From Acidobacteriota bacterium (GTDB lineage Bacteria > Acidobacteriota > Thermoanaerobaculia > Gp7-AA8 > JAHWKK01), in contig JAHWKK010000001.1 of NCBI GenBank assembly GCA_019347945.1, positions 131,299 to 195,298 of the forward strand: a DNA stretch of 64,000 nt, read 5' to 3'. Below, piece by piece: positions 1-64,000 of this stretch. Numbering within the stretch: the stretch's first letter is position 1; each line of letters begins with the position of its first letter. A model generated the notes under the pieces. That model was not told where the DNA came from. It ran no database searches and saw only the letters and a program-made list of their open reading frames with translations. The translations under genes were made by a program, and so were the position numbers.

Positions 1-529
1 GGTCGCGCTTGAACCATTCTTTGAGAAGCACATTGAGCAGAGCGCCTCCGAGCGAGCTGGCCGCCACGAAGAACGCGAGATCCCGCCGTTTCCGGAAGAG
101 GCAGAACACTGCCATTCCCGCAGCGATGATTCCGAGCCCCCCCGGTTGACTGACCGTCGTCACGAAAAGAACGAAGAGCAGCATCGTGTCGCGCCGATGC
201 TCGACCGCCCAGGCCCTCGCATTTTCGTCGAGCGTGCGGATCGTTTCGCTGTTCGCGGTCACCTCTTCCGCGATGTCGACGAACCAATCCCCGGTGATGA
301 AGACGACAATCGCTCCTGCCAGGAGAAGGAGTCCGAGTTTCAGGTAGGGAGTGCGTGGTTGAAAGCGGGCGGGAAAGAGTTTCGTGAAGAAATCGCGCTC
401 CGATGCTCGCGCCGAAAGCCAGGTGAACAGACGCCGTCCCGAGGCATGAGACACCCGGTAGGCGGCGTAGAAGAGCATCCAGAGAACCAGGATCGAGCCG
501 GCCCAGACGAAAAAGGGGATCGCTTCCAT
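1..529 (-). CDS. PAP2-family phosphatase, 3' part cut by window edge
   Basis: The first 176 residues can be read from an ATG at 529; the gene runs off the left edge. Four hydrophobic segments are visible (about residues 5-25, 59-80, 121-149 and 157-170). The last visible residues, K-E-W-F-K-R-D, look like the start of the first PAP2 signature (KxxxxxxRP), which would continue outside the window. PAP2 enzymes remove phosphate from lipid phosphates such as undecaprenyl pyrophosphate at the membrane. It lies 33 bp downstream of, and co-directional with, a GT2 glycosyltransferase, so a role in recycling or dephosphorylating a lipid-linked sugar is a reasonable inference. The family call rests on membrane layout and half a motif. 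Confidence 0.7.
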   Translation of the reverse strand, partial: MEAIPFFVWAGSILVLWMLFYAAYRVSHASGRRLFTWLSARASERDFFTKLFPARFQPRTPYLKLGLLLLAGAIVVFITGDWFVDIAEEVTANSETIRTLDENARAWAVEHRRDTMLLFVLFVTTVSQPGGLGIIAAGMAVFCLFRKRRDLAFFVAASSLGGALLNVLLKEWFKRD

Positions 530-562
530 GGTCGCCGGTCCTGCGAAAGCGACGCCGGAGTC

Positions 563-2017
563 TCAGAGCGGGAGCGGGGTTCGCGCGCGGAGCCATCGCT
601 TCCACTCCCCCGCGGCGAAGAAGAGCGAAACGCCAAACCCGAGGACGAAGAGAAGAACGAATGCGACGCATGCCCAGGCTCCGATCGACACGAGCGCGAC
701 GAGCGAGAAGAGGAGCCACGCCGACAGCAGCGCCTCTGCCAGTGGAACACGCGGGGCCGTATCGGGGATCACGGTCGAAGAGCCACCGCGCTTCGGTGTC
801 CGGTGGAAAACACCACCCGTCGACGTCAGTCCGGCGATTACCGCGGCGGAGTTGGACGCCGACAGACCGATTCCGAAGAGCATGACCAGGAACAGCTCGC
901 CGACGGAGAGCTGCTTCCCCTGCGATCGCGAGGCTCCCGTCCGGTAGAAGGCGAAGAGCGAGGCCGTCGAGGTGACAAGCAGCGCCGCGTCGAACGCCAG
1001 GAAAGTTGTCATCCCGGCCTCCCACCGCAACATGACGGCCGGAACGATGAGAGCGCTGAGAAGAATCGTGAGGGGCCAGGCTGAATTGTTCGTCAGATGC
1101 AGCGCCGCTTCCACCCGCGTGCGCACCGGGAGGCGGGATGCGATGATCGACGGGAGAAGCTTGCGGCCGGTCTGAATCGAACCTTTCGCCCATCGGAACT
1201 GCTGAACCTGGAATGTCGTGAGTGTCTCGGGGAGCTCGGCGGGAGCGACCATCTCGTTCAGATAGACGAACTTCCAGCCCGCTCTCTGCGAGCGATACGA
1301 CAAATCGAGATCTTCCGTGACCGTGTCCGCGGACCAGCCCCCCGCAGACTCGATCGCCCGGCGCTTCCACACGCCCGCCGTTCCGTTGAAGTTGAAAAAG
1401 CAGCCGGAGAAGCAGCGGGCCGCACTCTCGATGGCGAAATGGGAGTCCAGATAGCGCGACTGGATCCGGGTGAGAAGCGAATGCCCCGCGTTGAGATGGC
1501 CCCAGCGAACCTGCACCATCCCGACTTCGTCGCGAGCGCAGAGGTGCGGGATCGTCCTGAGAAGAAAGTCGGGTGGCGGGACGAAGTCGGCGTCGAAAAC
1601 AGCAATATGGTCGTCGTAGGTCTGCTCGAGTCCTTCGCGCAGCGCGCCCGCCTTGTATCCCGCGCGGTTGTCGCGACGAATGTGCATCAGCCTCATCAAG
1701 GCTGGCGGCTCGATGGACGCGAGCGCCTTCCGGATGATCCGAGTCGTATGATCGGTCGAGTCGTCGAGGATCTGTACTGTGACGCGAGCGGGATAACGGA
1801 TCGCTGCCACCGCTTCGATGAGCCGTGCAGCGACCGCAGGCTCGTTGTAGAGCGGAAGCTGGATCGTCACGGGAGGATACGATGCGGGGTCCGGCACCAC
1901 CGGATCCCCGGGAGAATGACGCGCCAGGGTCCGCACGAGAACAATCCGATGAACCGCGAAGACCGTCAGGAGGATGAGAGCTCCGTAATAAGTCGTGAGG
2001 ACGACCAGAGACATCAT
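563..2017 (-). CDS. Membrane-bound family 2 glycosyltransferase (cellulose-synthase-like)
   Basis: The 484-residue protein has one N-terminal membrane helix, a cytosolic GT-A domain (about 45-290) and four C-terminal membrane helices. Motifs seen are DDSTD near residue 86, the DAD nucleotide-sugar/metal site in 'AVFDADF', TEDLDLSYR (the TED aspartate) and QQFRWAKG (the Q/RxxRW motif). All are hallmarks of processive or polyprenyl-phosphate GT2 enzymes. The start follows GGAGAAG by a few bases and is ATG at 2017; a second ATG follows at once. The next gene starts divergently only 3 bp away. The donor and acceptor cannot be read from the sequence. Confidence 0.9.
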   Translation of the reverse strand: MMSLVVLTTYYGALILLTVFAVHRIVLVRTLARHSPGDPVVPDPASYPPVTIQLPLYNEPAVAARLIEAVAAIRYPARVTVQILDDSTDHTTRIIRKALASIEPPALMRLMHIRRDNRAGYKAGALREGLEQTYDDHIAVFDADFVPPPDFLLRTIPHLCARDEVGMVQVRWGHLNAGHSLLTRIQSRYLDSHFAIESAARCFSGCFFNFNGTAGVWKRRAIESAGGWSADTVTEDLDLSYRSQRAGWKFVYLNEMVAPAELPETLTTFQVQQFRWAKGSIQTGRKLLPSIIASRLPVRTRVEAALHLTNNSAWPLTILLSALIVPAVMLRWEAGMTTFLAFDAALLVTSTASLFAFYRTGASRSQGKQLSVGELFLVMLFGIGLSASNSAAVIAGLTSTGGVFHRTPKRGGSSTVIPDTAPRVPLAEALLSAWLLFSLVALVSIGAWACVAFVLLFVLGFGVSLFFAAGEWKRWLRARTPLPL

Positions 2018-2020
2018 CGG

Positions 2021-3346
2021 ATGCTTCTCCGTCTCGCCGGCATCACCGTCCTGATCTTCATCGTCGTCACTCCCGAGCTCACGGTGCTGCTCGGTAAGCC
2101 CTTCTACGTGGTTTCACTCTTCATTTCTTCCATCCTCTGGCTGATCGTTTTCGCCGGGGGTCAAGCGAAGCCTGTCCGCTGGATGTTCGTAGCCGCGATC
2201 CTGGCTCGCTTTGCGGCCTTCGATGCCGCGCCGGTTCTCTCCGATGACGTCTGGAGATATCTGTGGGACGGAAAGGTCGTCGCGGAAGGGCTCGATCCGT
2301 ACGCCCGGGCGCCGTCCTCGTTGGAATTGCGGGAGTTGCGCGAATCCTGGCACGACCGGATCAACCATCCGGACGTCCGCTCGATCTATCCACCATACGC
2401 ACAGCTCTCGTTTTTGATTGCGCACCTGTTCGGGGGAGGCCTTCTCTCATGGCGGCTGATGCTCTTCGCGTCCGATCTGGGCATTCTCTTTCTCCTCGCG
2501 CGCATCGATCCGCGCGCATCGTATGCATGGGCGCTCTGTCCGATCGTCGTATGGGAGGGGGTCTGGAACCTTCATCTCGATTTGCTTGCCGCGCTGTTCG
2601 TCGTCATTGCATGGGCGTCGATGCGCCGGCGTTCCGGAATGGGTGCCGGGGCAGCGCTCGGAGTCGCTGCGGGACTCAAGGTCACACCGCTCGCAATGGC
2701 TCCCTCGCTCTTCCTCGCCGCGAAAAACCGGGCTCGGTTCCTCCTCGGTGCGGCGATCGTGCTCGTCGTGGCTGCTGCGCCTTTCGCCGTTTCGGGAAGG
2801 TTCATGCCCGGAATGCGCGAGTTCGCGATCAACTGGTCGTTCAACTCTCCCCTCTACGAAATGCTGACCTCGTTTTTCCGCGGCGTTGATGCGACGGCGG
2901 GGCTGAAGATGCTCTGGGGACGCGTCGCGCCGGCGCTGATCTCGAGTGCCGCGGTCGAGGCGGGCTACAGCTGGATTCATCCCGGGATGATGGCGAGAGC
3001 GACGCTCGCGGTAGTGGGAGTCGTGATCGCGACGCTCCTTCTCAGATGGGTTCCGCCGGCTCGCTCGGCGGCAGCGGTGTTCGCGATTCTCCTCCTCTGC
3101 TCGCCGACCATCCATCCGTGGTACTGGCTTCCGGTGCTTCCGATCGCGATTCTGGCGGGTCAAAGGTGGGTCTCCGCACTGGCGCTCTTTTCCGGAGCTT
3201 CTTATCTGCTGTATGCGGGTGTTCAGCCGTGGATCGTGATGGTCCTGGCCTATGGAGCCCCGATGTTGATCTTCGCGGGAGCCCGGTTGCGTGACGAGTC
3301 GCGCGGCCACGAGCGATCGCCTGACGATCGTCTCTCGTCACGGTGA
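2021..3346 (+). CDS. GT-C-type membrane glycosyltransferase (GT87/mannosyltransferase-like)
   Basis: The 441-residue protein has about ten hydrophobic segments. After the first membrane helices comes a short loop with paired acidic residues (S-D-D-V-W-R-Y-L-W-D-G), typical of GT-C enzymes that use polyprenyl-phosphate sugars, followed by NHPDVRSIYPPYAQ, a stretch common in the GT87/DUF2029-like group. The reading frame is open far upstream, but only as antisense of the GT2 gene; ATG 2021 gives a hydrophobic N-terminus and is preferred. It diverges from the GT2 gene with 3 bp between start codons, so its promoter must lie inside that gene. The likely role is sugar transfer on the outer face of the cytoplasmic membrane. 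Confidence 0.8.
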   Translation: MLLRLAGITVLIFIVVTPELTVLLGKPFYVVSLFISSILWLIVFAGGQAKPVRWMFVAAILARFAAFDAAPVLSDDVWRYLWDGKVVAEGLDPYARAPSSLELRELRESWHDRINHPDVRSIYPPYAQLSFLIAHLFGGGLLSWRLMLFASDLGILFLLARIDPRASYAWALCPIVVWEGVWNLHLDLLAALFVVIAWASMRRRSGMGAGAALGVAAGLKVTPLAMAPSLFLAAKNRARFLLGAAIVLVVAAAPFAVSGRFMPGMREFAINWSFNSPLYEMLTSFFRGVDATAGLKMLWGRVAPALISSAAVEAGYSWIHPGMMARATLAVVGVVIATLLLRWVPPARSAAAVFAILLLCSPTIHPWYWLPVLPIAILAGQRWVSALALFSGASYLLYAGVQPWIVMVLAYGAPMLIFAGARLRDESRGHERSPDDRLSSR

Positions 3347-3691
3347 GCCCTTCTGATTCAAAAGCGGCGCGGGGATGCGCCGCACTCCAAAGGCATGGGG
3401 CGATCCGGCCACCCTCGCGGCCGCGAAGCTCGAAGGACCGTTTCGAGCTTGCTGAATCAAGCCTCATCACCGGGAGGGCGAGCCTCTGGCGAGCCGCGAG
3501 CTGGCGGGATCAAACATCACCCAGCGTTCCTCCTGGTTACGGGATATGGGCGATCCCGACGATCTTCAGCGTACGTTTCATTCGCGCGGATTCTGTCACG
3601 AGGAGATTTCCGGAAGGCGGCATTGCGTCTGGAGATGGCCGGGCGATTGCGCTGTACACCAGAGGTTGTTGCGTTGCGAAAGGAGAACGAG
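3347..3691. other. 345-bp gap with hairpins, no gene
   Basis: No convincing coding region is seen. A perfect 7-bp stem with a 6-nt loop lies at 3364-3383 (GCGGCGC/GCGCCGC), just after the upstream gene, without a following T-run. A GGGCGAGCCTCTGGCGAGCC element near 3477-3500 is an imperfect self-complementary unit of the kind dispersed in intergenic regions of several GC-rich phyla. An AAGGAG ribosome-binding site at 3680-3686 serves the next gene. Confidence 0.5.
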
Positions 3692-4456
3692 ATGCTACAA
3701 GTAATTGAGAATCAGATAGTTGCTATTGGTCTGCTCGGAGCTCTTTCACTCGCGCCGGTGTACGCGCAATCGGACGAGCGTCCTGTTCAGGGGACGGAGG
3801 GAACGGTCATCGGCGAACGCGTGACGGGTCAGGCAGAGCTTCGTACGAGCCCGGACCGAGGGGATCTGGAAGGTGTGGTCCTCTCGGTCAATCCGAACGG
3901 TGATGATTTCGTCCTGCGCACCAACGGAACCGACGTTCTGGTGGATGCCAGAGGCGGAGTCAAAGCGTGGTATCAGGGACGGGCGTACCGGATTCGTGAT
4001 CTCGAACGGGGCGACGTCGTCGACGTTCATCTCTATTCGACTTCTTCACGCGATTACTTCCGGGCCCGCTCGGTCGACGTTCTGCGCAGCGTCTCTCATG
4101 ATCGATACGGCAACGACCGATATCGCGACGACCGATATCGCGACGGCCGATATCGCGACCACCGGTATCCGCGCTACAGCGATCGGTACGATCAGGGTTA
4201 CCGCGACGACTGGAGGAGAAGAGAGCTCGCGCAGCGGGTTTCGTTCGACGGCCGTGTCGTCTTCGTGAGACGTGACCTCGACCTGATCAGAGTCCGGACG
4301 CAGCGAGGGCGGAATCTGAACGTCGATCTGTCCCGGTTGTCGAATCGGTCATACCGCAAGCTGAAGGTGGGCGACTACCTGGTCGTGAGCGGATATCTCA
4401 TGAATGGATCGATGGTGGCGACGGATCTCGATGTCCGGAGGGTGCGAGGCCGGTAA
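3692..4456 (+). CDS. Exported protein with RYRD repeats between two OB-like domains
   Basis: The start is fixed by AAGGAG eight bases upstream of ATG 3692, giving 254 residues; the longer open frame has no comparable site. The N-terminus is a signal peptide ending in VYA-Q. Two similar small beta domains (about 65-125 and 190-254, each with a 'DG.VV/GVVLSV ... D ... RDLxxGDxVxV' pattern resembling DUF5666/OB-like folds) flank a charged linker made of five-residue D-R-Y-R-D repeats. No enzymatic motif is present. Function is unknown; binding of polyanions or metal on the cell surface is only a guess. Confidence 0.75.
   Translation: MLQVIENQIVAIGLLGALSLAPVYAQSDERPVQGTEGTVIGERVTGQAELRTSPDRGDLEGVVLSVNPNGDDFVLRTNGTDVLVDARGGVKAWYQGRAYRIRDLERGDVVDVHLYSTSSRDYFRARSVDVLRSVSHDRYGNDRYRDDRYRDGRYRDHRYPRYSDRYDQGYRDDWRRRELAQRVSFDGRVVFVRRDLDLIRVRTQRGRNLNVDLSRLSNRSYRKLKVGDYLVVSGYLMNGSMVATDLDVRRVRGR
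4114..4173 (+). repeat. Four tandem 15-bp units encoding DRYRD
   Basis: The units CGACCGATATCGCGA, the same again, CGGCCGATATCGCGA and a degenerate fourth copy lie back to back inside the gene at 3692-4456. Because the period is a multiple of three, copy-number change would lengthen or shorten the linker without a frameshift. Confidence 0.9.
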
Positions 4457-4500
4457 GGTGGAGCCGGGGGAGTGGCGACGCCGCCCCCCCGACCTCCGGG

Positions 4501-5823
4501 TCACTCCTCTTCGCTTCCCTTCTCGATCTGCTCCTCGGGGGGTTCCGCGACCAGCTCTGCGGAGCGGACGACGTCGGTGATCAGCCGTGACCCACGAGTC
4601 CAGCTGATGTAAGCCCAGGCCCAGCCGATCAGAACGAGGATGCGGTTGCGAAAGCCGATCAGCGTCGCGATGTGCACCGCGAGCCACACGATCCAGGCAG
4701 GGAAGCCATCGAAGGAGAACTTTCCGATTTTAGCGACCGCCGCGGCTCTCCCGATCGTGGCGAGCATCCCCTTGTCCCGGTAGGTGAACTTTTCCGGCTG
4801 TTCTCCTCGCGACGCTCTTTCAATGTTCGCGGCGGCATGCCGGCCCTCCTGAATGGCAGCGGGGGCGACGCCGGGGACGGTCTCTCCGTCGTGCTCGACT
4901 CGAGCGAGGTCGCCGACCACGAAGACTCTCGGGTCGCCGGGGATGTTCAGCGTTTCGGTGACGACGACGCGCCCTGCCTTGTCGAGCTCGGTGTCGAGCG
5001 AACGGGCGAGCGAGGATGCTCTGACGCCTGCTGCCCAGAGCACCGTCCGCGTGTGGATCACCCCGCCGCCCTCGAGAACGACCCGGTCTTCCCGGATGTC
5101 GTTCACTGGAATCCCGGTCATCACTTCCACACCGATCTTCTCGAGCTGACGCTTCGCGCTGGCGGAGAGCTTTTCATCGTATTGAGGAAGGACATGGGGG
5201 GTTGCCTCGACGAGAATCACGCGTGTGTCCGCCCGCTCGATTGTTCTGAAGTCGCGAATGATCGTATGGCGGGCGATCTCGGAGAGCGAGCCGGCGAGCT
5301 CGACTCCGGTCGGCCCGGCACCGACGATGACGAAGGTAAGAAACTCCGACCGCTTCCACTCGTCGGTCTCCTGCTCTGCGGCTTCGAAAGCCAGAAGGAT
5401 CCGTCTCCGGATCTCGACGGCATCCTCGACCGTCTTGAGCCCTGGAGAAATTCGCGCCCATTCGTCGTGACCGAAGTAGGAGTGAGTGGCTCCCGTGGCA
5501 ACGATGAGGTAGTCGTAGTCGACCGAGCCACCGGCGTACACGACCCGTCTGTTGGTGCGATCGATCGAGGTGACGTCCCCCAGAACGACGCGGACGTTCT
5601 TCTGATCGCGAAGAATCGATCGAATCGGTGAAGCGATGTCGGCGGGATTGAGTGCCGCGGTGGCTACCTGGTAGAGCAGCGGCTGGAAAGTATGATGATT
5701 CTTCCGGTCGATGAGAGTCACCGACAGCCCGGAATCTTCGAGCTGCCTCGCTGCGTAGAGGCCGCCGAAGCCGGCGCCGACGATGACGACGTCAGCTTTC
5801 GCTCGCTCCCTTCGATCGGTCAT
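4501..5823 (-). CDS. ndh: Type II NADH dehydrogenase (NDH-2)
   Basis: The 440-residue flavoprotein oxidises NADH and passes electrons to quinone without pumping protons. It shows the FAD Rossmann motif G16-A-G18-F-G-G21, 'HTFQPLLYQVATAAL' typical of the NDH-2 family, the NADH-binding GAGPTGVELAG near residue 168, 'FVVGDLA' for the flavin ribityl contact, and 'APAAIQEG', matching the AQxAxQ-type quinone-site motif. The C-terminal 70 residues are hydrophobic or amphipathic and should anchor it to the inner face of the cytoplasmic membrane. It is a monocistronic gene pointing away from the PAP2 lipoprotein gene. The family is secure; NADH rather than NADPH use is inferred from family. Confidence 0.93.
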   Translation of the reverse strand: MTDRRERAKADVVIVGAGFGGLYAARQLEDSGLSVTLIDRKNHHTFQPLLYQVATAALNPADIASPIRSILRDQKNVRVVLGDVTSIDRTNRRVVYAGGSVDYDYLIVATGATHSYFGHDEWARISPGLKTVEDAVEIRRRILLAFEAAEQETDEWKRSEFLTFVIVGAGPTGVELAGSLSEIARHTIIRDFRTIERADTRVILVEATPHVLPQYDEKLSASAKRQLEKIGVEVMTGIPVNDIREDRVVLEGGGVIHTRTVLWAAGVRASSLARSLDTELDKAGRVVVTETLNIPGDPRVFVVGDLARVEHDGETVPGVAPAAIQEGRHAAANIERASRGEQPEKFTYRDKGMLATIGRAAAVAKIGKFSFDGFPAWIVWLAVHIATLIGFRNRILVLIGWAWAYISWTRGSRLITDVVRSAELVAEPPEEQIEKGSEEE

Positions 5824-5979
5824 GAGAACCCATCATACCGGTGACTCGGGAGTCGGTCCTGCCGGGGGACTTCCATTCTGCTAACCTCTGCTTCTCCGGG
5901 ACCGCGGAGTCGCCACCGGGCGGCTGTCGCCTCACGGCAACTCGAAAGTATTGTGAGACAGACGACCAACCTCCCGAAA

Positions 5980-6744
5980 ATGAAACCAGTGGGCTTCACT
6001 TTCCGCCTGTTCGTCTGCGGTGCGCTCGCGATCCTGTCCAATGCCTGCCAGACGGTGCAACTCGACCGTCCGGAATCGTTCGGCCTCGAGACGGTGAGGG
6101 ATGCCCTCAGCGATCCCGACACCTGGGTGCCCGCGGCCGCGGCAGTTGCGATCGCTGTCTCGGACACCGATCGCGACATCTCCGACTGGGCACGACGCGA
6201 GACTCCGGTTTTCGGTTCGACCGATTCCGCGTCGAAATCGAGCGACAACCTGAAGACCGCGAGTCACTGGCTGATGCTCGTGACGGCCGGAGTCAGCGCC
6301 GAGCCGGGAGACCGGCTCGCGAATATCGCAGGGCGCGAGCTTCTCCTTCAGCCGGTCGAGATCGCGATTCCCTGGCTGAAGGAAGCGGCCAATCGGGAGC
6401 GGCCCAACGGCCGGAACCGGCAGGCGTTTCCGTCGGGTCACGCCGGGCAGGCGTATGCGCACGCGACGCTGACGAGAATCGATCTGGAACGTTCGCGGCT
6501 GTCGCCCGGCTGGAAACGGACGGTCTCGGTCACCTCGAGGGCTCTGGCGGCGGGGACTGCGTGGGCGAGGATCGAGGCGGGCGAGCACTATCCGACCGAT
6601 GTTCTGGTGAGCGCGGCGCTGTCGAACCTGGTGACGACGCTCCTTTCGGAACTGGTCAGCGTCGAATCGGGACGACTCCAGGTCTATGTCGGGAGAGGAA
6701 TCGGACTCTCGTTCAATCTTCGAATCGCCGATCTCCGCCGCTGA
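5980..6744 (+). CDS. PAP2-superfamily lipoprotein
   Basis: The chosen ATG at 5980 gives a classic lipoprotein signal (basic start, hydrophobic stretch, lipobox L-S-N-A-C); an in-frame GTG at 5953 would add nine residues. All three phosphatase signatures are present: K-E-A-A-N-R-E-R-P, P-S-G-H-A, and R-I-E-A-G-E-H-Y-P-T-D. So the catalytic arginine, both histidines and the aspartate are intact. Unlike the membrane-embedded PAP2 encoded at 1-529, it lacks strong multiple helices and is probably a lipid-anchored, periplasmic or outer-membrane acid phosphatase. The substrate is unknown. Confidence 0.88.
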   Translation: MKPVGFTFRLFVCGALAILSNACQTVQLDRPESFGLETVRDALSDPDTWVPAAAAVAIAVSDTDRDISDWARRETPVFGSTDSASKSSDNLKTASHWLMLVTAGVSAEPGDRLANIAGRELLLQPVEIAIPWLKEAANRERPNGRNRQAFPSGHAGQAYAHATLTRIDLERSRLSPGWKRTVSVTSRALAAGTAWARIEAGEHYPTDVLVSAALSNLVTTLLSELVSVESGRLQVYVGRGIGLSFNLRIADLRR

Positions 6745-6808
6745 CCCGGGCGGCGAGAAATTTGGAGGCTTTCGCGCGCGGGAACGGATTTTTCAAACGA
6801 GCTGCTGC

Positions 6809-7180
6809 ATGGAACCACTTGGAAGAAAGCGCTGGGTCATCGCCGAGGGGTACATTCCGCCGGAAAGCACGGGAGACGGCCGCGCCATGGTCTCGCACGA
6901 GACCGCGTGCATTCTCAACACATCGGACGAGACGGCGCACGTGAGGATCACGATCTTCTTCGCCGACCGCGAGCCTGCGGGACCGTACGAGATCGAGATT
7001 CCGCCTCGCAGAACCAGACATCAGCGGTTCAACGATCTCGACAATCCTGAACGGATTCCTCGCGACACCGACTACGCGAGCGTCATCGAATCCGACGTGC
7101 CGGTCGTGGTGCAGCACACGCGGCTCGATTCGAGACAGTCGGAGCTTGCGCTGATCACGACGGTGGCCTATCCCGCCTGA
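6809..7180 (+). CDS. Anabaena sensory rhodopsin transducer (ASRT) family protein
   Basis: The 123-residue protein matches the small soluble beta-sandwich ASRT family, with the conserved stretches R-K-R-W-V-I-A-E-G-Y-I-P, S-H-E-T-A-C-I-L-N, I-T-I-F-F-A-D-R-E-P, R-F-N-D-L and D-T-D-Y-A-S-V-I-E-S-D-V-P. In Anabaena the founding member forms a tetramer that interacts with sensory rhodopsin, but most homologues sit in genomes or loci without rhodopsin and may bind sugars or other small ligands. No rhodopsin gene is in this window. ATG 6809 is preferred over the upstream frame, because family similarity starts at this methionine. Confidence 0.88.
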   Translation: MEPLGRKRWVIAEGYIPPESTGDGRAMVSHETACILNTSDETAHVRITIFFADREPAGPYEIEIPPRRTRHQRFNDLDNPERIPRDTDYASVIESDVPVVVQHTRLDSRQSELALITTVAYPA

Positions 7181-7299
7181 GAGAGAGCTGACGCACCGCT
7201 CCGCGATGCAGGATGCTGCGCGGGCGACGATCCGAGAAAGATGGCGTCCATTCCGAGGACTGTCACGAGAGCCGCAACGTACAGGGAGGGCTTTCGCCG

Positions 7300-7506
7300 C
7301 TACTCTTCGAGTATGAAGGTGACGAGAAGATTCACCTGGTAAGCCGTGATCTTTCCGCCGCTGCACTCGCAGCGTTGCTCTTTGACCCAGGCCGAAGTGA
7401 CGTTGCGGAGCGTCTTGTTCGCGCGTTCGACGCCGATCCTCACGGCATCCTCGAAACTCTTTTTCGATCGCGCACTGATTTCGGTGACTCTGCCTACACT
7501 TTCCAT
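7300..7506 (-). CDS. Dodecin family flavin-binding protein
   Basis: At 68 residues it has the full dodecin length and layout: V-G-R-V-T-E-I-S-A-R-S-K-K-S-F-E-D-A-V on the first strand and helix, V-E-R-A-N-K-T-L-R-N-V in the helix end, then two strands ending in Y-Q-V-N-L-L-V-T-F. Dodecins assemble into dodecameric shells that store or scavenge flavins (or CoA). An AAAGGAG sequence precedes the ATG at 7506. The flavin-stacking tryptophan (W in S-A-W-V-K-E-Q) is present. Confidence 0.93.
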   Translation of the reverse strand: MESVGRVTEISARSKKSFEDAVRIGVERANKTLRNVTSAWVKEQRCECSGGKITAYQVNLLVTFILEE

Positions 7507-7658
7507 TCGCTTCTCCTTTCAAAGGGATGGAAGGGGGTGCGACGAGCGTGCCGTCTCTCCGGAATTCTGATGAGAGCACTCGGGGCCGGGCGGGCGGACT
7601 CGGGGATGCGCGACGTCTCTGGAGAGGGTTCGCTTCGGACTGGAGTAAGATACCAATT

Positions 7659-8288
7659 ATGGTTACTCATCGACTTCTCCCTTCTCTCCTTTTCCTTCTC
7701 GCGCTTCCGCTCATGGCCGAGCCATCGCTCGACCTGAGCGCGGCGTGGACGGGTGTCGACATCAGCGGAAACGCGGTTGCTCCGGAGCTGGAGAACGAGC
7801 TCGATGTCGAATTCGACGACGCCGACGGGTTTTCGGTCAGCGCGGCGATTCCGCTGAGCGAGCGCTTTTCGACCGAGCTGTGGGTTGCGATCGTCGATCC
7901 GGAGGCTACCTTCGGGTTTCAGCAGACGAGCCGAAGTCTCGGGCCGATCCGGATGACCCCGGCGCATCTGACGGCTCGTTTTCATCCGTGGAGCGGTGGA
8001 CGGTTCGATCCATACATCGGAGCGGGAGTGGCATGGGTGGGGTTCGAGGTCGAGGACCAGGCGGCGAACGAAGCTGCGGGAGTGTTCGATCTGGCGCTCT
8101 CCTCCGACTGGACCTGGACGGCGCAGGCGGGCGTGCGGATCGGTGCGGGCGAGAGACTCTTCGCGAACGTCGACGTACGTACGATGCCGATCGAAACTGA
8201 GTTCACGGCCGTCGACCGTGTACCCGCGCCGCTCGAGACGGATCCGCTGTTCGTGTCGGTCGGGATCGGCTGGCGGTTCGGCGACTGA
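7659..8288 (+). CDS. OmpW-like outer-membrane beta-barrel protein
   Basis: The 209-residue protein begins with a clear signal peptide ending L-M-A-E-P. Alternating hydrophobic strands follow: L-T-A-R-F-H-P, F-D-P-Y-I-G-A-G-V-A-W, and a terminal strand V-G-I-G-W-R-F-G-D. The 'FxPYxGxGxxW' stretch and the last-strand pattern are characteristic of the OmpW family of eight-stranded barrels. The aromatic terminal residue usual for BAM recognition is replaced by F-G-D. The upstream frame is open but lacks a signal peptide, so ATG 7659 is used. The likely role is passage of small hydrophobic molecules across the outer membrane, which also implies a diderm cell. Confidence 0.8.
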   Translation: MVTHRLLPSLLFLLALPLMAEPSLDLSAAWTGVDISGNAVAPELENELDVEFDDADGFSVSAAIPLSERFSTELWVAIVDPEATFGFQQTSRSLGPIRMTPAHLTARFHPWSGGRFDPYIGAGVAWVGFEVEDQAANEAAGVFDLALSSDWTWTAQAGVRIGAGERLFANVDVRTMPIETEFTAVDRVPAPLETDPLFVSVGIGWRFGD

Positions 8289-8332
8289 GAGCCGACGCGT
8301 TCGTCGAGTCGTTTCGCTGTTACGATTTCAGG

Positions 8333-8932
8333 GTGTCACGGCGAACGATCTTTCTTCTCTCACCGGCGAGCCTGTCGGGGAGGCGTGCGGCGATGCTGCA
8401 GTCGCGACGCGCGACCTTTCCGGCCGCGGTCCGATTTCGCGAAGGTGGTGTCGCGATTGCCGATGCTTTCGCATTCATGAGCGCGCTCTATTTCAGAGGA
8501 AAGATCACGTACGCCCGGCATTTTGCCCCGAATGGAGAAGGGATCTTCGTGATCACGTCGGGCGCGGGGCTGGTCGCTCCCGACTGGACCCTCGATGCGA
8601 CACGACTGAAAAAGCTCGCGCGCACGCCGATCGATCCGCGAAGCCGGGCGTATCGCCGCCCGCTGGAAGAGGATGCGAAGCGACTCTCTGCGGACGGTGA
8701 AGACGTGACATTCGTCCTTCTCGGCAGTGTGGCGAGCGGCAAGTATGTCGACGTGCTCGAACCGATCCTCGGAGACCGGCTTCGGTTTCCCGCGAGATTC
8801 ACCGGGATGGGCGACATGCAACGCGGGGCGCTGCTGCTGAACGCGGTGCGGAATGACGAGGAGCTCGATTACGTCGGGCTCGATGCTCCACGATCCTTCG
8901 CCTCGGATTCGCGCAAACGGAGGAGCGGCTGA
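8333..8932 (+). CDS. Conserved protein of unknown function coupled to LigD polymerase
   Basis: The 199-residue, soluble protein starts with GTG. Notable stretches are L-L-S-P-A-S-L-S-G-R-R-A near the start, 'VITSGAGLVAPDW', 'DPRSRAYRRPLEED', and 'FVLLGSVASGKYVDVLEPI'. The pattern of a '..GLV.PD..L' strand followed by a 'GS.ASGKY' loop loosely recalls DUF6884-type proteins, but this is impression, not a match. Its stop codon overlaps the start of the LigD-type polymerase gene (TGATG), so the two are probably translated together. A role in DNA end processing is possible by association only. Confidence 0.65.
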   Translation: MSRRTIFLLSPASLSGRRAAMLQSRRATFPAAVRFREGGVAIADAFAFMSALYFRGKITYARHFAPNGEGIFVITSGAGLVAPDWTLDATRLKKLARTPIDPRSRAYRRPLEEDAKRLSADGEDVTFVLLGSVASGKYVDVLEPILGDRLRFPARFTGMGDMQRGALLLNAVRNDEELDYVGLDAPRSFASDSRKRRSG

Positions 8933-9855
8933 TGGCATCCATCGAGATTCCGGGGAAGGGAGGCGCCGATCTCTCTGTCGGATCGCGTTCGGTGCGGCTC
9001 ACCAATCTGCAGAAGCCGTTCTGGAAAAAGCCGAAGATCACCAAGGGCGATCTCATCCAGTACTACGCGGACGTCGCCGACGTGCTGCTGCCGCACATCA
9101 AGGACCGTCCGATGGTGATGAAGCGCTATCCGAACGGCTGGGACGAGGACTACTTCTTCATGAAGCGTGCGCCAGAACCGCGTCCCGACTGGATTCTCAC
9201 CTGCCCGATCCGCCATTCGCGTGCGGGGATCGTCGACTATCCGCTGATCAACAATCTCTCGAGCCTCCTTTGGGTCATCAACCTCGGATGCATCGATCTC
9301 AACCCGTGGTACGGCCGATGTCCCGATACCGACCAGCCCGACTACCTCCACTTCGATCTCGATCCCGTTCCGGGCGCGACCTTCGAGAACGTTCGCGAGA
9401 CCGCTCTCGTTGTTCGCGACACGCTCGTCGCGCTCGGGATGAAGCCGTTCGCGAAGACGACCGGCTCGCGGGGGATTCACGTCTACGTCGCGATCCGGAA
9501 AGGACCGATGCAGAAGGAAGTCTGGACGGTCGCGAAGGCGATTGCCTTCGAGCTGCAGCACCGTCATCCCGATCTCGTCACGGCGCAGTACATGAAGGCG
9601 AAGCGGCCGCGCGGACGCGTGCTCGTCGACTACAACCAGAACGCCTGGGGGCGGACGCTCGCGTCGATCTACTCGGTTCGCCCGACCGCGGACGCGACCG
9701 TTTCGATGCCGGTGACCTGGAAGGAGATCGAGAACGGGATTCGGATCGAGGACTTCACGATTTTCAATGCACGCGAGCGGATCGGCAAAACCGGGGATCT
9801 CTGGAAGCCGCTGCTCGGGCGAAGCCGGTTCAACCTCGACTCGTTGCGGAACTGA
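8932..9855 (+). CDS. LigD-type DNA polymerase (archaeo-eukaryotic primase domain), stand-alone
   Basis: The 307-residue protein corresponds to the polymerase (PolDom) module of LigD, which fills gaps at double-strand breaks and prefers ribonucleotides during non-homologous end joining. The catalytic aspartates are D142 and D144 (H-F-D-L-D-P), the nucleotide-binding motif is T-T-G-S-R-G-I-H-V-Y, and the third motif D-Y-N-Q-N contributes the last acidic residue. 'KDRPMVMKRYPNG' and 'NPWYGR' are also family hallmarks. No ligase or phosphoesterase module is attached; the ligase is encoded separately at 12075-13130. Translation is coupled to the preceding gene. Confidence 0.93.
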   Translation: MASIEIPGKGGADLSVGSRSVRLTNLQKPFWKKPKITKGDLIQYYADVADVLLPHIKDRPMVMKRYPNGWDEDYFFMKRAPEPRPDWILTCPIRHSRAGIVDYPLINNLSSLLWVINLGCIDLNPWYGRCPDTDQPDYLHFDLDPVPGATFENVRETALVVRDTLVALGMKPFAKTTGSRGIHVYVAIRKGPMQKEVWTVAKAIAFELQHRHPDLVTAQYMKAKRPRGRVLVDYNQNAWGRTLASIYSVRPTADATVSMPVTWKEIENGIRIEDFTIFNARERIGKTGDLWKPLLGRSRFNLDSLRN

Positions 9856-9919
9856 GGCGTTATTCGCCGCGAAAATTGGAACATTTCGTGCTCTCCACGG
9901 GAGCGGACACGAAAAGCCA

Positions 9920-10261
9920 ATGAGACGAGCGTTCCCGCTGCTGGTCCTGTTCCTCGCTTCCGCCGCTTCGGCCGCGGAGCCCGATCTCGAGATCGTCGCC
10001 AGAGTCCGCGCCGAGCGGCTGATCTTCCACCAGCGACCGATGGTGGAAGTGAAGTTCACCGGCGATTCGCGAAATGAGAATGTCTCTGACGACGAACGGT
10101 TCAATCTCCCCGAGGAAGTCGAGCCGGGAGTGATCTACCGGGATATCGAGATCCGGGCGGTGATCACGACCACATTCCCTGACGCTGCCGCACTGCTCGC
10201 TCGAGAGCTGGCGGACCTCGGAGTGACGGTGATCGGAGCAGAGTCAGATGACCGGAGATGA
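9920..10261 (+). CDS. Small exported protein, unknown function
   Basis: The 113-residue product has a good signal peptide (basic start, A-S-A-A-S-A-A cleavage region) followed by a soluble, mixed-charge domain with the repeated hydrophobic pattern D-L-E-I-V-A-R-V and R-D-I-E-I-R-A-V-I. I recognise no family. It lies between the LigD-type polymerase gene and two paralogous exported proteins, all in the same direction, so it may be co-transcribed with them. Confidence 0.6.
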   Translation: MRRAFPLLVLFLASAASAAEPDLEIVARVRAERLIFHQRPMVEVKFTGDSRNENVSDDERFNLPEEVEPGVIYRDIEIRAVITTTFPDAAALLARELADLGVTVIGAESDDRR

Positions 10262-10317
10262 GCGGGTCACTCAGGACGAGAAGGAGGCGACCGGCGACCG
10301 GTCGTCAGGAGGAGACG

Positions 10318-11283
10318 ATGAGAAGTTCGCTGCTGCTGATGGTGCTGCTGCTTCTGACGGTACCGGCGTGGAGCGCTGACGCCCAGTCCCGGCAAGAGCG
10401 CCCCGACGAACCTCAGGACACCGAGATCACGACATCGGTTCAATCGGAAACACGGAGCGAGCAGGCGCGCACACCGCGGGAGCCGAGGCGTCCCGGGTCG
10501 GAGGCGCCTTCTCCGAGTGCGACCCGACGAACGAGGCCCGACTGGGAGCCGCGTTCATCCGCATCGGACGCTCGCGCCCGGGCACAAGCGGCCGGAAATC
10601 CGGACGTCTACCTCGAGGTCCCGCATCTCTACGTCGAGTCGATCGTCCTCGAGGTCGACGATCTCGATGTCCACCTTGCGCTCGATGCCCGTATCGCAAA
10701 TCTCGTTTCGCTCAACGCCGGCGTGGATGCGAGGATTGGACGGGTGAGGCTGGAGATTCGGGGAGTTCAGGCCGAGGCGTATCTGACGGTTCGGCTGGAC
10801 AACGTGGCGAGGATCGTCGACAGGACGCTGACGACCATCGACAACAATCCGGAGCTCCTCGAGCGTCTTCTCACGACCGTCGACCGGACCGTGGACACGG
10901 TCGGAGGAGTCGCAGACACCGCGCTTCAGCCGGGTGGGGTCGTCAGTCAGGCGGTGGGAACCGTCGGCCGCACTCTGGACCAGGCTACCCGGCCCGGCGG
11001 GTTGCTCTCGCGAACCGTCGACAGTCTCGGCCGAACAGTCGAGCGGACCGTCGATTCGACGGGAAGAATCGTGGAGCGGACGGTCGATTCCACCGGCAGC
11101 CTCGTCAATGAAACCGTTCGGGGAACGCTCACGGACCTACCGGTGATCAGCGAAACCGCTGGCGAAGCGGGAACCCTGGTCCGCACGGTACGCGATGAAG
11201 CTGGCCGGTTGATCGAGTACACCATCGATCGTGCGGGAAAAATCACTGACGTTCGCGTCGGTGACGGCAGAGGAGAAAATTGA
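10318..11283 (+). CDS. Exported protein with 'LEVDDLDVHLALDAR' domain, paralogue 1
   Basis: AGGAGG six bases upstream fixes ATG 10318. The 321-residue product has a signal peptide, a low-complexity Pro/Arg/Ser stretch (about 25-95), a beta-rich core (about 95-160) and a C-terminal region of short repeats of the type D-S-x-G-R-x-V-E-R-T-V. It ends in a strand-rich R-L-I-E-Y-T-I-D-R-A-G segment. The next gene is a clear paralogue: both share the VEVDDLDVHLALDAR-type strand pair, 'TLDTIDxNPExLxRxLxTVDxTV', and 'TALQPGGxVSQ'. No catalytic motif is seen. Repeats suggest an extended fibrous or surface structure; the function is unknown. Confidence 0.75.
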   Translation: MRSSLLLMVLLLLTVPAWSADAQSRQERPDEPQDTEITTSVQSETRSEQARTPREPRRPGSEAPSPSATRRTRPDWEPRSSASDARARAQAAGNPDVYLEVPHLYVESIVLEVDDLDVHLALDARIANLVSLNAGVDARIGRVRLEIRGVQAEAYLTVRLDNVARIVDRTLTTIDNNPELLERLLTTVDRTVDTVGGVADTALQPGGVVSQAVGTVGRTLDQATRPGGLLSRTVDSLGRTVERTVDSTGRIVERTVDSTGSLVNETVRGTLTDLPVISETAGEAGTLVRTVRDEAGRLIEYTIDRAGKITDVRVGDGRGEN

Positions 11284-11284
11284 G

Positions 11285-12061
11285 ATGAAGAAACTCACGA
11301 TCGTTTTCCTGATCCTGATGGGTCCGGCTTCTTTCGGGCAACAGAACCGGGCAGCGCAGACTCCGCAGGCTGGCGAGCCCGACGTCGTCGTCGACATTCC
11401 GGGCGTGGTCGTCGATGAAATTCTTCTCGAAGTCGAAAACGTCGAGGCGCACGTATCGCTCGACGCCCGGGTGGGTAACCTCGTCCGTCTCGATGCCGGA
11501 GCAGATGTGAGCATCAACCAGGTCCGCCTGGAGATCACCGGTGTGGAGGCCGAGGTCTATCTGGTCGTTCGCCTCGACCGGGTCGCCGAGATCATCGAAC
11601 GAACACTCGACACGATCGACTCGAACCCCGAAGTCCTCGGACGAGTTCTCGACACCGTCGACGATACGGTGGGCATGGTCGGAGAGACCGCCAATACCGC
11701 CCTGCAGCCGGGCGGGGCCGTAAGCCAGACGCTACAGGCGGTCGAGACCACGGTGCAGAACCTCACGGCTGAAAATGGCCTCCTCGATCGAACCGTGAAT
11801 CAGCTCGGCCAGACGATGGTGCGCACCATCGATTCCGCCGGATCGATCGTCGAAACGACTGTCGATCGGACTGGCGCGATCGTCGGCCAGACCGCCGGGA
11901 CGTCTGTCTCGCAATTGCAGGGCGCCCGCGACGTGGGACGGCAGGGGCGGTCTACGGTCCGGCGGGTGACCGACGCCAGTGGAACGGTGATCGAATATGT
12001 GGTCGATTGGCGCGGCCGCGTTCGCGACGCGAGAGTCGTCGAGGCACCCCGCCGGCGATAA
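11285..12061 (+). CDS. Exported protein, paralogue 2 of the tandem pair
   Basis: The 258-residue product starts one base after the stop of its paralogue, with GGAGAAAA just upstream. It has a short signal peptide, lacks the Pro/Ser-rich linker of paralogue 1, and keeps the same core: V-D-E-I-L-L-E-V-E-N-V-E-A-H, V-R-L-E-I-T-G-V-E-A-E-V-Y, R-T-L-D-T-I-D-S-N-P-E, T-A-L-Q-P-G-G-A-V-S-Q. It also has the helical 'VNQLGQTMVRTIDSAGSIVETTVD' type repeats and the same closing strand V-I-E-Y-V-V-D-W-R-G. The pair surely arose by tandem duplication. Function is not recognised. Confidence 0.75.
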   Translation: MKKLTIVFLILMGPASFGQQNRAAQTPQAGEPDVVVDIPGVVVDEILLEVENVEAHVSLDARVGNLVRLDAGADVSINQVRLEITGVEAEVYLVVRLDRVAEIIERTLDTIDSNPEVLGRVLDTVDDTVGMVGETANTALQPGGAVSQTLQAVETTVQNLTAENGLLDRTVNQLGQTMVRTIDSAGSIVETTVDRTGAIVGQTAGTSVSQLQGARDVGRQGRSTVRRVTDASGTVIEYVVDWRGRVRDARVVEAPRRR

Positions 12062-12074
12062 ACTCGTCGGCGCG

Positions 12075-13130
12075 ATGCCTCTCTTTCCCAAGCTCGACCT
12101 CCCCGTGCCGATCCCGCTTCCGCCGATGGAAGCGAGCCGGTCGGAATCGATTCCCGAAGGCAGCGAGTGGGCGTTCGAGCCGAAGTGGGACGGGTTCCGT
12201 GCGATCGTCTTCCGCAGCGGCGACGACGTCGTGATTCAGTCGAAGTCGTCGCGGCCTCTCGGGCGTTACTTTCCCGAGCTGGTCGAGATCTTCCGATCGG
12301 TCCGGCGCGACGCTTTCGTCCTCGACGGCGAGATCATCATCGAGTCGGATGGTGCGATCTCGTTCGATGATCTGCTGCTCCGGCTTCATCCTGCCGAAAG
12401 CCGGGTGAAGAAGCTCGCGAGGGAGATCCCCGCAAGATTCATCGCCTTCGATCTGCTCTGCAACGGACGCGGAGAAAAGAACGACTTTCGGACGAGGTCG
12501 TACGATCTGCGACGAGCAGCCCTCGAAAAGGAATCGGGGAAATGGCCATCGGGGATCGATCTCACGCCATCGACGACCGACCGTGAGACCGCGAAGAAAT
12601 GGTTCGAGGATCTCTCTTCCGAAGGCCTGGACGGCGTGATGGCGAAGCTGAGGTCGATGCCGTATCGCTCGGGGGAGCGCGACGGGATGGTCAAGGTGAA
12701 GAACTTCCGCAGCGTCGACTGCGTCGTCGGCGGATACCGGCTCCGCGGAGACGGAACGCTCGGTTCTCTCCTCCTCGGGCTCTACGACGACGAGGACCGG
12801 CTCCAGTACGTCGGACACACCTCGGCGCTTCCTGAGAAGAGTCGGAAGGAAACGCAGAAGCTGCTCGACGGTCTGCGCGATGAGCCCGCATTCGAAGGCC
12901 GGGTGCCGGAAGCGGAGAATCGCTGGACGCAGAAGAAGTCGAACGAGTGGGTTCCGCTGCGGCCCGATCTCGTCTGCGAAGTCCGCTACGACCACTACAG
13001 CCAGGGGCGGTTCCGCCACGGCTCGAAGTTCATGCGATGGCGGCCCGACAAGGCGCCCGAGCAGTGCCGTCTCGAACAGGTGACCGCCCCCCTCGAAGGG
13101 AAGCTGCTGAAGAAGCTTATCCGCGGTTGA
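12075..13130 (+). CDS. ATP-dependent DNA ligase (LigD ligase module, stand-alone)
   Basis: The 351-residue protein holds the nucleotidyltransferase domain (about 20-220) and the OB-fold domain (about 225-340) of LigC/LigD ligases. The AMP-accepting lysine is K37 in E-P-K-W-D-G; motif III is F-V-L-D-G-E-I, motif IV D-G-V-M-A-K, and motif V M-V-K-V-K. The C-terminal R-W-R-P-D-K fits motif VI. It seals nicks and broken ends using ATP. Together with the polymerase gene at 8932-9855 it reconstitutes two of the three LigD modules as separate proteins; the 3'-phosphoesterase module and Ku are not in the window. Confidence 0.93.
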   Translation: MPLFPKLDLPVPIPLPPMEASRSESIPEGSEWAFEPKWDGFRAIVFRSGDDVVIQSKSSRPLGRYFPELVEIFRSVRRDAFVLDGEIIIESDGAISFDDLLLRLHPAESRVKKLAREIPARFIAFDLLCNGRGEKNDFRTRSYDLRRAALEKESGKWPSGIDLTPSTTDRETAKKWFEDLSSEGLDGVMAKLRSMPYRSGERDGMVKVKNFRSVDCVVGGYRLRGDGTLGSLLLGLYDDEDRLQYVGHTSALPEKSRKETQKLLDGLRDEPAFEGRVPEAENRWTQKKSNEWVPLRPDLVCEVRYDHYSQGRFRHGSKFMRWRPDKAPEQCRLEQVTAPLEGKLLKKLIRG

Positions 13131-13225
13131 TCCGCGACCAGGAGCCGGAGTTTCACCGTTCCGAGAGATTAGCCGGAAGGCAACAGGGGAGTGAGGACAG
13201 GGGAGACGTCGGATAGGATGAGCCG

Positions 13226-13777
13226 TTGACTGAAAACGAGATTCGAGACGAGCCTGCAGGGTCCGGAAGCATTCTCCTCCCCGCCGTTCTTCTCGCGCTC
13301 GTCGTGAGCGCGTGGAACCTCATTCTGGCGGCAACCGGACTCTATACGCGCGCGATGTTGGGAGCGATCGTACTGGTGATCGAGCTCGCCGGTCTCGCGC
13401 TGATCCTGGTGCGGACGGCCCGCCGAGGCTATGACTACAGACGGCAGGTCCTGGTCGGGCTGGCGGTTTTCTTCGTGGTCGGCGTCGGCGCCTTTTTCTC
13501 AGGGCTGATCAGCTGGACCGTGCTCGCTCCCGATTATCTCGACGTGATGACGCCTTCGTACCGCAGCTCTCTCGAACGGGCGGGCGGGATGGAAGCAGCC
13601 GAGATCGAACAGCGGGTCGAAGAGTTCCGGGAGTACTCGACGCCGATGCGGCAGTCTTTCGTGGCGTTTTCCGGAACGCTGGTGCGAGGACTCCTCTTCT
13701 CGCTGGTGCTCGCGATCATGATCCGATCGCGAAGCGAGCCCGAGAGCTCACTGCTGCGCAACGAAGGCGAGTCGTGA
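13226..13777 (+). CDS. DUF4199-like membrane protein
   Basis: The 183-residue product has four predicted membrane helices (about 16-37, 43-62, 75-97 and 152-170), with a soluble loop between the third and fourth that holds an amphipathic helix (A-E-I-E-Q-R-V-E-E-F). This layout matches DUF4199 proteins, which have no known function. The start is TTG. The 3' end overlaps the 3' end of the opposing lipoprotein gene by 30 bp. Confidence 0.65.
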   Translation: MTENEIRDEPAGSGSILLPAVLLALVVSAWNLILAATGLYTRAMLGAIVLVIELAGLALILVRTARRGYDYRRQVLVGLAVFFVVGVGAFFSGLISWTVLAPDYLDVMTPSYRSSLERAGGMEAAEIEQRVEEFREYSTPMRQSFVAFSGTLVRGLLFSLVLAIMIRSRSEPESSLLRNEGES

Positions 13778-14641
13778 CCCGTCGGAGCTGAACGCCATCC
13801 TCGTGATGTCGCCGATGCCGTCGCCGGAAAAATCGGCGATGACGTCCCACGAATTAGTCGAAGGATTCAATCGCAGAATCTTCGAATCGTCGCCAGTCCA
13901 GATCCTGCCGCCGCGATCGACCGTGAAGTCCTCGATCTGCCCGGGCATCCGGGCGATCGACCGGACGGCGCCAGAGGAGGCATCGAATGCCTGCAACTCC
14001 CACCGGAGATTGTCCGACTTCCGCACGAAGGCGACCTCGTTTGCTCCGAGAGGGACGAGCGCCCGTCCCGGATTCTCGGTTACGACACGCGGCGGCGTCG
14101 CGTCTTCGGGATCGGCGAAGACGAGAGTCGGAGGCTCCCCCAGTACGAAGGCGACGATTCCGCCGCCGACCCACGCGTGATACCCCACCGGCTCGAGATC
14201 CGGAAGTACCAGGGCCGCGGTTCCGTCCGGCGAGAACTTCCAGAGCCGCTGCCGCTGATCCGATTCGACGCGGACGACGCTGAACGACCCATCAGGAAGT
14301 GGAGTGGGTGAATATTCGCTCTCGGATGTGCGCGTGATCTGCCGGGCCTCGCCCCCACTCCCGTCGGAGATCTTCCAGACGTCGGTATTTCCTTCTTCGT
14401 CCATCCGCGTGTAGAGGATGTCTTCCTCCGGGGTGAACGCCGGCTGGTTGTCGTAACCCGGCCGGCGGGTCACGTTGCGCGGCTCTCCGACACGCGTGCG
14501 GCCGTTCTCGTCCTCGAAGATCGAGGCGACGAAGATTTCGCTGTCGGGAGCCGGAGTCGTCTGCTGAGCGGGAGGGGAGTCCTGGCTCGCGCAGCCGCCG
14601 ATCGCGAGAGCGAGCGTCATGAAAGGGGCGAGATGTTTCAT
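13748..14641 (-). CDS. Lipoprotein with WD40-like (PD40/TolB-type) beta-propeller repeats
   Basis: The 297-residue product starts with a lipoprotein signal (lipobox I-G-G-C). Propeller blades recur with the 'xxSPDGxxIAF/VY' theme: Q-P-A-F-T-P-E-E-D-I-L-Y-T-R, Y-S-P-T-P-L-P-D-G-S-F, K-F-S-P-D-G-T-A-A, and M-A-F-S-S-D-G-S-R-L-A-F-V. These are typical of TolB/PD40 propellers that bind peptides or sugars outside the cytoplasmic membrane. No enzymatic residues are evident. It converges on the DUF4199 gene and diverges closely from the pirin gene. Confidence 0.8.
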   Translation of the reverse strand: MKHLAPFMTLALAIGGCASQDSPPAQQTTPAPDSEIFVASIFEDENGRTRVGEPRNVTRRPGYDNQPAFTPEEDILYTRMDEEGNTDVWKISDGSGGEARQITRTSESEYSPTPLPDGSFSVVRVESDQRQRLWKFSPDGTAALVLPDLEPVGYHAWVGGGIVAFVLGEPPTLVFADPEDATPPRVVTENPGRALVPLGANEVAFVRKSDNLRWELQAFDASSGAVRSIARMPGQIEDFTVDRGGRIWTGDDSKILRLNPSTNSWDVIADFSGDGIGDITRMAFSSDGSRLAFVAQQ

Positions 14642-14695
14642 CCGCTGATCTTACTGCGAGCAGTGATCCGTAGGTTCGGCGGTATCCTTCTATTG

Positions 14696-15646
14696 ATGAG
14701 TACGCTCCTCTCCAACGGCGAGCCGGAAGCCGGCGCGATCAACGAGGGGGCCGTCCGTGAAACCTGCTCCTGGGAGCTCCGTGCCGCGAAGGTGGGCTCG
14801 CTCGACATTCGACGCGCGCTTCCCGTCCGCGACCGGCGCCTCATCGGTCCGTGGTGCTTTCTCGATCGATACGGTCCGCTGACGTTCACGGAGGGGAAGC
14901 CGATGGATGTCGCGCCGCACCCCCATACGGGACTCCAGACGGTGTCGTGGCTTTTCGAGGGGGAGGTTCTCCATCGCGACAGCCTCGGTTTCGAACAGCT
15001 CATCCGGGCCGGCGAGCTGAATCTGATGACTTCGGGGCGGGCGATCGCGCACTCTGAAGAATCGCCGCGTGGTGCGAGCGGGGGCCTCAGCGGCGTTCAG
15101 TTGTGGATCGCCCTTCCGGACGCAGCTCGCAACGCTGAGGCCACGTTCGAACATCATCCGCAGCTTCCGGTCGTGTCCGCGAGTGGCGCAGCGATGAGCG
15201 TCTTCTATGGAGCGGCGGCCGGCGAGCGCTCTCCGGCGACGTCCTTCTCTCCCGCGCTCGGCGCCGAGATCCGGCTTCCTGCGGGATCGCAATTGGAGTT
15301 GCCGCTCGACGAGCTCTTCGAGCATGGGCTGCTCCTGATCGAAGGCGACCTGAAGTCGAATGGCGAACGCATTCTCGGAGATCGCTTCTACTACCTGCAG
15401 CCGGGAAACGCGTCGATCGATCTCCGTTCGGATCGAGGTTGCGTGATGATGCTGATCGGCGGTGCGCCGTTCGGCGAGAAGATCGTCATGTGGTGGAACT
15501 TCGTCGGCCGTTCATTCGAGGAGATCGAGCGGTTCCGCGAAGAGTGGGAGCGTGGCGAGATGTTTGGTGAGGTGAAGGGATACCAAGGTTCACGGCTCGA
15601 AGCGCCTCCTCTCAAACGACGGATCCCGCCGACTCCGGCGTCGTGA
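14696..15646 (+). CDS. Pirin family protein
   Basis: The 316-residue bicupin has the pirin signature H-P-H-T-G-L-Q-T-V-S-W-L-F-E-G-E-V-x-H-R-D-S-L-G near residue 75, which supplies the histidine and glutamate ligands of the single iron, then L-M-T-S-G-R-A-I-x-H-S-E. Bacterial pirins act as quercetin dioxygenases or as regulators; which applies is unknown. ATG 14696 is preferred; the upstream frame extends into the promoter region of the opposing lipoprotein gene. Confidence 0.9.
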   Translation: MSTLLSNGEPEAGAINEGAVRETCSWELRAAKVGSLDIRRALPVRDRRLIGPWCFLDRYGPLTFTEGKPMDVAPHPHTGLQTVSWLFEGEVLHRDSLGFEQLIRAGELNLMTSGRAIAHSEESPRGASGGLSGVQLWIALPDAARNAEATFEHHPQLPVVSASGAAMSVFYGAAAGERSPATSFSPALGAEIRLPAGSQLELPLDELFEHGLLLIEGDLKSNGERILGDRFYYLQPGNASIDLRSDRGCVMMLIGGAPFGEKIVMWWNFVGRSFEEIERFREEWERGEMFGEVKGYQGSRLEAPPLKRRIPPTPAS

Positions 15647-15702
15647 AGGCTTCAACACGGCATTTGCCGAAACCGATGACCTCCGATGATCTTCTAAACA
15701 GC

Positions 15703-17868
15703 ATGCGGTTTCTGATTGCGGTCTCGTTCGTCGCTGCTGCGATCGGTGCGCAAGTGGCCGACGACCCGGTCCGCGGCCGGCTCTGTCTCAGGGATACGGG
15801 AGAGCTCGCCGTCGTCGAAATGTGCCGGCAGGTCGAAGGATACGAGATCGAGGTCGAGGCCGCGGAGTCGGATCGAGTCTGGATCTGGTACAGCCGCGAT
15901 GGCAACGTGCTGTCGCTCGGAGCTCTCGAAGCCGGCGCGAGTCGTGTGCGGTTGCCCGAAGAGCCTTTACCGATGACGCTCGAGCTCGACGGGTCTTCGG
16001 ATCGGGACTGGCCGCAGCGGACGACCATCCAGATCGGACCTCGTGGCCGACCGGCAAACTGGACGATCGAGCTCTCGTCGATCAGCGTGCCCATGCTGCG
16101 AGAGATTCGACCACCCCCGGGAACCTGGAGCGTACGATTCAAAGCCGACAGGCATGTGCCGGCGGCGTTTCCTGCCGAACGCCTCGTCGATGAACCGGTC
16201 GATCTCGGACTCATCGAGCTGAAGCCGCTCCCGCAGATACGAGGCACGATCATCGATCGCGAGGGCGAGCTGCTCTCCGAGGTCATGCTGATCGCCGAGG
16301 ACGGATCTCCTCTCGCGACGTCCGATTTCAACGGCGAGGTTCTCTTCGAAGCTCCGTGCGGCGAAGAGCCCGAGAGCTGCCGGCTCCCGGCGTTGTTTCG
16401 CCTCGAGTATCCGGGAACCGCGGCGCTGTGGTTTCGAACGCACTACCGCGACCGGGACCTCGATCTCGACGTCGTCAGGATGGCGCCGGGAGGAGCTCTC
16501 GATCTTCGGGTGAAACGGGAAGGAGTCAGGGGACCGATTTTCGTCGATGTGATCGATGATCCGAAGCCGGTTCCACCTCTCCCGTACTACCCCACGATCA
16601 TGACGGCGCGTCTCCACGACCGGGAGGATTCCGTCCTGATCGAGAATCTTCCGGAGGGATTACTCCGCCTGGCGATTCGCGGTCTCGATGCGGGCCAGTA
16701 CTACTCGGAGTACTTCGTCGCCGAAGCGGAAAAAACGATCGAGCTCGAAGTGACGCTGAAACCCTACGTCGTTGCTTTCGATGTCGTTCATGGGGAGAAG
16801 CCGGCCGAGGGGGTACGCATCCAGGTCCAACAGAAGGAGACGCCGCAGCACGTCTCGCAGACGGAGCCGACCAACGCACACGGTCGTGCATCGCTCGCGC
16901 TGTGGCAGCCTGGAAAGCACAGCGCGATCCTGGTCGATCCGAGCCGTCGCGGGGGCCTCCAGTTCGATTCGGCGACGGTCGGCGATTCGCTGAGAATCGA
17001 AGTTGGCGAAGGAAAGGTGACGGGCCGTGTCGTGGACAGCGGTACAGAGGAGCCGATTGCCGGGGCGGCGGTCCTTGCCGAGAGCGACTTCTACAAAGGC
17101 AACACTGCTTCAGGGGCAATCACCGACGAGACCGGTACGTACGAGATCGAAGGATTAATGCCGACCTTTCACCGGGTAGGAGCGATCGCCGAGGGCTATC
17201 TTCCCGGCGGCCGGCGCGCGAGAGTCGGAACCGGCGAGACCCCCGTGGAAACGATCGAGCTCGGAAAAGGGGTCACATACACGATCACCGCGACGTGGGA
17301 AGACGGTACCCCCATCGTCGGTGCGGCATTTTTCTGGCTGCGCCAGCGGACCTTGCCCCAGCCGGAGGGCTACACGGATGAGAATGGGCAGTTCAGGCTT
17401 GTCACGTTCGTACCCCCGCGTCCGGCTCAATTCTGGATCGTCCCGGTCGAAGGTTCCTTTGCTCCGGGGGAGCTCTATCTCGAGCGGGAGATCGACGTCG
17501 AGGTCCCGCCGCCGTCAGAGAGGGTGGTTCTCGATTTCGAAGATGCGAACGGCGATCCGGCCAACTATGCGCACGTGTTTTTCACGATCAATGGCAGGCA
17601 CCTCCATCCGCAGCTCCCGGAAGCGCTCGAGCTCGTCCAGCGGACGAAGTTCCATTCGGGTCCGGCGCCGCGGCTGGTGCTCGAAGGACTTGCGCCGGGG
17701 AGCTATGGGTTCATGGCGGTTCGCGCAATGTCGGAGAGTGAGATGTCTGGCTACAGACGTTTCGGAAAGCCGACGACGGTCCACGTCGGGCCTGGAGAAC
17801 AGACCGGAACCGTCGAGGTCCGCGTGCCGGTTCTTCGCTGTCGCGGCGAGATCTGCGTTGACTACTGA
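15703..17868 (+). CDS. Large exported protein with carboxypeptidase-regulatory-like domains
   Basis: From ATG 15703 the product is 721 residues with a signal peptide ending near I-G-A-Q. An in-frame GTG at 15643 (overlapping the pirin stop) and an ATG at 15676 are alternatives. The protein is nearly all beta. Around residues 435-515 a carboxypeptidase-regulatory-like (transthyretin-like) fold is clear: G-K-V-T-G-R-V-V-D, E-P-I-A-G-A-A-V, then D-E-T-G-T-Y-E-I-E-G-L. Similar but more divergent units precede and follow. The last residues contain paired cysteines (L-R-C-R-G-E-I-C). It probably acts as a cell-surface binding or adhesion protein; no substrate is evident. Confidence 0.75.
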   Translation: MRFLIAVSFVAAAIGAQVADDPVRGRLCLRDTGELAVVEMCRQVEGYEIEVEAAESDRVWIWYSRDGNVLSLGALEAGASRVRLPEEPLPMTLELDGSSDRDWPQRTTIQIGPRGRPANWTIELSSISVPMLREIRPPPGTWSVRFKADRHVPAAFPAERLVDEPVDLGLIELKPLPQIRGTIIDREGELLSEVMLIAEDGSPLATSDFNGEVLFEAPCGEEPESCRLPALFRLEYPGTAALWFRTHYRDRDLDLDVVRMAPGGALDLRVKREGVRGPIFVDVIDDPKPVPPLPYYPTIMTARLHDREDSVLIENLPEGLLRLAIRGLDAGQYYSEYFVAEAEKTIELEVTLKPYVVAFDVVHGEKPAEGVRIQVQQKETPQHVSQTEPTNAHGRASLALWQPGKHSAILVDPSRRGGLQFDSATVGDSLRIEVGEGKVTGRVVDSGTEEPIAGAAVLAESDFYKGNTASGAITDETGTYEIEGLMPTFHRVGAIAEGYLPGGRRARVGTGETPVETIELGKGVTYTITATWEDGTPIVGAAFFWLRQRTLPQPEGYTDENGQFRLVTFVPPRPAQFWIVPVEGSFAPGELYLEREIDVEVPPPSERVVLDFEDANGDPANYAHVFFTINGRHLHPQLPEALELVQRTKFHSGPAPRLVLEGLAPGSYGFMAVRAMSESEMSGYRRFGKPTTVHVGPGEQTGTVEVRVPVLRCRGEICVDY

Positions 17869-17891
17869 ATCGCGACGGCTTTGTTCGGCCT

Positions 17892-19130
17892 TTACTCGCC
17901 GGCGAGCGTCGTCCGGACCCTGATCTCGCTGTGCAGCGTCCGATGGACCGGGCACTTGTCCGCGATCTCGAGAACTTTCTGCAGCTGCTCATCGGTGAGA
18001 TCGCCGTCGACCTCGATCTCTCGGGTCAGACGGTCGATGTGTCCAGCCTTCGTTTCACAGTCCTCGCAATCCTTCGCGTGCATCCGATCGTGGGCGACGC
18101 GAGCCGTGACGGATCGCATCGGCCATTTCTTCCGCGCGACGTACATCTGAATGGTCATGGTCGTGCACGCTCCGAGTGCAGCCGCGAGAAGGTCGTATGG
18201 CGTCGGGCCCTCCTCGGTGCCGCCGACCTTCGCCGGTTCGTCGGCTATCAGGTGATGCCCTCGCGTCGCGATCTCGGTCCGGAACTGTCCCGCGTTGGTC
18301 GTGACCGTCACGGTCTGATCATCGTAGAGGGAAGGCATTTCATCGTCCGCCGGCTCCGAAGCAGCAGGAGCGAGATAGCGTCCTGCCCAGGCGGCGAGGA
18401 CGTCCGCGACGTATCGAGCGTCCGCCGGATCGCTGACGAGATGATCCGCTCCATCCAGCGAGACGAAGCTTTTCGGATGCTTCGCTGCCTCGTAGATGTG
18501 CCGGGCCTGATCGATCCCGACAATCTGGTCCTGGGGCGAATGGAAGATGAGCAGCGCCTTCTTCAGACGCGAAATCCGCTCCTTCATCGATTCCTGACTT
18601 TCCAGATCGTCGAGAAACTGGCGTCTGATCGAGAATGGACGCCCGCCGATGCTCACCTCCGCTTCACCTTCGGCCTCGATCGTCTTCTCGGCTTTGGTGA
18701 GGAGGCGTCTCACATGCTCGGGATCGCACGGCGCTCCGATCGTCGCAACTGCCCTGACGGCCGCCAAATGCTCGGCGGCCGCGAGAACCGCCGCGCCACC
18801 GAGCGAGTGTCCGATCAGCAGCTGAGGCGCTTCGAAGCCGTCCTCGAGATGCGCGGATGCGCGAACCAGATCGTCCACCGTCGTCGAGAAGCTCGTCTCA
18901 CTGAAGTTCCCCTCGCTCTGCCCCAGACCGGTGAAATCGAATGAAAGGATCGCGAAGCCTTTTGACGTCAGTGCTCTGCTGATTCTCCGCACGACCTGAA
19001 GGTCCTTCGAGCAGGTGAAGCAGTGAGCGAAAAGCGCGCATGCAACCGGATCGTCGTCCGGCATCTCCAGCCTCGCCGCAAGCGTCTGGCCCGCGGCGTT
19101 CTGAAACGTCACCTTTTTCGACCGTCCCAC
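17892..19130 (-). CDS. Alpha/beta hydrolase-OsmC fusion protein
   Basis: The 412-residue protein joins an alpha/beta hydrolase (about 1-255; nucleophile elbow G-H-S-L-G-G, acid D in 'SPQDQIVG', histidine in 'DGADHLV') to an OsmC domain (about 270-410; G-A-C-T-T-M-T and D-K-C-P-V-H carry the two redox cysteines). OsmC proteins reduce organic hydroperoxides; the hydrolase half may release or bind acyl substrates. The same fusion is known from several phyla. The start is GTG at 19130 behind a strong AGGAGG. The 200-bp gap to the divergent PhyH gene contains an inverted minisatellite. Confidence 0.93.
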   Translation of the reverse strand: MGRSKKVTFQNAAGQTLAARLEMPDDDPVACALFAHCFTCSKDLQVVRRISRALTSKGFAILSFDFTGLGQSEGNFSETSFSTTVDDLVRASAHLEDGFEAPQLLIGHSLGGAAVLAAAEHLAAVRAVATIGAPCDPEHVRRLLTKAEKTIEAEGEAEVSIGGRPFSIRRQFLDDLESQESMKERISRLKKALLIFHSPQDQIVGIDQARHIYEAAKHPKSFVSLDGADHLVSDPADARYVADVLAAWAGRYLAPAASEPADDEMPSLYDDQTVTVTTNAGQFRTEIATRGHHLIADEPAKVGGTEEGPTPYDLLAAALGACTTMTIQMYVARKKWPMRSVTARVAHDRMHAKDCEDCETKAGHIDRLTREIEVDGDLTDEQLQKVLEIADKCPVHRTLHSEIRVRTTLAGE

Positions 19131-19185
19131 GGTGCACCTCCTGAGGATCAGCTTAACCCGGATGGTTCAGGGGGTCGTCACTGGG

Positions 19186-19300
19186 GTGGACAGAAGAGTG
19201 GACAAAAGAGTGGCCAGGTTATTGGACGAAAGGAGTTGGTAGAGCGCGATGTTTGGCGGTCCACTCATCTGTCCACTCTTTTGTCCACTCTTTCGTCCAC
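19186..19300. repeat. Inverted minisatellite: two 32-nt arms of 12-bp repeats
   Basis: The left arm (19186-19217) is built from 12-bp units GTGGACAAAAGA; the right arm (19269-19300) is its reverse complement with 29 of 32 positions matching. The spacer is 51 nt. The element lies in the gap between divergent genes, so an RNA from either direction could fold into a long hairpin, and the DNA could extrude a cruciform. Confidence 0.85.
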
Positions 19301-19334
19301 TGAGTCCACCACGTCCATCGTAAGATGTCTCGGC

Positions 19335-20300
19335 GTGGAACCGAATTCGAGCGAACAGGAAGGGATCGAGCTCGCCTCCGATCTCTGGATCGATCAGCCC
19401 AATGCCGCGGCCGAGATTGACCGGAAGCGGAGCGAGGGGGAGATCGACGACTCCGAGGCCTCGCTTCTCCGTTCCTTCCACGAGGATGGCTTTGCGCTGA
19501 CCGCACCTGCCGCCCGCGACGCGATCGATCCGCTTTCCAATGCCTTCGACGAGCTGTGGCGGATCCGCCCCTCCGACCTGCTGTACGCCTCGGATGGTCC
19601 TCCTCGCTGGATGAGCGTCGCCGACGAGAGCCGCGACCGACGGGCCGGTTATCGGATTCATGACGTTCACTCGCACCTCGAGAGCACCCGCGCCCTCTAT
19701 CTCGACGAACACCTCCATTCGATCGCGCGGCTCATCGCCGGGGAGGACGTCGTCGCGATCCAGTCGCTGCTGTTCGAGTTTGGCTCGCGGCAGGTTCTCC
19801 ATCGGGATCCGGTCGTGGTGCCGACCGGTGCGCCCGGGCATCTCTTTGCCGCCTGGATCGCGCTCGAGGACATCGTCGCGGGCTCGGGCGAGCTCGTCTA
19901 CGTTCCGGGATCGCACCGTCTTCCTTATTACGAGTTCGAGCCGGGCCAGTACATGTTCGATGCGTCCCGCATGGGAGCCGCCGAGATTGAGGCCGCGACG
20001 CGATGGTTCAACTCGCGGATGGAAGAGAAGGGACTTCACCCCGTCAGTCACACCCCGAAGAAGGGAGACGTGCTCTTCTGGCATGCCTCGCTTCACCATG
20101 GCGGCGGGCCGATCACCGATCCGAATCTGACGAGGCGTTCCCTCGTCGTTCACTTCTCTCCGAAGCGAAGCTATCGCGCGCGGAGCATTACGGTCGCCGA
20201 ACGGAACGATGATGGCGAAGAGACGATGAGGATTCTGGAGACGACGCGGCTCATCCGCGACGGCGAGCGCGAAGGCTTCGCCAATCCAGCCGCGGACTGA
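19335..20300 (+). CDS. Phytanoyl-CoA dioxygenase (PhyH) family protein
   Basis: Starting at GTG 19335 the product is 321 residues. The Fe(II)/2-oxoglutarate site is visible: H-R-D (H-x-D) in 'VLHRDPVV', the distal histidine in 'SLHHGGGPI', and an arginine in 'LTRRSLVVHF' for the co-substrate. 'AAWIALEDI..GSGELVYVPGSHRL' is the standard PhyH core. The family hydroxylates many lipids and natural products; the substrate is not predictable. No good ribosome-binding site supports any start, and the open frame extends upstream through the minisatellite, so the N-terminus is uncertain. Its stop is directly adjacent to the stop of the opposing aldolase gene. Confidence 0.85.
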   Translation: MEPNSSEQEGIELASDLWIDQPNAAAEIDRKRSEGEIDDSEASLLRSFHEDGFALTAPAARDAIDPLSNAFDELWRIRPSDLLYASDGPPRWMSVADESRDRRAGYRIHDVHSHLESTRALYLDEHLHSIARLIAGEDVVAIQSLLFEFGSRQVLHRDPVVVPTGAPGHLFAAWIALEDIVAGSGELVYVPGSHRLPYYEFEPGQYMFDASRMGAAEIEAATRWFNSRMEEKGLHPVSHTPKKGDVLFWHASLHHGGGPITDPNLTRRSLVVHFSPKRSYRARSITVAERNDDGEETMRILETTRLIRDGEREGFANPAAD

Positions 20301-20966
20301 TCACGCCTCGCCGGGCCGGTTCGACTTCCAGGCCGAGACCACGGCGCAGGCTTCCTCGATCCGATCGGTCACCGCTTCCCAGTTGTTCGTTGCGATGAGC
20401 TCCATTGGCGCGAATGCGGTTCCCATGTTCAGTGCGACGGCGCCGGCGTCGAGATAGTCGATGATCTCGTCAATATTGACGGGCCCTCCGGCGAGGATCG
20501 GGATGTCTCGTATGGGCTGGCGGATGGTTCTGAAGTACGTCGGTCCGCCGAGCAAGCGAGCGGGATACACCTTGACGATCGAAGCACCGAGCTCATGAGC
20601 GCGGACAATCTCCGTTGGAGACGAGGCGCCGGCCACCGAGACGAGACCCCGTTCGAGGGTTGCTTCGATCACGCCCTCCGAGGTGTGGGGGGAGACGATG
20701 ATCTTCGCGCCGGCCTGACTGACGGCTTCGACCTCATCAGCGGTCCGGACACTTCCGGCAGCCAGGACGATCTCGTCGTTCTGCCAGGCGAGCTCGGTGA
20801 TGAGCTCGATCGCGCCGGGTGTCGTCATCGTGATCTCGACGACCTTCAGGCCTGCCTCGACGAATGTGCGCGCGGTCAGTGCCGCGTCGGCGGCATCGTC
20901 GTACCGGACGACACCGATGATGACCTCCTCGAGAACTTTCGCGAGCGTCGCGTCACGATCCGCCAC
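20301..20966 (-). CDS. eda: KDPG/KHG aldolase (2-dehydro-3-deoxyphosphogluconate aldolase)
   Basis: The 221-residue TIM-barrel enzyme splits KDPG into pyruvate and glyceraldehyde 3-phosphate in the Entner-Doudoroff pathway. The catalytic glutamate is E44 (V-V-E-I-T-M-T-T-P) and the Schiff-base lysine K132 (I-V-K-V-Y-P-A). 'AAGSV' and 'LAGGPVNIDEI' match the phosphate-binding loops. The usual 'KFFPAE' is KVYPAR here, a known variation that may shift substrate preference. The start is GTG. No Entner-Doudoroff dehydratase (edd) lies nearby; a 6PGDH-like gene lies about 29 kb away. Confidence 0.88.
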   Translation of the reverse strand: MADRDATLAKVLEEVIIGVVRYDDAADAALTARTFVEAGLKVVEITMTTPGAIELITELAWQNDEIVLAAGSVRTADEVEAVSQAGAKIIVSPHTSEGVIEATLERGLVSVAGASSPTEIVRAHELGASIVKVYPARLLGGPTYFRTIRQPIRDIPILAGGPVNIDEIIDYLDAGAVALNMGTAFAPMELIATNNWEAVTDRIEEACAVVSAWKSNRPGEA

Positions 20967-21106
20967 GTTGAGAGATTAGCAGAAGGCCCGATGCGGAGAT
21001 CGGCCGCCGTGAAAAATGGAAATCATCGAGTCGTCGTCTGCCACGAGCGGACCGTGATCCCGACTCCGGATTGCGTGTGTCTTGCTTCGTCGCGTCCGAG
21101 TCTGAC

Positions 21107-24100
21107 ATGCTCGGTTTCGTGGGCAACGGGCCAGCTCGACCGGGCGAGAAACCCCTCCTGCGGCTGCTCGATGGACTGGCCGGAGCGGGCTACGCCCTCG
21201 GTTGGTTCATCACTTTCAAGAAGTTCGTCGACATCCCGTTCCAGGGATCGTCCGCCGTGGGCCGGATCACGGTCGATGAAGTCTCGAAGCTCCAGGACTA
21301 CGCCCGCGCGGGTCTGTTCTACCTGACGGTTCCTCTTCTCGCCGTCGCCTTCATGTTTCTCTTCAGCCGGGTGCGGAAGCTGGGAGCAGCGGATGGGGGC
21401 GGAGTTCTCCGGACTCTCGCGCTGGCGGCACCGTTCATCTTTTCGGCGCCGCTCTATCTCGTCACGAGGAAGGAGTTGTGGTCGATTCTTTTGCCCCTGC
21501 TGATCGCGGCTGCGGTCGGGTGGGTGGCGCGGGAGGATGGGTGGGGCGGTCGAGCTCGGAGAGTCATTTCCCGCCAGGAAGCGTGGATCGGATTGATCAT
21601 TGCCGAGTGCGCAGCTCTGCTGATCGCAAGATATCTCGTGGTCGGGCGGAGGATCGCTCACATGGATTCGCTGTTGCTCGAGACGATTCTCGTCGGATTG
21701 CTGATCGCGGTGGGTCTCGCGATCGTCATCCTGGCAGGCGATCTGATCGCAGCGCGCAGGGAGTCGGAGGCGGGGGCGGTTCGTCAGGCGATCGCGGCCG
21801 GCGCGGCTCCACTACTGCTCCTGGCGCCGGCCGCGCTCTGGCCGGACCATTTTCCGATGCTCGCATTCGCGATCGGCGTCGTGGCGATCGCGTTGACGGC
21901 GGCGCTGATCATCCGACGAGTCGAGGTGAGTGAGCGGTTCGGGGTGGCGGTGCTGGTCTGGTTCGCCGTGCCGCTCCTCCTCGCCGTCGTGACCTACGGG
22001 TCGGTGGCCGATCCGAACGGGTGGATCGATCTGTTTCACCGGGGCGAGTCGCTCGGGCCGGCTTCGGACTATCTCGCGGGGGATCGGCCATACGCGGATG
22101 TTTTTCCTCTGCATGGCCTGCTCGAGGACGGTCTTCTCGATGCGTTCCTGATGAGCATTTTCGGCCGTTCGATCGATGTCGCGATCTACCGGATGTTTCT
22201 GTTGAGCGCGATGATGATTCCGGCCGTCTGGCTCCTGAGCTGGTGGGCCTTTCGTTCGGTACCGCTCGCTCTGGCTGCTGCGGCGCTGACGATGCTCGTG
22301 GCCGCGGACAACCAGCGCGCCGTTCTCGAGATTTTCGCGGCGGCGTTTCTGCTGAAGGGACTGGCGGAGGACCGATGGCGGCTCGTAGCGATGGGCGGGA
22401 TCGTCGGTGGGATCGATCTGTTTTTCAGCCTCGAAACGGGACTCTACGTTCTGGGTGGTGGCCTTCTGGCCATCGCCATCGGATCGCTGATTACCCGCGA
22501 GGCAAAAGTCGGGGTACGGCGGGCCGGCATCTTCATCGTCGGTTATCTCGCAGGGATGAGTCCGTTTATTTTTTACCTCGCCATGCGCGGTGTCGTCGGC
22601 GATTTTTTCGAGGTTTCCTTCATCCGGATTCCGTCGATCATCGATGCGGCATGGTCGCTCCCCGTCCCCGACGTCGGCCCGTGGCTGGTCTCCGCGGCGG
22701 GCGACAAGACTCTCTTCCAGTACGCGTGGCACCTGCGATACATCCTCAACCCGTTCGTGATTGCCGCGGGACTGTTCGCGATCATTCTGATGGTGATCCG
22801 GAGGACGCCTCAGACTCGGATCGGCCTGGCGATCGTCGTACTCACGGCGTTTTCGCTCATTTCGCAACGGAGCGCGCTCGGCCGGGCGGATTTTCAACAT
22901 CAATGGTTCTCGGCTTTCCTGATCGGACCTCTGCTCATCGCGCTGCTGATTTACTGGACGCGAGCCTGGGAGGGGCGGGATCCGAGCGACCGGTTCGTCG
23001 CGAGGTTGATCGCGATCATGTTCGCGCTGCTCTTCGTCGGGGTCCTGTGGGCGCCGGGTCTTATCCGGAACCGGCTCGATGGTCTCATCGCCTATGGAGC
23101 GAGACTGGTCGGAGAGCTCCCGACCGCGCAGCTGATCGAAAATCGTGAGCGGACCCGCGCGGTGACCGCCGCGATCAGGAGCCACACTGCGGAAGACGAC
23201 GCGATCTTCGACTTCTCGAATCAGCCGGTCTTCTACTTTCTGGCGGACCGTCGCAACCCGACCCGCTATTTTCAGGTTCCGCTCATGTCCCCTCCGGACG
23301 CGCAGCGGGAGGTCATAGACGATCTCCACAGCGAGCCGCCGGCGCTGGTTCTCATGACGTCGCCCGAGCGCTACGACCGGTTCGACGAAGTTTCGAACGC
23401 GAGGCGGGCCCCCGAGGTGGCGCGGTGGATCCGATCGAGATATCGATGGAAGGAGACGGTGCATGGGATCGAGCTCTGGACCAAACGAGCGATTCCGATC
23501 CGAGTGGCTTCGAACGAGCGTGCTGCCGATCCGGATCGAGGAAGCAGTTCGGTCTTTCCGAACGCGGGAGCGGGACCCGGGGTCGGTGAGCTCCGATGGG
23601 AAACCGACCTTCTCCTCGTGAATCGCCACAAGAAACTCGCCTCGGTCGAGCTCCGTTATCTTTCCGGCAAGGAAGTGTATTCGCGGATCGTCGACGTCGA
23701 TCCGGAGAGCCATCGCGAGTTCCGGGATGTCACGACTGGTCTTCTCGGAGCGCCGCCCTCGACCGGACCGCTCACGGTTCGCTACCTCACGGAGGCCAGG
23801 CCGGAAGTCCGCCTGCGGAGTCGAAGCTCGCGCGGCGGGCGTTCTCAATGGTTCCAGGGACTCGATCAGGCGGACGCGGCGAACGAGCGGCTGGAGTTCG
23901 TCGGGCTGATCGCGCAGCCGGGTGATCGAGTCAATCTCGCACTCGTCAACATGGGCTACGGCACCGCGGTGGCCGACGTCATCATGCGAGACGCCGATGG
24001 AGACCGGATCGGGATCGGCTGGAGAGCGACGATTCCGGAGGAGCGGAGCGCGCTCGCCACCGGAATCGACAGGCTCCTCGAAGCGAATCTGGAGGACGGG

Positions 24101-24211
24101 ACGACGATCGAGGCGAACATCGTGCGAGGGAAGGTGGGGGGGGTGATCTCGATCGTTCGTCCGGATACCGGCGACAGCATCCAGATACACGGGAGATCGC
24201 GATCCCGATGA
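21107..24211 (+). CDS. Very large GT-C-like membrane protein with C-terminal beta domain
   Basis: The product is 1034 residues from ATG 21107 (a TTG at 21071 is possible). About 16-18 hydrophobic segments occupy residues 20-670. Within them, 'GPASDYLAGDRPYADVFPLHGLLEDGLLDAFLM' has the acidic first-loop pattern of GT-C glycosyltransferases. Residues 690-790 form a soluble domain (D-D-A-I-F-D-F-S-N-Q-P, V-L-M-T-S-P-E-R-Y-D) like the periplasmic part of PMT/GT39 enzymes. Residues about 815-1034 are an all-beta tail whose 'TDLLLVNRHKKLASVELRYL' resembles extracellular Ig-like repeats common in Acidobacteriota. Probable role: glycosylation at the outer membrane face. Its stop overlaps the PPTase start. 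Confidence 0.7.
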   Translation: MLGFVGNGPARPGEKPLLRLLDGLAGAGYALGWFITFKKFVDIPFQGSSAVGRITVDEVSKLQDYARAGLFYLTVPLLAVAFMFLFSRVRKLGAADGGGVLRTLALAAPFIFSAPLYLVTRKELWSILLPLLIAAAVGWVAREDGWGGRARRVISRQEAWIGLIIAECAALLIARYLVVGRRIAHMDSLLLETILVGLLIAVGLAIVILAGDLIAARRESEAGAVRQAIAAGAAPLLLLAPAALWPDHFPMLAFAIGVVAIALTAALIIRRVEVSERFGVAVLVWFAVPLLLAVVTYGSVADPNGWIDLFHRGESLGPASDYLAGDRPYADVFPLHGLLEDGLLDAFLMSIFGRSIDVAIYRMFLLSAMMIPAVWLLSWWAFRSVPLALAAAALTMLVAADNQRAVLEIFAAAFLLKGLAEDRWRLVAMGGIVGGIDLFFSLETGLYVLGGGLLAIAIGSLITREAKVGVRRAGIFIVGYLAGMSPFIFYLAMRGVVGDFFEVSFIRIPSIIDAAWSLPVPDVGPWLVSAAGDKTLFQYAWHLRYILNPFVIAAGLFAIILMVIRRTPQTRIGLAIVVLTAFSLISQRSALGRADFQHQWFSAFLIGPLLIALLIYWTRAWEGRDPSDRFVARLIAIMFALLFVGVLWAPGLIRNRLDGLIAYGARLVGELPTAQLIENRERTRAVTAAIRSHTAEDDAIFDFSNQPVFYFLADRRNPTRYFQVPLMSPPDAQREVIDDLHSEPPALVLMTSPERYDRFDEVSNARRAPEVARWIRSRYRWKETVHGIELWTKRAIPIRVASNERAADPDRGSSSVFPNAGAGPGVGELRWETDLLLVNRHKKLASVELRYLSGKEVYSRIVDVDPESHREFRDVTTGLLGAPPSTGPLTVRYLTEARPEVRLRSRSSRGGRSQWFQGLDQADAANERLEFVGLIAQPGDRVNLALVNMGYGTAVADVIMRDADGDRIGIGWRATIPEERSALATGIDRLLEANLEDGTTIEANIVRGKVGGVISIVRPDTGDSIQIHGRSRSR

Positions 24212-24849
24212 GAGAGGTCGAGCTCGGAACTGAATGGCCCGGCGTCCGGATCGAGCTCGATTCGGAGCTCAATCGGGAGTGGCTCACTCAGGCGGAAGTC
24301 GAGGTTCTCGACACGATCGAAAATCCCAGACGCCGCGACGAGTGGGTCAAGGCGAGACTCGTCGCCAAACGTCTGGCTCTCGATGAAGGACTCTGCGCGA
24401 GCCCCCGATCCTGTGCGATCGCGTCGAAAGGAAAGGCGCCGATCGTCCGTATCGAGGGTGACCCTCGCGTTCTCCATGCCTCTCTCTCGCACTCCGAGAG
24501 AGCGTACGGCGCCGCGATCTCGGAGCGACCGGTGGGTCTCGATGTACAGGTCGTGAGGCGGCTGGATGATCGAGCGCTCAGGTTTTTTCTCAACGAGATC
24601 GAGGTCATCCGGCTCAGGGAGCTCGCGGCCTCCGATGTGGGGCTGGCTTTCTGGGTGGCCAAGGAGGCTTCGTTCAAATGCGACCCGCTGGCGAACGTCT
24701 ATAAAGACATCACGATGAAACCGACCGCGTTCGAGTCCGGGCGAGCACGATTCGAGTTCGAGAGTCCATCGGGAGACGGAACGATCGACCTCGTGATCGT
24801 CGAAGGCGAATCATTACTCGTTGCACGAGCGGTCGGATCCTGGAGCTGA
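24208..24849 (+). CDS. 4'-phosphopantetheinyl transferase superfamily protein
   Basis: The 213-residue protein carries the Sfp-type signatures: 'HASLSHSERAYGAAIS', 'VGLDVQVV' (D of the G-[IV]-D motif) and 'FWVAKEASFK' (W-x-x-K-E-A-x-x-K), which bind Mg and CoA and transfer phosphopantetheine to carrier proteins. The usual third acidic residue of 'G-I-D-x-E' is Q here (L-D-V-Q), as in many AcpS/Sfp variants. The ATG overlaps the preceding stop (ATGA). No polyketide, peptide or fatty-acid synthase gene is in the window, so its carrier protein lies elsewhere. Confidence 0.85.
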   Translation: MREVELGTEWPGVRIELDSELNREWLTQAEVEVLDTIENPRRRDEWVKARLVAKRLALDEGLCASPRSCAIASKGKAPIVRIEGDPRVLHASLSHSERAYGAAISERPVGLDVQVVRRLDDRALRFFLNEIEVIRLRELAASDVGLAFWVAKEASFKCDPLANVYKDITMKPTAFESGRARFEFESPSGDGTIDLVIVEGESLLVARAVGSWS

Positions 24850-24852
24850 GGG

Positions 24853-25329
24853 TCAGGAGCTCGACGGCTTGCCCGGCTTCCTTCTGCGCCTCCGGGAGCG
24901 CTTTCGCTTCCTCGTAGGCTTGTCCGAGCTCCCGGCCTCGCCGGAGCTTCCGCGGGGAGAATCGGTTCGCTGCGGCGCCTGAAGGCTCGCGTCGCCGGTG
25001 CCGGACGAAGGTCGGCGCTGTCCGGACGCCGCACCGCCGCCACCCTTACCGCCACCGCCTCGTCGACGGCGCGAGCGCTTCGGCGTGGGCGATGCGGCCG
25101 AACGCGATCCCTCTGCGGTCGCGGGCGATCCGGAGCCCGTTTTCCGGCGGCGTCTGCGCCTGGGGGCGTCGCCGGAGGGAGTCTTTCCGGCGGGGGCCTT
25201 CCGCCGTTTCGAGAGAGCCTTGTTCCTTCTCTCCTGAATCGGATCGAAACCACAGTAAGGGCATCGCTGCCATCCGTCCGGATAGCTCTTCTCGCAGGAG
25301 ATGCATTTGACGCTTTTCGGAAGAGGCAT
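24853..25329 (-). CDS. Zinc-ribbon protein with long Arg/Lys-rich tail
   Basis: The 158-residue product starts at ATG 25329 and opens with a zinc ribbon (C-I-S-C ... C-P-Y-C, 12 residues between pairs). It continues into a disordered tail dominated by Arg, Lys, Ser, Gly and Pro, including runs of five to six arginines. The predicted charge is strongly positive, which suggests binding to nucleic acid, perhaps ribosomes. The tail composition makes codon bias hard to judge, but the ribbon, start and convergent position next to the PPTase stop support a real gene. No family is assigned beyond the ribbon. Confidence 0.65.
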   Translation of the reverse strand: MPLPKSVKCISCEKSYPDGWQRCPYCGFDPIQERRNKALSKRRKAPAGKTPSGDAPRRRRRRKTGSGSPATAEGSRSAASPTPKRSRRRRGGGGKGGGGAASGQRRPSSGTGDASLQAPQRTDSPRGSSGEAGSSDKPTRKRKRSRRRRRKPGKPSSS

Positions 25330-25414
25330 CGTGAACGGGCCGATTCTATCTCCGACGGAACGGACTCGCCAGCCGCCTTGACACCCGGGTCTTCGCAGAC
25401 GAGACTGATTTCCG

Positions 25415-26047
25415 ATGGGAGCGACCGAAACCGAAGTCGAAGATCTGCGACGCAGAGTCGAGACGCTGACGATGCTGATCGAGCTGAGTGAGGGAGACAC
25501 CGCCGGGAGCTGCTGGGGCCCTGACCGCGCCGAGCGGCTCCTTCGACGGCAATCGAGCGCGAGTGAGCTCCGCGAGCTCGGACTCGGGGAGCAGCGAATC
25601 GAAGCGATCTTCGGAAAATCGGAGGAGGAGCCGAAGCGGACGGTGCGCCCGGAGAGACGTGGCGGATCGTTTGCGGTTCGGGTGGAGGCGAGATTCGAGT
25701 CGGCGCATTTCCTCCGAAGTTACCGAGGCACCACCGAGCCTCTTCACGGCCACTCCTATCGGGTCGAGGTGGAGTTGCGGAAGTCGGACCGGGGCCTCGA
25801 CGGAGACGAGCTCGCGGTCGATTTCATCGCTGCCCGGGATGCGGTCAGGGAGCTTGCGGGGCGGCTCGATTACGGCTGCATCAACGAGATCGCTCCCTTC
25901 ACCGAGCTCAACCCGACGGCGGAGAACGTGGCGAAGTGGTTTGCCGACGAGCTGGCCACCCGCGCGGATGCCCTCGGGGGGGAGGTCGTCGAGGTGCGCC
26001 TCTGGGAGGGGCCGGAGAATTCGGTGGTCTACCGCCCGGCAGGTTGA
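25415..26047 (+). CDS. PTPS/QueD-like enzyme, probable PTPS-III folate bypass type
   Basis: The 210-residue protein has an extra helical N-terminal region (1-85) followed by a 6-pyruvoyl-tetrahydropterin synthase domain. Zinc ligands are H98 (E-S-A-H-F-L), H111 and H113 (L-H-G-H-S-Y); D152 and the 'NPTAEN' motif (166-171) are typical. The catalytic cysteine expected four residues before H111 is replaced by T107, and E108 follows. In PTPS-III enzymes a glutamate replaces or accompanies this cysteine, and they form 6-hydroxymethyl-dihydropterin, bypassing dihydroneopterin aldolase (FolB) in folate synthesis; this is documented for folB-lacking Acidobacteria. A queuosine (QueD) role is the alternative but fits the missing cysteine poorly. 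Confidence 0.82.
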   Translation: MGATETEVEDLRRRVETLTMLIELSEGDTAGSCWGPDRAERLLRRQSSASELRELGLGEQRIEAIFGKSEEEPKRTVRPERRGGSFAVRVEARFESAHFLRSYRGTTEPLHGHSYRVEVELRKSDRGLDGDELAVDFIAARDAVRELAGRLDYGCINEIAPFTELNPTAENVAKWFADELATRADALGGEVVEVRLWEGPENSVVYRPAG

Positions 26048-26073
26048 CACCCGAAAGGCCAGCCGCCTATAAT
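26044..26073 (+). promoter_or_regulatory. Consensus sigma-70 promoter (TTGACA-N18-TATAAT)
   Basis: Both hexamers match the housekeeping consensus at all six positions, with an 18-nt spacer. The -35 box overlaps the stop codon of the PTPS gene. Transcription should begin near 26080, leaving about 308 nt of leader before the sigma factor gene. Confidence 0.85.
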
Positions 26074-26079
26074 TCCCCG

Positions 26080-26387
26080 CCCGGCAGAAATTTGGCTCGT
26101 TAACAGATTGTTTACGGATCTTTCCCCGAACCATCGCCTGCCCTGAAACGTTTACCTCTAGAATGGAACCCGTAGGGGACACATGTCCGCACTCGTGGAC
26201 GGTGGCCCGGAGCGGGCTGAAGCCACGGAAGTTTTTGAAGTGAGGGTGTGGAAACAGAGAACAGCTGAATATTCAGGAGTTTGGCCCGCTTTCCGCGCGA
26301 CCCTTTGCGGTATCTGATCAGATCAGAGCCCCGATATTACGGCGGCACGTGTTGTGAAGCCGTTCCGACTCGAATCGGAGAGAAGTC
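26080..26387 (+). other. Long structured leader or possible small RNA upstream of ECF sigma gene
   Basis: No protein gene of normal size fits. The leader holds GGACACATGTCC (26177-26188, inverted repeat), a GTGGCCCG...CGGG...CCAC hairpin around 26204-26226 followed shortly by a T5 run, and the exact palindrome at 26313-26327. A 26-codon ORF at 26163-26243 lacks a ribosome-binding site. It could be a regulatory leader, an attenuated transcript or an independent small RNA; I match it to no known RNA family. Confidence 0.5.
26313..26327. promoter_or_regulatory. Perfect palindrome TCTGATCAGATCAGA
   Basis: Seven-base arms around one central base form an exact inverted repeat 60 bp before the sigma factor start codon. 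The size and symmetry fit a homodimeric repressor operator, or a small hairpin in the leader RNA. Confidence 0.5.
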
Positions 26388-27164
26388 ATGAAGGCAGAAG
26401 CGTACGAACATCAGCAGGGTTGGGACTTCGAGAAGGCGGCAATGCCGTACGTCGACTCGCTCTACAACACTGCGTACCGAATGACGCGAAACTCGGAAGA
26501 CGCCGAGGATCTCGTTCAGGAAACCTATCTCAAGGCGTACAAGTACTACGACAAGTTCGAAGAAGGTACGAACTTCAAGGCGTGGCTCTTCAAGATCATG
26601 AAGAACACGTTCATCAACAACTACCGGAAGAAGAAGCTGACCCCCCACAAGATCGACTTCTCGGAGATCGAGGAGTCGTACGAGCGGGTGATTCAGAAGA
26701 ACGCCCCCGACCTTCTCAAGGATCCGGAGAGCGAGATCTTCCAGGAGATGATGGACGAGGACGTCAAGCGCGCGCTCGACACGCTCCCTCACGACTACAA
26801 GATGGTCGTGCTTCTCGCCGACATCGAAGGCTTCTCCTACAAGGAGATCGCCGAAATTCTCGACTGCCCGGTCGGTACGGTCATGTCGCGTCTCTATCGA
26901 GGTCGAAAGATGCTCGAAAAGACGCTGCTCGAGTACGCCCGGAAGTACGGTTACATCCGTGGAGACGCCGAGCCCGCGAAGATGCGCTCGCGCAAGGACG
27001 CCCAGAAGGAAGAGAAAAAGAGCCGGAAGGAAAGCGACGACGAGTCGGGTGACGAGGACTCCCTTTCCGACGACGACGAGTTCGATCTCCTCTCCACCGA
27101 TGATGACGATGATGTCGAGTACGAGGTCGACGACGACGAAGAAGAGGAATTCGATACCGAGTGA
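26388..27164 (+). CDS. ECF RNA polymerase sigma factor with acidic C-terminal tail
   Basis: The 258-residue protein has region 2 (about 20-90: '[17 protein letters not shown]', '[18 protein letters not shown]') and region 4 (about 135-185: '[26 protein letters not shown]', '[14 protein letters not shown]'), which recognise the -10 and -35 elements. Beyond the usual end near residue 190 it carries a basic stretch (about 196-215) and then 42 residues (217-258) that are mostly Asp and Glu. Such tails can mask the DNA-binding part or bind a basic partner. It is followed 46 bp later by a small zinc-binding anti-sigma-like gene, and preceded by a consensus promoter, so it is likely expressed constantly and held in check after translation. 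Confidence 0.92.
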
Positions 27165-27210
27165 CAAAGTTGATCGATCCGGAAGCCGTCACGCACTGTG
27201 AGGAGGCCGG

Positions 27211-27447
27211 ATGGTTTGTGACGATGTCAAAAGGATCGCGTACTTCTTTCTCGACGAGACACTCGGACCGGACAAGCGGCGTCAGTTCATCGATCACGTG
27301 AAGCGATGTCCCCCGTGTGAGAGCTGGGTCGCCGTCATGAAGCGCCTCAGGATCTTCGTCCGCAACCGGCTGCCCCGTGTCGTCGCTCCCGGCGATCTCC
27401 GCGCCCGAATATCCCGCACGGTCGCCCAGGCCGGCGGGCGTCATTGA
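27211..27447 (+). CDS. Small zinc-binding anti-sigma-like protein
   Basis: The 78-residue protein has H-V-K-R-C-P-P-C (H-x-x-x-C-x-x-C), the core of the zinc-binding anti-sigma (ZAS/zf-HC2) fold, after the helix 'VKRIAYFFLDETLGPDKRRQFIDH'. No membrane segment is present, so it would be a cytosolic, possibly redox-sensing, partner for the sigma factor encoded just upstream. GAGGAGG lies a few bases before the ATG. Its stop overlaps the rdgB start. Binding to the adjacent sigma factor is inferred from gene order. Confidence 0.78.
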   Translation: MVCDDVKRIAYFFLDETLGPDKRRQFIDHVKRCPPCESWVAVMKRLRIFVRNRLPRVVAPGDLRARISRTVAQAGGRH

Positions 27448-27989
27448 TCATCCGCTTCGTCACATCCAGCTCGCACAAGCTGACCGAAGCCCGCCGTCTC
27501 GTCGGCCGGCAACTGGAGCATCTCGATCTCGACCTTCCTGAAATTCAGGCGCGAACGATTGATCAGATCGTCCTGGACAAGCTCGAGCTCGCTTCCTCAC
27601 GAGTTTCGGGAGGAGCCGTCGTGGTGGAGGATGTCGGGCTCGGGCTCGATGCTGCCGGCGGTTTTCCCGGACCCTACGTCAAATGGCTTCTCGATCTGGC
27701 CGGAGGAGAGGCGCTCGGTGCTTTCGCCCGCGGACTCGGAGCGAATGAAGCGACCGCCACCTGTGTCGTTGGCATCGCCATCGATGGGCAGCGTGAGATT
27801 TTCGAGGGGAAAATCCGAGGAACGATCGCGGTCGAGCCGAGAGGTAGCAACGGATTCGGTTGGGATCCGTGGTTCGTGCCGGAGGGATCCGACCGGACGT
27901 TCGGCGAGATGAGCTCCGGGGAAAAGGATCGCGTATCTCACCGAGCGCAGGCCTGGAAAAAGCTGGCGGATTATCTTCGAAGCCGCTGA
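27444..27989 (+). CDS. rdgB: XTP/dITP diphosphatase (RdgB/HAM1)
   Basis: The 181-residue enzyme removes non-canonical purine triphosphates (dITP, XTP) from the pool. It has the S-S-S-H-K-L-T-E-A start motif, 'VVVEDVGLGLDAAGGFPGPYVKWLL' around the catalytic acid, 'GFGWDPWFVPEGSDRTFGEMSSGEKDRVSHRAQA', and ends as family members do. The usual 'TSNxxK' is 'TSSSHK'. The start codon is TTG, overlapping the anti-sigma stop, so translation is coupled. The 3' end overlaps the opposing hydrolase gene by 19 bp. Confidence 0.92.
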   Translation: MIIRFVTSSSHKLTEARRLVGRQLEHLDLDLPEIQARTIDQIVLDKLELASSRVSGGAVVVEDVGLGLDAAGGFPGPYVKWLLDLAGGEALGAFARGLGANEATATCVVGIAIDGQREIFEGKIRGTIAVEPRGSNGFGWDPWFVPEGSDRTFGEMSSGEKDRVSHRAQAWKKLADYLRSR

Positions 27990-28762
27990 TTCAGAAACTC
28001 GACCATGAGTTTCTCGATCCTTCCCGGAATGATCGAGAAGACCCTGTCTGCATGATATCCACCCGGGATGTCGATCAGATGCAGCTGATGCTCACCCCGG
28101 TGAGCTTCCGCGAGCCTTTCGGAATGGCTGTGATGAACCAGCCAGTCATCGACCACGTGAGCAAACGCGGCGGGGGCGAGTACGCCGGGGATGTCGTCGA
28201 TTGCCTCGATCCTCGGGCTGGAGAACACGCGCATCTCGAATTTCGGCTTGTGAAACGCCTGTGAGGCGACCACATGGCGGTGGATCGTGAAAGGATTGAT
28301 CCTCGGTGCGATCGAAGCGAAGCTCGCCACCGGAGAGAGGAGGAACAGAGCGTCGGGTGCGACCTGGGCTCTCGCGGCTGCGGAGATTGCGACCGCACCC
28401 CCGTACGAGAGGCCCAGCAGAGCGAGCGACGGCGGGGAGACGGCGGCCCGGAGATCATCCAGGACGGCGAGAACGTCCCGATACTCCTGGAAATTGAATC
28501 CGAACGTCCCTTCGCTCTCCCCATGGCCACGAAGATCGACCGCGGCGACCTGATAGCCGTTTCCGGCGATCTCCTCTGCCAGTTTGAGGATCGATGCATG
28601 TCGTCGGGTCCTCCAGAATCCGGGGAGGATCACGACCGCCGGGGCGCCCGGCGAGGGGTAGAGATCCCAGTGAATCAGGGCGCCGTCGAAGGAGGTCGTG
28701 ACCCGACTCACTCGATGAAACCGATCGGGAGGATCGGTGTCGTTCGGGCGGATTCTTGACAT
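27971..28762 (-). CDS. Alpha/beta hydrolase
   Basis: The 263-residue protein has the alpha/beta-hydrolase strand and oxyanion region 'VVILPGFWRTRR', 'VAAVDLRGHGESEGTFGF' and nucleophile elbow G-L-S-Y-G-G. The catalytic acid is probably in 'VDDWLVHH', with the histidine in 'GGYHADRV'. It resembles esterase/lysophospholipase-like cytosolic enzymes. An AAAGG sequence lies ten bases before the ATG. The substrate is unknown. Confidence 0.85.
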   Translation of the reverse strand: MSRIRPNDTDPPDRFHRVSRVTTSFDGALIHWDLYPSPGAPAVVILPGFWRTRRHASILKLAEEIAGNGYQVAAVDLRGHGESEGTFGFNFQEYRDVLAVLDDLRAAVSPPSLALLGLSYGGAVAISAAARAQVAPDALFLLSPVASFASIAPRINPFTIHRHVVASQAFHKPKFEMRVFSSPRIEAIDDIPGVLAPAAFAHVVDDWLVHHSHSERLAEAHRGEHQLHLIDIPGGYHADRVFSIIPGRIEKLMVEFLNQRLRR

Positions 28763-29087
28763 TGGTTGGGACCTTTCTAAACTATACGACGGTCTGGCTG
28801 CGATCGTTCTTCCGGTCGCCCTGATCCGTCGCTTTGAGAGAGGCTCATCATCACTCTGGCAGGCTCGCTGCTAGTGGAATGAATCCCCCGCCCGGAGTCA
28901 GGTGCTCCGTGGGAGATCGGCGGGGCGTGGCCTCCTCCGATGGGAGGGCTGAACTGAAGACTTGACACGAGCGGCACCGAGCGTGAAGAGTACCGATATC
29001 GAGCCACCCCCGAAACAGTCGGAAATGGCGGTTCGGAAAACCCGAACCGGAAAATCAAATGATGTGCATGACAAGGAGATGCAAAAA
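28763..29087. other. 325-bp divergent gap, no gene seen
   Basis: This gap separates the hydrolase start from the small lipoprotein. A TTGACA hexamer lies at 28962-28967, but no convincing -10 box follows at 16-18 nt. An AAGGAG site at 29073-29078, nine bases before ATG 29088, decides the lipoprotein start. No repeat or RNA family is recognised. Confidence 0.4.
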
Positions 29088-29327
29088 ATGAAAAAACTTT
29101 CAGTGTTGATGTTGATGTTGCTCGCAATGGTCGCGATTGGTGCCTGTACCGAGGAACCGGTCGATGACCCGGATGTCGTCATCGAGGAACCGATCGTGAC
29201 CGACGACCCGATGACCACCGATACGATGATGACCGATACGATGATGACCGACACCACGATGACCGACACGGCATGGACCGACACGACGATGACGGACACG
29301 ACGATGACGGACAACGACGGAATGTAA
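29088..29327 (+). CDS. Small lipoprotein with MTDT repeats
   Basis: From ATG 29088 (AAGGAG with 9-nt spacing) the product has 79 residues. It has a lipoprotein signal (M-V-A-I-G-A-C lipobox), an acidic/valine stretch and about seven five-residue repeats of the type M-M-T-D-T or T-M-T-D-T, encoded by 15-bp units. Such short, acidic, Thr-rich lipoproteins are common cell-surface or stress-related spacers; no specific function is known. A strong terminator follows. Confidence 0.7.
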   Translation: MKKLSVLMLMLLAMVAIGACTEEPVDDPDVVIEEPIVTDDPMTTDTMMTDTMMTDTTMTDTAWTDTTMTDTTMTDNDGM

Positions 29328-29354
29328 GTTCGGTATCCTCGAACCTTCAGTCCG

Positions 29355-29385
29355 AAAAGCCCCGCGATCGCGGGGCTTTTCCTTT
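29355..29385. terminator. Bidirectional Rho-independent terminator
   Basis: A perfect 26-bp palindrome (29355-29380; arms AAAAGCCCCGCG) with A-run and T-run on its two sides, followed by TTTTT at 29383-29387. It lies between the convergent lipoprotein and xerC genes and should stop transcription from both. Confidence 0.93.
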
Positions 29386-29386
29386 T

Positions 29387-30337
29387 TCAGGATTTACTCG
29401 TCGAGGATAGAGCTCGAGGGTGCGCGCCCCGATAGACCTCGATCAGCTTCGAATCGGTCAGGTGCGTGTACTTCTGGGTAGTGGACAGAGAAGCGTGGCC
29501 CAGCAGTTCCTGAATCGCTCGAAGATCTGCGCCTGCGTTGAGCAGATGCGTCGCGAACGAATGCCGGAGCGTGTGCGGAGTCGCTCCACATCGAACCGCG
29601 GCTTTTCGAATCATCCGATCGAAAATCCGGCGAACGCTGCGTGCCGTGATTCTCGATCCACGATAGTTGACGAAGAGTGCCAGCTCGGCGGCATCCGAGA
29701 CCAGCTGCCGCCGCTGATCGAGCCACGTGCCGATGGCCGCCTGCGCGGCGGTCCCGAAAGGAACGATCCGCTCCTTCATCCCCTTGCCTCGTACCTTGAC
29801 CAGCCTGGCATTCAGCTCGATGTCGTCGATGTCGATCGAAACCAGCTCCGAGATCCGAAGACCGGCGCCGTACATCAGTTCGAACCAGGCCAGATCGCGC
29901 GCGCCGAGAGGCGAAGAAGGATCGGGAAGCTCGAGCAGACTCGCAATCTCGTCCGTCTGAAGAACGCTGGGAAGCGTCTTTTCGCCTTTCGGCGTCCGGA
30001 CCGAACGGGCAGGGTTGCTCGCGAGGATCCCTTCCCGCTCAAGAAACCGGAAGAATGTCCGGAGTGCCGACAGCTTCCTTGCGATCGATGAGCGCGCAAG
30101 CCGGCGGCGCGACAGCCAGGCGAGCCAGGATCGGACCGCAAGCCTGTCGATTTCGGAAAGATCGATCATCTCGCGGGGCATGACGAGGTAGTCGTCGCAG
30201 AGAAATTCGAGGAACGATTCGACATCCCCCCGATATGCATCGACCGTGTTGGTCGAAACGTTTCTCTCGATCGTCAGGTAATCGAGAAAGTCACCCAGCT
30301 CACCCTTCACGTGGCCATTATGACGCCCCATCGGCAT
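29387..30337 (-). CDS. xerC: Tyrosine recombinase XerC/XerD family
   Basis: The 316-residue recombinase has the SAM-like N-terminal domain (about 12-105) and the catalytic domain with all key residues: R in G-A-G-L-R-I-S-E-L, K in G-K-G-M-K-E-R, H-x-x-R in T-P-H-T-L-R-H-S-F, H in L-L-G-H-A-S-L and the nucleophile Y in T-T-Q-K-Y-T-H. Full length and standard spacing suggest the housekeeping Xer protein that resolves chromosome dimers rather than a phage integrase. No integration module is around it. XerC versus XerD cannot be decided from this alone. Confidence 0.9.
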   Translation of the reverse strand: MPMGRHNGHVKGELGDFLDYLTIERNVSTNTVDAYRGDVESFLEFLCDDYLVMPREMIDLSEIDRLAVRSWLAWLSRRRLARSSIARKLSALRTFFRFLEREGILASNPARSVRTPKGEKTLPSVLQTDEIASLLELPDPSSPLGARDLAWFELMYGAGLRISELVSIDIDDIELNARLVKVRGKGMKERIVPFGTAAQAAIGTWLDQRRQLVSDAAELALFVNYRGSRITARSVRRIFDRMIRKAAVRCGATPHTLRHSFATHLLNAGADLRAIQELLGHASLSTTQKYTHLTDSKLIEVYRGAHPRALSSTSKS

Positions 30338-30432
30338 CGGAGGAAGCCGTAACGGCGTGACGGGGCAGGAAACTGGCGGCGAAAGCCTTCAAAAGCCCCC
30401 TCGGCTATGCTACGTTGCGCGAGCCCTCAGCC

Positions 30433-31539
30433 ATGACCGGACAGGATCTGAAGAAGACGCCCCTCAACCAGACCCATCGTGACCTCGGTGCCCGGATGGT
30501 CGAGTTTGGCGGCTGGGACATGCCGGTCCAGTTCTCGGGCATCGTCGCCGAACATCACGCTGTCCGCAACGACGCGGGCCTCTTCGACGTTTCGCATATG
30601 GGCGAGATCGAGATCAGGGGTCCCGAATCGCTCGCTCTTCTGCAGAAACTGACCTGCAACGACGTCTCGAAGATGCAGGACGGACGGTGCCAGTACAACG
30701 CGCTGCTCTATCCGAACGCCGGGTTCGTCGACGACATCCTCATCTATCGCCGCTCTGCGGATGACTACTTCGTCGTCGTGAATGCGTCCAATGCCGACAA
30801 GGACTGGGAGTGGGTTCGGCAGGAAGCCGCGAACTTCGACGTCGATGCTGCGAATACCAGCGATCAGTGGGCGCAGATTGCGATCCAGGGCCCGAAGGCG
30901 GAACGAATTCTCGCGAAGACAACCGAGACCAGTCTTGTCGATCTCGGCTACTACCGCTTCACTTCGGGCGCAGTCGCCGGCGCCGAGGCGATCATCTCCC
31001 GGACCGGTTACACCGGCGAGGACGGCTTCGAGGTCTACGTGAAGCCGGAAGAAGCCCCGGCGGTTTTTCGGGAGCTCCTCGAGGCCGGGCGCGAAGATGG
31101 AATCGTCCCCGCCGGTCTCGGAGCACGCGACACTCTCAGGCTGGAAGCGAAGATGGCGTTGTACGGAAACGACATCGACGAGACCACCACGCCGCTGAAC
31201 GCCGACCTCGGATGGATGGTCAAGCTCGGCAAAGGGGAGTTCCACGGCCGGGACGTGCTGGAACGGCAGACGGCGAACGGGGTCGAGCGCATTCTCGTGG
31301 GATTCGAAATGGTCGATCGCGGAATTGCACGACATGGCCATCCGATCGTCGAGAATGGTCGTGAGATCGGCATCGTGACGAGCGGATCGCATTCGCCGAC
31401 TCTCGAGAAATCGATTGGTCTGGCCTACGTACCCATCGCATTGCGCCAGCCCGGAACCGAGCTCACCATCTCGATTCGTGGGAAGGACGCGAAAGCCAGG
31501 GTCGTCTCCACGCCGTTCTACAAGAGAAAGAAAGACTGA
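30433..31539 (+). CDS. gcvT: Glycine cleavage system T protein (aminomethyltransferase)
   Basis: The 368-residue protein transfers the methylene group from lipoyl-bound aminomethyl to tetrahydrofolate. Family marks are 'HRDLGARMVEFGGWDMPVQFSGI', 'LFDVSHMGEIEIRGPESLALLQKLTCNDVSK', 'RTGYTGEDGFEVY', 'LGARDTLRLEAKMALYGNDIDE' and 'SGSHSPTLEKSIGLAYV'. ATG 30433 is used; a TTG at 30415 is less likely. It is the first gene of the operon gcvT-gcvH-gcvPA-gcvPB. No L protein (lipoamide dehydrogenase) or lipoylation gene is in the window. I see no glycine riboswitch in the 95-bp upstream gap. Confidence 0.95.
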   Translation: MTGQDLKKTPLNQTHRDLGARMVEFGGWDMPVQFSGIVAEHHAVRNDAGLFDVSHMGEIEIRGPESLALLQKLTCNDVSKMQDGRCQYNALLYPNAGFVDDILIYRRSADDYFVVVNASNADKDWEWVRQEAANFDVDAANTSDQWAQIAIQGPKAERILAKTTETSLVDLGYYRFTSGAVAGAEAIISRTGYTGEDGFEVYVKPEEAPAVFRELLEAGREDGIVPAGLGARDTLRLEAKMALYGNDIDETTTPLNADLGWMVKLGKGEFHGRDVLERQTANGVERILVGFEMVDRGIARHGHPIVENGREIGIVTSGSHSPTLEKSIGLAYVPIALRQPGTELTISIRGKDAKARVVSTPFYKRKKD

Positions 31540-31549
31540 GGATCACCGA

Positions 31550-31924
31550 ATGAGTAAGCGATTCACCAAGAGTCACGAATACATACGAATGGACGGAGAC
31601 GTCGGAGTGGTCGGAATCAGTGATCACGCGCAGAAGGAGCTCGGTGACGTGATCTTCGTCGAGCTTCCCGAAGTCGGCTCGGCCGTGACCGCCGGCGAGC
31701 AGTTCGGCAGCATCGAGTCCGTCAAGGCCTTCTCCGATCTCTACTCCCCTGTTTCAGGAGAGGTCGTCGAGATCAATGGCTCGCTGGCCGACAAACCGGA
31801 GTCGGTGAATACGTCACCCTACGAAGACGGTTGGATGATCAAGGTCAGGTTGCGGGACACCGCCGAGCTCGATGCTCTGATGGATTCCGCGGCATACGAC
31901 GCCTGGGTTGCTGAAGAATCCTGA
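31550..31924 (+). CDS. gcvH: Glycine cleavage system H protein
   Basis: The 124-residue lipoyl carrier shuttles the aminomethyl intermediate between P and T proteins. The lipoylated lysine is K59 in I-E-S-V-K-A-F-S-D. 'GISDHAQKELGDVIFVELPEVG' and 'SPVSGEVVEIN' are typical. It starts 10 bp after gcvT. Length and motif are standard. Confidence 0.96.
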   Translation: MSKRFTKSHEYIRMDGDVGVVGISDHAQKELGDVIFVELPEVGSAVTAGEQFGSIESVKAFSDLYSPVSGEVVEINGSLADKPESVNTSPYEDGWMIKVRLRDTAELDALMDSAAYDAWVAEES

Positions 31925-32012
31925 TCGTTTACGCGGATCGTAACGGGCGGCAATCGATCCGCTGGGGAAGCTCGGTCGCTCCCGATCTCTCAAACCGCAC
32001 TGGAGAAAATCC

Positions 32013-33392
32013 TTGGACACGACTGCAATGAGATTCATTCCGAATTCGTCGGAGGACATTCGGGAGATGCTGAAGACGATCGGAAAGAGCTCGATCAATG
32101 AACTGTTCGAGTCGATCCCGGCCGAGCTCCGGCTCGATGCCCCGCTCGACCTGCCGCCTCCGATGTCGGAGATCGAGCTGCGGCGATGGTTTCGCGGCGT
32201 CGCGGACCGTAATCTTTCGGGCGACAAGGCGGTCTCGTTTCTGGGAGCCGGCGTCTATCACCATTACCAGCCCGCCTGCGTCGATCAGCTTCTTCTGCGG
32301 GGAGAGTTTCTGACGGCGTATACGCCCTATCAGCCCGAGATCTCTCAGGGAACTCTGCAGACGATCTTCGAATATCAGACGCATCAGTCCCTCCTGACGG
32401 GGCTCGAGGTCGCCAATGCTTCGCTTTACGACGGCTCGACTGCCTTCGTGGAGGCAGTTCTGATGACCTCGCGCGTTCGGAGAAACACGTCAAAGGTGAT
32501 CGTGAGCCGCGGCGTGCATCCGGAGTACGTCGAGACCCTGCGAACGTACGTGCAGAATCTCGACATCGAGGTCGTGATGGCCGATCTGGACGATGAAGGG
32601 AGAACGAGCCTCGAATCAATCGCCGCCCATCTCGACGAAGCTGTCTTCGCGGTCGCAGTGCAGAGTCCGAACTTCTTCGGGGTGGTGGAGGATTACGATG
32701 CTGTCCGGCAGGCGACCGAGCAACAGGAGGGTCTGATCCGAATCGCCGTGATCGCCGAGGCTTCCTCCCTCGGGATTCTGTCGCCGCCGGGCGCGCATGG
32801 ATTTCAGATCGCCTGTGGCGAAGGACAGGCCTGGGGGATCGCCCCGCAGTTCGGCGGCCCGTTCGTCGGCTTCCTCGTGGCCGCGGACGAGCTCAAACGT
32901 CACATGCCCGGACGCCTCGTCGGAGAGACCGTCGACGTCGATGGAAGGCGTGCCTGGGTGCTCACCCTCGCCAGCCGTGAACAACACATCCGAAGAGGCA
33001 AAGCCACATCCAACATATGTACGAATCAGGCGCTGATCGCGCTCGCAGCGAACATCTATCTTTCGCTGATGGGGAAGGACGGGCTCCGGGAAGTGGCCAT
33101 GCAGTGTCTTGGCAAAGCGGCATACCTCCGGAGACGGCTCGAGCGAATCGAAGGCGTCGAGATGCCCTATTCGTCCCCGATCTACAACGAGATCTTCGTC
33201 CGAACCTCGAAGAACGCTGACTCACTGATGGAAGCGATGGAGAAGCGGGGCATTCTTGGTGGCGTTCCACTCGCTCGCTACTTCGACGAAGAGAAGAACG
33301 GTTTTCTCGTCGCGGTCACCGAACTGCACACCAGAGCGGATCTCGATCGTTACGCGGACGAGCTCGAGGCTCTGGTCGGAGGTGCGGAGTGA
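32013..33392 (+). CDS. gcvPA: Glycine dehydrogenase (decarboxylating) subunit 1
   Basis: The 459-residue protein is the N-terminal half of the P protein, which with subunit 2 decarboxylates glycine using PLP. 'RFIPNSSEDIREML' opens the protein, and 'GAGVYHHYQPA', 'AYTPYQPEISQGTLQTIFEYQ', 'NASLYDGSTA' and 'TSNICTNQAL' are family-specific. GGAG seven bases before TTG 32013 favours that start over ATG 32028, which lies too far away. The last four bases overlap gcvPB. Confidence 0.95.
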   Translation: MDTTAMRFIPNSSEDIREMLKTIGKSSINELFESIPAELRLDAPLDLPPPMSEIELRRWFRGVADRNLSGDKAVSFLGAGVYHHYQPACVDQLLLRGEFLTAYTPYQPEISQGTLQTIFEYQTHQSLLTGLEVANASLYDGSTAFVEAVLMTSRVRRNTSKVIVSRGVHPEYVETLRTYVQNLDIEVVMADLDDEGRTSLESIAAHLDEAVFAVAVQSPNFFGVVEDYDAVRQATEQQEGLIRIAVIAEASSLGILSPPGAHGFQIACGEGQAWGIAPQFGGPFVGFLVAADELKRHMPGRLVGETVDVDGRRAWVLTLASREQHIRRGKATSNICTNQALIALAANIYLSLMGKDGLREVAMQCLGKAAYLRRRLERIEGVEMPYSSPIYNEIFVRTSKNADSLMEAMEKRGILGGVPLARYFDEEKNGFLVAVTELHTRADLDRYADELEALVGGAE

Positions 33393-34924
33393 GTGAAAAT
33401 CGGATCGAAGAGACCGTGCGGGGAGCAGGGATGGCGCGGGCCGAGAAGTCGAGCGTGACGCAGGGACTGACGCGAGAGTCGCTGATCTTCCAGCATTCCC
33501 GGACAGGACGGAGGGGCTACCGGCTGCCGGAGATGGACGTCGAAGAGGCGAATCTCGACGAGATTCTTCCCGCGGGTCTGCGACGTGAGTCGATCGAGGG
33601 GGAGTGCGAGGTGTCGGAGGTCGATGTGATCCGGCATTTCACGCGTCTCTCGAAATTGAACGTTTCGATCGACGGCGGTCTCTACCCTCTGGGAAGCTGC
33701 ACGATGAAACACAACCCGCGGATCAATGAAGAGATGGCTCGGATTCCCGGGCTGGCCCTGACGCATCCACTCCAGGCGGAGCGGCAGGTGCAGGGCTCGC
33801 TCGAGATTCTCTGGACGCTCGAGCAATCGCTTCGTGAGATCTTCGGGCTGCCGAAGGTCACTCTGCAGCCGGTTGCCGGTGCGCATGGCGAGCTGACCGG
33901 AATTCTGATGATTCACAAGGCTCTCGAGAAGAGCGGCAACCCGCGCAAGTACATTCTGATCCCCGATTCGGCGCACGGAACCAACCCCGCTTCGGCTGCA
34001 TTTGCCGGCTACGACGTCCGGGAGCTGAAGTCGAACTCGCGCGGAACTCTCGATCTCGATCTTCTCGAAAAAGAGGTTGACGAGGACGTCGCCGCCCTGA
34101 TGATCACCGTTCCGAACACGCTCGGCGTATTCGAGTCCGGCATCCGGGAGATCGCCGACATCCTCCACCGCAAGGGTGCGTATCTCTACTGCGACGGAGC
34201 GAACCTCAACTCGTTCGTCGGGATCGCCCGGCCCGGCGAGATGGGGATCGACGTCATCCACTCGAATCTGCACAAGACCTTTTCGACGCCGCACGGTGGA
34301 GGAGGACCCGGAGCCGGGCCGGTCGGCGTGGCGGAAAGTCTCATTCCGTATCTTCCGACGCCTACCGTGGAACGTCGCGACGACGGAACTTTCTGGCTCG
34401 ACGCGGACCGGCCGGAGTCGATCGGCCGGATGCGAGCCTTCTATGGAAATTTCGGAGTGCTCGTCCGCGCGCTCGCCTACATCCGGACCATGGGGGATTC
34501 CGGGCTCCGGAGGGTTGCCGAGATCGCGGTACTGAACGCGAACTATATCCGGGCACGACTGAGGGATAGCTATCACCTTCCGTACGACGCCCCCTCTCTG
34601 CACGAGGTCGTCTTCAGCGACAAGTGGCAGTCGAAGCATGACGTTCACACGCTCGACATCGCCAAGCGTCTGATGGACTTCGGCTTTCATCCGCCGACGA
34701 TCTACTTTCCTCTGATCGTTTCCGGTGCGCTCATGATCGAGCCCACCGAGACCGAGCCGAAAGAAGAGCTCGATGCGTTCTGCGATGCGATGATCGCCAT
34801 CGCGAAGGAATGTGAGGAGAATCCGGAGCTCGTGAAGACGGCGCCGCACACGACGCCCGTGCGGAGGCTCGACGAAGCCCGGGCCGCACGACAGCCGATT
34901 CTCAGCTGGCAGAATCCGGTGTGA
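33389..34924 (+). CDS. gcvPB: Glycine dehydrogenase (decarboxylating) subunit 2
   Basis: The 511-residue subunit holds the PLP site. The Schiff-base lysine is K296 in N-L-H-K-T-F-S-T-P-H-G-G-G-G-P-G. 'YPLGSCTMKHNPRINEE' and 'AHGTNPASAAFAGYDV' are further hallmarks. It starts with GTG overlapping the gcvPA stop (GTGA). The split P protein is the usual form in many non-proteobacterial lineages. Confidence 0.96.
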   Translation: MSENRIEETVRGAGMARAEKSSVTQGLTRESLIFQHSRTGRRGYRLPEMDVEEANLDEILPAGLRRESIEGECEVSEVDVIRHFTRLSKLNVSIDGGLYPLGSCTMKHNPRINEEMARIPGLALTHPLQAERQVQGSLEILWTLEQSLREIFGLPKVTLQPVAGAHGELTGILMIHKALEKSGNPRKYILIPDSAHGTNPASAAFAGYDVRELKSNSRGTLDLDLLEKEVDEDVAALMITVPNTLGVFESGIREIADILHRKGAYLYCDGANLNSFVGIARPGEMGIDVIHSNLHKTFSTPHGGGGPGAGPVGVAESLIPYLPTPTVERRDDGTFWLDADRPESIGRMRAFYGNFGVLVRALAYIRTMGDSGLRRVAEIAVLNANYIRARLRDSYHLPYDAPSLHEVVFSDKWQSKHDVHTLDIAKRLMDFGFHPPTIYFPLIVSGALMIEPTETEPKEELDAFCDAMIAIAKECEENPELVKTAPHTTPVRRLDEARAARQPILSWQNPV

Positions 34925-35274
34925 ACTTCTCAGTCGCACCGAGGTATGATTCTCGTGTGGCTGAAGATCTGTATGGCACACTCATCCGTTTTCATGGGGA
35001 GGTGATGCTCCCCGACCTCACTGAAGCGGTGAGCGAATCGGAAAAGCGGATCCGGGATCAGATGCCCGATCTGTTCGACGGCGTGTTCCAGAGAATGGAC
35101 CGGCTGGAGATGGAGTATCACGCGCTGAGCAGTGCCGTTGGTCGTATCGAACGCCGGATGGGCTCGCCCGACGCCGAGCTGGAGGAGTCGTCCATCCAGG
35201 AGCAGATTCGCGTTCTCAGACAAAGATTCGAAGTTTTGCAGCGTCGGCTCGATGAGCTCGAGTCCACTCGTTGA
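34921..35274 (+). CDS. Small coiled-coil protein, unknown function
   Basis: The product is 117 residues from GTG 34921 (overlapping the gcvPB stop) or 105 from GTG 34957. After 'LYGTLIRFHGEVMLPDLTEAVSE' it is almost entirely heptad-patterned helix (R-M-D-R-L-E-M-E-Y-H-A-L, Q-I-R-V-L-R-Q-R-F-E-V-L-Q-R-R-L-D-E-L-E). No known family is recognised. It could be a scaffold or adaptor; translational coupling to gcvPB may be incidental. Confidence 0.6.
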   Translation: MNFSVAPRYDSRVAEDLYGTLIRFHGEVMLPDLTEAVSESEKRIRDQMPDLFDGVFQRMDRLEMEYHALSSAVGRIERRMGSPDAELEESSIQEQIRVLRQRFEVLQRRLDELESTR

Positions 35275-35378
35275 TGGGTCGCCGTCGATTCATGCTTCCG
35301 AAGATGGGATCGTCCTGATCTCCTGCCTGGCTTCTCGTGCGATAGAGTTGCGCGACGACGAACCGAGGAGAGGACCGG

Positions 35379-36236
35379 ATGAAAAAAGTAGCGGTGATCG
35401 GCGGCGGAACGATGGGGAACGGCATCGCCCACGTCTCGGCGCAGAGCGGTTTCGAGACAGTGCTGATCGACGTGTCCGACGAGAGAATCGATCTCGCCCG
35501 GAACACGATTGCGAAGAACCTCCAGCGCGGAGTCGACAAGGGAAAGATCACCGGGGAGGAAAAGGGAGAGATCCTGGGACGGATCGCCATGTCGACCGAG
35601 ACGGAAGCCGCGCGCGACGCCGAGATCGTGATCGAAGCGGTCGTCGAAAATCTCGAGACGAAGCAGCAGCTCTTTCGAACCCTGGACGAGATCACGGACC
35701 CTTCGACGATTCTCGCCTCGAACACGTCGTCGATCTCGATCACGAAGCTCGCGGCCGCGACATCCCGGCCCGACAAGGTCATCGGAATGCACTTCATGAA
35801 TCCCGTGCCGGTCATGAAGCTCGTCGAGGTCATTCGCGGAATCGCGACCTCCGACGAGACATACGGCCGTGTCGTTCGGATGTCCGAGACGATGGGAAAG
35901 ACCGCGCTCGAGGTGAACGACTCCCCCGGGTTCGTCTCCAACCGCGTGCTGATGCCGATGATCAACGAGGCGATCTTCGCTCTGTACGAGGGGGTTGCAT
36001 CGGAGGAAGCGATCGACGGCGTGATGAAGCTCGGGATGAATCATCCGATGGGTCCGCTCGTTCTGGCCGACTTCATCGGTCTCGACGTTTGTCTTGCCAT
36101 CATGCGCGTTCTCGAGGAGGGATTCGGTGATCCGAAATACCGACCGTGCCCCTTGCTCGTCAAAATGGTGGATGCAGGATGGCTCGGCCGAAAGAGCGGC
36201 CGAGGCTTTTACGACTACCGAAACGATGCTGGTTGA
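35379..36236 (+). CDS. hbd: 3-hydroxybutyryl-CoA dehydrogenase
   Basis: The 285-residue enzyme interconverts acetoacetyl-CoA and 3-hydroxybutyryl-CoA with NAD(P). The Rossmann motif G-G-G-T-M-G-N-G is at the N-terminus, 'IIEAVVE'-like strand follows, the catalytic histidine is in G-M-H-F-M-N-P-V-P and the glutamate in 'KLVEVIRG'. 'VNDSPGFVSNRVLMPMINEA' and 'LGMNHPMGPL' complete the C-terminal domain. GAGGAGAGG precedes the ATG. The length is normal. It may serve butyrate/PHB metabolism or fatty acid oxidation; no thiolase or crotonase neighbours are present. Confidence 0.92.
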   Translation: MKKVAVIGGGTMGNGIAHVSAQSGFETVLIDVSDERIDLARNTIAKNLQRGVDKGKITGEEKGEILGRIAMSTETEAARDAEIVIEAVVENLETKQQLFRTLDEITDPSTILASNTSSISITKLAAATSRPDKVIGMHFMNPVPVMKLVEVIRGIATSDETYGRVVRMSETMGKTALEVNDSPGFVSNRVLMPMINEAIFALYEGVASEEAIDGVMKLGMNHPMGPLVLADFIGLDVCLAIMRVLEEGFGDPKYRPCPLLVKMVDAGWLGRKSGRGFYDYRNDAG

Positions 36237-36287
36237 CATAAACTCGGGGCAGGTCGAGTTGACGTGCCCGAGAGGAACGATTAACGA

Positions 36288-38150
36288 ATGCTTTGTCAGA
36301 CCTGTGGTGCGCTGAACCACGAAGAGCGGGAGTACTGCTTCCGCTGCCAGAACAAACTGCTCGTTCTGTCTGGTATCGGCGCGTTCGATGCGGATTTCGA
36401 CGCCGAGTACGACGACCCGGAGGAAGTCTCGTTCGATGAGCATCTTCTCGAGCGTGTCTCGGCTCTCGAAGAGGTCGTGCGGAGATCCGCCGAGACCCTC
36501 AAGGCCCTCCTCGGTGAAGTGCGGCAGCAGGAACGATCGATATTCGTCAACCAGACCGGACTCCTCTCGCTCAAGGAGATCCTGGAACGCCGGAGCGTCG
36601 TACCTCCAGAAGAGCTCATCGACATCTGGGAATCGAAGATGGGCGAGCAGATGCTGGCGCTCGAAAAGAAGGAGCGCTTCGTCGAGCGACGCGACCGGAT
36701 CGTCTCTCTGTTTCGTGGTACGCGGAGCGACCGCTTCGGCGAGCTGATCAACGAGGTGGAACAGGCGATCGAATCGTTCGATCAGAAGCGCGCGATGAAG
36801 CTGCTGGAAGACGCCTTCAAGCTCGACCGTCAGAACCATGAATTGAGCTTTTTCATCGGTGAAACGTACTTTAATGACAACGATCTGGATCGCTCGCGGA
36901 TCTTTCTGGAGCGAACCCTCGAGGTGCAGCCGCACCATTTCGATGCGGCCGTCCTCTACGGAGTCCTCCTACGCGAGCAGAACGACCTGACGGGAGCCGA
37001 GCAATGGCTCCGGCACTCGCTTCAGATCTCCCAGGACTCCTTCCTGCCGTACTTTTCGCTCGGAGCGATCTACGCGCTGCAGGGCAAATACATCCGTGCG
37101 CAGAAGTTTCTGGAGCACGCGATCGAGCTCGAGCCGATCCCGCAGGCGCACTACCTTCTCGGGACGATCCTGTACGAGAAGGGACAGCTCGAGAAGGCGA
37201 TCAAGGCGCTTCAGACCGCGCTGAGGATCGACCCGGAGTACGAAGAGGCGATCTATTCGCTCGGGCTCTGCTATCTCGATCGCAACTGGCACCGGAAGGC
37301 GATGCGATGTTTCGAGAGTGCCCTCGAGCTCAATCCCAACAAGATGGAGTACCAGCACGCGGTTCGTCTCTATCAGGATCACGTCGAGGGACGCCACGAC
37401 GCGCATCGGTCTCCGGAGTCCGATTCGTTCGGCAAGGCGGAGCAGCTGGCCAACGACCGGAACTACGAGGATGCTCTCGAGGAGTACCGGCGTGCCGCGA
37501 AGGCGGATCCGGACAACCCTCGTGTACTTCTTCCGTACGCACTTCTCTGTTCGCATCTCGACGAGAATGCGGAAGCGATCGCGGTTGCGACCCGCATCCT
37601 CGCGCAGAAGCCCTCGGAGATGGTCGCGGCGGCGGCTTACACGACCATGGTCGAGGCTCTTCGTTCCGAAGGAAAGTACAAGGAGGGCAACCGGCTCCTC
37701 GAGGAGATGTTGTCGAGTGCGAGCTCCAACTACGCCCGTTCGATCGCCTACTACGAAAAGGCTTACAACCTGGCCGAGATGGGCGAGAACCTCGATGATG
37801 CTTTGGAAAGCGCGCAACTGTCGCTCAAGTTCTCGCCGCGTGAGCTCAGGCAGTTTCCGCTCGCGGCGCTCGGGTGGGTCTACTTCAAGCGGCACGAATA
37901 CGACTCGGCGATCGACTATCTGTCGAAGTCGAATGAGATCGGCGCGACGCCGACGCATCTGATGCATCTCGGGATGGCGCTGCTCGAGGCGGGAAAGAAG
38001 GAACAGGCCCGGGCCGTGTTCCGACGTGCGAAGAAGTTCGAGGGGGAAGGTGCCGGACTCGAGGAGAAGATTCTCGATCAGATGAGGACCACGACCCGGT
38101 TGATCGATCGGATGATCTCGAGGCGACCCCGCGCACGAGCGGTGAAGTGA
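36288..38150 (+). CDS. Zinc-ribbon/TPR repeat protein
   Basis: The 620-residue protein begins with a zinc ribbon (C-Q-T-C, then C-F-R-C, residues 3-20), then an acidic linker and a helical region (about 50-150). At least eleven TPR-like units follow from about 160 to 595, such as 'AHYLLGTILYEKGQLEKAIKALQTALRIDP' in form and 'AIYSLGLCYLDRNWHRKAMRCFESALELNP' in form. The TPR superhelix should bind a peptide or partner protein; no enzymatic domain is seen. It is cytosolic (no signal). The ribbon-plus-TPR design recurs in Acidobacteriota, but its partner is unknown. Confidence 0.8.
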   Translation: MLCQTCGALNHEEREYCFRCQNKLLVLSGIGAFDADFDAEYDDPEEVSFDEHLLERVSALEEVVRRSAETLKALLGEVRQQERSIFVNQTGLLSLKEILERRSVVPPEELIDIWESKMGEQMLALEKKERFVERRDRIVSLFRGTRSDRFGELINEVEQAIESFDQKRAMKLLEDAFKLDRQNHELSFFIGETYFNDNDLDRSRIFLERTLEVQPHHFDAAVLYGVLLREQNDLTGAEQWLRHSLQISQDSFLPYFSLGAIYALQGKYIRAQKFLEHAIELEPIPQAHYLLGTILYEKGQLEKAIKALQTALRIDPEYEEAIYSLGLCYLDRNWHRKAMRCFESALELNPNKMEYQHAVRLYQDHVEGRHDAHRSPESDSFGKAEQLANDRNYEDALEEYRRAAKADPDNPRVLLPYALLCSHLDENAEAIAVATRILAQKPSEMVAAAAYTTMVEALRSEGKYKEGNRLLEEMLSSASSNYARSIAYYEKAYNLAEMGENLDDALESAQLSLKFSPRELRQFPLAALGWVYFKRHEYDSAIDYLSKSNEIGATPTHLMHLGMALLEAGKKEQARAVFRRAKKFEGEGAGLEEKILDQMRTTTRLIDRMISRRPRARAVK

Positions 38151-38415
38151 CGACAGTCGTCACGGTAGTTCCGGCCCGCTGACAGCTCCGTACTGAAGGC
38201 CGCTTAAAGAGAAGGGCGAAGGCCGCCATGAGAGCCGCACCACGCAACTCACCCCTGCGCGAGAGGGCGCAGACGCTGCTCGATCAGCTGTAGCAGGCGC
38301 GTCCGGGCAGGCTTCCGGAGCCGTTCAGGAATCATGTCGGTGCGAACCGCGGTTCGTCTGAAGGACCCCGCCGGTCCTGCGTCGAACGCCGCCACCGTTC
38401 GGCCGGCCCCTTCCG
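38151..38415. other. 265-bp gap before helicase gene
   Basis: No convincing gene is present. A 21-codon frame at about 38228-38293 has no ribosome-binding site. The word GAAGGCCGC occurs twice about 30 bp apart. No terminator or clear promoter can be pointed out. Confidence 0.35.
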
Positions 38416-40647
38416 ATGATCGACACCTCGAGCCTGAACGAACGCCAGAAAGAGGCCGTGCTGCACGGTGACGGCCCCCTCCTCGTCCTGGCCGGGGCCG
38501 GATCCGGCAAGACCCGCGTCATCACCTACCGGATCGCCCATCTGATCGACTCGGAACGAGCCCGGCCCGGTGAGATCGCCGCGGTGACCTTCACGAACAA
38601 GGCGGCTGCCGAGATGTATCGGCGAATCAGTTCGCTCCTCGGCTCCTCGGTCCACGGCCGGCCCACGATCGCAACGTTTCATTCGCTGTCGCTGCGTGTG
38701 CTTCGGGAGTTCGCCGACCGGATCGGTTACACGAAGTCGTTCGCGGTTTACGACAGCCCGGATCAGCTCGCGCTCATCAAACGCGTCCAGCGAAAGCTGG
38801 AGATGGACGAGACCGCGTTCCCCCCACGAAGGCTCCGGAATGCGATCTCGGATGCGAAGGGAAAACTGATCTCGGTGGATGAATTCACCGCAAGTAATAC
38901 CGACTTCTACGGATCGAGGCTCGCTCGCGTATACGGCGAGTATCAGAAGACGCTTCGCGAGCTGGACGGGATGGACTTCGATGACCTCATCGTCAATCAC
39001 GTCCGACTCCTGCGGGAGAACGAAGATGTCCGGGCGCACCTCCATGAGCGGTGGAAGTACCTTCTCATCGACGAGTATCAGGACACCAACCACATGCAGT
39101 ACGTACTTGTGCGGGAGCTCGCCGGCCAACGACAGAATGTCACGGCGGTCGGGGACGAGGACCAGTCGATTTACAAGTTCCGGGGAGCTGACATCGACAA
39201 TATCCTCAACTTCGAGCGTGACTTCGAAGGTGCGGAGGTCATCAAGCTCGAACAGAATTACCGCTCGACCGGAAACATCCTGGCCGCGGCGAGCGCAGTC
39301 GTATCGCACAACGTCCGTCGAAAGGGAAAAACGCTCTTCACCGACGCCGCTGCAGGAGATCCTGTGCGAGTGGTCGCGCATCCGCGAGATCGGGACGAAG
39401 CGGAGTTCGTGATCTCGAACGTACGCGAGCTCCGGGAAACGGTCCCTCTGAACGAGATTGCGATCCTTTTTCGCACCAACGCCCAGTCGCGCTCGTTCGA
39501 GGAGGAGCTCCGGTCTGCCAACATTCCTTATGTCGTCGTGGGGGGCACGAAGTTCTACGAGCGCGCCGAGATCAAGGATGCGCTGGCGTTCGCTCGGGCA
39601 GCGATCCGTCATCAGGACGCTCATTCGATCGAGCGGGTGATCAATGTTCCCGCTCGAGGGATCGGAGCGGCGACGATCGAGCGGCTGCGAGCGGCTGCGG
39701 AACAGACGGGAGGAACGCTTTGGGATTCGATCGTGGCGCCACCGGAGGATCTCGGGACGCGCGCACGGAAGGCCGTGGCGGAGTTTCGCGCCATCCTCGT
39801 CGATCTGGCGAAAGCCGCCGAGGAATCGAACGTGCCGGAGTTCTTCGAGACTCTGCTCCAGCGCACCGGATACAGGCAGCTCTACGTCAACTCGCGCGAT
39901 CCTCAGGACGATGCCCGAATCGAGAATCTCGACGAGCTCGTCAGTTCCACCAAGGAGTTTCAGGAGGAAAATCCCGATGCGACGGTCAGGGATTACCTCG
40001 ATGCAATCTCACTGATCGCCGATGTCGACGAGTGGGACGACAAGTCCGGATCGCTGACTCTGATGACGCTTCATTCCGCCAAGGGGCTCGAGTTTCGGGT
40101 CGTGTTTCTGACGGGTCTGGAGGATGGTCTTCTTCCGCACGTCCAGTCGAGCGACGACGTCGAGGAAGAGCGGAGGCTCTGCTATGTCGGAATGACCCGG
40201 GCGAGGGAGCAGCTCTACCTCACCCACGCCGGGGAGCGGAGAGTGCATGGAACCTTCCGCCAGCAGGAGGAGTCGCCCTTCCTCCTGGAAATCCCCGACG
40301 ACTGTCTCGAGCGCTCCGGTACGCTGAGCCACGGCCATGGAGGAGCGCGCTCGCGATTCGAACCGGTCAGAGAACGGAGAGAGGCGTCGGGAACGGCCTC
40401 GTCGATCGGAAGTTTTTTCAACGCGCCGGTCCGGTTCGATTCCTCGGCGCTGCGCACGAAAACCGCGCGCGACGGCGGAGCGGATGATAAGCTGGAGCGC
40501 GGGGCACGAGTCCGTCACGAGCAATTCGGTGACGGCGTCATTCTCCAGAAGGAAGGGTCGGGCGACGCGACCCGACTCACGGTTTACTTCGACCGGGTGG
40601 GCCGAAAGAAATTTGTTGCCCGCTTTGCCAACTTGACGAAGATATAG
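38416..40647 (+). CDS. UvrD/PcrA-type DNA helicase
   Basis: The 743-residue superfamily 1A helicase unwinds DNA 3' to 5' in repair and replication restart. Walker A is A26-G-A-G-S-G-K-T33, Walker B 'LLIDEYQDTN', motif III 'VGDEDQSIYKFRGAD', motif IV 'LEQNYRST', motif V 'LMTLHSAKGLEF', motif VI 'YVGMTRAREQLYL'. The last 60 residues ('GARVRHEQFGDGVI...') form the Tudor-like domain that contacts RNA polymerase in PcrA/UvrD. ATG 38416 is used. PcrA versus UvrD naming is not decided. Confidence 0.94.
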   Translation: MIDTSSLNERQKEAVLHGDGPLLVLAGAGSGKTRVITYRIAHLIDSERARPGEIAAVTFTNKAAAEMYRRISSLLGSSVHGRPTIATFHSLSLRVLREFADRIGYTKSFAVYDSPDQLALIKRVQRKLEMDETAFPPRRLRNAISDAKGKLISVDEFTASNTDFYGSRLARVYGEYQKTLRELDGMDFDDLIVNHVRLLRENEDVRAHLHERWKYLLIDEYQDTNHMQYVLVRELAGQRQNVTAVGDEDQSIYKFRGADIDNILNFERDFEGAEVIKLEQNYRSTGNILAAASAVVSHNVRRKGKTLFTDAAAGDPVRVVAHPRDRDEAEFVISNVRELRETVPLNEIAILFRTNAQSRSFEEELRSANIPYVVVGGTKFYERAEIKDALAFARAAIRHQDAHSIERVINVPARGIGAATIERLRAAAEQTGGTLWDSIVAPPEDLGTRARKAVAEFRAILVDLAKAAEESNVPEFFETLLQRTGYRQLYVNSRDPQDDARIENLDELVSSTKEFQEENPDATVRDYLDAISLIADVDEWDDKSGSLTLMTLHSAKGLEFRVVFLTGLEDGLLPHVQSSDDVEEERRLCYVGMTRAREQLYLTHAGERRVHGTFRQQEESPFLLEIPDDCLERSGTLSHGHGGARSRFEPVRERREASGTASSIGSFFNAPVRFDSSALRTKTARDGGADDKLERGARVRHEQFGDGVILQKEGSGDATRLTVYFDRVGRKKFVARFANLTKI

Positions 40648-40664
40648 ATTCCCGTTGCGGGAAT
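40648..40664. repeat. Perfect 7-bp hairpin after helicase gene
   Basis: ATTCCCG, a three-base loop and CGGGAAT follow the helicase stop directly and end 13 bp before the tatA start. No T-run follows, so it may act as an RNA stability element or processing site rather than a terminator. Confidence 0.6.
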
Positions 40665-40677
40665 CGTGGAGGAGACT

Positions 40678-40842
40678 ATGGGACCGTTGGGATTCCCGGA
40701 GTTGATCATCATCTTTCTCATCATTGTCGTCATCTTCGGCGCATCGAAGCTCCCTCAGCTGGGTCGTGGGATGGGTGAGGGGATCTCGAATTTTCGTGAG
40801 GGACTCAAAGGAAAGCAGGACGAGGAGGACAAGCGGTCCTGA
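40678..40842 (+). CDS. tatA: Twin-arginine translocase subunit TatA/E
   Basis: This 54-residue protein has one N-terminal membrane helix (about 6-20, preceded by F-P-E in 'GFPELIIIFLI'), the conserved F-G-A-S-K-L-P-Q-L-G-R-G-M-G-E hinge and amphipathic helix, and a short charged tail. It forms the pore-like oligomer of the Tat export pathway for folded proteins. GGAGGAGA precedes the ATG. No tatC or tatB lies nearby. The gene is a few bases after a hairpin and 23 bp before the DUF4388 gene. Confidence 0.93.
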   Translation: MGPLGFPELIIIFLIIVVIFGASKLPQLGRGMGEGISNFREGLKGKQDEEDKRS

Positions 40843-40865
40843 GCGCCAGAGATCGACGCTGATCG

Positions 40866-41603
40866 ATGACCGTTTCACCCCCCGCGTATCAGACCCGGCT
40901 CTCGAAGGAGCCGCTGGCTGAAATCCTTGCCCGGCTCGCCTTTCACAAAGTGGCGGCATCGGTCCGCTGCCGCGAGCAATCCCGCACACGCAACCTGTTC
41001 GTGAGCGACGCCCGGCTCGACTTCGCCTGCACCTCGGATGACCCGATCGGCGCGTTCGGACAGTTGATCGTCGAGCGGGGCCTCGCGACCTTCGGTGATT
41101 TCGATCTGGCTCGTTCGCGAACCCTGCAGACCCGCAACATGATCGCCTCCGATCTGGTCTCCACCGGGAAGGTCGATGAATCGAAGCTCAACGGCCTGGT
41201 GGGAGATCATGCGAAAACGCTGATCTCCGAGATCTTCGGATGGACCGACGGAGTCGTCGAGGTCCGCCCCGGCAGAACACTTCTCCCCATTCGCCTCGGA
41301 ATCCCGATCGTCCGCGTGGTCCTCGACGGAGTGAGGCGGTACGGCGATCCCAAACTCCTGACCTCCCGTATCGGACCACGAACGACGATCCTGAAACGGA
41401 GCGAAGGTTCTTCGGACGACCTCACCGCAGGAGAAAAGGAACTTCTGGCCTTCATCGACGGGCGACGATCGCTGGAGGAGGTCGTCCGTCATCCCTCCCA
41501 TCCGCCTCAGGAGAATGTCCGGATCATTTACGGGTTTCATGAGCTCGACCTGGTTGCGCCGAAGGAATCGGGCGTGCGGGTGAAAGTGAAGCTGAAAGAG
41601 TGA
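40866..41603 (+). CDS. DUF4388 (PatA N-terminal-like) protein
   Basis: The 245-residue soluble protein has the DUF4388 pattern: 'LSKEPLAEILARLAFHKVAASVRC', 'LFVSDARLDFACTSDDPIGAFGQLIVERGL' and 'ISEIFGWTDGVVEVRPG'. DUF4388 domains occur in response-regulator and gliding-related proteins, where they may oligomerise. A C-terminal part (about 185-235) looks like a small winged helix. The last four bases overlap rmlD, and tatA is directly upstream. A signalling or polarity role is inferred from the family. Confidence 0.75.
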   Translation: MTVSPPAYQTRLSKEPLAEILARLAFHKVAASVRCREQSRTRNLFVSDARLDFACTSDDPIGAFGQLIVERGLATFGDFDLARSRTLQTRNMIASDLVSTGKVDESKLNGLVGDHAKTLISEIFGWTDGVVEVRPGRTLLPIRLGIPIVRVVLDGVRRYGDPKLLTSRIGPRTTILKRSEGSSDDLTAGEKELLAFIDGRRSLEEVVRHPSHPPQENVRIIYGFHELDLVAPKESGVRVKVKLKE

Positions 41604-42493
41604 CGGCCGGCCGGCGTTATCTCGTGACTGGCGCTGGTGGAATGGTCGGGAGCGCGCTCTGTGAGGCGCTTCGCGGTAACGGAGTCGATCTGATCGCCGT
41701 CGGACACTCCGAGCTCGACGTGGCAAACAGAGAGGATGTCGTCGATCTGCTCGGAATGGTGCGCCCAGACGTTGTGATCAACTGTGCCGCATACACCAAC
41801 GTCGATGGATGCGAGGACAACCGGGAGCTCGCCATGAGTGTCAATGCGGATGCGGTCCGAACTCTGGCCGAGGAGACGAGCCGGTGGAACGGTCTGCTCG
41901 TCCAGCTCTCGACAGACTTCGTTTTCGACGGCCGCTCCGGGGCACCTTACGAGTTCACCGATACGCCGTCTCCGCTGTCGGTCTACGGGGAGTCGAAGCT
42001 GAAGGGGGAGCGAGCTGCGGCCGAGGCGGACCGGCATCTCATCCTACGGACCTCCTGGGTCTTCGGCAGAGGAGGACGAAATTTCGTCGAAGCGATCATC
42101 GGGCAGCTCGAGTCGGGAAAAGACGAGCTTCGCGTCGTCGATGATCAGCGAGGGCGGCCGACCTGGGTGCCTCATCTGGTCGAAGCGACCACAGCACTGA
42201 TCGAGGCGACGCTCGGGGATCCGTCAATTTCCGGCACCTTTCACTACGCGGATGCTCCGGCGTGCTCGTGGTACGAGTTTGCCGAGGCGATCGTGAGCGA
42301 GCTCGAAGCAAGAGGCGAGCTGGAGAGAGAGATCGATCTCTTACCCGTGAGCAGTCAGGCCTTCCCGAGGCCCGCCCGGCGCCCGAAGTCCTCGGTTTTG
42401 TCGACCGCGAGATGGGAAGAGATCACTGGTCGAGCTCCCGAGTCGTGGCGCGTCGGGCTCGCGAATTATCTCGAACAGAGAAAGACGCCCTGA
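41600..42493 (+). CDS. dTDP-4-dehydrorhamnose reductase family (RmlD)
   Basis: The 297-residue SDR has G-A-G-G-M-V-G-S-A-L near the N-terminus, 'VINCAAYTNVDGCEDN', 'LVQLSTDFVFDG' and catalytic Y-G-E-S-K-L-K-G-E (Y-x-x-x-K). This is the classic RmlD layout for the last step of dTDP-L-rhamnose synthesis. The other rml genes (A, B, C) are not here, and paralogous reductases share the fold, so the substrate is likely but not certain. The start is GTG, overlapping the DUF4388 stop. Confidence 0.88.
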   Translation: MTAGRRYLVTGAGGMVGSALCEALRGNGVDLIAVGHSELDVANREDVVDLLGMVRPDVVINCAAYTNVDGCEDNRELAMSVNADAVRTLAEETSRWNGLLVQLSTDFVFDGRSGAPYEFTDTPSPLSVYGESKLKGERAAAEADRHLILRTSWVFGRGGRNFVEAIIGQLESGKDELRVVDDQRGRPTWVPHLVEATTALIEATLGDPSISGTFHYADAPACSWYEFAEAIVSELEARGELEREIDLLPVSSQAFPRPARRPKSSVLSTARWEEITGRAPESWRVGLANYLEQRKTP

Positions 42494-42499
42494 AACAAA

Positions 42500-42522
42500 A
42501 GGAGAGGCGAAAAAGCCTCTCC
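42500..42522 (-). terminator. Rho-independent terminator of the Hsp20 gene
   Basis: An 8-bp stem (GGAGAGGC/GCCTCTCC) with six-base loop, followed on the minus strand by TTTTGTTT. It lies just past the Hsp20 stop and also just past the stop of the opposing rmlD gene. Confidence 0.88.
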
Positions 42523-42547
42523 CCAGTTCAAAACCGCCGATCTCGAA

Positions 42548-42994
42548 TCAGTTCTCGACGGTCTTGCCGATTTCGATCTTCCGAGGTTTCGCTTCTTCCT
42601 TCTTCGGAAGAGCGACCTCGAGAACGCCGTCCTCGTAGGACGCCGAGATCCTCTCGGAGTCGACGGACCGCGGAAGAGTGAACGAGCGGACGAAGCGTCC
42701 ATACGAGCGCTCGACCCGGTGATAGTTGCGCTCTTTGGTCTCGTCCTCGAACTCGCGCGTCCCCTCGAGAGTGAGAACGCCGTTCTCGAACGAGATGTTG
42801 ATGTCCTCTTTCCGGATCCCGGGCAGCTCGGCCCGGACGACGATGGTGTCGTTCTCCTCCATGATATCTACGGCCGGGGCCCAGCCGTTCTGGGGGACCG
42901 AGTCGTCGTCGAAGCGGCCTGCGGTCTCGAACAGCCGGCTGAGATCGCGCTGGATCTGGTTGAAAGGAAATGATCTTCGTACCTGAATCGCCAT
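42548..42994 (-). CDS. Hsp20/alpha-crystallin small heat-shock protein
   Basis: The 148-residue holdase binds unfolding proteins. The alpha-crystallin domain spans about 38-145 with 'APAVDIMEENDTIVVRAELPGIRKEDINISFENGVLTLEG' elements and the A-x-x-x-n-G-v-L motif 'ASYEDGVLEVALPK'. The C-terminal I-E-I is close to the I-x-I anchoring motif. AAGGAGG lies five bases before ATG 42994 and only two before ATG 42997, so the second is preferred. Its upstream gap is AT-rich; I see no complete CIRCE element. Confidence 0.95.
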   Translation of the reverse strand: MAIQVRRSFPFNQIQRDLSRLFETAGRFDDDSVPQNGWAPAVDIMEENDTIVVRAELPGIRKEDINISFENGVLTLEGTREFEDETKERNYHRVERSYGRFVRSFTLPRSVDSERISASYEDGVLEVALPKKEEAKPRKIEIGKTVEN

Positions 42995-43088
42995 CATAGC
43001 CTCCTTTTTGGTCGATAGATTTTAGTGCTACTCATATATATTTATCGCTCTCGGGAGGAGAATTATTCCAGAATATGATGGTAAGACG

Positions 43089-43775
43089 CTAAGGTTTTGT
43101 ACCCGAGGGGGTTCGATTGGCCGGCCGGCGATGGTACTCGAGGAGGAAGCCGTTGAAGGGCGTACGACCCCAGAGCGGCTCCAGGTACCGGTCGAACCGC
43201 TCGGCGGGGAAGCAGGCATCGATCGTCTCGAGCGTCGGGACGTTGATCGTGCTCATAAGGTTCCATCCGGTGGTCCGGGCGAAGACCTCTCCGAGCCAGG
43301 TCACGCGGGAGCGCCAGCCGCGGTCGGCGAGGGTCTGTCTGAGAATGACTCGGGACCCTTCGGTCAGCCGCTCGCCGATCGAGCTCAGCAGGCTCTGCTG
43401 GAGATCATCGTCGAGGTAGTGGATGACGTCGATCAGCGCGACATGGCCGGGGATCTGGTCGAGCTCGGTGAGAAAGCGCGATTCGAAGGTCAGACCGGTG
43501 TAATTGGCCTCGGCCACCCGACGAGCAGCATCGATCTTGTCGCCGTCTCGATCGAGACCTGTGATCGGCGAATCGATGCCCGACTCCCGCAGGTAGAACT
43601 CGAGTACTCCGAGGCCACAACCGAGATCGAGCAGGGGCCGGTCCATCTGCTCGAGTCTTTGTGCGACTGCGGCATAGACGGGGTCGATGCGGATCTTCCA
43701 GTACACGTAGTTCGAGAGCCAGCGACCCTCGTAAAGGGCGGAGATTTTCGAGGCCATCGAGCGGGCGTGCGTCAA
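43089..43775 (-). CDS. SAM-dependent methyltransferase, last gene of NFGA/DUF1704/ATP-grasp operon
   Basis: The 228-residue class I methyltransferase has motif I L-L-D-L-G-C-G-L-G-V-L-E, motif II 'ITGLDRDGDKIDAAR' and motif IV-like 'ALIDVIHYLDDD'. The C-terminal part with 'WGRTPFNGFLLEYHRR' is not assigned. It starts 46 nt after the ATP-grasp gene on the same strand, with no terminator between, so it probably belongs to the operon and may methylate its product. Family members act on very diverse small molecules. Confidence 0.8.
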   Translation of the reverse strand: MTHARSMASKISALYEGRWLSNYVYWKIRIDPVYAAVAQRLEQMDRPLLDLGCGLGVLEFYLRESGIDSPITGLDRDGDKIDAARRVAEANYTGLTFESRFLTELDQIPGHVALIDVIHYLDDDLQQSLLSSIGERLTEGSRVILRQTLADRGWRSRVTWLGEVFARTTGWNLMSTINVPTLETIDACFPAERFDRYLEPLWGRTPFNGFLLEYHRRPANRTPSGTKP

Positions 43776-43821
43776 ATCTCTCAGATCATCCTCTGACCGG
43801 GGCTGAAAAATCCATCATCAA

Positions 43822-44874
43822 TCAGACCGTTGCCAGGGCTTTGTTATTGATGTTGCGCCCATACCGGCGCTTGTGCTCCAGCTTCCGCTCGAGCGAAGTG
43901 ATGACCGGCTCGCAGAAGTCCACTCCGAAAAGAACCTCGGCGCTGCCGAGTCCCCCGGGGCTGAAGACGTTCACCTCCATCAGCTTGTCGCCCACCATGT
44001 CGAGACCGACGAACCAGAGTCCGTCGTGAATCAGCTTCGGTCGGACTGCATCGACCAGCGCGAGCATTTCATCGGTGACCTCGACTTTGGCCACGCTTCC
44101 CCCCGCCGTAATGTTGCTTCTAATGTCTCCGCTCTTGTTGACTCGCCTGAAAGCAGCGTACTCACCGCTCTTTGACAGCAGCGGCTGGCCGTTCATGACG
44201 AAGAGTCTGACGTCTCCCTTTCTCGCCTCGGCGAGGTACTCCTGGACCACGACGTAGCCATCACGGCTGATCGCCTCGATCATCTGGTTCAGATTCGACG
44301 GATCATCGTCGCGAACCAGGAACACGCCAGTTCCGCCGGAACCCTGAAGCGGCTTAATCACCGCATCCCCGTCGAGCGCGCGGATGAAACTCTTGATTCC
44401 CTTCGGATCTCTCGAGATCAATGTTCGCGGCCGCACCTCCTCCGGGAAGTGCTGGAAGTAGGTTTTGTTGAGCGCGTTCGCGAGTGAGAAGGGGTCGTTG
44501 AGAACGATGACGCCGCGGCGGACCGCGAGTTGTGCGAAGAGAAGGGGGCTCAGCTGGGCCCACGGCCGTTCGACGCTGTCGGCGGCGGGGTCGTTTCTGA
44601 GGAGGACCACATCGAAGTCGTCGAGGCTCACGTCCTCTTCGATGGCCGAGTCTCCTCTGAGAATCTCGAGGTACTTTTCCCCCGAGGTTGCTTTACTTCT
44701 CTTGGGGAGACTGCGTGCTGAAGCGTGAACGATGCCGTCTTCGGACTGAAAGAATGAATCGACTTCGATCGTCCAGACTTCGTGGCCCATCTTACGGGCG
44801 ACGACCGAAAGTCTGGTCGTCGTGTAGACGGCGAGCTCGCTCTCGATCGAGTTGACGACGAGTGCCAGTCTCAT
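43822..44874 (-). CDS. Glutathione-synthetase-like ATP-grasp ligase
   Basis: The 350-residue protein follows the GshB plan: N-terminal Rossmann-like domain (1-120; 'DDFDVVLLRNDPAAD' resembles the region before the hinge), then the ATP-grasp fold. ATP and Mg residues are in 'DGDAVIKPLQGSGGTGVFLV', 'YVVVQEYL', 'DVRLFVMNGQPL' and 'LMEVNVFSPGGLGSAEVLFGVD'. GshB joins gamma-Glu-Cys to glycine, but no gshA is here and the flanking genes are unusual. A different carboxylate-amine ligation is likely. It overlaps the DUF1704 gene by 4 bp (ATGA), so the two are translationally coupled. Confidence 0.85.
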   Translation of the reverse strand: MRLALVVNSIESELAVYTTTRLSVVARKMGHEVWTIEVDSFFQSEDGIVHASARSLPKRSKATSGEKYLEILRGDSAIEEDVSLDDFDVVLLRNDPAADSVERPWAQLSPLLFAQLAVRRGVIVLNDPFSLANALNKTYFQHFPEEVRPRTLISRDPKGIKSFIRALDGDAVIKPLQGSGGTGVFLVRDDDPSNLNQMIEAISRDGYVVVQEYLAEARKGDVRLFVMNGQPLLSKSGEYAAFRRVNKSGDIRSNITAGGSVAKVEVTDEMLALVDAVRPKLIHDGLWFVGLDMVGDKLMEVNVFSPGGLGSAEVLFGVDFCEPVITSLERKLEHKRRYGRNINNKALATV

Positions 44875-46733
44875 GCGGCATTACTCCTGAGATCGAGCAC
44901 GGTACGACCGTGTCGCAACGCTTCGATCTTGGTTTTCGATTCGGGAAAGTCGAGATAGCGGGGACGAAGAGGTGGCGGTACGAGAATCTCCCGGCGCAGC
45001 AGCTCGCGGACGACCGGGATGTGCGATTCGGTGATCTTTCCCATGTAGAGGATCTCCATGTCACCGCCGTCGGCGAGGTAGTCGAGCAGATTGCGCAGTC
45101 CCCGGAGATAGATGGCATCCTTGGTCAGGCCGCCACCGCGCCAGACTCGAACGACGATTCCGAAAGCCTGACGGGGGGTGAAGCGGTGCTGATCGACGAG
45201 CTCATGGAAGGCATCATCGAAGGCGACTTCCTCGGTCCGCCTGCTGACTGCGATCACCCGGCCGGCCAGGAGCCGCAGCCGGGCGTCGCTGAGCTGGCCG
45301 ACGAGATACTCCGCGAGAACGGCGAGGCCCTCCTGAAGCTCGTCGTACCCCGCCAGCCCCGTGTAAAGCTGCTCGAGCCGCTGGCTCTTTCCGTTCAGCC
45401 ACGTGACGATGTGGGTTCCGACCTCGTGATGAAGCAGGGCATCGAGCCGGCTCCGCGGAATGGAGAGCGTCGAGGGGATGCAGAGGGTGCCGTTGGTGAC
45501 CATCAGGCTCGTGATCTCGGGAAGCACTTCGACTCCCGCCTCGACCCCGGGCAACTGATCCCTGTAATGATCGAGCTCCTCGCGGGCCAGTCGCTCGAAA
45601 GCACCCGCGTCGATTCGATCCTCAGTCGGGGTTTTCGACGTCGGAGGATCGACCGTGGAAAGAATCTCGCCGGCCAGCTCCGCGAGCTCCTGCTCGACCG
45701 GACCGTAGAGCTGCAGACTGTTGTAGATGAATCGGTCGGTGTTCCTCTCCTCGAGCATCGTCAGCATGCGGGCGAGCTCGGCGCGCTTTTCACGAAAAAG
45801 ATGGCAGAGTGTCGGATCCTCCACCTCGTCGATCGGAATCCGATAGAGGTCCCCCTTGGCAATTTCGGGATCGATGGTGAGCCGGCGGTATTCGAAGCGC
45901 GGCTCTCCTCGAAACCCGCTCTCCTGAAACTCTCTCCATGCCTGCTGCTGGTTGACGGGAGTCACGTCGAGAAGAAACCCGAAGCTGTCGGCGATGCGCG
46001 TGAGCTCACGATCGACGACCCAGTCGGAATCGATGACCTCATGCCTTCCGAGCGATTCGAAGTGCGCAGGCTGACAGTGGGTATTGCTGCGACAGAATGA
46101 AAATGCGGTTCTCTGAAGCGCGCGTGAAAGTTGCCGGCGGAGCTCCTGGAGTACGATCGGAAATGGCTGTCCCGTGGCGGGATTCACGTGGACCGGAGTG
46201 ATCTCGAGTGCGATATGGATCGAGCTCGGCATCGTTTCGAGCGGTGGCGGCTCGGTGTCGATGATCTCGATGACCGCGTTTTCGTCGAAAAGCCGGATCG
46301 GTTCCAGGCTCTCGGCGAGAACCCTCGCGATCGGTTGTGGGGCTTCGCCGGCACATATCCGAAACGATGGCCGTGGGACTGACCGCCCCTCGGTCTTCGG
46401 AACGTCGCGGAGCACGCCGTTCACAATTTCGATGATCAGTAGTGGGTCGGGCAGGATTGCCGACTCGATGGTCCCGATGAGAGATTCGGCGACCGAGCCC
46501 TCTGCCGGCGCCACCAGGCACGAAGACTCGGTGAGTACGAAAAGCTCGCTCTCCCAGCTCCTCTGGTCCTCGGGAGGTCGGTAGAAAAAGAGAAACGGCA
46601 GCTGCCGCTCGAAATAGAGCCAGCCCCATTCGGGAAGACCGAGTCTGACCGTCCGGCCGTCCCGAATCGAATTCGTGACTTCGTTGAGCTCTTCGGCCGA
46701 GACCGATTCGAGCTGGCGTTCGGCAACGATCAT
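44871..46733 (-). CDS. DUF1704 (MATCAP/QEGLA-type) metallopeptidase
   Basis: The 620-residue protein has a divergent N-terminal domain (about 1-230) and a DUF1704 peptidase domain (about 240-600). The zinc motif is H436-E437-V-G-T-H441 (H-E-x-x-x-H), and Q467-E-G-L-A gives the 'QEGLA' name. Human MATCAP proteins of this family remove the C-terminal tyrosine of alpha-tubulin; bacterial members are annotated as flavohemoglobin-modulating proteins without known substrate. It overlaps both neighbours by 4 bp: the N-formylglutamate amidohydrolase-like gene before it and the ATP-grasp gene after it. It probably trims the C-terminal residue of a peptide or conjugate. It is cytosolic (no signal). Confidence 0.88.
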   Translation of the reverse strand: MIVAERQLESVSAEELNEVTNSIRDGRTVRLGLPEWGWLYFERQLPFLFFYRPPEDQRSWESELFVLTESSCLVAPAEGSVAESLIGTIESAILPDPLLIIEIVNGVLRDVPKTEGRSVPRPSFRICAGEAPQPIARVLAESLEPIRLFDENAVIEIIDTEPPPLETMPSSIHIALEITPVHVNPATGQPFPIVLQELRRQLSRALQRTAFSFCRSNTHCQPAHFESLGRHEVIDSDWVVDRELTRIADSFGFLLDVTPVNQQQAWREFQESGFRGEPRFEYRRLTIDPEIAKGDLYRIPIDEVEDPTLCHLFREKRAELARMLTMLEERNTDRFIYNSLQLYGPVEQELAELAGEILSTVDPPTSKTPTEDRIDAGAFERLAREELDHYRDQLPGVEAGVEVLPEITSLMVTNGTLCIPSTLSIPRSRLDALLHHEVGTHIVTWLNGKSQRLEQLYTGLAGYDELQEGLAVLAEYLVGQLSDARLRLLAGRVIAVSRRTEEVAFDDAFHELVDQHRFTPRQAFGIVVRVWRGGGLTKDAIYLRGLRNLLDYLADGGDMEILYMGKITESHIPVVRELLRREILVPPPLRPRYLDFPESKTKIEALRHGRTVLDLRSNAA

Positions 46734-47503
46734 CGAAGCACCGCTTCCAGAAGTTCGACCAGGCCGCGCGTCATCTCCTCATATGCCTGAATGATTCCCT
46801 GGTCGGGCTCGCCGGTCCACTCGTTCATGAATGTCTTCTTGAGCTCGACGGCGATGGAGCAACCCGAATTCGGAAAAGAGCGATGAATCCAGCGAGGGAG
46901 CTCACCACCCCGGAACCGCACATTCTCCCGGACGTCGAGCTTCCGTCCGGCCCGGTCGAAACGTCGCATTTCCCTCATCACACCGTCGACGATACTGGTC
47001 CAGCGATCCCGTTCCATCGACCCGGTCCCGATGTTGATGTCGGGATTGTCGTTCTGGGCTTCAGGCTGCGCGTCGGGTCCCAGGCGGCGGTAGTTGTAAG
47101 AGTGAATGTCGAGCAAAGCGAACTTTCCGTGCGTCTCGACCTTCGCTTCGAGAATTTCCTCGAGCTCGCGATAGAACTCGTCGTACATCCAAAGGGATCG
47201 GGCGATGACTTCTGTCGATGGTTCGGTCCTCCAGAGATCGAGTCCCCATGCATCATCCGGCTCGCGGTAGACCGCCTTCGCGCGTGGACGGTTCAGGTCG
47301 ACTTCGAATCTGGAGGTTTCCACGATCAGGTGGGTCGGAGCCCGCGCCGCCCAGCGGCCTGTAAAAGGATCCTCTTCACGCAGCCTCGCTCCGTCGTCGA
47401 GCTTTGTCAGTGCGAGAAGCTCATCGCGGATATGGTGGCCGTGATGGATTGCGGTCGCGATGACGGGCCCGTTGCCGATGGTCGTGGTCCAGCCTTCTGA
47501 CAC
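46730..47503 (-). CDS. N-formylglutamate amidohydrolase-like enzyme
   Basis: The 257-residue protein shows 'AIHHGHHIRDELL' (metal-binding histidine region), 'EEDPFTGRWA', the family hallmark 'SRFEVDLNRPR' and 'LLDIHSYNYRRLG'. HutG-type enzymes hydrolyse N-formyl-L-glutamate in histidine breakdown, but no hut genes are near. Here it opens an operon with a DUF1704 peptidase and an ATP-grasp ligase, so deformylation or amide hydrolysis of an unknown substrate is more plausible. The start is GTG 47503; the stop overlaps the next gene (ATGA). Confidence 0.87.
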   Translation of the reverse strand: MSEGWTTTIGNGPVIATAIHHGHHIRDELLALTKLDDGARLREEDPFTGRWAARAPTHLIVETSRFEVDLNRPRAKAVYREPDDAWGLDLWRTEPSTEVIARSLWMYDEFYRELEEILEAKVETHGKFALLDIHSYNYRRLGPDAQPEAQNDNPDINIGTGSMERDRWTSIVDGVMREMRRFDRAGRKLDVRENVRFRGGELPRWIHRSFPNSGCSIAVELKKTFMNEWTGEPDQGIIQAYEEMTRGLVELLEAVLR

Positions 47504-47560
47504 AGGGGTGCCTGTCGCGAGAACTGTGCCGGGCGACGTTTCTGATCCATCGATTCTCGG

Positions 47561-49756
47561 CTAGGGGTGGCGAACGCCGCGACGTCTGGGAGGCGACTGG
47601 GGAGAATCGTCTTCCGCGGGGGCGAATCCGATCAGCGCCCGATGGACGTTCCCCCACGGCTGCTCGGGGCGGCGCGTCGATTGCCAGACTACCCAGGGAG
47701 CGAGTGGATCGATGAACGAGATCCGATCGCAATCGATGTCGAGTCTCTCGAATTCAGCGGGCCCGAGCGGCTGGCCCTCGAGGCCAAGCTCGACGCGGCC
47801 AGCCTCGCACGGAGCTCCGCGGCTCAGCCAGCCGAGGTGCCAGCCGCTGCCGGACGGTTCCACGCTGACCGGCTCCTCGGCCATGAAGGCTGCCGTCACC
47901 ACGCTGCCGCCCACGACCGAGGCGTTCGGGTCGACGACGAGCGAGCGAACGCGAGCACTCGAATCGACCCATGCGATCAATCCCAGATCACCGCGTCGCG
48001 AAAGGACGGGGTTCTCGAGGCCCATCGATGCGTCTGCCAGAAGGCGGCGCCTCGTGATCACCTGAAGAGAGGCGTCGTAGACATCGGCCGTCCTGGCTCC
48101 CTCAGGGTCTCCGGAGATCACGATCAGGCGATCGTCGAAGACCAGGAGGCCCTCGGAATCGCTCGCGCGCTCGGGAGTATTTGCCTGGAATTTGATCGCG
48201 AGCGAGTCATGATCGAGAAGCAGGAGTCTGCCGGTCGGCGAGCCCGCCGTGAACTGGAGCCTCAGCAACAGGCCGGCAGGGCCGGACGCCATCTGGGTCA
48301 GCGAGAGTGGACCGGGAATCTCGAGCGTGGCCTGGCTGACCGGAACGGGAAAGAGGGCGAGCGTGTCCAGACGCCAGATCCGGATCTCGAGCGTACAGCC
48401 GGTCGCGATGCAGCGCTGATTGGCTCCTGCGATGTAGATGTCGGTTCCGTGGCGCGCGAGACGTATCTCGCTGAACGGATTCATGGAGATCACGACGGGA
48501 GCGGGGAGAATGAGACCCTCGTGAGTTGCGAGGTTTGCCCTGATCCGTCCGTCTTCGGTCCAGAGAAGCAGCTTCGTTTCGGCGTCCCATTCCTCGATCC
48601 AGGGAAGCGCAAACGTGTTCGCTGCCCGATTCGAGAGCGTTGCTTCAATTTCGAAGTTTCGGCCGTCGAGCCTGAGAATCTGGATGCCTGTTCTCTCGGT
48701 AGTCGTCAGGGTCCAGACCTTCGAATCGCGGACGAAGATCGCGCCTGACCCGAGACCGAAGAGCGAATGTTCTACTCCCATGACGGTTCCGTCCAACGAC
48801 AGTCGATGGGTCTCCGTAGCGTACGGCGAGGAATCGAATTGCCCGCAGGAGAGAATGGTGGTGCTCGCCATGAGGTCAGCCGAGATGGCGGAGCAACGCT
48901 GCTCGAGTGAGAGCGGGGGGCCGATCAGGTCGGAAGATCCGTCGAATCTGACGACCGCCTGACGGACGCTCTGAGTGTGATCGAACCGGTCCTCCAACAG
49001 CACTGCGAGCACGAGTTTTTCGTCCTTCCACACCATCGAGGTGTCGCGGACTTCCGCGCCTGCGGGAATCGGCATGAGCGTCCGGGAGTCCACGATCTGG
49101 TTTCCGACGATGCGGCTGAGACGGACCTCGGAGTCTGTCTGCATGGCGAGCGCCACGGTGTCTCCGCTCAGTGACGCGGCAGCGAGCAGGCGCGCATTGG
49201 AGGCGACCACGGAGGGGGATCCGATCGGCTGGCCGTCGGGCGTGAGAAAAACTCCTTCGATCCGATTTTGAATCTCCGAGCCGATCTGCTGTCGTCTGGT
49301 CCAGAAAACGCGCCACTGATGGCCCAGTCCGACCGCGTCGATCGAGGTAAGGACCGAATCACCGATCGTCACCTCGCCTGCAGCGATGACCGGGTCCGAA
49401 AAGGGGAGCCCTTCCGAGTCGTAAATCTGTACGCGAACATCCTCGCCACTCCACGCGATCAGAAACGAAGTGCCATTGGATGCGGCCGCTTCGAGCGATC
49501 CGGTTCCGACGTATTCGCGCGCCTGACGCAGCGGGATGCCATTGAACGCGACCGCGCGGCGATAGATGTCGTGGAGATCACCCTCCGGTCCGTCAGCCCA
49601 GACCGCCAGCATACCGTCGGAACCGCCGACGAGGGCCACCGGCCTTCCACCGTCGACGCCGGCACCCATCGGTGAAGGATCGATCAGCGGACCGTAGAGA
49701 GTGAATCCGGCTGCGGTGGTGGCGACCAGGATGAAGATCGTCAGGACACGTTTCAC
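47561..49756 (-). CDS. Secreted beta-propeller-like protein
   Basis: The start is GTG 49756, behind GGAGG, giving 731 residues; the open frame continues upstream but without a signal. A signal peptide (K-R-V-L-T-I-F-I-L-V-A) is followed by long repetitive beta blades: 'GGSDGMLAVWADG', 'ASNGTSFLIAWSGEDV', 'LAAASLSGDTVALAMQ', 'KLLLWTEDGRIRANLA' and 'VLSRRGDLGLIAWVDSSARVRS'. The motif 'xxxxFLIAWxxxDxVRxxxxD' repeats through the chain, typical of exported propellers that bind ligands or pile up at the surface. No enzyme is recognised. Confidence 0.75.
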   Translation of the reverse strand: MKRVLTIFILVATTAAGFTLYGPLIDPSPMGAGVDGGRPVALVGGSDGMLAVWADGPEGDLHDIYRRAVAFNGIPLRQAREYVGTGSLEAAASNGTSFLIAWSGEDVRVQIYDSEGLPFSDPVIAAGEVTIGDSVLTSIDAVGLGHQWRVFWTRRQQIGSEIQNRIEGVFLTPDGQPIGSPSVVASNARLLAAASLSGDTVALAMQTDSEVRLSRIVGNQIVDSRTLMPIPAGAEVRDTSMVWKDEKLVLAVLLEDRFDHTQSVRQAVVRFDGSSDLIGPPLSLEQRCSAISADLMASTTILSCGQFDSSPYATETHRLSLDGTVMGVEHSLFGLGSGAIFVRDSKVWTLTTTERTGIQILRLDGRNFEIEATLSNRAANTFALPWIEEWDAETKLLLWTEDGRIRANLATHEGLILPAPVVISMNPFSEIRLARHGTDIYIAGANQRCIATGCTLEIRIWRLDTLALFPVPVSQATLEIPGPLSLTQMASGPAGLLLRLQFTAGSPTGRLLLLDHDSLAIKFQANTPERASDSEGLLVFDDRLIVISGDPEGARTADVYDASLQVITRRRLLADASMGLENPVLSRRGDLGLIAWVDSSARVRSLVVDPNASVVGGSVVTAAFMAEEPVSVEPSGSGWHLGWLSRGAPCEAGRVELGLEGQPLGPAEFERLDIDCDRISFIDPLAPWVVWQSTRRPEQPWGNVHRALIGFAPAEDDSPQSPPRRRGVRHP

Positions 49757-49913
49757 TGACCTCCACGATACGGCATGCGAACGCGTGCGTCCACAGGTTT
49801 CGGAACCCCAGCCGGAAAGAGAGACGCGCAGTCGGGATGATTGCGGGACCGGGAAGAACCCGACGGCCAGACGGTTTGATAAGGGTCGCGAAGCAACCAC
49901 GAAAGGAGTCGTA

Positions 49914-51350
49914 ATGGCGGAAGCAGGTGCGCGCATCGGATCGATCGGCCTCATTGGCCTCGGCGCGATGGGCAGGGGATTCGCTCAACAGCTCGGAGAG
50001 AACGACGTTCGTGTCGTTGTCTGGGATCTCGATCCCCGGAAACTCGAGGCCGCCGCGGACGAGCTGGGTGTCGAGAAGGCGGCGTCCCTCAGGGAGCTGG
50101 TGAGCGCTCTTCCTGCTCCCCGCGCTTTTCTGATCATGATCCCCCCCGGTTCGCGCATCGATGATCTGGTCGAGCTGATGCTTCCTCATCTGGGTGAGGG
50201 CGACATCATCATCGATGGCGGAAACTCGTTTTACGAAGATACGGCGAGGCGCGGCCGGAAATTGAAAAAGCGCGGCATCCGCTTCGTCGGCATGGGCGTA
50301 TCGGGCGGACCGGACGGAGCGCTTCGAGGCGCTGCTCTGATGCCTTCGTGCGATGAGGAAACGTGGGAAGTGATCGAGCCGCTTCTCAGAGCCGTCGCGG
50401 CGAAGGGTGCCGATGGTCCGTCGCTCGGGCGCATCGGGATCGATGGGGCGGGCCACTTCGTGAAGATGGTCCACAACGGGATCGAGCTCGGTATCACACA
50501 GGCTCTCGCCGAGACCTATGCGATGACACGCGACCTCATGGGCTACGACGCTGAAGCATCCGCCGACTTTTTCGATGCGGCGGGGGAGGAGCCGTTCGGC
50601 TCGTATTTTCTCGATCTCGCGTCGCGTGTGCTTCGCACGGGTGATGGAAACGGCGGCAGCGGAAAGATGGTCGACAGGATCGGTGACCAGGCCGACATGA
50701 ACGGGCACGGGCTCGATATCGTCCGGGCGGCTCTCGAGCTGGGAATGCCGATACCGTCGATCTCAGCAGCGGTCAACGCCCGCAGGATCTCCTTCATGAA
50801 GGATCATCGGGAGCTTCTCTCGGAGATCATCAGCCCTGCCCCCAGGGCGATGGAACCGAACCGGCGGGAAGAGCTTTCGAGCGTTCTGACGGAGGCGCTG
50901 CATGCTTCGATCGCATGCATCTACGTGCAGGGCTTCGATCTGATCCGGACGGCATCGACGAGGTTCGGATGGCATCTCGACCTTTCGGAGATCGCTCGTG
51001 TCTGGAAGAACGGGTGCGTCGTCCGGACCCAGCTTCTCGAAGTGTTCTGCACGACGTGTCGTGACAAGCCACAGGCGACCTCGTTGTTGATCTGCCGGCA
51101 CATCTCGCAATTGATCTCGGAGAGACGTGAAGCGTGGCGTCGCTGTGTCGGGATCGCGCAGGAGCACGAGGTTTCGGTGCCGCTGATGGCGGCGAGTCTC
51201 GCCTGGTTCGACGGGATGCGTACACAGCGTTTGCCGCAGAATCTGGCTCAGGCTCTTCGCGATGCATGCGGCCGCCACGGGATCGAGATTCTCGACGATC
51301 CGGGCGTGCTCCGCCATGGTGACTGGGTCGAAGAGACGGTGGCGAGCTGA
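49914..51350 (+). CDS. 6-phosphogluconate dehydrogenase family protein with altered phosphate pocket
   Basis: The 478-residue protein has the NADP/NAD Rossmann motif G-L-G-A-M-G-R-G, 'DIIIDGGNSFYEDT', and catalytic K184 and E191 in H-F-V-K-M-V-H-N-G-I-E. The fold and length match decarboxylating 6PGDH. Several substrate-phosphate ligands known from sheep and E. coli enzymes differ: the tyrosine after the catalytic glutamate is L192, and the K-G-T-G loop reads M262-N-G-H-G266. The later arginine and R-D-x-x-G-x-H near the end are kept. It may use another sugar acid. AAAGGAG precedes the ATG. Confidence 0.85.
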   Translation: MAEAGARIGSIGLIGLGAMGRGFAQQLGENDVRVVVWDLDPRKLEAAADELGVEKAASLRELVSALPAPRAFLIMIPPGSRIDDLVELMLPHLGEGDIIIDGGNSFYEDTARRGRKLKKRGIRFVGMGVSGGPDGALRGAALMPSCDEETWEVIEPLLRAVAAKGADGPSLGRIGIDGAGHFVKMVHNGIELGITQALAETYAMTRDLMGYDAEASADFFDAAGEEPFGSYFLDLASRVLRTGDGNGGSGKMVDRIGDQADMNGHGLDIVRAALELGMPIPSISAAVNARRISFMKDHRELLSEIISPAPRAMEPNRREELSSVLTEALHASIACIYVQGFDLIRTASTRFGWHLDLSEIARVWKNGCVVRTQLLEVFCTTCRDKPQATSLLICRHISQLISERREAWRRCVGIAQEHEVSVPLMAASLAWFDGMRTQRLPQNLAQALRDACGRHGIEILDDPGVLRHGDWVEETVAS

Positions 51351-51354
51351 TCGG

Positions 51355-52281
51355 TCAGTAGTTCCGATCGGTCGTTGCAACGAGCGGGACCGTTCGAACC
51401 TCGAGAAAGGCCGGCTCGCGCCGCCCGAAAAGAGTCCCGAACGCGGCGCCGATTCCGACGACCGACAACGTGATCCAGACGATGTTGCCGACGATCGGAA
51501 TGAACCGGATTGCGGTCAGAATCGCCAGGCCGGTCACGGTTCGGCTCAGATCCCCTCTGAAGATGCTCGATCGTGCCGCCTCGTGTGAGCGAGGGCCGGC
51601 CACGGCGGTTCCGAGGGCGTGGAAAACCACGACCATCCCGAAGATTTTTGCGGCCACGGCGGCTGCAGCGGTTGCCACCAGGATGATCTCTCCCAACCCC
51701 GTACCGAGTGCCCAGCTTGCGACCAGAGCGGTGACGGCAAGACTCGATACCGCCACCAATCCGAGAAAGAAGAGCCAGGCGCCCGAAATGCGCGTCTCCA
51801 CCGAGGCAATGCGGATCGGACGAGGTGCGATGATCGTCAGGACGACCGACAGCAAGAGCCAGAGCAGTGCGAGTCCGATCTGCAGCTCGATCACTCCGAG
51901 GCCGGGTGAATGAGCATCGGACGACGCATCGCTCTGCACCCGGGTTCCGAGACCCGCGACGATCTTGCCGGAGACGGTCTCGGAATTCGCCCCGTCGATG
52001 GCTCCGCCGAGCACATAGAGGTTTCCGTCGACGCGCCCTTCGGCGTCGAATCGAACACGGGTTCCGAGAACCACCACGTCCCCGTCGATCGGAGCATTGA
52101 TCCGAAGACTTCCTCCGATCATCTCGAGGTTGGCAACGGTCGGAGAATCGATCACCACGACTTTTCCGACGTGCAGCCGGGTCTGCGCGGGACGAGCGGC
52201 GAAAAGAGGGACTGACAGCAGCACGAGCAGGATCAGTCCGCCGGCAACGGCTCGCACGGGTCGATATCGTGATTCAGCCAC
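51355..52281 (-). CDS. Membrane protein with bactofilin-like N-terminal region
   Basis: The 308-residue product has a signal peptide or membrane helix, a short right-handed beta-helix-like stretch (about 45-105: 'GGSLRINAPIDGDVVVLGTRVRFDAEGRVDGNLYVLGGAI') as seen in bactofilin/polymer-forming domains, and four membrane helices (about 130-160, 170-195, 200-225, 255-285). The beta-helix part would face the periplasm. It is the third gene of the operon with the sigma and anti-sigma genes, overlapping the latter by 8 bp, so it may be a target or sensor of that system. The start is GTG. Confidence 0.7.
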   Translation of the reverse strand: MAESRYRPVRAVAGGLILLVLLSVPLFAARPAQTRLHVGKVVVIDSPTVANLEMIGGSLRINAPIDGDVVVLGTRVRFDAEGRVDGNLYVLGGAIDGANSETVSGKIVAGLGTRVQSDASSDAHSPGLGVIELQIGLALLWLLLSVVLTIIAPRPIRIASVETRISGAWLFFLGLVAVSSLAVTALVASWALGTGLGEIILVATAAAAVAAKIFGMVVVFHALGTAVAGPRSHEAARSSIFRGDLSRTVTGLAILTAIRFIPIVGNIVWITLSVVGIGAAFGTLFGRREPAFLEVRTVPLVATTDRNY

Positions 52282-52750
52282 GGATCCCCCTGGGGCGACG
52301 ACGAAGCATGACGGCGAAGAGCCCGTTGATCACAATGAATGCCGCAACAACGGCTGCCCGGAACTCGAGTGGAGCCGTCGAGACGAGAGTGCCGAGCGAC
52401 CTCGCGACATCAGGGATCTCGGTGGCGGAGGACGCCGCGCCCCGGAACATTGCGGCGATCATGTCGAGAGGGTTCGTTCCCGTTGCTGCCGCGACCAGCG
52501 CCGCGAGTGCCATCAGCATGGCACCCACCGCGACCGGTGCAAGCCATGCACGGTGGGATGCTCCTTCCCACGGCGCGACCGGCAGTCGTTCCTTCAGTAC
52601 GGGACTCAGCGGCTCGACATCCGTCGACCCGAGGCTCCTTTCGACCTGTTCCAGCGTCTGAATTTCGGCGGCGCATTCGCGGCACGAGGAGAGGTGGGTC
52701 GTCTCTGCCTCCAGGGAATCGGGGCGAAAAGTGCATGTACGATGGCTCAT
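52274..52750 (-). CDS. Putative membrane anti-sigma factor
   Basis: The 158-residue protein has H-L-S-S-C-R-E-C (H-x-x-x-C-x-x-C) near residue 19, the zinc-binding anti-sigma signature, then a short linker, one or two membrane helices (about 70-90 and 125-148) and a basic end. It overlaps the upstream sigma gene by 4 bp (ATGA). This arrangement is typical of ECF/anti-sigma pairs; the anti-sigma would hold the sigma at the membrane until a signal arrives. Confidence 0.8.
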   Translation of the reverse strand: MSHRTCTFRPDSLEAETTHLSSCRECAAEIQTLEQVERSLGSTDVEPLSPVLKERLPVAPWEGASHRAWLAPVAVGAMLMALAALVAAATGTNPLDMIAAMFRGAASSATEIPDVARSLGTLVSTAPLEFRAAVVAAFIVINGLFAVMLRRRPRGIRG

Positions 52751-53343
52751 GGCTCGAGAAAGTGCTCCAGCTCCCCTTTCAGTACGTTCCGGGCTCTGAA
52801 AAGTTTATTTTTGACTGTTCCGAGAGGCATCCCCTTGACCGCGGCAATCTCCTCGTAGCTGAGCTCGCCGAAGTGTCTGAGGTCGATCAGGTCCCGATAG
52901 TCGTCGGGGAGACGCTCGATGGCCAGCTCCATCGCCGCCGCCATCTGTTTGTTCGAGAGCGATCGGTAAGGGGAGACCTCCTCTCCTTCGACGTCCATCT
53001 CCTGCTCTCCCTCTCCATCCCTGCCAGGGCGGACGAGACTTTCCTCGATGATTCCTTTCTTCCGGACCACGTCGATCGCCGCGTTTTGCGCGATGCGAAA
53101 CAGCCAGGTCGAGAACTCGTACTTCGGGTCGTAGCGATCGAGCGCCATGTAGACCTTGATGAAGATGTCCTGGGCGAGGTCGTGAGCGTCCTCGTGCCTC
53201 CGGATGATCCTTCGAACGTAGTTGACGATCCGTCGCTCGTACCGCTGCACGAGCAGCGTGAAAGCGTCCTGGTCCCCGTCGAGAGTGGCTGCGACGAGCT
53301 CCCTGTCTTCGGTTTCCTCTTGTCTGCTGATCAGCTCCGGCAT
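52747..53343 (-). CDS. ECF RNA polymerase sigma factor (RpoE-like)
   Basis: The 198-residue sigma factor has region 2 ('DAFTLLVQRYERRIVNYVRR', 'DLAQDIFIKVYMALDRYDP', 'FSTWLFRIAQNAAIDVVRK') and region 4 ('LPDDYRDLIDLRHFGELSYEEIAAV', 'GTVKNKLFRARNVLKGEL'). An acidic, unusual linker (residues about 105-130) separates them. The operon continues with a membrane anti-sigma and a bactofilin-like protein, which suggests an envelope-stress system. Its start lies 17 bp from the divergent ABC ATPase start. Confidence 0.92.
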   Translation of the reverse strand: MPELISRQEETEDRELVAATLDGDQDAFTLLVQRYERRIVNYVRRIIRRHEDAHDLAQDIFIKVYMALDRYDPKYEFSTWLFRIAQNAAIDVVRKKGIIEESLVRPGRDGEGEQEMDVEGEEVSPYRSLSNKQMAAAMELAIERLPDDYRDLIDLRHFGELSYEEIAAVKGMPLGTVKNKLFRARNVLKGELEHFLEP

Positions 53344-53360
53344 CGACGTTTTTCCGTGCG

Positions 53361-54116
53361 ATGATAAACGGAATGATCGAGATCCGGGCCCTCGGCAAGC
53401 GATATGGCGACTTCGTCGCAGTCGATGACGTCACGCTTTCGACCGAGCCGGGGGAAGTCTTCGGGTTTCTCGGGCCGAACGGAGCGGGCAAGACCACGAC
53501 CATCCGGATACTCGCCGGGCTTTCGACCCCATCGTCCGGCGAGGTCCGCATCGGCGGGCTCGACGTCGTCCGTGAGGCGCGAAAGGTCAAAGCGATGACG
53601 GGATTCATCCCGGACCGCCCCCATCTGTACGAAAAGCTCACGGGGAACGAGCATCTCAGATTCGTCGCCGATCTCTACGGAGTTGCGTGGAAGTCGAGGG
53701 AGGATGAGATCGGGGAGCTGGCGTACCGCTTCGATCTCACGGACTGGCTCGACTCCCGGATCGAAAACTACTCGCACGGAATGAAGCAGAAGCTCGTGCT
53801 CATATCCTCCCTCGTTCACGAGCCGAAACTCCTGATCATCGATGAACCGATGGTCGGGCTCGACGTCCTGGCGCAGAAGCTCGTCAAGCAGCTGTTCCGG
53901 GAGGAAGCGTCGCGTGGCCGAACGATTTTTCTGACGACGCACACGATGTCTGTCGCCGAGACGGTGTGCGACCGGATGGCGATCATCCATCGCGGAAGAG
54001 TGATCGCGCGAGGCACCCCCGCCGAGATCAAGGAGCGGGGAGGGACTCCTGGCAATCCTCTCGAAGACGTCTTTCTTTCGCTGACTCATGATCCCGTCGG
54101 AGATCCGGTCCGGTGA
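53361..54116 (+). CDS. ABC transporter ATP-binding protein
   Basis: The 251-residue ATPase has Walker A G-P-N-G-A-G-K-T, signature Y-S-H-G-M-K-Q-K (a variant of LSGGQ), Walker B L-L-I-I-D-E-P-M-V-G-L-D and the H-loop T-H-T-M. The Q-loop region reads M-T-G-F-I-P-D. It most resembles ABC-2 type exporters of the CcmA/NatA group. No permease gene follows; the next gene is prmC, so its membrane partner is elsewhere. An alternative ATG lies at 53373. Confidence 0.92.
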   Translation: MINGMIEIRALGKRYGDFVAVDDVTLSTEPGEVFGFLGPNGAGKTTTIRILAGLSTPSSGEVRIGGLDVVREARKVKAMTGFIPDRPHLYEKLTGNEHLRFVADLYGVAWKSREDEIGELAYRFDLTDWLDSRIENYSHGMKQKLVLISSLVHEPKLLIIDEPMVGLDVLAQKLVKQLFREEASRGRTIFLTTHTMSVAETVCDRMAIIHRGRVIARGTPAEIKERGGTPGNPLEDVFLSLTHDPVGDPVR

Positions 54117-54958
54117 GCCCGACCATCAGGGAAACGCGGGAGCTCTACCGCGCCGAAGCGTCTTCTCGGAGGGTCGATCCCCGGCACATGGACCTGCTTC
54201 TGGCGGATGCGATGGATCGGGAGCTCGTATGGCTCGTCGCGCACGACGAAGAAACGATACCGAGCGAAGTCGAGGACGCCTTTCACGAGATGGTGCTGAG
54301 AAGATTTCGCGGCGAGCCCCTCCAGTACATTCGTGGCTTTTGCGAGTTCTACGGCCGGAGATTCGAGACCGACGTGCGCGCTCTCGTACCGCGACCGGAG
54401 ACCGAGCACGTGGTCGAAGCGGTCATCGACCGTGCGCCCCGGAACGGAAGGGTTCTCGACGTCGGAACCGGGTGCGGGGCGATCGGCGCGTCGATCGCGC
54501 TCGAGCGCCCCGACCTGCGCGTCTTTGCGAGCGACATCGCTACGGATGCCCTCTTTCTGGCGAAGCGAAATGTCTCGACCCTCGGAGCGCGCGTCCCGCT
54601 CGTCGCTTCCGACTCGGTCGATGCCTTGACCGGATCCTTCGACGTCATCGCCTCGAATCCGCCGTATGTGCCGGAGGGGATCATTCCGAGTCTCCAGACC
54701 GAGGTGCGGGACTGGGAGCCTCGTGTAGCGCTGACGGCGGGTCCGGATGAATATCGGATCGTGCGGCGGCTCATCGAAGACGGGCCGCGAATCCTCGGTT
54801 CCGAAGGCTTCATCGTCATGGAGATCGGCTTCAGCCAGCGGGACGCGGTGATGGAGCTGGCGAGGTCGGCCGGCTGGTCCGACGTGGAGTTCGTCGACGA
54901 CCTCGCCGCGATTCCGCGCGTCGCGATGCTCTCGGGCTGGGCCGGAGCGCGAGAATAA
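54113..54958 (+). CDS. prmC: Peptide chain release factor N5-glutamine methyltransferase
   Basis: The 281-residue enzyme methylates the GGQ glutamine of release factors. It has the helical N-terminal domain with 'LLLADAM' and 'GEPLQYIRGFCEFYGRRF', motif I D-V-G-T-G-C-G-A-I-G, and the catalytic N-P-P-Y-V-P. The start is GTG, overlapping the ABC gene stop (GTGA). prfA, its usual neighbour, is not here. Confidence 0.93.
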   Translation: MSPTIRETRELYRAEASSRRVDPRHMDLLLADAMDRELVWLVAHDEETIPSEVEDAFHEMVLRRFRGEPLQYIRGFCEFYGRRFETDVRALVPRPETEHVVEAVIDRAPRNGRVLDVGTGCGAIGASIALERPDLRVFASDIATDALFLAKRNVSTLGARVPLVASDSVDALTGSFDVIASNPPYVPEGIIPSLQTEVRDWEPRVALTAGPDEYRIVRRLIEDGPRILGSEGFIVMEIGFSQRDAVMELARSAGWSDVEFVDDLAAIPRVAMLSGWAGARE

Positions 54959-55003
54959 GGCGTTTCTCCCGCCAGTTTCCGTTTCCGCATCTTCCAAAAA
55001 CCA

Positions 55004-55417
55004 ATGACCTGGACAGCCCTCTTTCTCTGGAGTTTTCTCGCTGCGACGATCCTGCCGGTCGGCTCGGAACCGCTGCTGATCGGATTGGTCCGCGACTCCC
55101 ACACCGTCGCGTTCCCGGTCGCAATCGCAACAGTCGGAAACACGCTCGGAGCCTGTACGCTGTACTGGATGGGCACGAGGGTCGGAAAAGCATTCGCCAC
55201 GAAGATCGTCGCCATGAGGGGCGGTCCGGAGGCGGTGAGGATCCTGACACGCTACGGAAAGCCGGCGCTCGTGCTTTCCTGGGTTCCGGTGTTGGGCGAC
55301 CTCCTGGTCGGGCTGGCCGGAGCTGCACGAATCAGTCTCGGATCGATCATTCCGTGGATCGTCGGAGGCAAGGTTGCTCGTTATGGTGTGGTTGCCTGGC
55401 TGGCGCTGTCGATCTGA
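55004..55417 (+). CDS. YqaA/SNARE-associated (DedA-like) membrane protein
   Basis: The 137-residue protein has three to four membrane segments and the family stretch 'FLAATILPVGSEPLLIGLV', 'GNTLGACTLYWMG' and 'SWVPVLGDLLVGLAGAARI'. YqaA proteins are small relatives of DedA flippase-like proteins, thought to move undecaprenyl phosphate or other lipids. Its 3' end overlaps the opposing glycosyltransferase gene by 37 bp. Confidence 0.85.
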   Translation: MTWTALFLWSFLAATILPVGSEPLLIGLVRDSHTVAFPVAIATVGNTLGACTLYWMGTRVGKAFATKIVAMRGGPEAVRILTRYGKPALVLSWVPVLGDLLVGLAGAARISLGSIIPWIVGGKVARYGVVAWLALSI

Positions 55418-56871
55418 CCGAGCCGGCGCACGGACCGATCGAGGGTGAGCAACAGGATCGCGAGGACGACGAGCAGCGGGAGAAGCGAAACGCGCGAGCC
55501 GACGCCGAAGAAGGGCTCTCCGAGATTGAATGCCGCCCAGTCGGTCTCCGGACTCCCGGGTTCGTGCTTCCGATAGATCTGTCTCTCCGCAACGGTCAGC
55601 CTGTTGACTCCGACCGATCCGATGAAGAAGTCGTGAAGCCATGGAGCATCGGAGATCAAAGGCGGCACGCCGGTGAGGAACGTCGGGACAATGTAATCGA
55701 ACACGGGATCCTCGAGCACCTCCGGCACCTGCGGGTCGACGGCGGTCGCCAGCATGTTGATCGGGAAGCTCCACGCGAGCAGAGCGAGGACGACCAGCCT
55801 CGGGATCCGTTTCCGGATGGCGAAAAGGCCGGCCGCGATCAACGGAACGACTGGAAGGATGTAACGGGGACCGTAGGTGTAGCCTCCGTGCCAGCCATTG
55901 AAGGCGCTGAAAAACGCCAGAAAGAGCGCGATAGTCGCAGCGGATCCAACGACGAAGGGCCGGGTGCGCATTTTCCACAGTCCCGCGACCGCGACGACGA
56001 GGAAGGGCGCGAGAAAGAAGAGCCCCCTGTATTTCGACCCGAGTAGCCCCCAGAGCGCCGCGATGCTCGGAGTGTGAAGAACGCCGAGCGGTGCCCCCGG
56101 GGTGATGAACTCGACACTGGTCGACGAGATCGCCGTCGTGAAGGGCGAGCCGAACGCGTACCAGTGATACGCCATCATCAACAGCGCGAAAGGGAGCGTT
56201 GCGGCGAGAAAGCGAACCGTTCGCCGGGCCCGATCGTCGCCTCGCAGGAGAAAATACAGCGGGACGAGAGCGGCGGGAATCGACAGATAGTTGAGGCAGG
56301 CACCCATCCCCGCGCAGACTCCCGAGAGAATCGGGGAGGGACGGGACCGCGTGGCGTAGTAGAGAGCACCGAGTGTCGTGAGCGCGTTGGGAACATGCGC
56401 GAAGAGCATCGTGCCATAAGGGAGAAGTGGAGTGGCGAGCATGGTGCTCACCGCTACGAGGGCGGCCCATCGCGGCTCGACACCCCACTCGAGCCCGGTC
56501 AGGAACAGGACAACGCCGATCAGTCCGAGCGAAATCGCGCAAACGAGCGCGGTGGCCACGTACTGGTCGAGCGTCAGACGGAGCGTGGGTGACAGATCGA
56601 GGCGCCGCGTCACGAGACGCGACAGGAGGTACGAGGGTGCTGCCAGCAGTGAGATCCCGGGAGGCTTGTTGGAGTAGTAGTGGCCGTTCGAGTACGAGAG
56701 GTCGACGGTATTGTCACGGAAGTCATCGACACGAACGGATCGATGCTCGACGACGGCACGCGCCAGATCGAAGTTGACGTTCTGGTTCTGGCCGCCCCCG
56801 TTGAAAAACCAGGCGCCCGAGAGGAAGCCCATCGCGAAAATCAGGAGGGCGCTTCGTGTGCGGTGGCTCAC
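55381..56871 (-). CDS. Multi-pass membrane protein, GT39/ArnT-like
   Basis: The 496-residue protein has about eleven membrane helices. After the first helix the loop contains 'DLSYSNGHYYSNKPPGISLLAAPSY', where 'GHYYSNKPPG' matches the substrate-binding loop of GT39-like enzymes. 'NGWHGGYTYGPRYILPVVPLIAAGL' is also typical. It should transfer a sugar from a polyprenyl-phosphate donor on the outer membrane face. It has no signature for a particular acceptor. Confidence 0.8.
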   Translation of the reverse strand: MSHRTRSALLIFAMGFLSGAWFFNGGGQNQNVNFDLARAVVEHRSVRVDDFRDNTVDLSYSNGHYYSNKPPGISLLAAPSYLLSRLVTRRLDLSPTLRLTLDQYVATALVCAISLGLIGVVLFLTGLEWGVEPRWAALVAVSTMLATPLLPYGTMLFAHVPNALTTLGALYYATRSRPSPILSGVCAGMGACLNYLSIPAALVPLYFLLRGDDRARRTVRFLAATLPFALLMMAYHWYAFGSPFTTAISSTSVEFITPGAPLGVLHTPSIAALWGLLGSKYRGLFFLAPFLVVAVAGLWKMRTRPFVVGSAATIALFLAFFSAFNGWHGGYTYGPRYILPVVPLIAAGLFAIRKRIPRLVVLALLAWSFPINMLATAVDPQVPEVLEDPVFDYIVPTFLTGVPPLISDAPWLHDFFIGSVGVNRLTVAERQIYRKHEPGSPETDWAAFNLGEPFFGVGSRVSLLPLLVVLAILLLTLDRSVRRLGQIDSASQATTP

Positions 56872-56891
56872 GTCGAGAGTTTAGCCGCAAC

Positions 56892-56920
56892 GAAAAAGAG
56901 CGGGCTTTTCAGGCCCGCTC
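56892..56920 (-). terminator. Rho-independent terminator of the LVIVD-like gene
   Basis: An 8-bp stem (GAGCGGGC/GCCCGCTC) with a seven-base loop, followed on the minus strand by TTTTT. It lies about 25 bp past the stop of the secreted propeller gene. Confidence 0.92.
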
Positions 56921-56944
56921 TCGATCATGGACGAGCTCGCCGGT

Positions 56945-58429
56945 TCAGCGCCGGGTGCCCTTGCGGCGGTTGACGCAGTTATCGCCGGGACCCGGGAAGT
57001 TGAACATCTCGCTGGCGATCTGCCGGCGATTGTTCTCTCTGTCGGTCGCAATGGCCCGAAGGATGTGCTCTCCGGCAGATGTGTTGTCGAGCTCGACATT
57101 GACCGACCAGTTAAAGACGGGCCGGCTCGACGTGATGTCGGTTCTCTGTGTTCCGATGGTCGCGAAGCCGAGAGACGTGTTGTCGAGGAACAGCTCGAGC
57201 TCGGTAACGCCGTGCTGGCCGCTGACCCATCCGCGGACCTGGGCGCCGCCACAGGGAAGTGCGGTGACGCGATCGAGCTCGATCTCACCCGCCAGCTGCC
57301 CACAGGCGCCCCAGATCTGCGCTCCGGTCCTCTCTCCGCTGACGTAGACCATCGGCCCGACGGCGATGGGCGAGTGGAGCACTTCGTCGGACCGGGTGTA
57401 GGAGATGTTCTCGAACAGTCGAGGGTACGAACCGTTGACGAATGGCACCGAGAAATCGAACACGTCGAACGCGATCGTCCTGGCCGATTCGCGGGTCATC
57501 GGATCGACCTCGTCGATCAGAGTAATCAGTCGGGAGCTGTCGATCCATGCGTCGTGGTTGAACCGGATGCTGTTGCTGTGGTCGAAGACCGTCGGGAGCG
57601 TATGAACGGCGAAAAATCCGAGGTCCGGGCCGGGTCCGACCAGAAAGACGCCGACGAGGGTCTCCTGTCCGATGCCGAGGAGATTGTTTCCATTGGTGAC
57701 CAGGAAGGCTCCCTGCGTCGGAAAGTTCCTCATTCCAACCGGTGCCGTCGGGTTCGAAACATTCCACGCGTGAGTTCCGCCGAATCCGGTCGCATAGAGA
57801 AAACCGTTCACGAACGCGATGTCGTTGAATCCGCGAAAAGTGGCGTTTGCCGATGAGATGCTGCTCACCAGAGTCGGTGCGCCGAGGTTTGCGATGCTCC
57901 AGAGGTCGATGGCATTCGCACAGGCCGCCGTGCCGTTCGGAATGCAGGGAAGCTCGTCGGCCGGAAAAATGCCCGCGAGCACGTTGCCCTGGACGGCGAT
58001 CTCGCGATAGTGAGGCATCAGCGTGCGCGAGACCCGGACCGGTGCTTCGCCGCCCGAGCCGCCGTGAGTGTTGCGGAGGTCGTAGATCTCGAGACCGTTG
58101 CCGCTGGTGATGAAGAGGAAGCCGTTGGAGTAGGCGACCCCGCCGTCGACGTCGTTTGCAGCGAGGTTGCCGAGGAGATCCTCTCGTGCGACCGAAAGCT
58201 CACCGGTGGCCGTCGCGTTGAACGTCGTCAGCGTCCGCCCCTGAAGCGAATAGACGACCGATCCATTCTTGAAGATGCCGTGCGGTGACGAATCGAAATC
58301 GCCTGACGCGCTTGCCTGTCCGACCAGGGTCAGCGGGCAGTCCGCCACAAGATGATCCGCGATCGCCACGGGCGCGAGCACCAGGGCGAGAACGGCAACG
58401 GTCGAGACAACTCGAGAAGTTGAGCGCAT
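56945..58429 (-). CDS. Secreted LVIVD-like beta-propeller protein with Ig-like C-terminal part
   Basis: GGAGGATTT directly before ATG 58429 fixes the start, giving 494 residues with a signal peptide (V-L-A-P-V-A-I-A-D). Blades recur with 'FITSGNGLEIYDLRN', 'IDLWSIANLGAPTLV', 'LYATGFGGTHAWNVSNPTAPV' (LVIVD-like: strand, then 'V-x-x-x-P-V'). The C-terminal 100 residues ('GGAQVRGWVSGQHGVTELELFLDNTSLG') form an Ig-like domain. The protein ends in R-R-K-G-T-R-R. It is probably surface-exposed; no catalytic residues are seen. Confidence 0.8.
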   Translation of the reverse strand: MRSTSRVVSTVAVLALVLAPVAIADHLVADCPLTLVGQASASGDFDSSPHGIFKNGSVVYSLQGRTLTTFNATATGELSVAREDLLGNLAANDVDGGVAYSNGFLFITSGNGLEIYDLRNTHGGSGGEAPVRVSRTLMPHYREIAVQGNVLAGIFPADELPCIPNGTAACANAIDLWSIANLGAPTLVSSISSANATFRGFNDIAFVNGFLYATGFGGTHAWNVSNPTAPVGMRNFPTQGAFLVTNGNNLLGIGQETLVGVFLVGPGPDLGFFAVHTLPTVFDHSNSIRFNHDAWIDSSRLITLIDEVDPMTRESARTIAFDVFDFSVPFVNGSYPRLFENISYTRSDEVLHSPIAVGPMVYVSGERTGAQIWGACGQLAGEIELDRVTALPCGGAQVRGWVSGQHGVTELELFLDNTSLGFATIGTQRTDITSSRPVFNWSVNVELDNTSAGEHILRAIATDRENNRRQIASEMFNFPGPGDNCVNRRKGTRR

Positions 58430-58738
58430 AAATCCTCCAGAAAAGCACACCCGAGACCGGATATCGATCCGGTCCACTCTTATCCACACACAATGACGAG
58501 GTGCTACACACCCCGAAAACCCGTTCAGGCTCTGTCGAGCGCCTGCGTACTATCACACGAACCGTGGGGAATTTTCAACCACCGGGATTCGGCTAAAACG
58601 TTGCAGCTGGGGCGGGATGGCGGACTCCGTTGGAGTCTTCTACCCGTGTGATTAAATTTCAGCATGACTTGTTGTATAGCTTAAGCATCACTCATTAACG
58701 TGACAGTCAGCTTCGGTATAATCGAGTGGGGAGGTAAT
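58430..58738. other. 309-bp divergent gap, AT-richer, with HNH promoter
   Basis: No gene is visible. A 6-bp hairpin GACTCC/GGAGTC lies at 58623-58636. The second half (58640-58725) is noticeably AT-richer than surrounding DNA. GGGGAGG at about 58728-58734 is the HNH gene's ribosome-binding site. Confidence 0.4.
58695..58722 (+). promoter_or_regulatory. Probable sigma-70 promoter of the HNH gene
   Basis: TATAAT at 58717-58722 is a full consensus match; TTAACG at 58695-58700 matches four of six -35 positions with 16-nt spacing. Transcription should start near 58729, leaving a very short leader that is mostly the ribosome-binding site. Confidence 0.7.
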
Positions 58739-59338
58739 GTGTCGGTCAGCGTTCTCGATCATCAGGTCCTCGTTCTGAATCGCGTTTTTCAGGCGATCCA
58801 GGTGACCTCCGTCAAAAGAGCCGTTTCGCTTCTTTACAGCGGGCGGGTCCGGGCAGTCGCCGCGGATTACACGACTTACGATTTCGAGAACTGGCGAGAC
58901 ATTCCGGCCCAGCCCGTCGACGACGTGATCCTCACGCCTACGCGGGCGATCCCGGTTCCGCATGTGGTGCAATTGCTCCGCTTCGATCGCGTACCGGTGC
59001 AGGAGGTGAAGTTCTCCCGAGCGAATATCTACCTCCGCGATCGCAACCGCTGCCAGTATTGCGGCAGGAAATTCTCCTCCTCGGAGCTTTCGCTCGATCA
59101 CGTCGTGCCGATCTCGCGCGGCGGACGATCGACCTGGCTGAACGTGGTCTGCGCGTGCCTGAAATGCAACGTTAAAAAGGGAAACCGGCTCCCCGAGGAG
59201 TGCGGAATGCATCTGATCAACGAGCCGGTGCGACCGAGATGGCATCCGCTGCGCCGTTTCGAGGGACGCTGTTATCCGGAAGTGTGGAAGAACTTTCTGG
59301 ATGCGGCGTACTGGAACGTCGAGCTGGATCAGGACTAG
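58739..59338 (+). CDS. HNH endonuclease family protein
   Basis: GGGGAGG five bases upstream fixes GTG 58739, giving 199 residues; the longer open frame is not used. The HNH site is seen with zinc knuckle C-Q-Y-C, then S-L-D-H-V-V-P-I-S-R-G-G, N-V-V-C-A-C and C-L-K-C-N-V-K-K-G. The N-terminal half ('DHQVLVLNRVFQAIQVTSVKRAVSLLYSGRVRAV') is the conserved partner domain of a broad bacterial HNH family, often called McrA-like but stand-alone and of unknown role. No methylase is near, so it is not an obvious restriction system. Confidence 0.9.
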   Translation: MSVSVLDHQVLVLNRVFQAIQVTSVKRAVSLLYSGRVRAVAADYTTYDFENWRDIPAQPVDDVILTPTRAIPVPHVVQLLRFDRVPVQEVKFSRANIYLRDRNRCQYCGRKFSSSELSLDHVVPISRGGRSTWLNVVCACLKCNVKKGNRLPEECGMHLINEPVRPRWHPLRRFEGRCYPEVWKNFLDAAYWNVELDQD

Positions 59339-59358
59339 ATTCGAGGCGAGGGCCGAGA

Positions 59359-59595
59359 GGTTGCAGTTTCCAGTTCGCAGTTGCCGGTGCGCATGATGCT
59401 TGAAATCGGGATCGATTCTGTCGCCCGCTGGTGCGGGCTGCCCGGAGAGACGAGCCAGTCCTCGCGCCCGCTTTTACACATTCCCACAGCTCCTGCCGCC
59501 GTCACAGGGTGGTAACCATCAACCTGGACCAGAGTGGCAACCATCAACCTAGTTGCACACTGGCAACTGGCAACTGGCAACTGGAAACTGCATCC
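59359..59595. repeat. Gene-free inverted repeat with tandem heptamers
   Basis: The arms at 59359-59385 and 59569-59595 are inverted copies with 24 of 27 positions matching. Between and beside them lie a 15-bp direct repeat (59511-59525 and 59536-59550, 14/15), GGCAACT repeated three times (from about 59562) and CCGCTCG repeated three times (to about 59622). The whole 59339-59638 gap holds no gene. Confidence 0.8.
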
Positions 59596-59638
59596 CTCGC
59601 CGCTCGCCGCTCGCCGCTCGCCTCTCGAGCCGACACTC

Positions 59639-60265
59639 TCAGTAAGCGAGAGTGACCGCGGTTCCGAGATGGCGTCGGCGACGTGCCTGATCGAGCATGA
59701 AGTGTGCGACGTCGGCGCGCGAGATCTTTGCGGTGAATCTCGGTGAGAGCTCCGGCGATGCCCGGTAGACTCCGGTGAGGGGGCCCTTGCCGAGCCGGAC
59801 GGGTCGAACGATGACCCACTCGAGCCCGCTCTGCCGCACGAGCTCTTCCTGATCGTGTTTGTCGTGCATGATCGGGCCGAGCATCTTGTCCATCAGAGCC
59901 AGGGCGGTCGGATTCATCCGAGTCTGACTGTCACCGATGCCGAATGCCGACATGACGACGAGACGGGGGACACCGAGATCCTTCATTGCCGTGATGATGT
60001 TGCGTGTCCCCTCCGAAGCCACCGGATCATCGCGGTGGAGCAGATCGGTGCCGAGGGCGCAGAGAACGGCGTCCTGTCCTTCGATTGCGTAGCGGACCCG
60101 ATCGGGATCGAAGGCGTCGCCCTTGATGACGCGGACGAAATCGAGCATGAAACGGAGATCCATCGGGTCACGCGCGAAGGCGGTGACGTCCCAGCCGCGC
60201 TCGACGGCCTGGCCGACGATCTCGCGTCCCGTGCCGCCGGTTGCTCCAAAAACTGCGATCTTCAG
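59639..60265 (-). CDS. NAD(P)H-binding SDR-type protein, apparent CTG start
   Basis: The reading frame extends upstream of the first ATG (60163) and encodes the Rossmann strand and loop K-I-A-V-F-G-A-T-G-G-T-G-R-E-I-V, which an intact NmrA-like protein needs. No ATG, GTG or TTG lies in frame upstream before a stop at about 60363. CTG at 60265 in 'CTG AAG ATC' would give the usual M-K-I-A-V-F-G start and 208 residues. Later parts 'DAFDPDRVRYAIEGQDAVLCALG', 'VVMSAFGIGDS' and 'WVIVRPVRL' are family-typical. Function: atypical SDR, redox or regulatory. Confidence 0.8.
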   Translation of the reverse strand: MKIAVFGATGGTGREIVGQAVERGWDVTAFARDPMDLRFMLDFVRVIKGDAFDPDRVRYAIEGQDAVLCALGTDLLHRDDPVASEGTRNIITAMKDLGVPRLVVMSAFGIGDSQTRMNPTALALMDKMLGPIMHDKHDQEELVRQSGLEWVIVRPVRLGKGPLTGVYRASPELSPRFTAKISRADVAHFMLDQARRRRHLGTAVTLAY

Positions 60266-60342
60266 ATTTTCCAGGCTCTTCCCCTCATCGGGGCGTGTTT
60301 CTGCAAGTGCAGTTCCTCCCGCTCCGCGGCGAGATCCCGTAA

Positions 60343-60366
60343 CCGATCCGGGGTGATCGGATTATA
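60343..60366 (-). promoter_or_regulatory. TATAAT box with adjacent inverted repeat before the SDR gene
   Basis: On the minus strand TATAAT (60366-60361) is followed directly by CCGATC, six bases and GATCGG (60360-60343). The -35 region is poor, so an activator may be needed; the inverted repeat at the expected start site could be an operator. Confidence 0.5.
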
Positions 60367-60396
60367 CGCAGCGACGCCTGCGTTGCCCTGCGCGCA

Positions 60397-61740
60397 ATGT
60401 TCGACAATCTTCAGGACAGGCTCGAGCGGACGTTCAAGGTCCTGCGGGGCGAAGCGAAGATCAACGAGTGGCACGTCGAGCAGGCCCTCAAGGACATCCG
60501 GGTGGCACTGCTCGAAGCGGACGTCAACTTCCGGGTGGTCAAGTCGTTTACCTCGCGGATTCGGGAGAGGGCGCTCGACGAGTCGGTATTGACGGCCTTC
60601 TCTCCGACTCAGCAGATCACCAGGATCGTACGCGACGAACTGCAGGAGCTTCTCGGAGGGGCGCATGTCGGGCTCGCTCTCGTGGGTGAGCCCGCGACGG
60701 TGATGATGACCGGTCTCCAGGGCTCGGGTAAGACGACGACCTCAGGAAAGCTGGGGATTCATCTGAAGAACCGCGGAAGGAAGCCGTTGCTGGTCCCATG
60801 TGACGTCTACCGGCCGGCTGCGATCGAACAGCTTCGCGTCGTCGCCGGAAGGGCGGGGGTCGAGTTCTTCGAGATCGGTGAGGACCGCGACCCGATCAGC
60901 ATCGCGAAACGCGCGTTGAAGGAAGCGCGCACGCTTCTGTTCGATACCGTCATCCTCGACACGGCGGGACGGACCCACGTCGACGAAGAGTTGATGAAGG
61001 AGCTCGGCGGCATGAAGGAAGCGGTCAATCCTTCGGAGATCCTCTTCGTCGCCGATGCGATGACCGGCCAGGATGCGGTCAAGTCCGCTCAGCAGTTCGA
61101 CGAACAGGTCGGTCTCACGGGAGTGATCCTCACGAAGCTGGACGGCGACGCGAGGGGAGGAGCCGCGCTCTCCATCAAGGCCGTCGTCGACCGGCCGATC
61201 AAGTTCGTCGGAACGGGCGAGAAGCTCGAGGATCTCGACCAGTTTCATCCCGACCGGATGGCGCAGCGCATTCTCGGCATGGGCGACGTGCTGTCGCTGA
61301 TCGAGAAGGTCGAGACCGAGGTCGACCAGAAAGAAGCCGAGAAGCTCGCGAAGAAGGTCGCGAAGAACAAGTTCACCCTCGAGGATCTCCGCAACCAGCT
61401 TCAGCAGCTCCGCAAGATGGGGCCGATGTCGCAGATTCTCGGGATGCTTCCGAACGTCCCCCGGGTGAACGAGGAAGACGTCGACGAGAGTGTCATCGTC
61501 CGGATGCAGGCGGTGCTCGACTCGATGACGGTCAGGGAGCGGGAGCATCCCCAGCTCATCAATGGATCGCGCAAAAAGCGGATCGCGAAAGGCTCGGGGA
61601 CGACGGTGCAGGAGGTCAACCGCGTGATGAAGCAATACCAGACGATGCGGAAGATGATGAAGCGCTTCTCGAAAGGCTTCGGCCCGAGGAAGTTCGGCAA
61701 GGGGATGCGGGGCGGTCTGCCTCCGGAATTGTTCGGATAG
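60397..61740 (+). CDS. ffh: Signal recognition particle protein Ffh
   Basis: The 447-residue GTPase binds signal sequences and SRP RNA and delivers ribosomes to FtsY. N domain (1-95), G domain with G-L-Q-G-S-G-K-T-T-T, 'DTAGRTHVDEELM', 'TKLDGDARGGAALS' and 'VGTGEKLEDLDQFHP'. The methionine-rich M domain (about 300-447: 'LRKMGPMSQILGMLPNV', 'GSGTTVQEVNRVMKQYQTMRKMMKR') closes the chain. It heads the ffh-rpsP-khpA-rimM-trmD-rplS group. Confidence 0.97.
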   Translation: MFDNLQDRLERTFKVLRGEAKINEWHVEQALKDIRVALLEADVNFRVVKSFTSRIRERALDESVLTAFSPTQQITRIVRDELQELLGGAHVGLALVGEPATVMMTGLQGSGKTTTSGKLGIHLKNRGRKPLLVPCDVYRPAAIEQLRVVAGRAGVEFFEIGEDRDPISIAKRALKEARTLLFDTVILDTAGRTHVDEELMKELGGMKEAVNPSEILFVADAMTGQDAVKSAQQFDEQVGLTGVILTKLDGDARGGAALSIKAVVDRPIKFVGTGEKLEDLDQFHPDRMAQRILGMGDVLSLIEKVETEVDQKEAEKLAKKVAKNKFTLEDLRNQLQQLRKMGPMSQILGMLPNVPRVNEEDVDESVIVRMQAVLDSMTVREREHPQLINGSRKKRIAKGSGTTVQEVNRVMKQYQTMRKMMKRFSKGFGPRKFGKGMRGGLPPELFG

Positions 61741-61835
61741 GGCGGGCGTTACCGGGAAGTCGCCGACTGGCCGTCGTGGCCGGGGGGCGTAAATCCAGCC
61801 GATTCAGGCTTAACAGGAAGTTCAGGAGTCATTTG

Positions 61836-62078
61836 ATGCTGAAAATTCGCCTGCGCCGTCAGGGTGCAACCCACACTCCCTTCTACCGGGTGGTGGTGTC
61901 GGATTCGCGCCGCACGCCGCGCGCTGCGACCGTCGAACAGATCGGAACCTACGATCCGGCCGCCAACCCCGCAAAGATCGAGATCGACCGTGAGCGCGTC
62001 GATTACTGGGTCGGGCAGGGCGCGCAGCTCTCCGACACGGTCCGTACCATCCTCAGGAAAACACCGGCTGCCGAATGA
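61836..62078 (+). CDS. rpsP: Ribosomal protein bS16
   Basis: The 80-residue protein has the invariant L-K-I-R-L-R-R-Q-G start, 'PFYRVVVSDSRRTPR' and 'IGTYDP'. CAGGAG lies seven bases or so upstream of ATG 61836. Its stop overlaps khpA (ATGA). Confidence 0.97.
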   Translation: MLKIRLRRQGATHTPFYRVVVSDSRRTPRAATVEQIGTYDPAANPAKIEIDRERVDYWVGQGAQLSDTVRTILRKTPAAE

Positions 62079-62305
62079 GAAGTCTCGTCGAGTTCATTGC
62101 CCGATCGCTGGTCGACAAACCGGACGAAGTTCGGGTCGACGAGCTCGATGATCGCGGTGTGACGGTCTACGAACTGACCGTCGGCCAGGACGACCTGGGA
62201 AAGGTGATCGGGCGCCAGGGTCGTACCGCTCGCGCCATCCGGACGATCCTCTCGGCCGCCGGCGCGAAGACCAGCCGCCGGTACGAGCTCGACATTCTCG
62301 ACTGA
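62075..62305 (+). CDS. khpA: KH-domain RNA-binding protein KhpA
   Basis: The 76-residue protein is a single KH domain with the G-x-x-G loop V-I-G-R-Q-G-R-T-A-R-A-I-R. It binds RNA and pairs with KhpB in other bacteria. It sits between rpsP and rimM, its standard place. The ATG overlaps the rpsP stop. Confidence 0.94.
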   Translation: MRSLVEFIARSLVDKPDEVRVDELDDRGVTVYELTVGQDDLGKVIGRQGRTARAIRTILSAAGAKTSRRYELDILD

Positions 62306-62327
62306 GCCGGCGCTTCGGGCCGAACCC

Positions 62328-63689
62328 ATGAGCCTCGACCTCGACGATCTCGTCGCCATCGGCGTGATCCGGAAGCCCCACGGCGTCCGGGGGGAAGCAA
62401 GCGTCGAGAGCTGGACCGACGATCCCGAACGCTACACGAATCTCCGCAGGGTCATCCTCCTCTCCCCGGATCGTACCGAGCGACTTGATCTCGAGGTGAT
62501 CTCGGCCCGATCGCACGCGGGGCGCGAGCTGGTTCTTTTTTCGGGAATCGAGACCCCCGAGCGAATTGACGAGCTGCGAGGCTGGACTCTCGAGATCCCG
62601 CAGGATGAACGGCGCGAGCTCGACGAGGGGGAGTACTGGATCGACGAGCTCGTCGGTCTGGAGATGGTCGACACCGGGAACGAGACCCTGGGCCGGGTCG
62701 TCGCGGTCGGGGAGGGAGGCGGGGGCCTGCTCCTCACGGTGCGACGTCCCGAAGGGGAAACGTTCGACGTTCCGTTCGTGGGGGCTCTCCTCCCCGTCAT
62801 CGACCCGGCGGAAGGAAGAATTGTGGCGGATCTGCCAGAAGGGCTGATCGACGAGCGCAATGCGGAAGCTGTCCCTGTGGAGCGGACCGGTGCGGCGTCG
62901 AGGCCGGCAGTCGAACCGCTGTCCGAACCGCGGCTTCTCGTCGACGTGATCACGATTTTCCCGGGTATGTTCGACGCGATTCGGGCCGAGGGAGTGATCG
63001 GGCGCGCCATCGGTGCGAACATCCTCGAGCTGCGGGTCCATGATCTTCGCGACTACGCCACCGACCGCCATCGCTCGACCGACGACGCCCCTTACGGTGG
63101 CGGCGAGGGGATGGTCATGCTGGCCGAGCCGATTTTCCGCTGCGTCGATGCGATCCGCGAGGGCGGTGAGGGAGGGACGGTTCTCCTCCCCTCGCCTCAG
63201 GGAAGGCACCTCGACCAGCCGCTGGCCGGCGAGCTCGCCGGGAGGAGTCATCTGATCATCATCTGCGGCCGCTACGAGGGGGTCGACGAACGGGTTCTCG
63301 AAGGATTGAGAGCGATGGAGATCTCGATCGGAGACTTCGTCGTCTCGGGTGGAGAGCTGCCGACGATGGTGCTGATCGACGCAATCGGAAGAATGGTCGA
63401 AGGAGTGGTCGGGGAGCGGAATTCGGTGGAGAGGGATTCGTTTTACTACGGTTTGCTCGATCATCCTCACTACACGAGACCAGCGAGTTTTCGAGGTATG
63501 GATGTTCCGGAGGTGCTGCTTTCGGGACACGCCGAGCGAATCAGGATCTGGAAAAAAAGAGAGGCTTTGCGCGCGACGGCGGTGAAGCGCCCCGATCTCC
63601 TCGAGAAAGTGGAGCTCGATGACGAAGCCCGTAAGCTTCTCGAGGAAATCCGGAACGAGACGACAAAATCCGCTGATGCGGCAGATTGA
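62328..63689 (+). CDS. rimM-trmD: RimM-TrmD fusion: ribosome maturation factor joined to tRNA m1G37 methyltransferase
   Basis: One 453-residue frame holds both proteins. Residues 1-170 are RimM: 'VAIGVIRKPHGVRGEASVESWTD' and the PRC barrel 'LVGLEMVDTGNETLGRVVAVG', which aids 30S head assembly through S19. After a linker rich in Pro, Glu and Ala (about 171-202), residues 203-440 are TrmD: 'LVDVITIFPGMFDAI', 'STDDAPYGGGEGMVM', 'ICGRYEGVDERV' and the knot 'SIGDFVVSGGELPTMVLIDAI', which binds SAM. All key TrmD motifs are intact. The genes are usually separate neighbours. Loss of the intervening stop is likely the origin. Confidence 0.95.
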   Translation: MSLDLDDLVAIGVIRKPHGVRGEASVESWTDDPERYTNLRRVILLSPDRTERLDLEVISARSHAGRELVLFSGIETPERIDELRGWTLEIPQDERRELDEGEYWIDELVGLEMVDTGNETLGRVVAVGEGGGGLLLTVRRPEGETFDVPFVGALLPVIDPAEGRIVADLPEGLIDERNAEAVPVERTGAASRPAVEPLSEPRLLVDVITIFPGMFDAIRAEGVIGRAIGANILELRVHDLRDYATDRHRSTDDAPYGGGEGMVMLAEPIFRCVDAIREGGEGGTVLLPSPQGRHLDQPLAGELAGRSHLIIICGRYEGVDERVLEGLRAMEISIGDFVVSGGELPTMVLIDAIGRMVEGVVGERNSVERDSFYYGLLDHPHYTRPASFRGMDVPEVLLSGHAERIRIWKKREALRATAVKRPDLLEKVELDDEARKLLEEIRNETTKSADAAD

Positions 63690-63704
63690 AAGAGAGTCAC
63701 CGAG

Positions 63705-64000
63705 ATGAGCGACATGATCCGCAAACTCGAGCAGAGTCAGATGGAGAGGGAAATTCCGCCTTTTGGGCCGGGTGACACCGTCAAGGTTCACGTGAAGGTC
63801 AAGGAAGGCGACAAACAGCGCATTCAGATCTTCGAGGGACTCGTCATCTCGCGCCGGGGCGGAGGTCTCGGGGAGAGTTTCACGGTCCGCAAGATCTCCG
63901 GTGGAGTCGGAGTGGAGAGGATTTTCCCCCTTTATTCGCCATCGATCGATCGGATCGAGGTGGGACGTCAGGGCCGGGTTCGGCGGGCAAAGTTGTATTA
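63705..64000 (+). CDS. rplS: Ribosomal protein bL19, cut by right window edge
   Basis: 98 codons are visible. '[46 protein letters not shown]' features and '[20 protein letters not shown]' are the bL19 core; only the last residues after 'VRRAKLYY' are missing. It lies 15 bp after the rimM-trmD gene, its standard place. Confidence 0.96.

Follow-up and report, generated by a model that had tools for sequence, protein, structure and literature searches.

A conserved bacterial cassette encoding an FGase-type metallohydrolase, a long MATCAP protein and a GshB-like ATP-grasp ligase

Pairs of an ATP-grasp ligase and a peptidase encoded in one locus are known from RimK-RimB and from RloC-RloA of the Pseudomonas rlo operon. 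In the rlo operon, hypo-osmotic tolerance involves an ATP-grasp protein working together with a protease that cleaves polyglutamate (PMC12239564). In both pairs the peptidase is retropepsin-like. Removal of C-terminal Tyr and Glu has also been described for human TMCP/MATCAP (PMC10499314); the human enzymes (MATCAP1/2, also called TMCP1/2 or KIAA0895L/KIAA0895) have tubulin as their substrate.

The locus described here, like RimK-RimB and RloC-RloA, groups a ligase with peptidase-type enzymes, but its ligase is GshB-like and its hydrolases are both metalloenzymes with folds other than the retropepsin type: a Pfam scan of these two yielded only FGase and MATCAP and no retropepsin-like domain. 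The ligase likewise belongs to an ATP-grasp family other than that of tubulin tyrosine ligase. All coordinates below are positions within a window of 64,000 nt, the whole stretch of DNA that was analysed.

Layout and conservation of the cassette

The locus consists of four genes on the minus strand. The gene of the FGase-type metallohydrolase (gene 1, 46730-47503, 257 aa, GTG start) overlaps by 4 bp (46730-46733) the long MATCAP gene (gene 2, 44871-46733, 620 aa, ATG start), which in turn overlaps by 4 bp (44871-44874) the gene of a GshB-like ATP-grasp ligase of the NF009110/PRK12458 subfamily (gene 3, 43822-44874, 350 aa, ATG start). After a gap of 46 nt follows a co-directional class-I methyltransferase gene (43089-43775, 228 aa from its longest start, TTG). 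The ORF listing thus bears out the arrangement given in a first-pass annotation of this DNA.

That annotation had also stated that the NFGA, DUF1704 and ATP-grasp families co-occur elsewhere. The order FGase-MATCAP-ligase is indeed repeated across at least ten bacterial phyla. One carrier is Sinorhizobium meliloti, in which the cassette lies on pSymB. Among 80 relatives' loci, the ligase was present in 76 and the FGase in 69; some Bacteroidota cassettes had no apparent FGase gene. The 4-bp overlap was found at 24/70 FGase-MATCAP and 16/75 MATCAP-ligase junctions. Because the three genes and their order recur across phyla, and the overlaps recur too, the arrangement goes beyond chance. FGase, MATCAP and ligase form a conserved, uncharacterised cassette.

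The methyltransferase lies outside it. It is a generic class-I enzyme by Pfam/NCBIfam search, and tblastn (E<=1e-5) detected no homologue in any of the 80 loci, which rules it out as a cassette member and removes the methylation step proposed initially. Given the short gap, it is possibly co-transcribed with the cassette.

The association holds for one MATCAP subfamily. In four phylum-wide samples, the ligase adjoined 19 of the 20 long MATCAPs carrying a HExG[TV]H motif, but only 2 of 42 stand-alone DUF1704 proteins. The first-pass annotation would have given up the pathway if DUF1704 homologues rarely neighboured these families; this is the case for the stand-alone homologues, which are the majority, and not for the long, FGase-domain-bearing subfamily of the window. 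In addition, NF009110 was above cut-off in 2/149 genomes of the phylum, exactly the two that carry the cassette.

Two metalloenzymes and a degenerate FGase domain

The gene 1 product matched FGase (PF05013, Pfam) with E 2e-22 and 80.7 bits, against a cut-off of 28.9. H20, E43/E44, H134 and E220 were invariant in 38 relatives. A PDB sequence search with the FGase alignment gave no match and structure models were needed; the best PDB match of the AF2 model (pLDDT 93.6) was the N-formylglutamate amidohydrolase 2q7s (E 9e-15). The protein therefore shares fold and family with HutG-type N-formylglutamate amidohydrolases but differs from them by its cassette context. A separate ‘deblocking’ step, as first suggested for this hydrolase, found no support.

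The long MATCAP protein, a form conserved in 53 aligned relatives (AF2 model of the window protein, pLDDT 92.5), has two domains. The C-terminal metallopeptidase domain (44922-45932, minus strand, about aa 268-603) matched MATCAP, formerly DUF1704 (PF08014), with E 3e-84 over aa 268-603. H436, E437 and H441 of its HEVGTH motif and E468 of QEGLA were invariant among the aligned relatives, and this metal site aligns to HEIGTH/EEGLA of human MATCAP1 (7z5g). A PDB sequence search with the single window protein gave no match, so that a profile and models were needed; by Foldseek the domain matched 7z5g with E 1e-8. By its HExxxH plus EEG/QEG site and its fold, it belongs to the PF08014 metallopeptidases. 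With TIGR02421 (QEGLA), the window protein scored 305 bits, below the curated cut-off of 339, whereas a Photobacterium fusion protein passed with 448 bits. NCBI's name for the family, ‘flavohemoglobin expression-modulating’, refers to an effect on the expression of flavohaemoglobin; a search for the source of this name was unsuccessful, and the write-and-erase model proposed below does not account for the effect.

The extra N-terminal domain (45948-46733, minus strand, aa 1-262), which the first-pass annotation had missed, had no Pfam match in any of 53 members. It aligned with the FGase alignment at 91.9 % in hhalign (E 7e-7), compared to 0.2 % for a control domain, and its model matched 2q7s with a Foldseek probability of 1.00 (E 0.019). 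The metal-binding histidines are missing. In a Photobacterium locus (L089), an FGase with an intact metal site is fused to MATCAP at the same place, and the ligase adjoins this fusion. The extra domain of long MATCAP is a degenerate FGase.

The stand-alone DUF1704/MATCAP proteins of bacteria, some 430 aa long, belong to the same Pfam family, but carry a HE(G/A)xVH-type motif and no FGase-like domain. Human MATCAP1/2 share the fold, HExxxH and the EEG/QEG metal site with long bacterial MATCAP and differ in the N-terminal part; their tubulin substrate has no known counterpart in cassette bacteria.

A GshB-like ligase, probably distinct from glutathione synthetase

The ligase scored 413 bits against the NCBIfam ‘glutathione synthetase’ subfamily PRK12458/NF009110 (cut-off 408). 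Its nearest solved structure is E. coli GshB, 1gsa (phmmer E 1e-33, versus 6e-12 or weaker for RimK-type proteins), and K137, K174, R223, R244, R252, D292, E300 and N302, catalytic and Mg-binding in ATP-grasp enzymes, are common with genuine GshB. The likeness to bacterial GshB (PF02951/PF02955) thus covers the fold and the residues binding ATP, Mg and carboxylate. Outside the shared catalytic core the two differ: NVTSPT of GshB is NVFSPG in the cassette ligase, which also has an insertion, the invariant R-x-W-A stretch. Cassette ligases also form their own clade with moderate support (83/88), genuine GshB grouping elsewhere.

The subfamily name and the matching catalytic residues would fit a further glutathione synthetase operon that includes peptidases as accessory enzymes. 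We give this reading very little credence. All three gshA families (PF04262, PF04107, PF08886) were absent from 13/40 cassette genomes, and in the glutathione-making relatives genuine GshB is a separate gene. No gshA had been noticed near the locus in the first-pass annotation, and this extends to the whole genome of the window: PF04262 and PF08886 were not found genome-wide, and its GCS2 protein belongs to the YbdK type of carboxylate-amine ligases. Because gshA is missing from so many cassette genomes, genuine GshB is encoded separately and residues outside the core differ, the cassette ligase is, as judged from sequence, an enzyme distinct from GshB and predicted not to serve glutathione synthesis.

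Osmotic context and candidate reactions

The cassette is associated with CorA and MscS genes. Both families were chosen for testing after neighbour clusters had been seen; CorA was found within 5 kb of the cassette in 6/40 genomes against 0.11 expected (P 1e-9), and MscS within 10 kb in 8/40 against 1.04 expected (P 6e-6), the majority of loci having neither gene near. SLC12-like, BrkB and Mrp genes are also among the neighbours. In Photobacterium damselae, ‘GshB’ was up 38-fold and the adjacent ‘QEGLA’ 27-fold at 1 % compared to 3 % NaCl (PMC10308900), in a single transcriptome experiment with 1,808 changed genes. Judging from annotation and two related species, this low-salt-induced pair is apparently homologous to the cassette. 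Orthologues of CorA, a mechanosensitive channel and RimK-type glutamate ligase are more frequent in brackish than in marine genomes (PMC10219603).

The catalytic residues of all three enzymes are conserved in the relatives' alignments. We propose a write-and-erase amide cassette, analogous to RimK-RimB and rlo and used in low-salt adaptation, and hold the chances of this model to be about even. The GshB-like enzyme would convert a carboxylate to an acyl phosphate and couple this to an amino acid, a Glu-like one being plausible. The two metalloenzymes, the FGase hydrolase and the MATCAP carboxypeptidase, would cut the same kind of bond beside a free carboxylate and may reverse or trim the ligase product. 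The degenerate FGase domain of MATCAP probably docks the FGase subunit or holds the substrate, and the pair of activities would serve low-osmolarity or ion homeostasis. In broad outline, the notion put forward in the first-pass annotation, that one residue is added and one removed, is supported.

The nature of the substrate divides the possible readings. The ligase product could be a soluble peptide (a dipeptide or an oligopeptide), serving as osmolyte, counter-ion or thiol-like metabolite, which the two hydrolases mature or degrade; we judge this to fall just short of an even chance. For two of the three enzymes the nearest characterised relatives, GshB and FGase, have small molecules as substrates. 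No precursor gene is conserved, and the ligase is duplicated in some cassettes (L016, L032, L038), as expected for stepwise chain building; the osmotic gene context agrees as well. However, MATCAP relatives of known substrate work on protein tails (PMC10499314), and two hydrolases with a non-catalytic FGase-like domain seem elaborate for one dipeptide. That the ligase instead extends the C-terminus of a cell protein, with MATCAP and FGase removing the added amino acids, as a bacterial parallel to RimK-RimB or to tubulin ligase/detyrosinase, appears rather doubtful. It has the RimK-RimB precedent, and human MATCAP1 shares HEIGTH and fits the cassette-type profile better than that of stand-alone DUF1704 (65.7 versus 43.3 bits); its position in the tree is nevertheless weakly supported (69/77) at the end of a very long branch, the ligase is nearer to GshB than to RimK, and the locus encodes no target protein.

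ATP-grasp ligases and peptidases are also the toolset of graspetides, and the ligase might cyclise or extend an encoded precursor peptide that the peptidases then cut. Such RiPP maturation is highly improbable. The short peptide gene envisaged at the outset was not recovered: among 1306 small flanking ORFs no family was common to taxonomic groups, although very short or divergent ones could escape. Moreover, the ligase falls in the GshB branch and no transporter recurs as a cassette member.

New here are the degenerate FGase domain, the distinction of the ligase from GshB and the association with CorA and MscS. The cassette has been annotated gene by gene, its members going under glutathione synthetase, N-formylglutamate amidohydrolase and ‘flavohemoglobin expression-modulating’ protein, and at least one published transcriptome treats an apparent cassette ligase as an ordinary GshB. 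A single ligate-and-trim system in low-salt adaptation is a testable hypothesis for metabolite or protein modification. An unlikely but far-reaching extension is that a bacterial cycle of C-terminal ligation and removal on proteins controls ion or osmotic balance and that eukaryotic MATCAP descends from its peptidase; if true, the cassette would be an ancestral equivalent to one part of the tubulin code. It provides a bacterial setting for studying the family that contains human MATCAP.

Gene order and distribution of the cassette

The ORF listing reproduced all the ORFs, strands, overlaps and the gap reported in the first-pass annotation. By Pfam and NCBIfam families, the four minus-strand genes encode an FGase (46730-47503), a MATCAP peptidase (DUF1704, since renamed; 44871-46733), a GshB-like ATP-grasp ligase of PRK12458/NF009110, an NCBIfam subfamily named glutathione synthetase (43822-44874), and, 46 nt further, a generic class-I methyltransferase (43089-43775). 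The genome (3.72 Mb, 99.65 % complete; window contig 325 kb) carries a single MATCAP gene. On the same strand, an HSP20-family chaperone gene (42548-42997) lies 92 nt beyond the methyltransferase gene; two other cassette loci (L030 and L051) likewise have HSP20 genes, at distances of up to about 7 kb. Also on this strand, a gene (47561-49954) that precedes the FGase gene by 57 nt and possibly shares its transcript encodes a 797-aa protein that has no Pfam match and may have a signal or membrane segment close to the N-terminus.

A genome-collection scan using a MATCAP alignment provided the 80 loci best matching the window protein, a set skewed to the long MATCAP form, which carries an extra N-terminal domain, but in whose choice neighbours played no part. 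Going by their record names, these loci belong to Calditrichota, Acidobacteriota, Bacteroidota, Planctomycetota, Gemmatimonadota, Kiritimatiellota, Poribacteria, Verrucomicrobiota, Pseudomonadota, Desulfobacterota, Actinomycetes and Polyangiaceae. Within the fetched stretch, the ligase was found in 76/80 and the FGase in 69/80, several of the remaining stretches stopping at a contig edge, and the co-occurrence of the three families put forward in the first-pass annotation is borne out. The usual order is FGase-MATCAP-ligase, identical on rhizobial megaplasmids with the same 4-bp overlap; such overlaps occur in several phyla (24/70 FGase>MATCAP and 16/75 MATCAP>ligase junctions). The methyltransferase, initially proposed as a pathway member, had no match in any of the 80 loci and is dropped.

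Bias was checked with phylum-wide samples drawn with the Pfam model, then classed by motif and length. In the long class (HE[VIL]G[TV]H with at least 380 residues ahead of the motif), the ligase was present in the fetched flank of about 1.5 kb at 19 of 20 loci, compared to 2 of 42 loci of other-motif proteins, both matches being weak. The suggested neighbourhood of DUF1704 with ATP-grasp ligases therefore holds for the long class and not for the rest of the family. In the window's phylum, NF009110 scored above cut-off in 2/149 genomes, exactly the cassette-bearing ones.

Several variants were observed. GshB-like ligase genes are present in two or three tandem copies in cassettes of Gemmatimonadota and Planctomycetota (L016, 3118-5272; L032, 9890-14980; L038, 6898-10951), L032 also carrying a second MATCAP. 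In Legionella adelaidensis, a stand-alone MATCAP gene (shorter, without the extra domain; L096, 4737-6026) is located between dapA and murI, a placement suggesting another, perhaps cell-wall-related, role for this subfamily. A Pseudomonas phage Y1 record marked UNVERIFIED (L097, 5001-5513) includes a MATCAP-like metallopeptidase segment with 33 % identity across the active-site region.

The N-terminal domain of long MATCAP and the catalytic residues

Across 53 members, residues 1-262 of long MATCAP had no Pfam match. In profile-profile comparison, this domain matched the neighbouring FGase (91.9 %, E 7e-7), compared to 0.2 % for the control, the MATCAP C-terminal domain. The C-domain of the AF2 model (pLDDT 92.5) matches human MATCAP 7z5g (E 1e-8); the model also matches, less significantly, N-formylglutamate amidohydrolase 2q7s (probability 1.00, E 0.019), the structure that the neighbouring FGase also matches best (E 9e-15). 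FGase residues H20, E43, E44, H134 and E220 are invariant. Judging from the alignment and matching strand order, metal-binding H134 would correspond to V104 in the window N-terminal domain and H20 would have no His counterpart, E220 retaining a Glu.

Photobacterium sp. GJ3 has MATCAP (E 7e-105) fused, at the position of the N-terminal domain, to an FGase domain whose metal site is intact (E 5e-16), and the fusion gene is directly downstream of an NF009110 ligase gene. In the phylum-wide samples, FGase was also detectable within the MATCAP frame, with the ligase adjoining, in L108 (Bacteroidota) and L178 (Planctomycetota). Taken together, fusion and degeneration of the FGase domain suggest that the two hydrolases may act physically together. 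In Vibrionaceae, the fused gene has LysR and DUF413 (maoP) genes nearby (L089, 3805-6324; L088, 4832-8290). No ligase was found adjoining the fused gene of Vibrio sp. HDW18, in which a metal-site His of the FGase is replaced by Tyr; both features suggest that this locus is decaying.

MATCAP H436, E437, H441 and E468 are invariant among aligned relatives, and the metal-site residues align with the HEIGTH and EEGLA motifs of human MATCAP1, an enzyme inactivated by the E281A mutation (PMC10499314). The ligase keeps every ATP/Mg/carboxylate residue common to GshB.

The ligase and glutathione synthesis

Glutathione synthesis is disfavoured as the role of the cassette by genomes lacking gshA families, a second GSH-S_N protein, the separate ligase clade and residue differences outside the catalytic core. 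Among 40 cassette genomes, PF04262 was found in 5 and PF04107 (GCS2) in 19, PF08886 being found in 3 of 21 tested; 13/40 had none of these gshA families, including the isolates Parapedobacter defluvii, Sphingobacterium multivorum, Marixanthomonas spongiae and Algoriphagus vanfongensis. The sole GCS2 protein of the window genome is a YbdK-family carboxylate-amine ligase (503 vs cut-off 371). Five gammaproteobacterial cassette genomes encode a second protein with a far stronger GSH-S_N match (E about 1e-46 to 1e-49); all five carry gshA, directly adjoining the gene of this protein in two. In the tree, the cassette ligases group in a clade of their own, away from this protein, with moderate support (83/88). 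GshB D12, M168 and NVTSPT, all outside the catalytic core, are N8, S179 and NVFSPG in the cassette ligase, which has an invariant inserted R-x-W-A; these positions presumably line the acceptor site.

The window genome has another ligase operon (L098, contig 2, 4416-7619): a YbdK-type carboxylate-amine ligase gene between those of a RimK-like ATP-grasp protein and a class-I glutamine amidotransferase-like protein, on one strand.

Ion-transport context, kinship and candidate substrates

Clustering of neighbours revealed, in several phyla, MscS, CorA, BrkB, SLC12-like transporters and sigma-54 regulators, examples being confirmed by Pfam; in Roseateles the cassette is near an Mrp-type antiporter operon. 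From genome-wide counts in the 40 genomes, CorA is at most 5 kb away from the ligase in 6/40 (0.11 expected, P 1e-9) and MscS at most 10 kb away in 8/40 (1.04 expected, P 6e-6), P-values that are optimistic since the families were chosen after the clusters were seen and the genomes are partly non-independent. The CorA enrichment withstands correction for thousands of families. Sigma-54-dependent regulator genes directly adjoin the cassette in three different phyla (L017, 11082-12506; L040, 5059-6474; L049, 1710-3146); such a regulator is possibly dedicated to it. In Photobacterium damselae, at 1 % vs 3 % NaCl, A0J47_RS17020 ('GshB') is up 38.4-fold and the next tag, RS17025 ('QEGLA'), 27.5-fold (PMC10308900); judged from Photobacterium GJ3 and DA100, these are probably cassette genes. 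Brackish genomes carry orthologues of CorA, of a mechanosensitive channel and of RimK-type glutamate ligases more often than marine ones do (PMC10219603).

The human MATCAP1 fragment, as printed in a PDB alignment, scored 65.7 bits against the cassette-type profile vs 43.3 against the stand-alone profile, and joined the cassette type in the tree, its branch being very long and weakly supported (69/77); this kinship may serve as a lead only.

Loci pairing an ATP-grasp ligase with a peptidase are an already known kind; the cassette stands apart by its GshB-type ligase, by the folds of its two peptidases, by the pseudo-FGase fusion and by its wide distribution. A search of open-access literature found no description of it; an earlier mention may exist elsewhere. 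The substrate could be a small peptide, in line with the kinship to GshB and FGase and with the tandem ligases in L016, L032 and L038; no precursor peptide gene was found in cassette loci. It could also be a protein tail, to which the kinship to MATCAP points.

The closest working precedents are RimK-RimB, by which glutamate is added to, and taken off, RpsF, and the rlo operon, where cells that lose the polyglutamate-cleaving proteases cannot grow in the absence of salt unless they lose the ATP-grasp gene as well (both PMC12239564). Beyond the observed anatomy, conservation, fusion, residues and statistical context of the cassette, we infer that its ligase would write an amide which the two hydrolases would reverse or trim.
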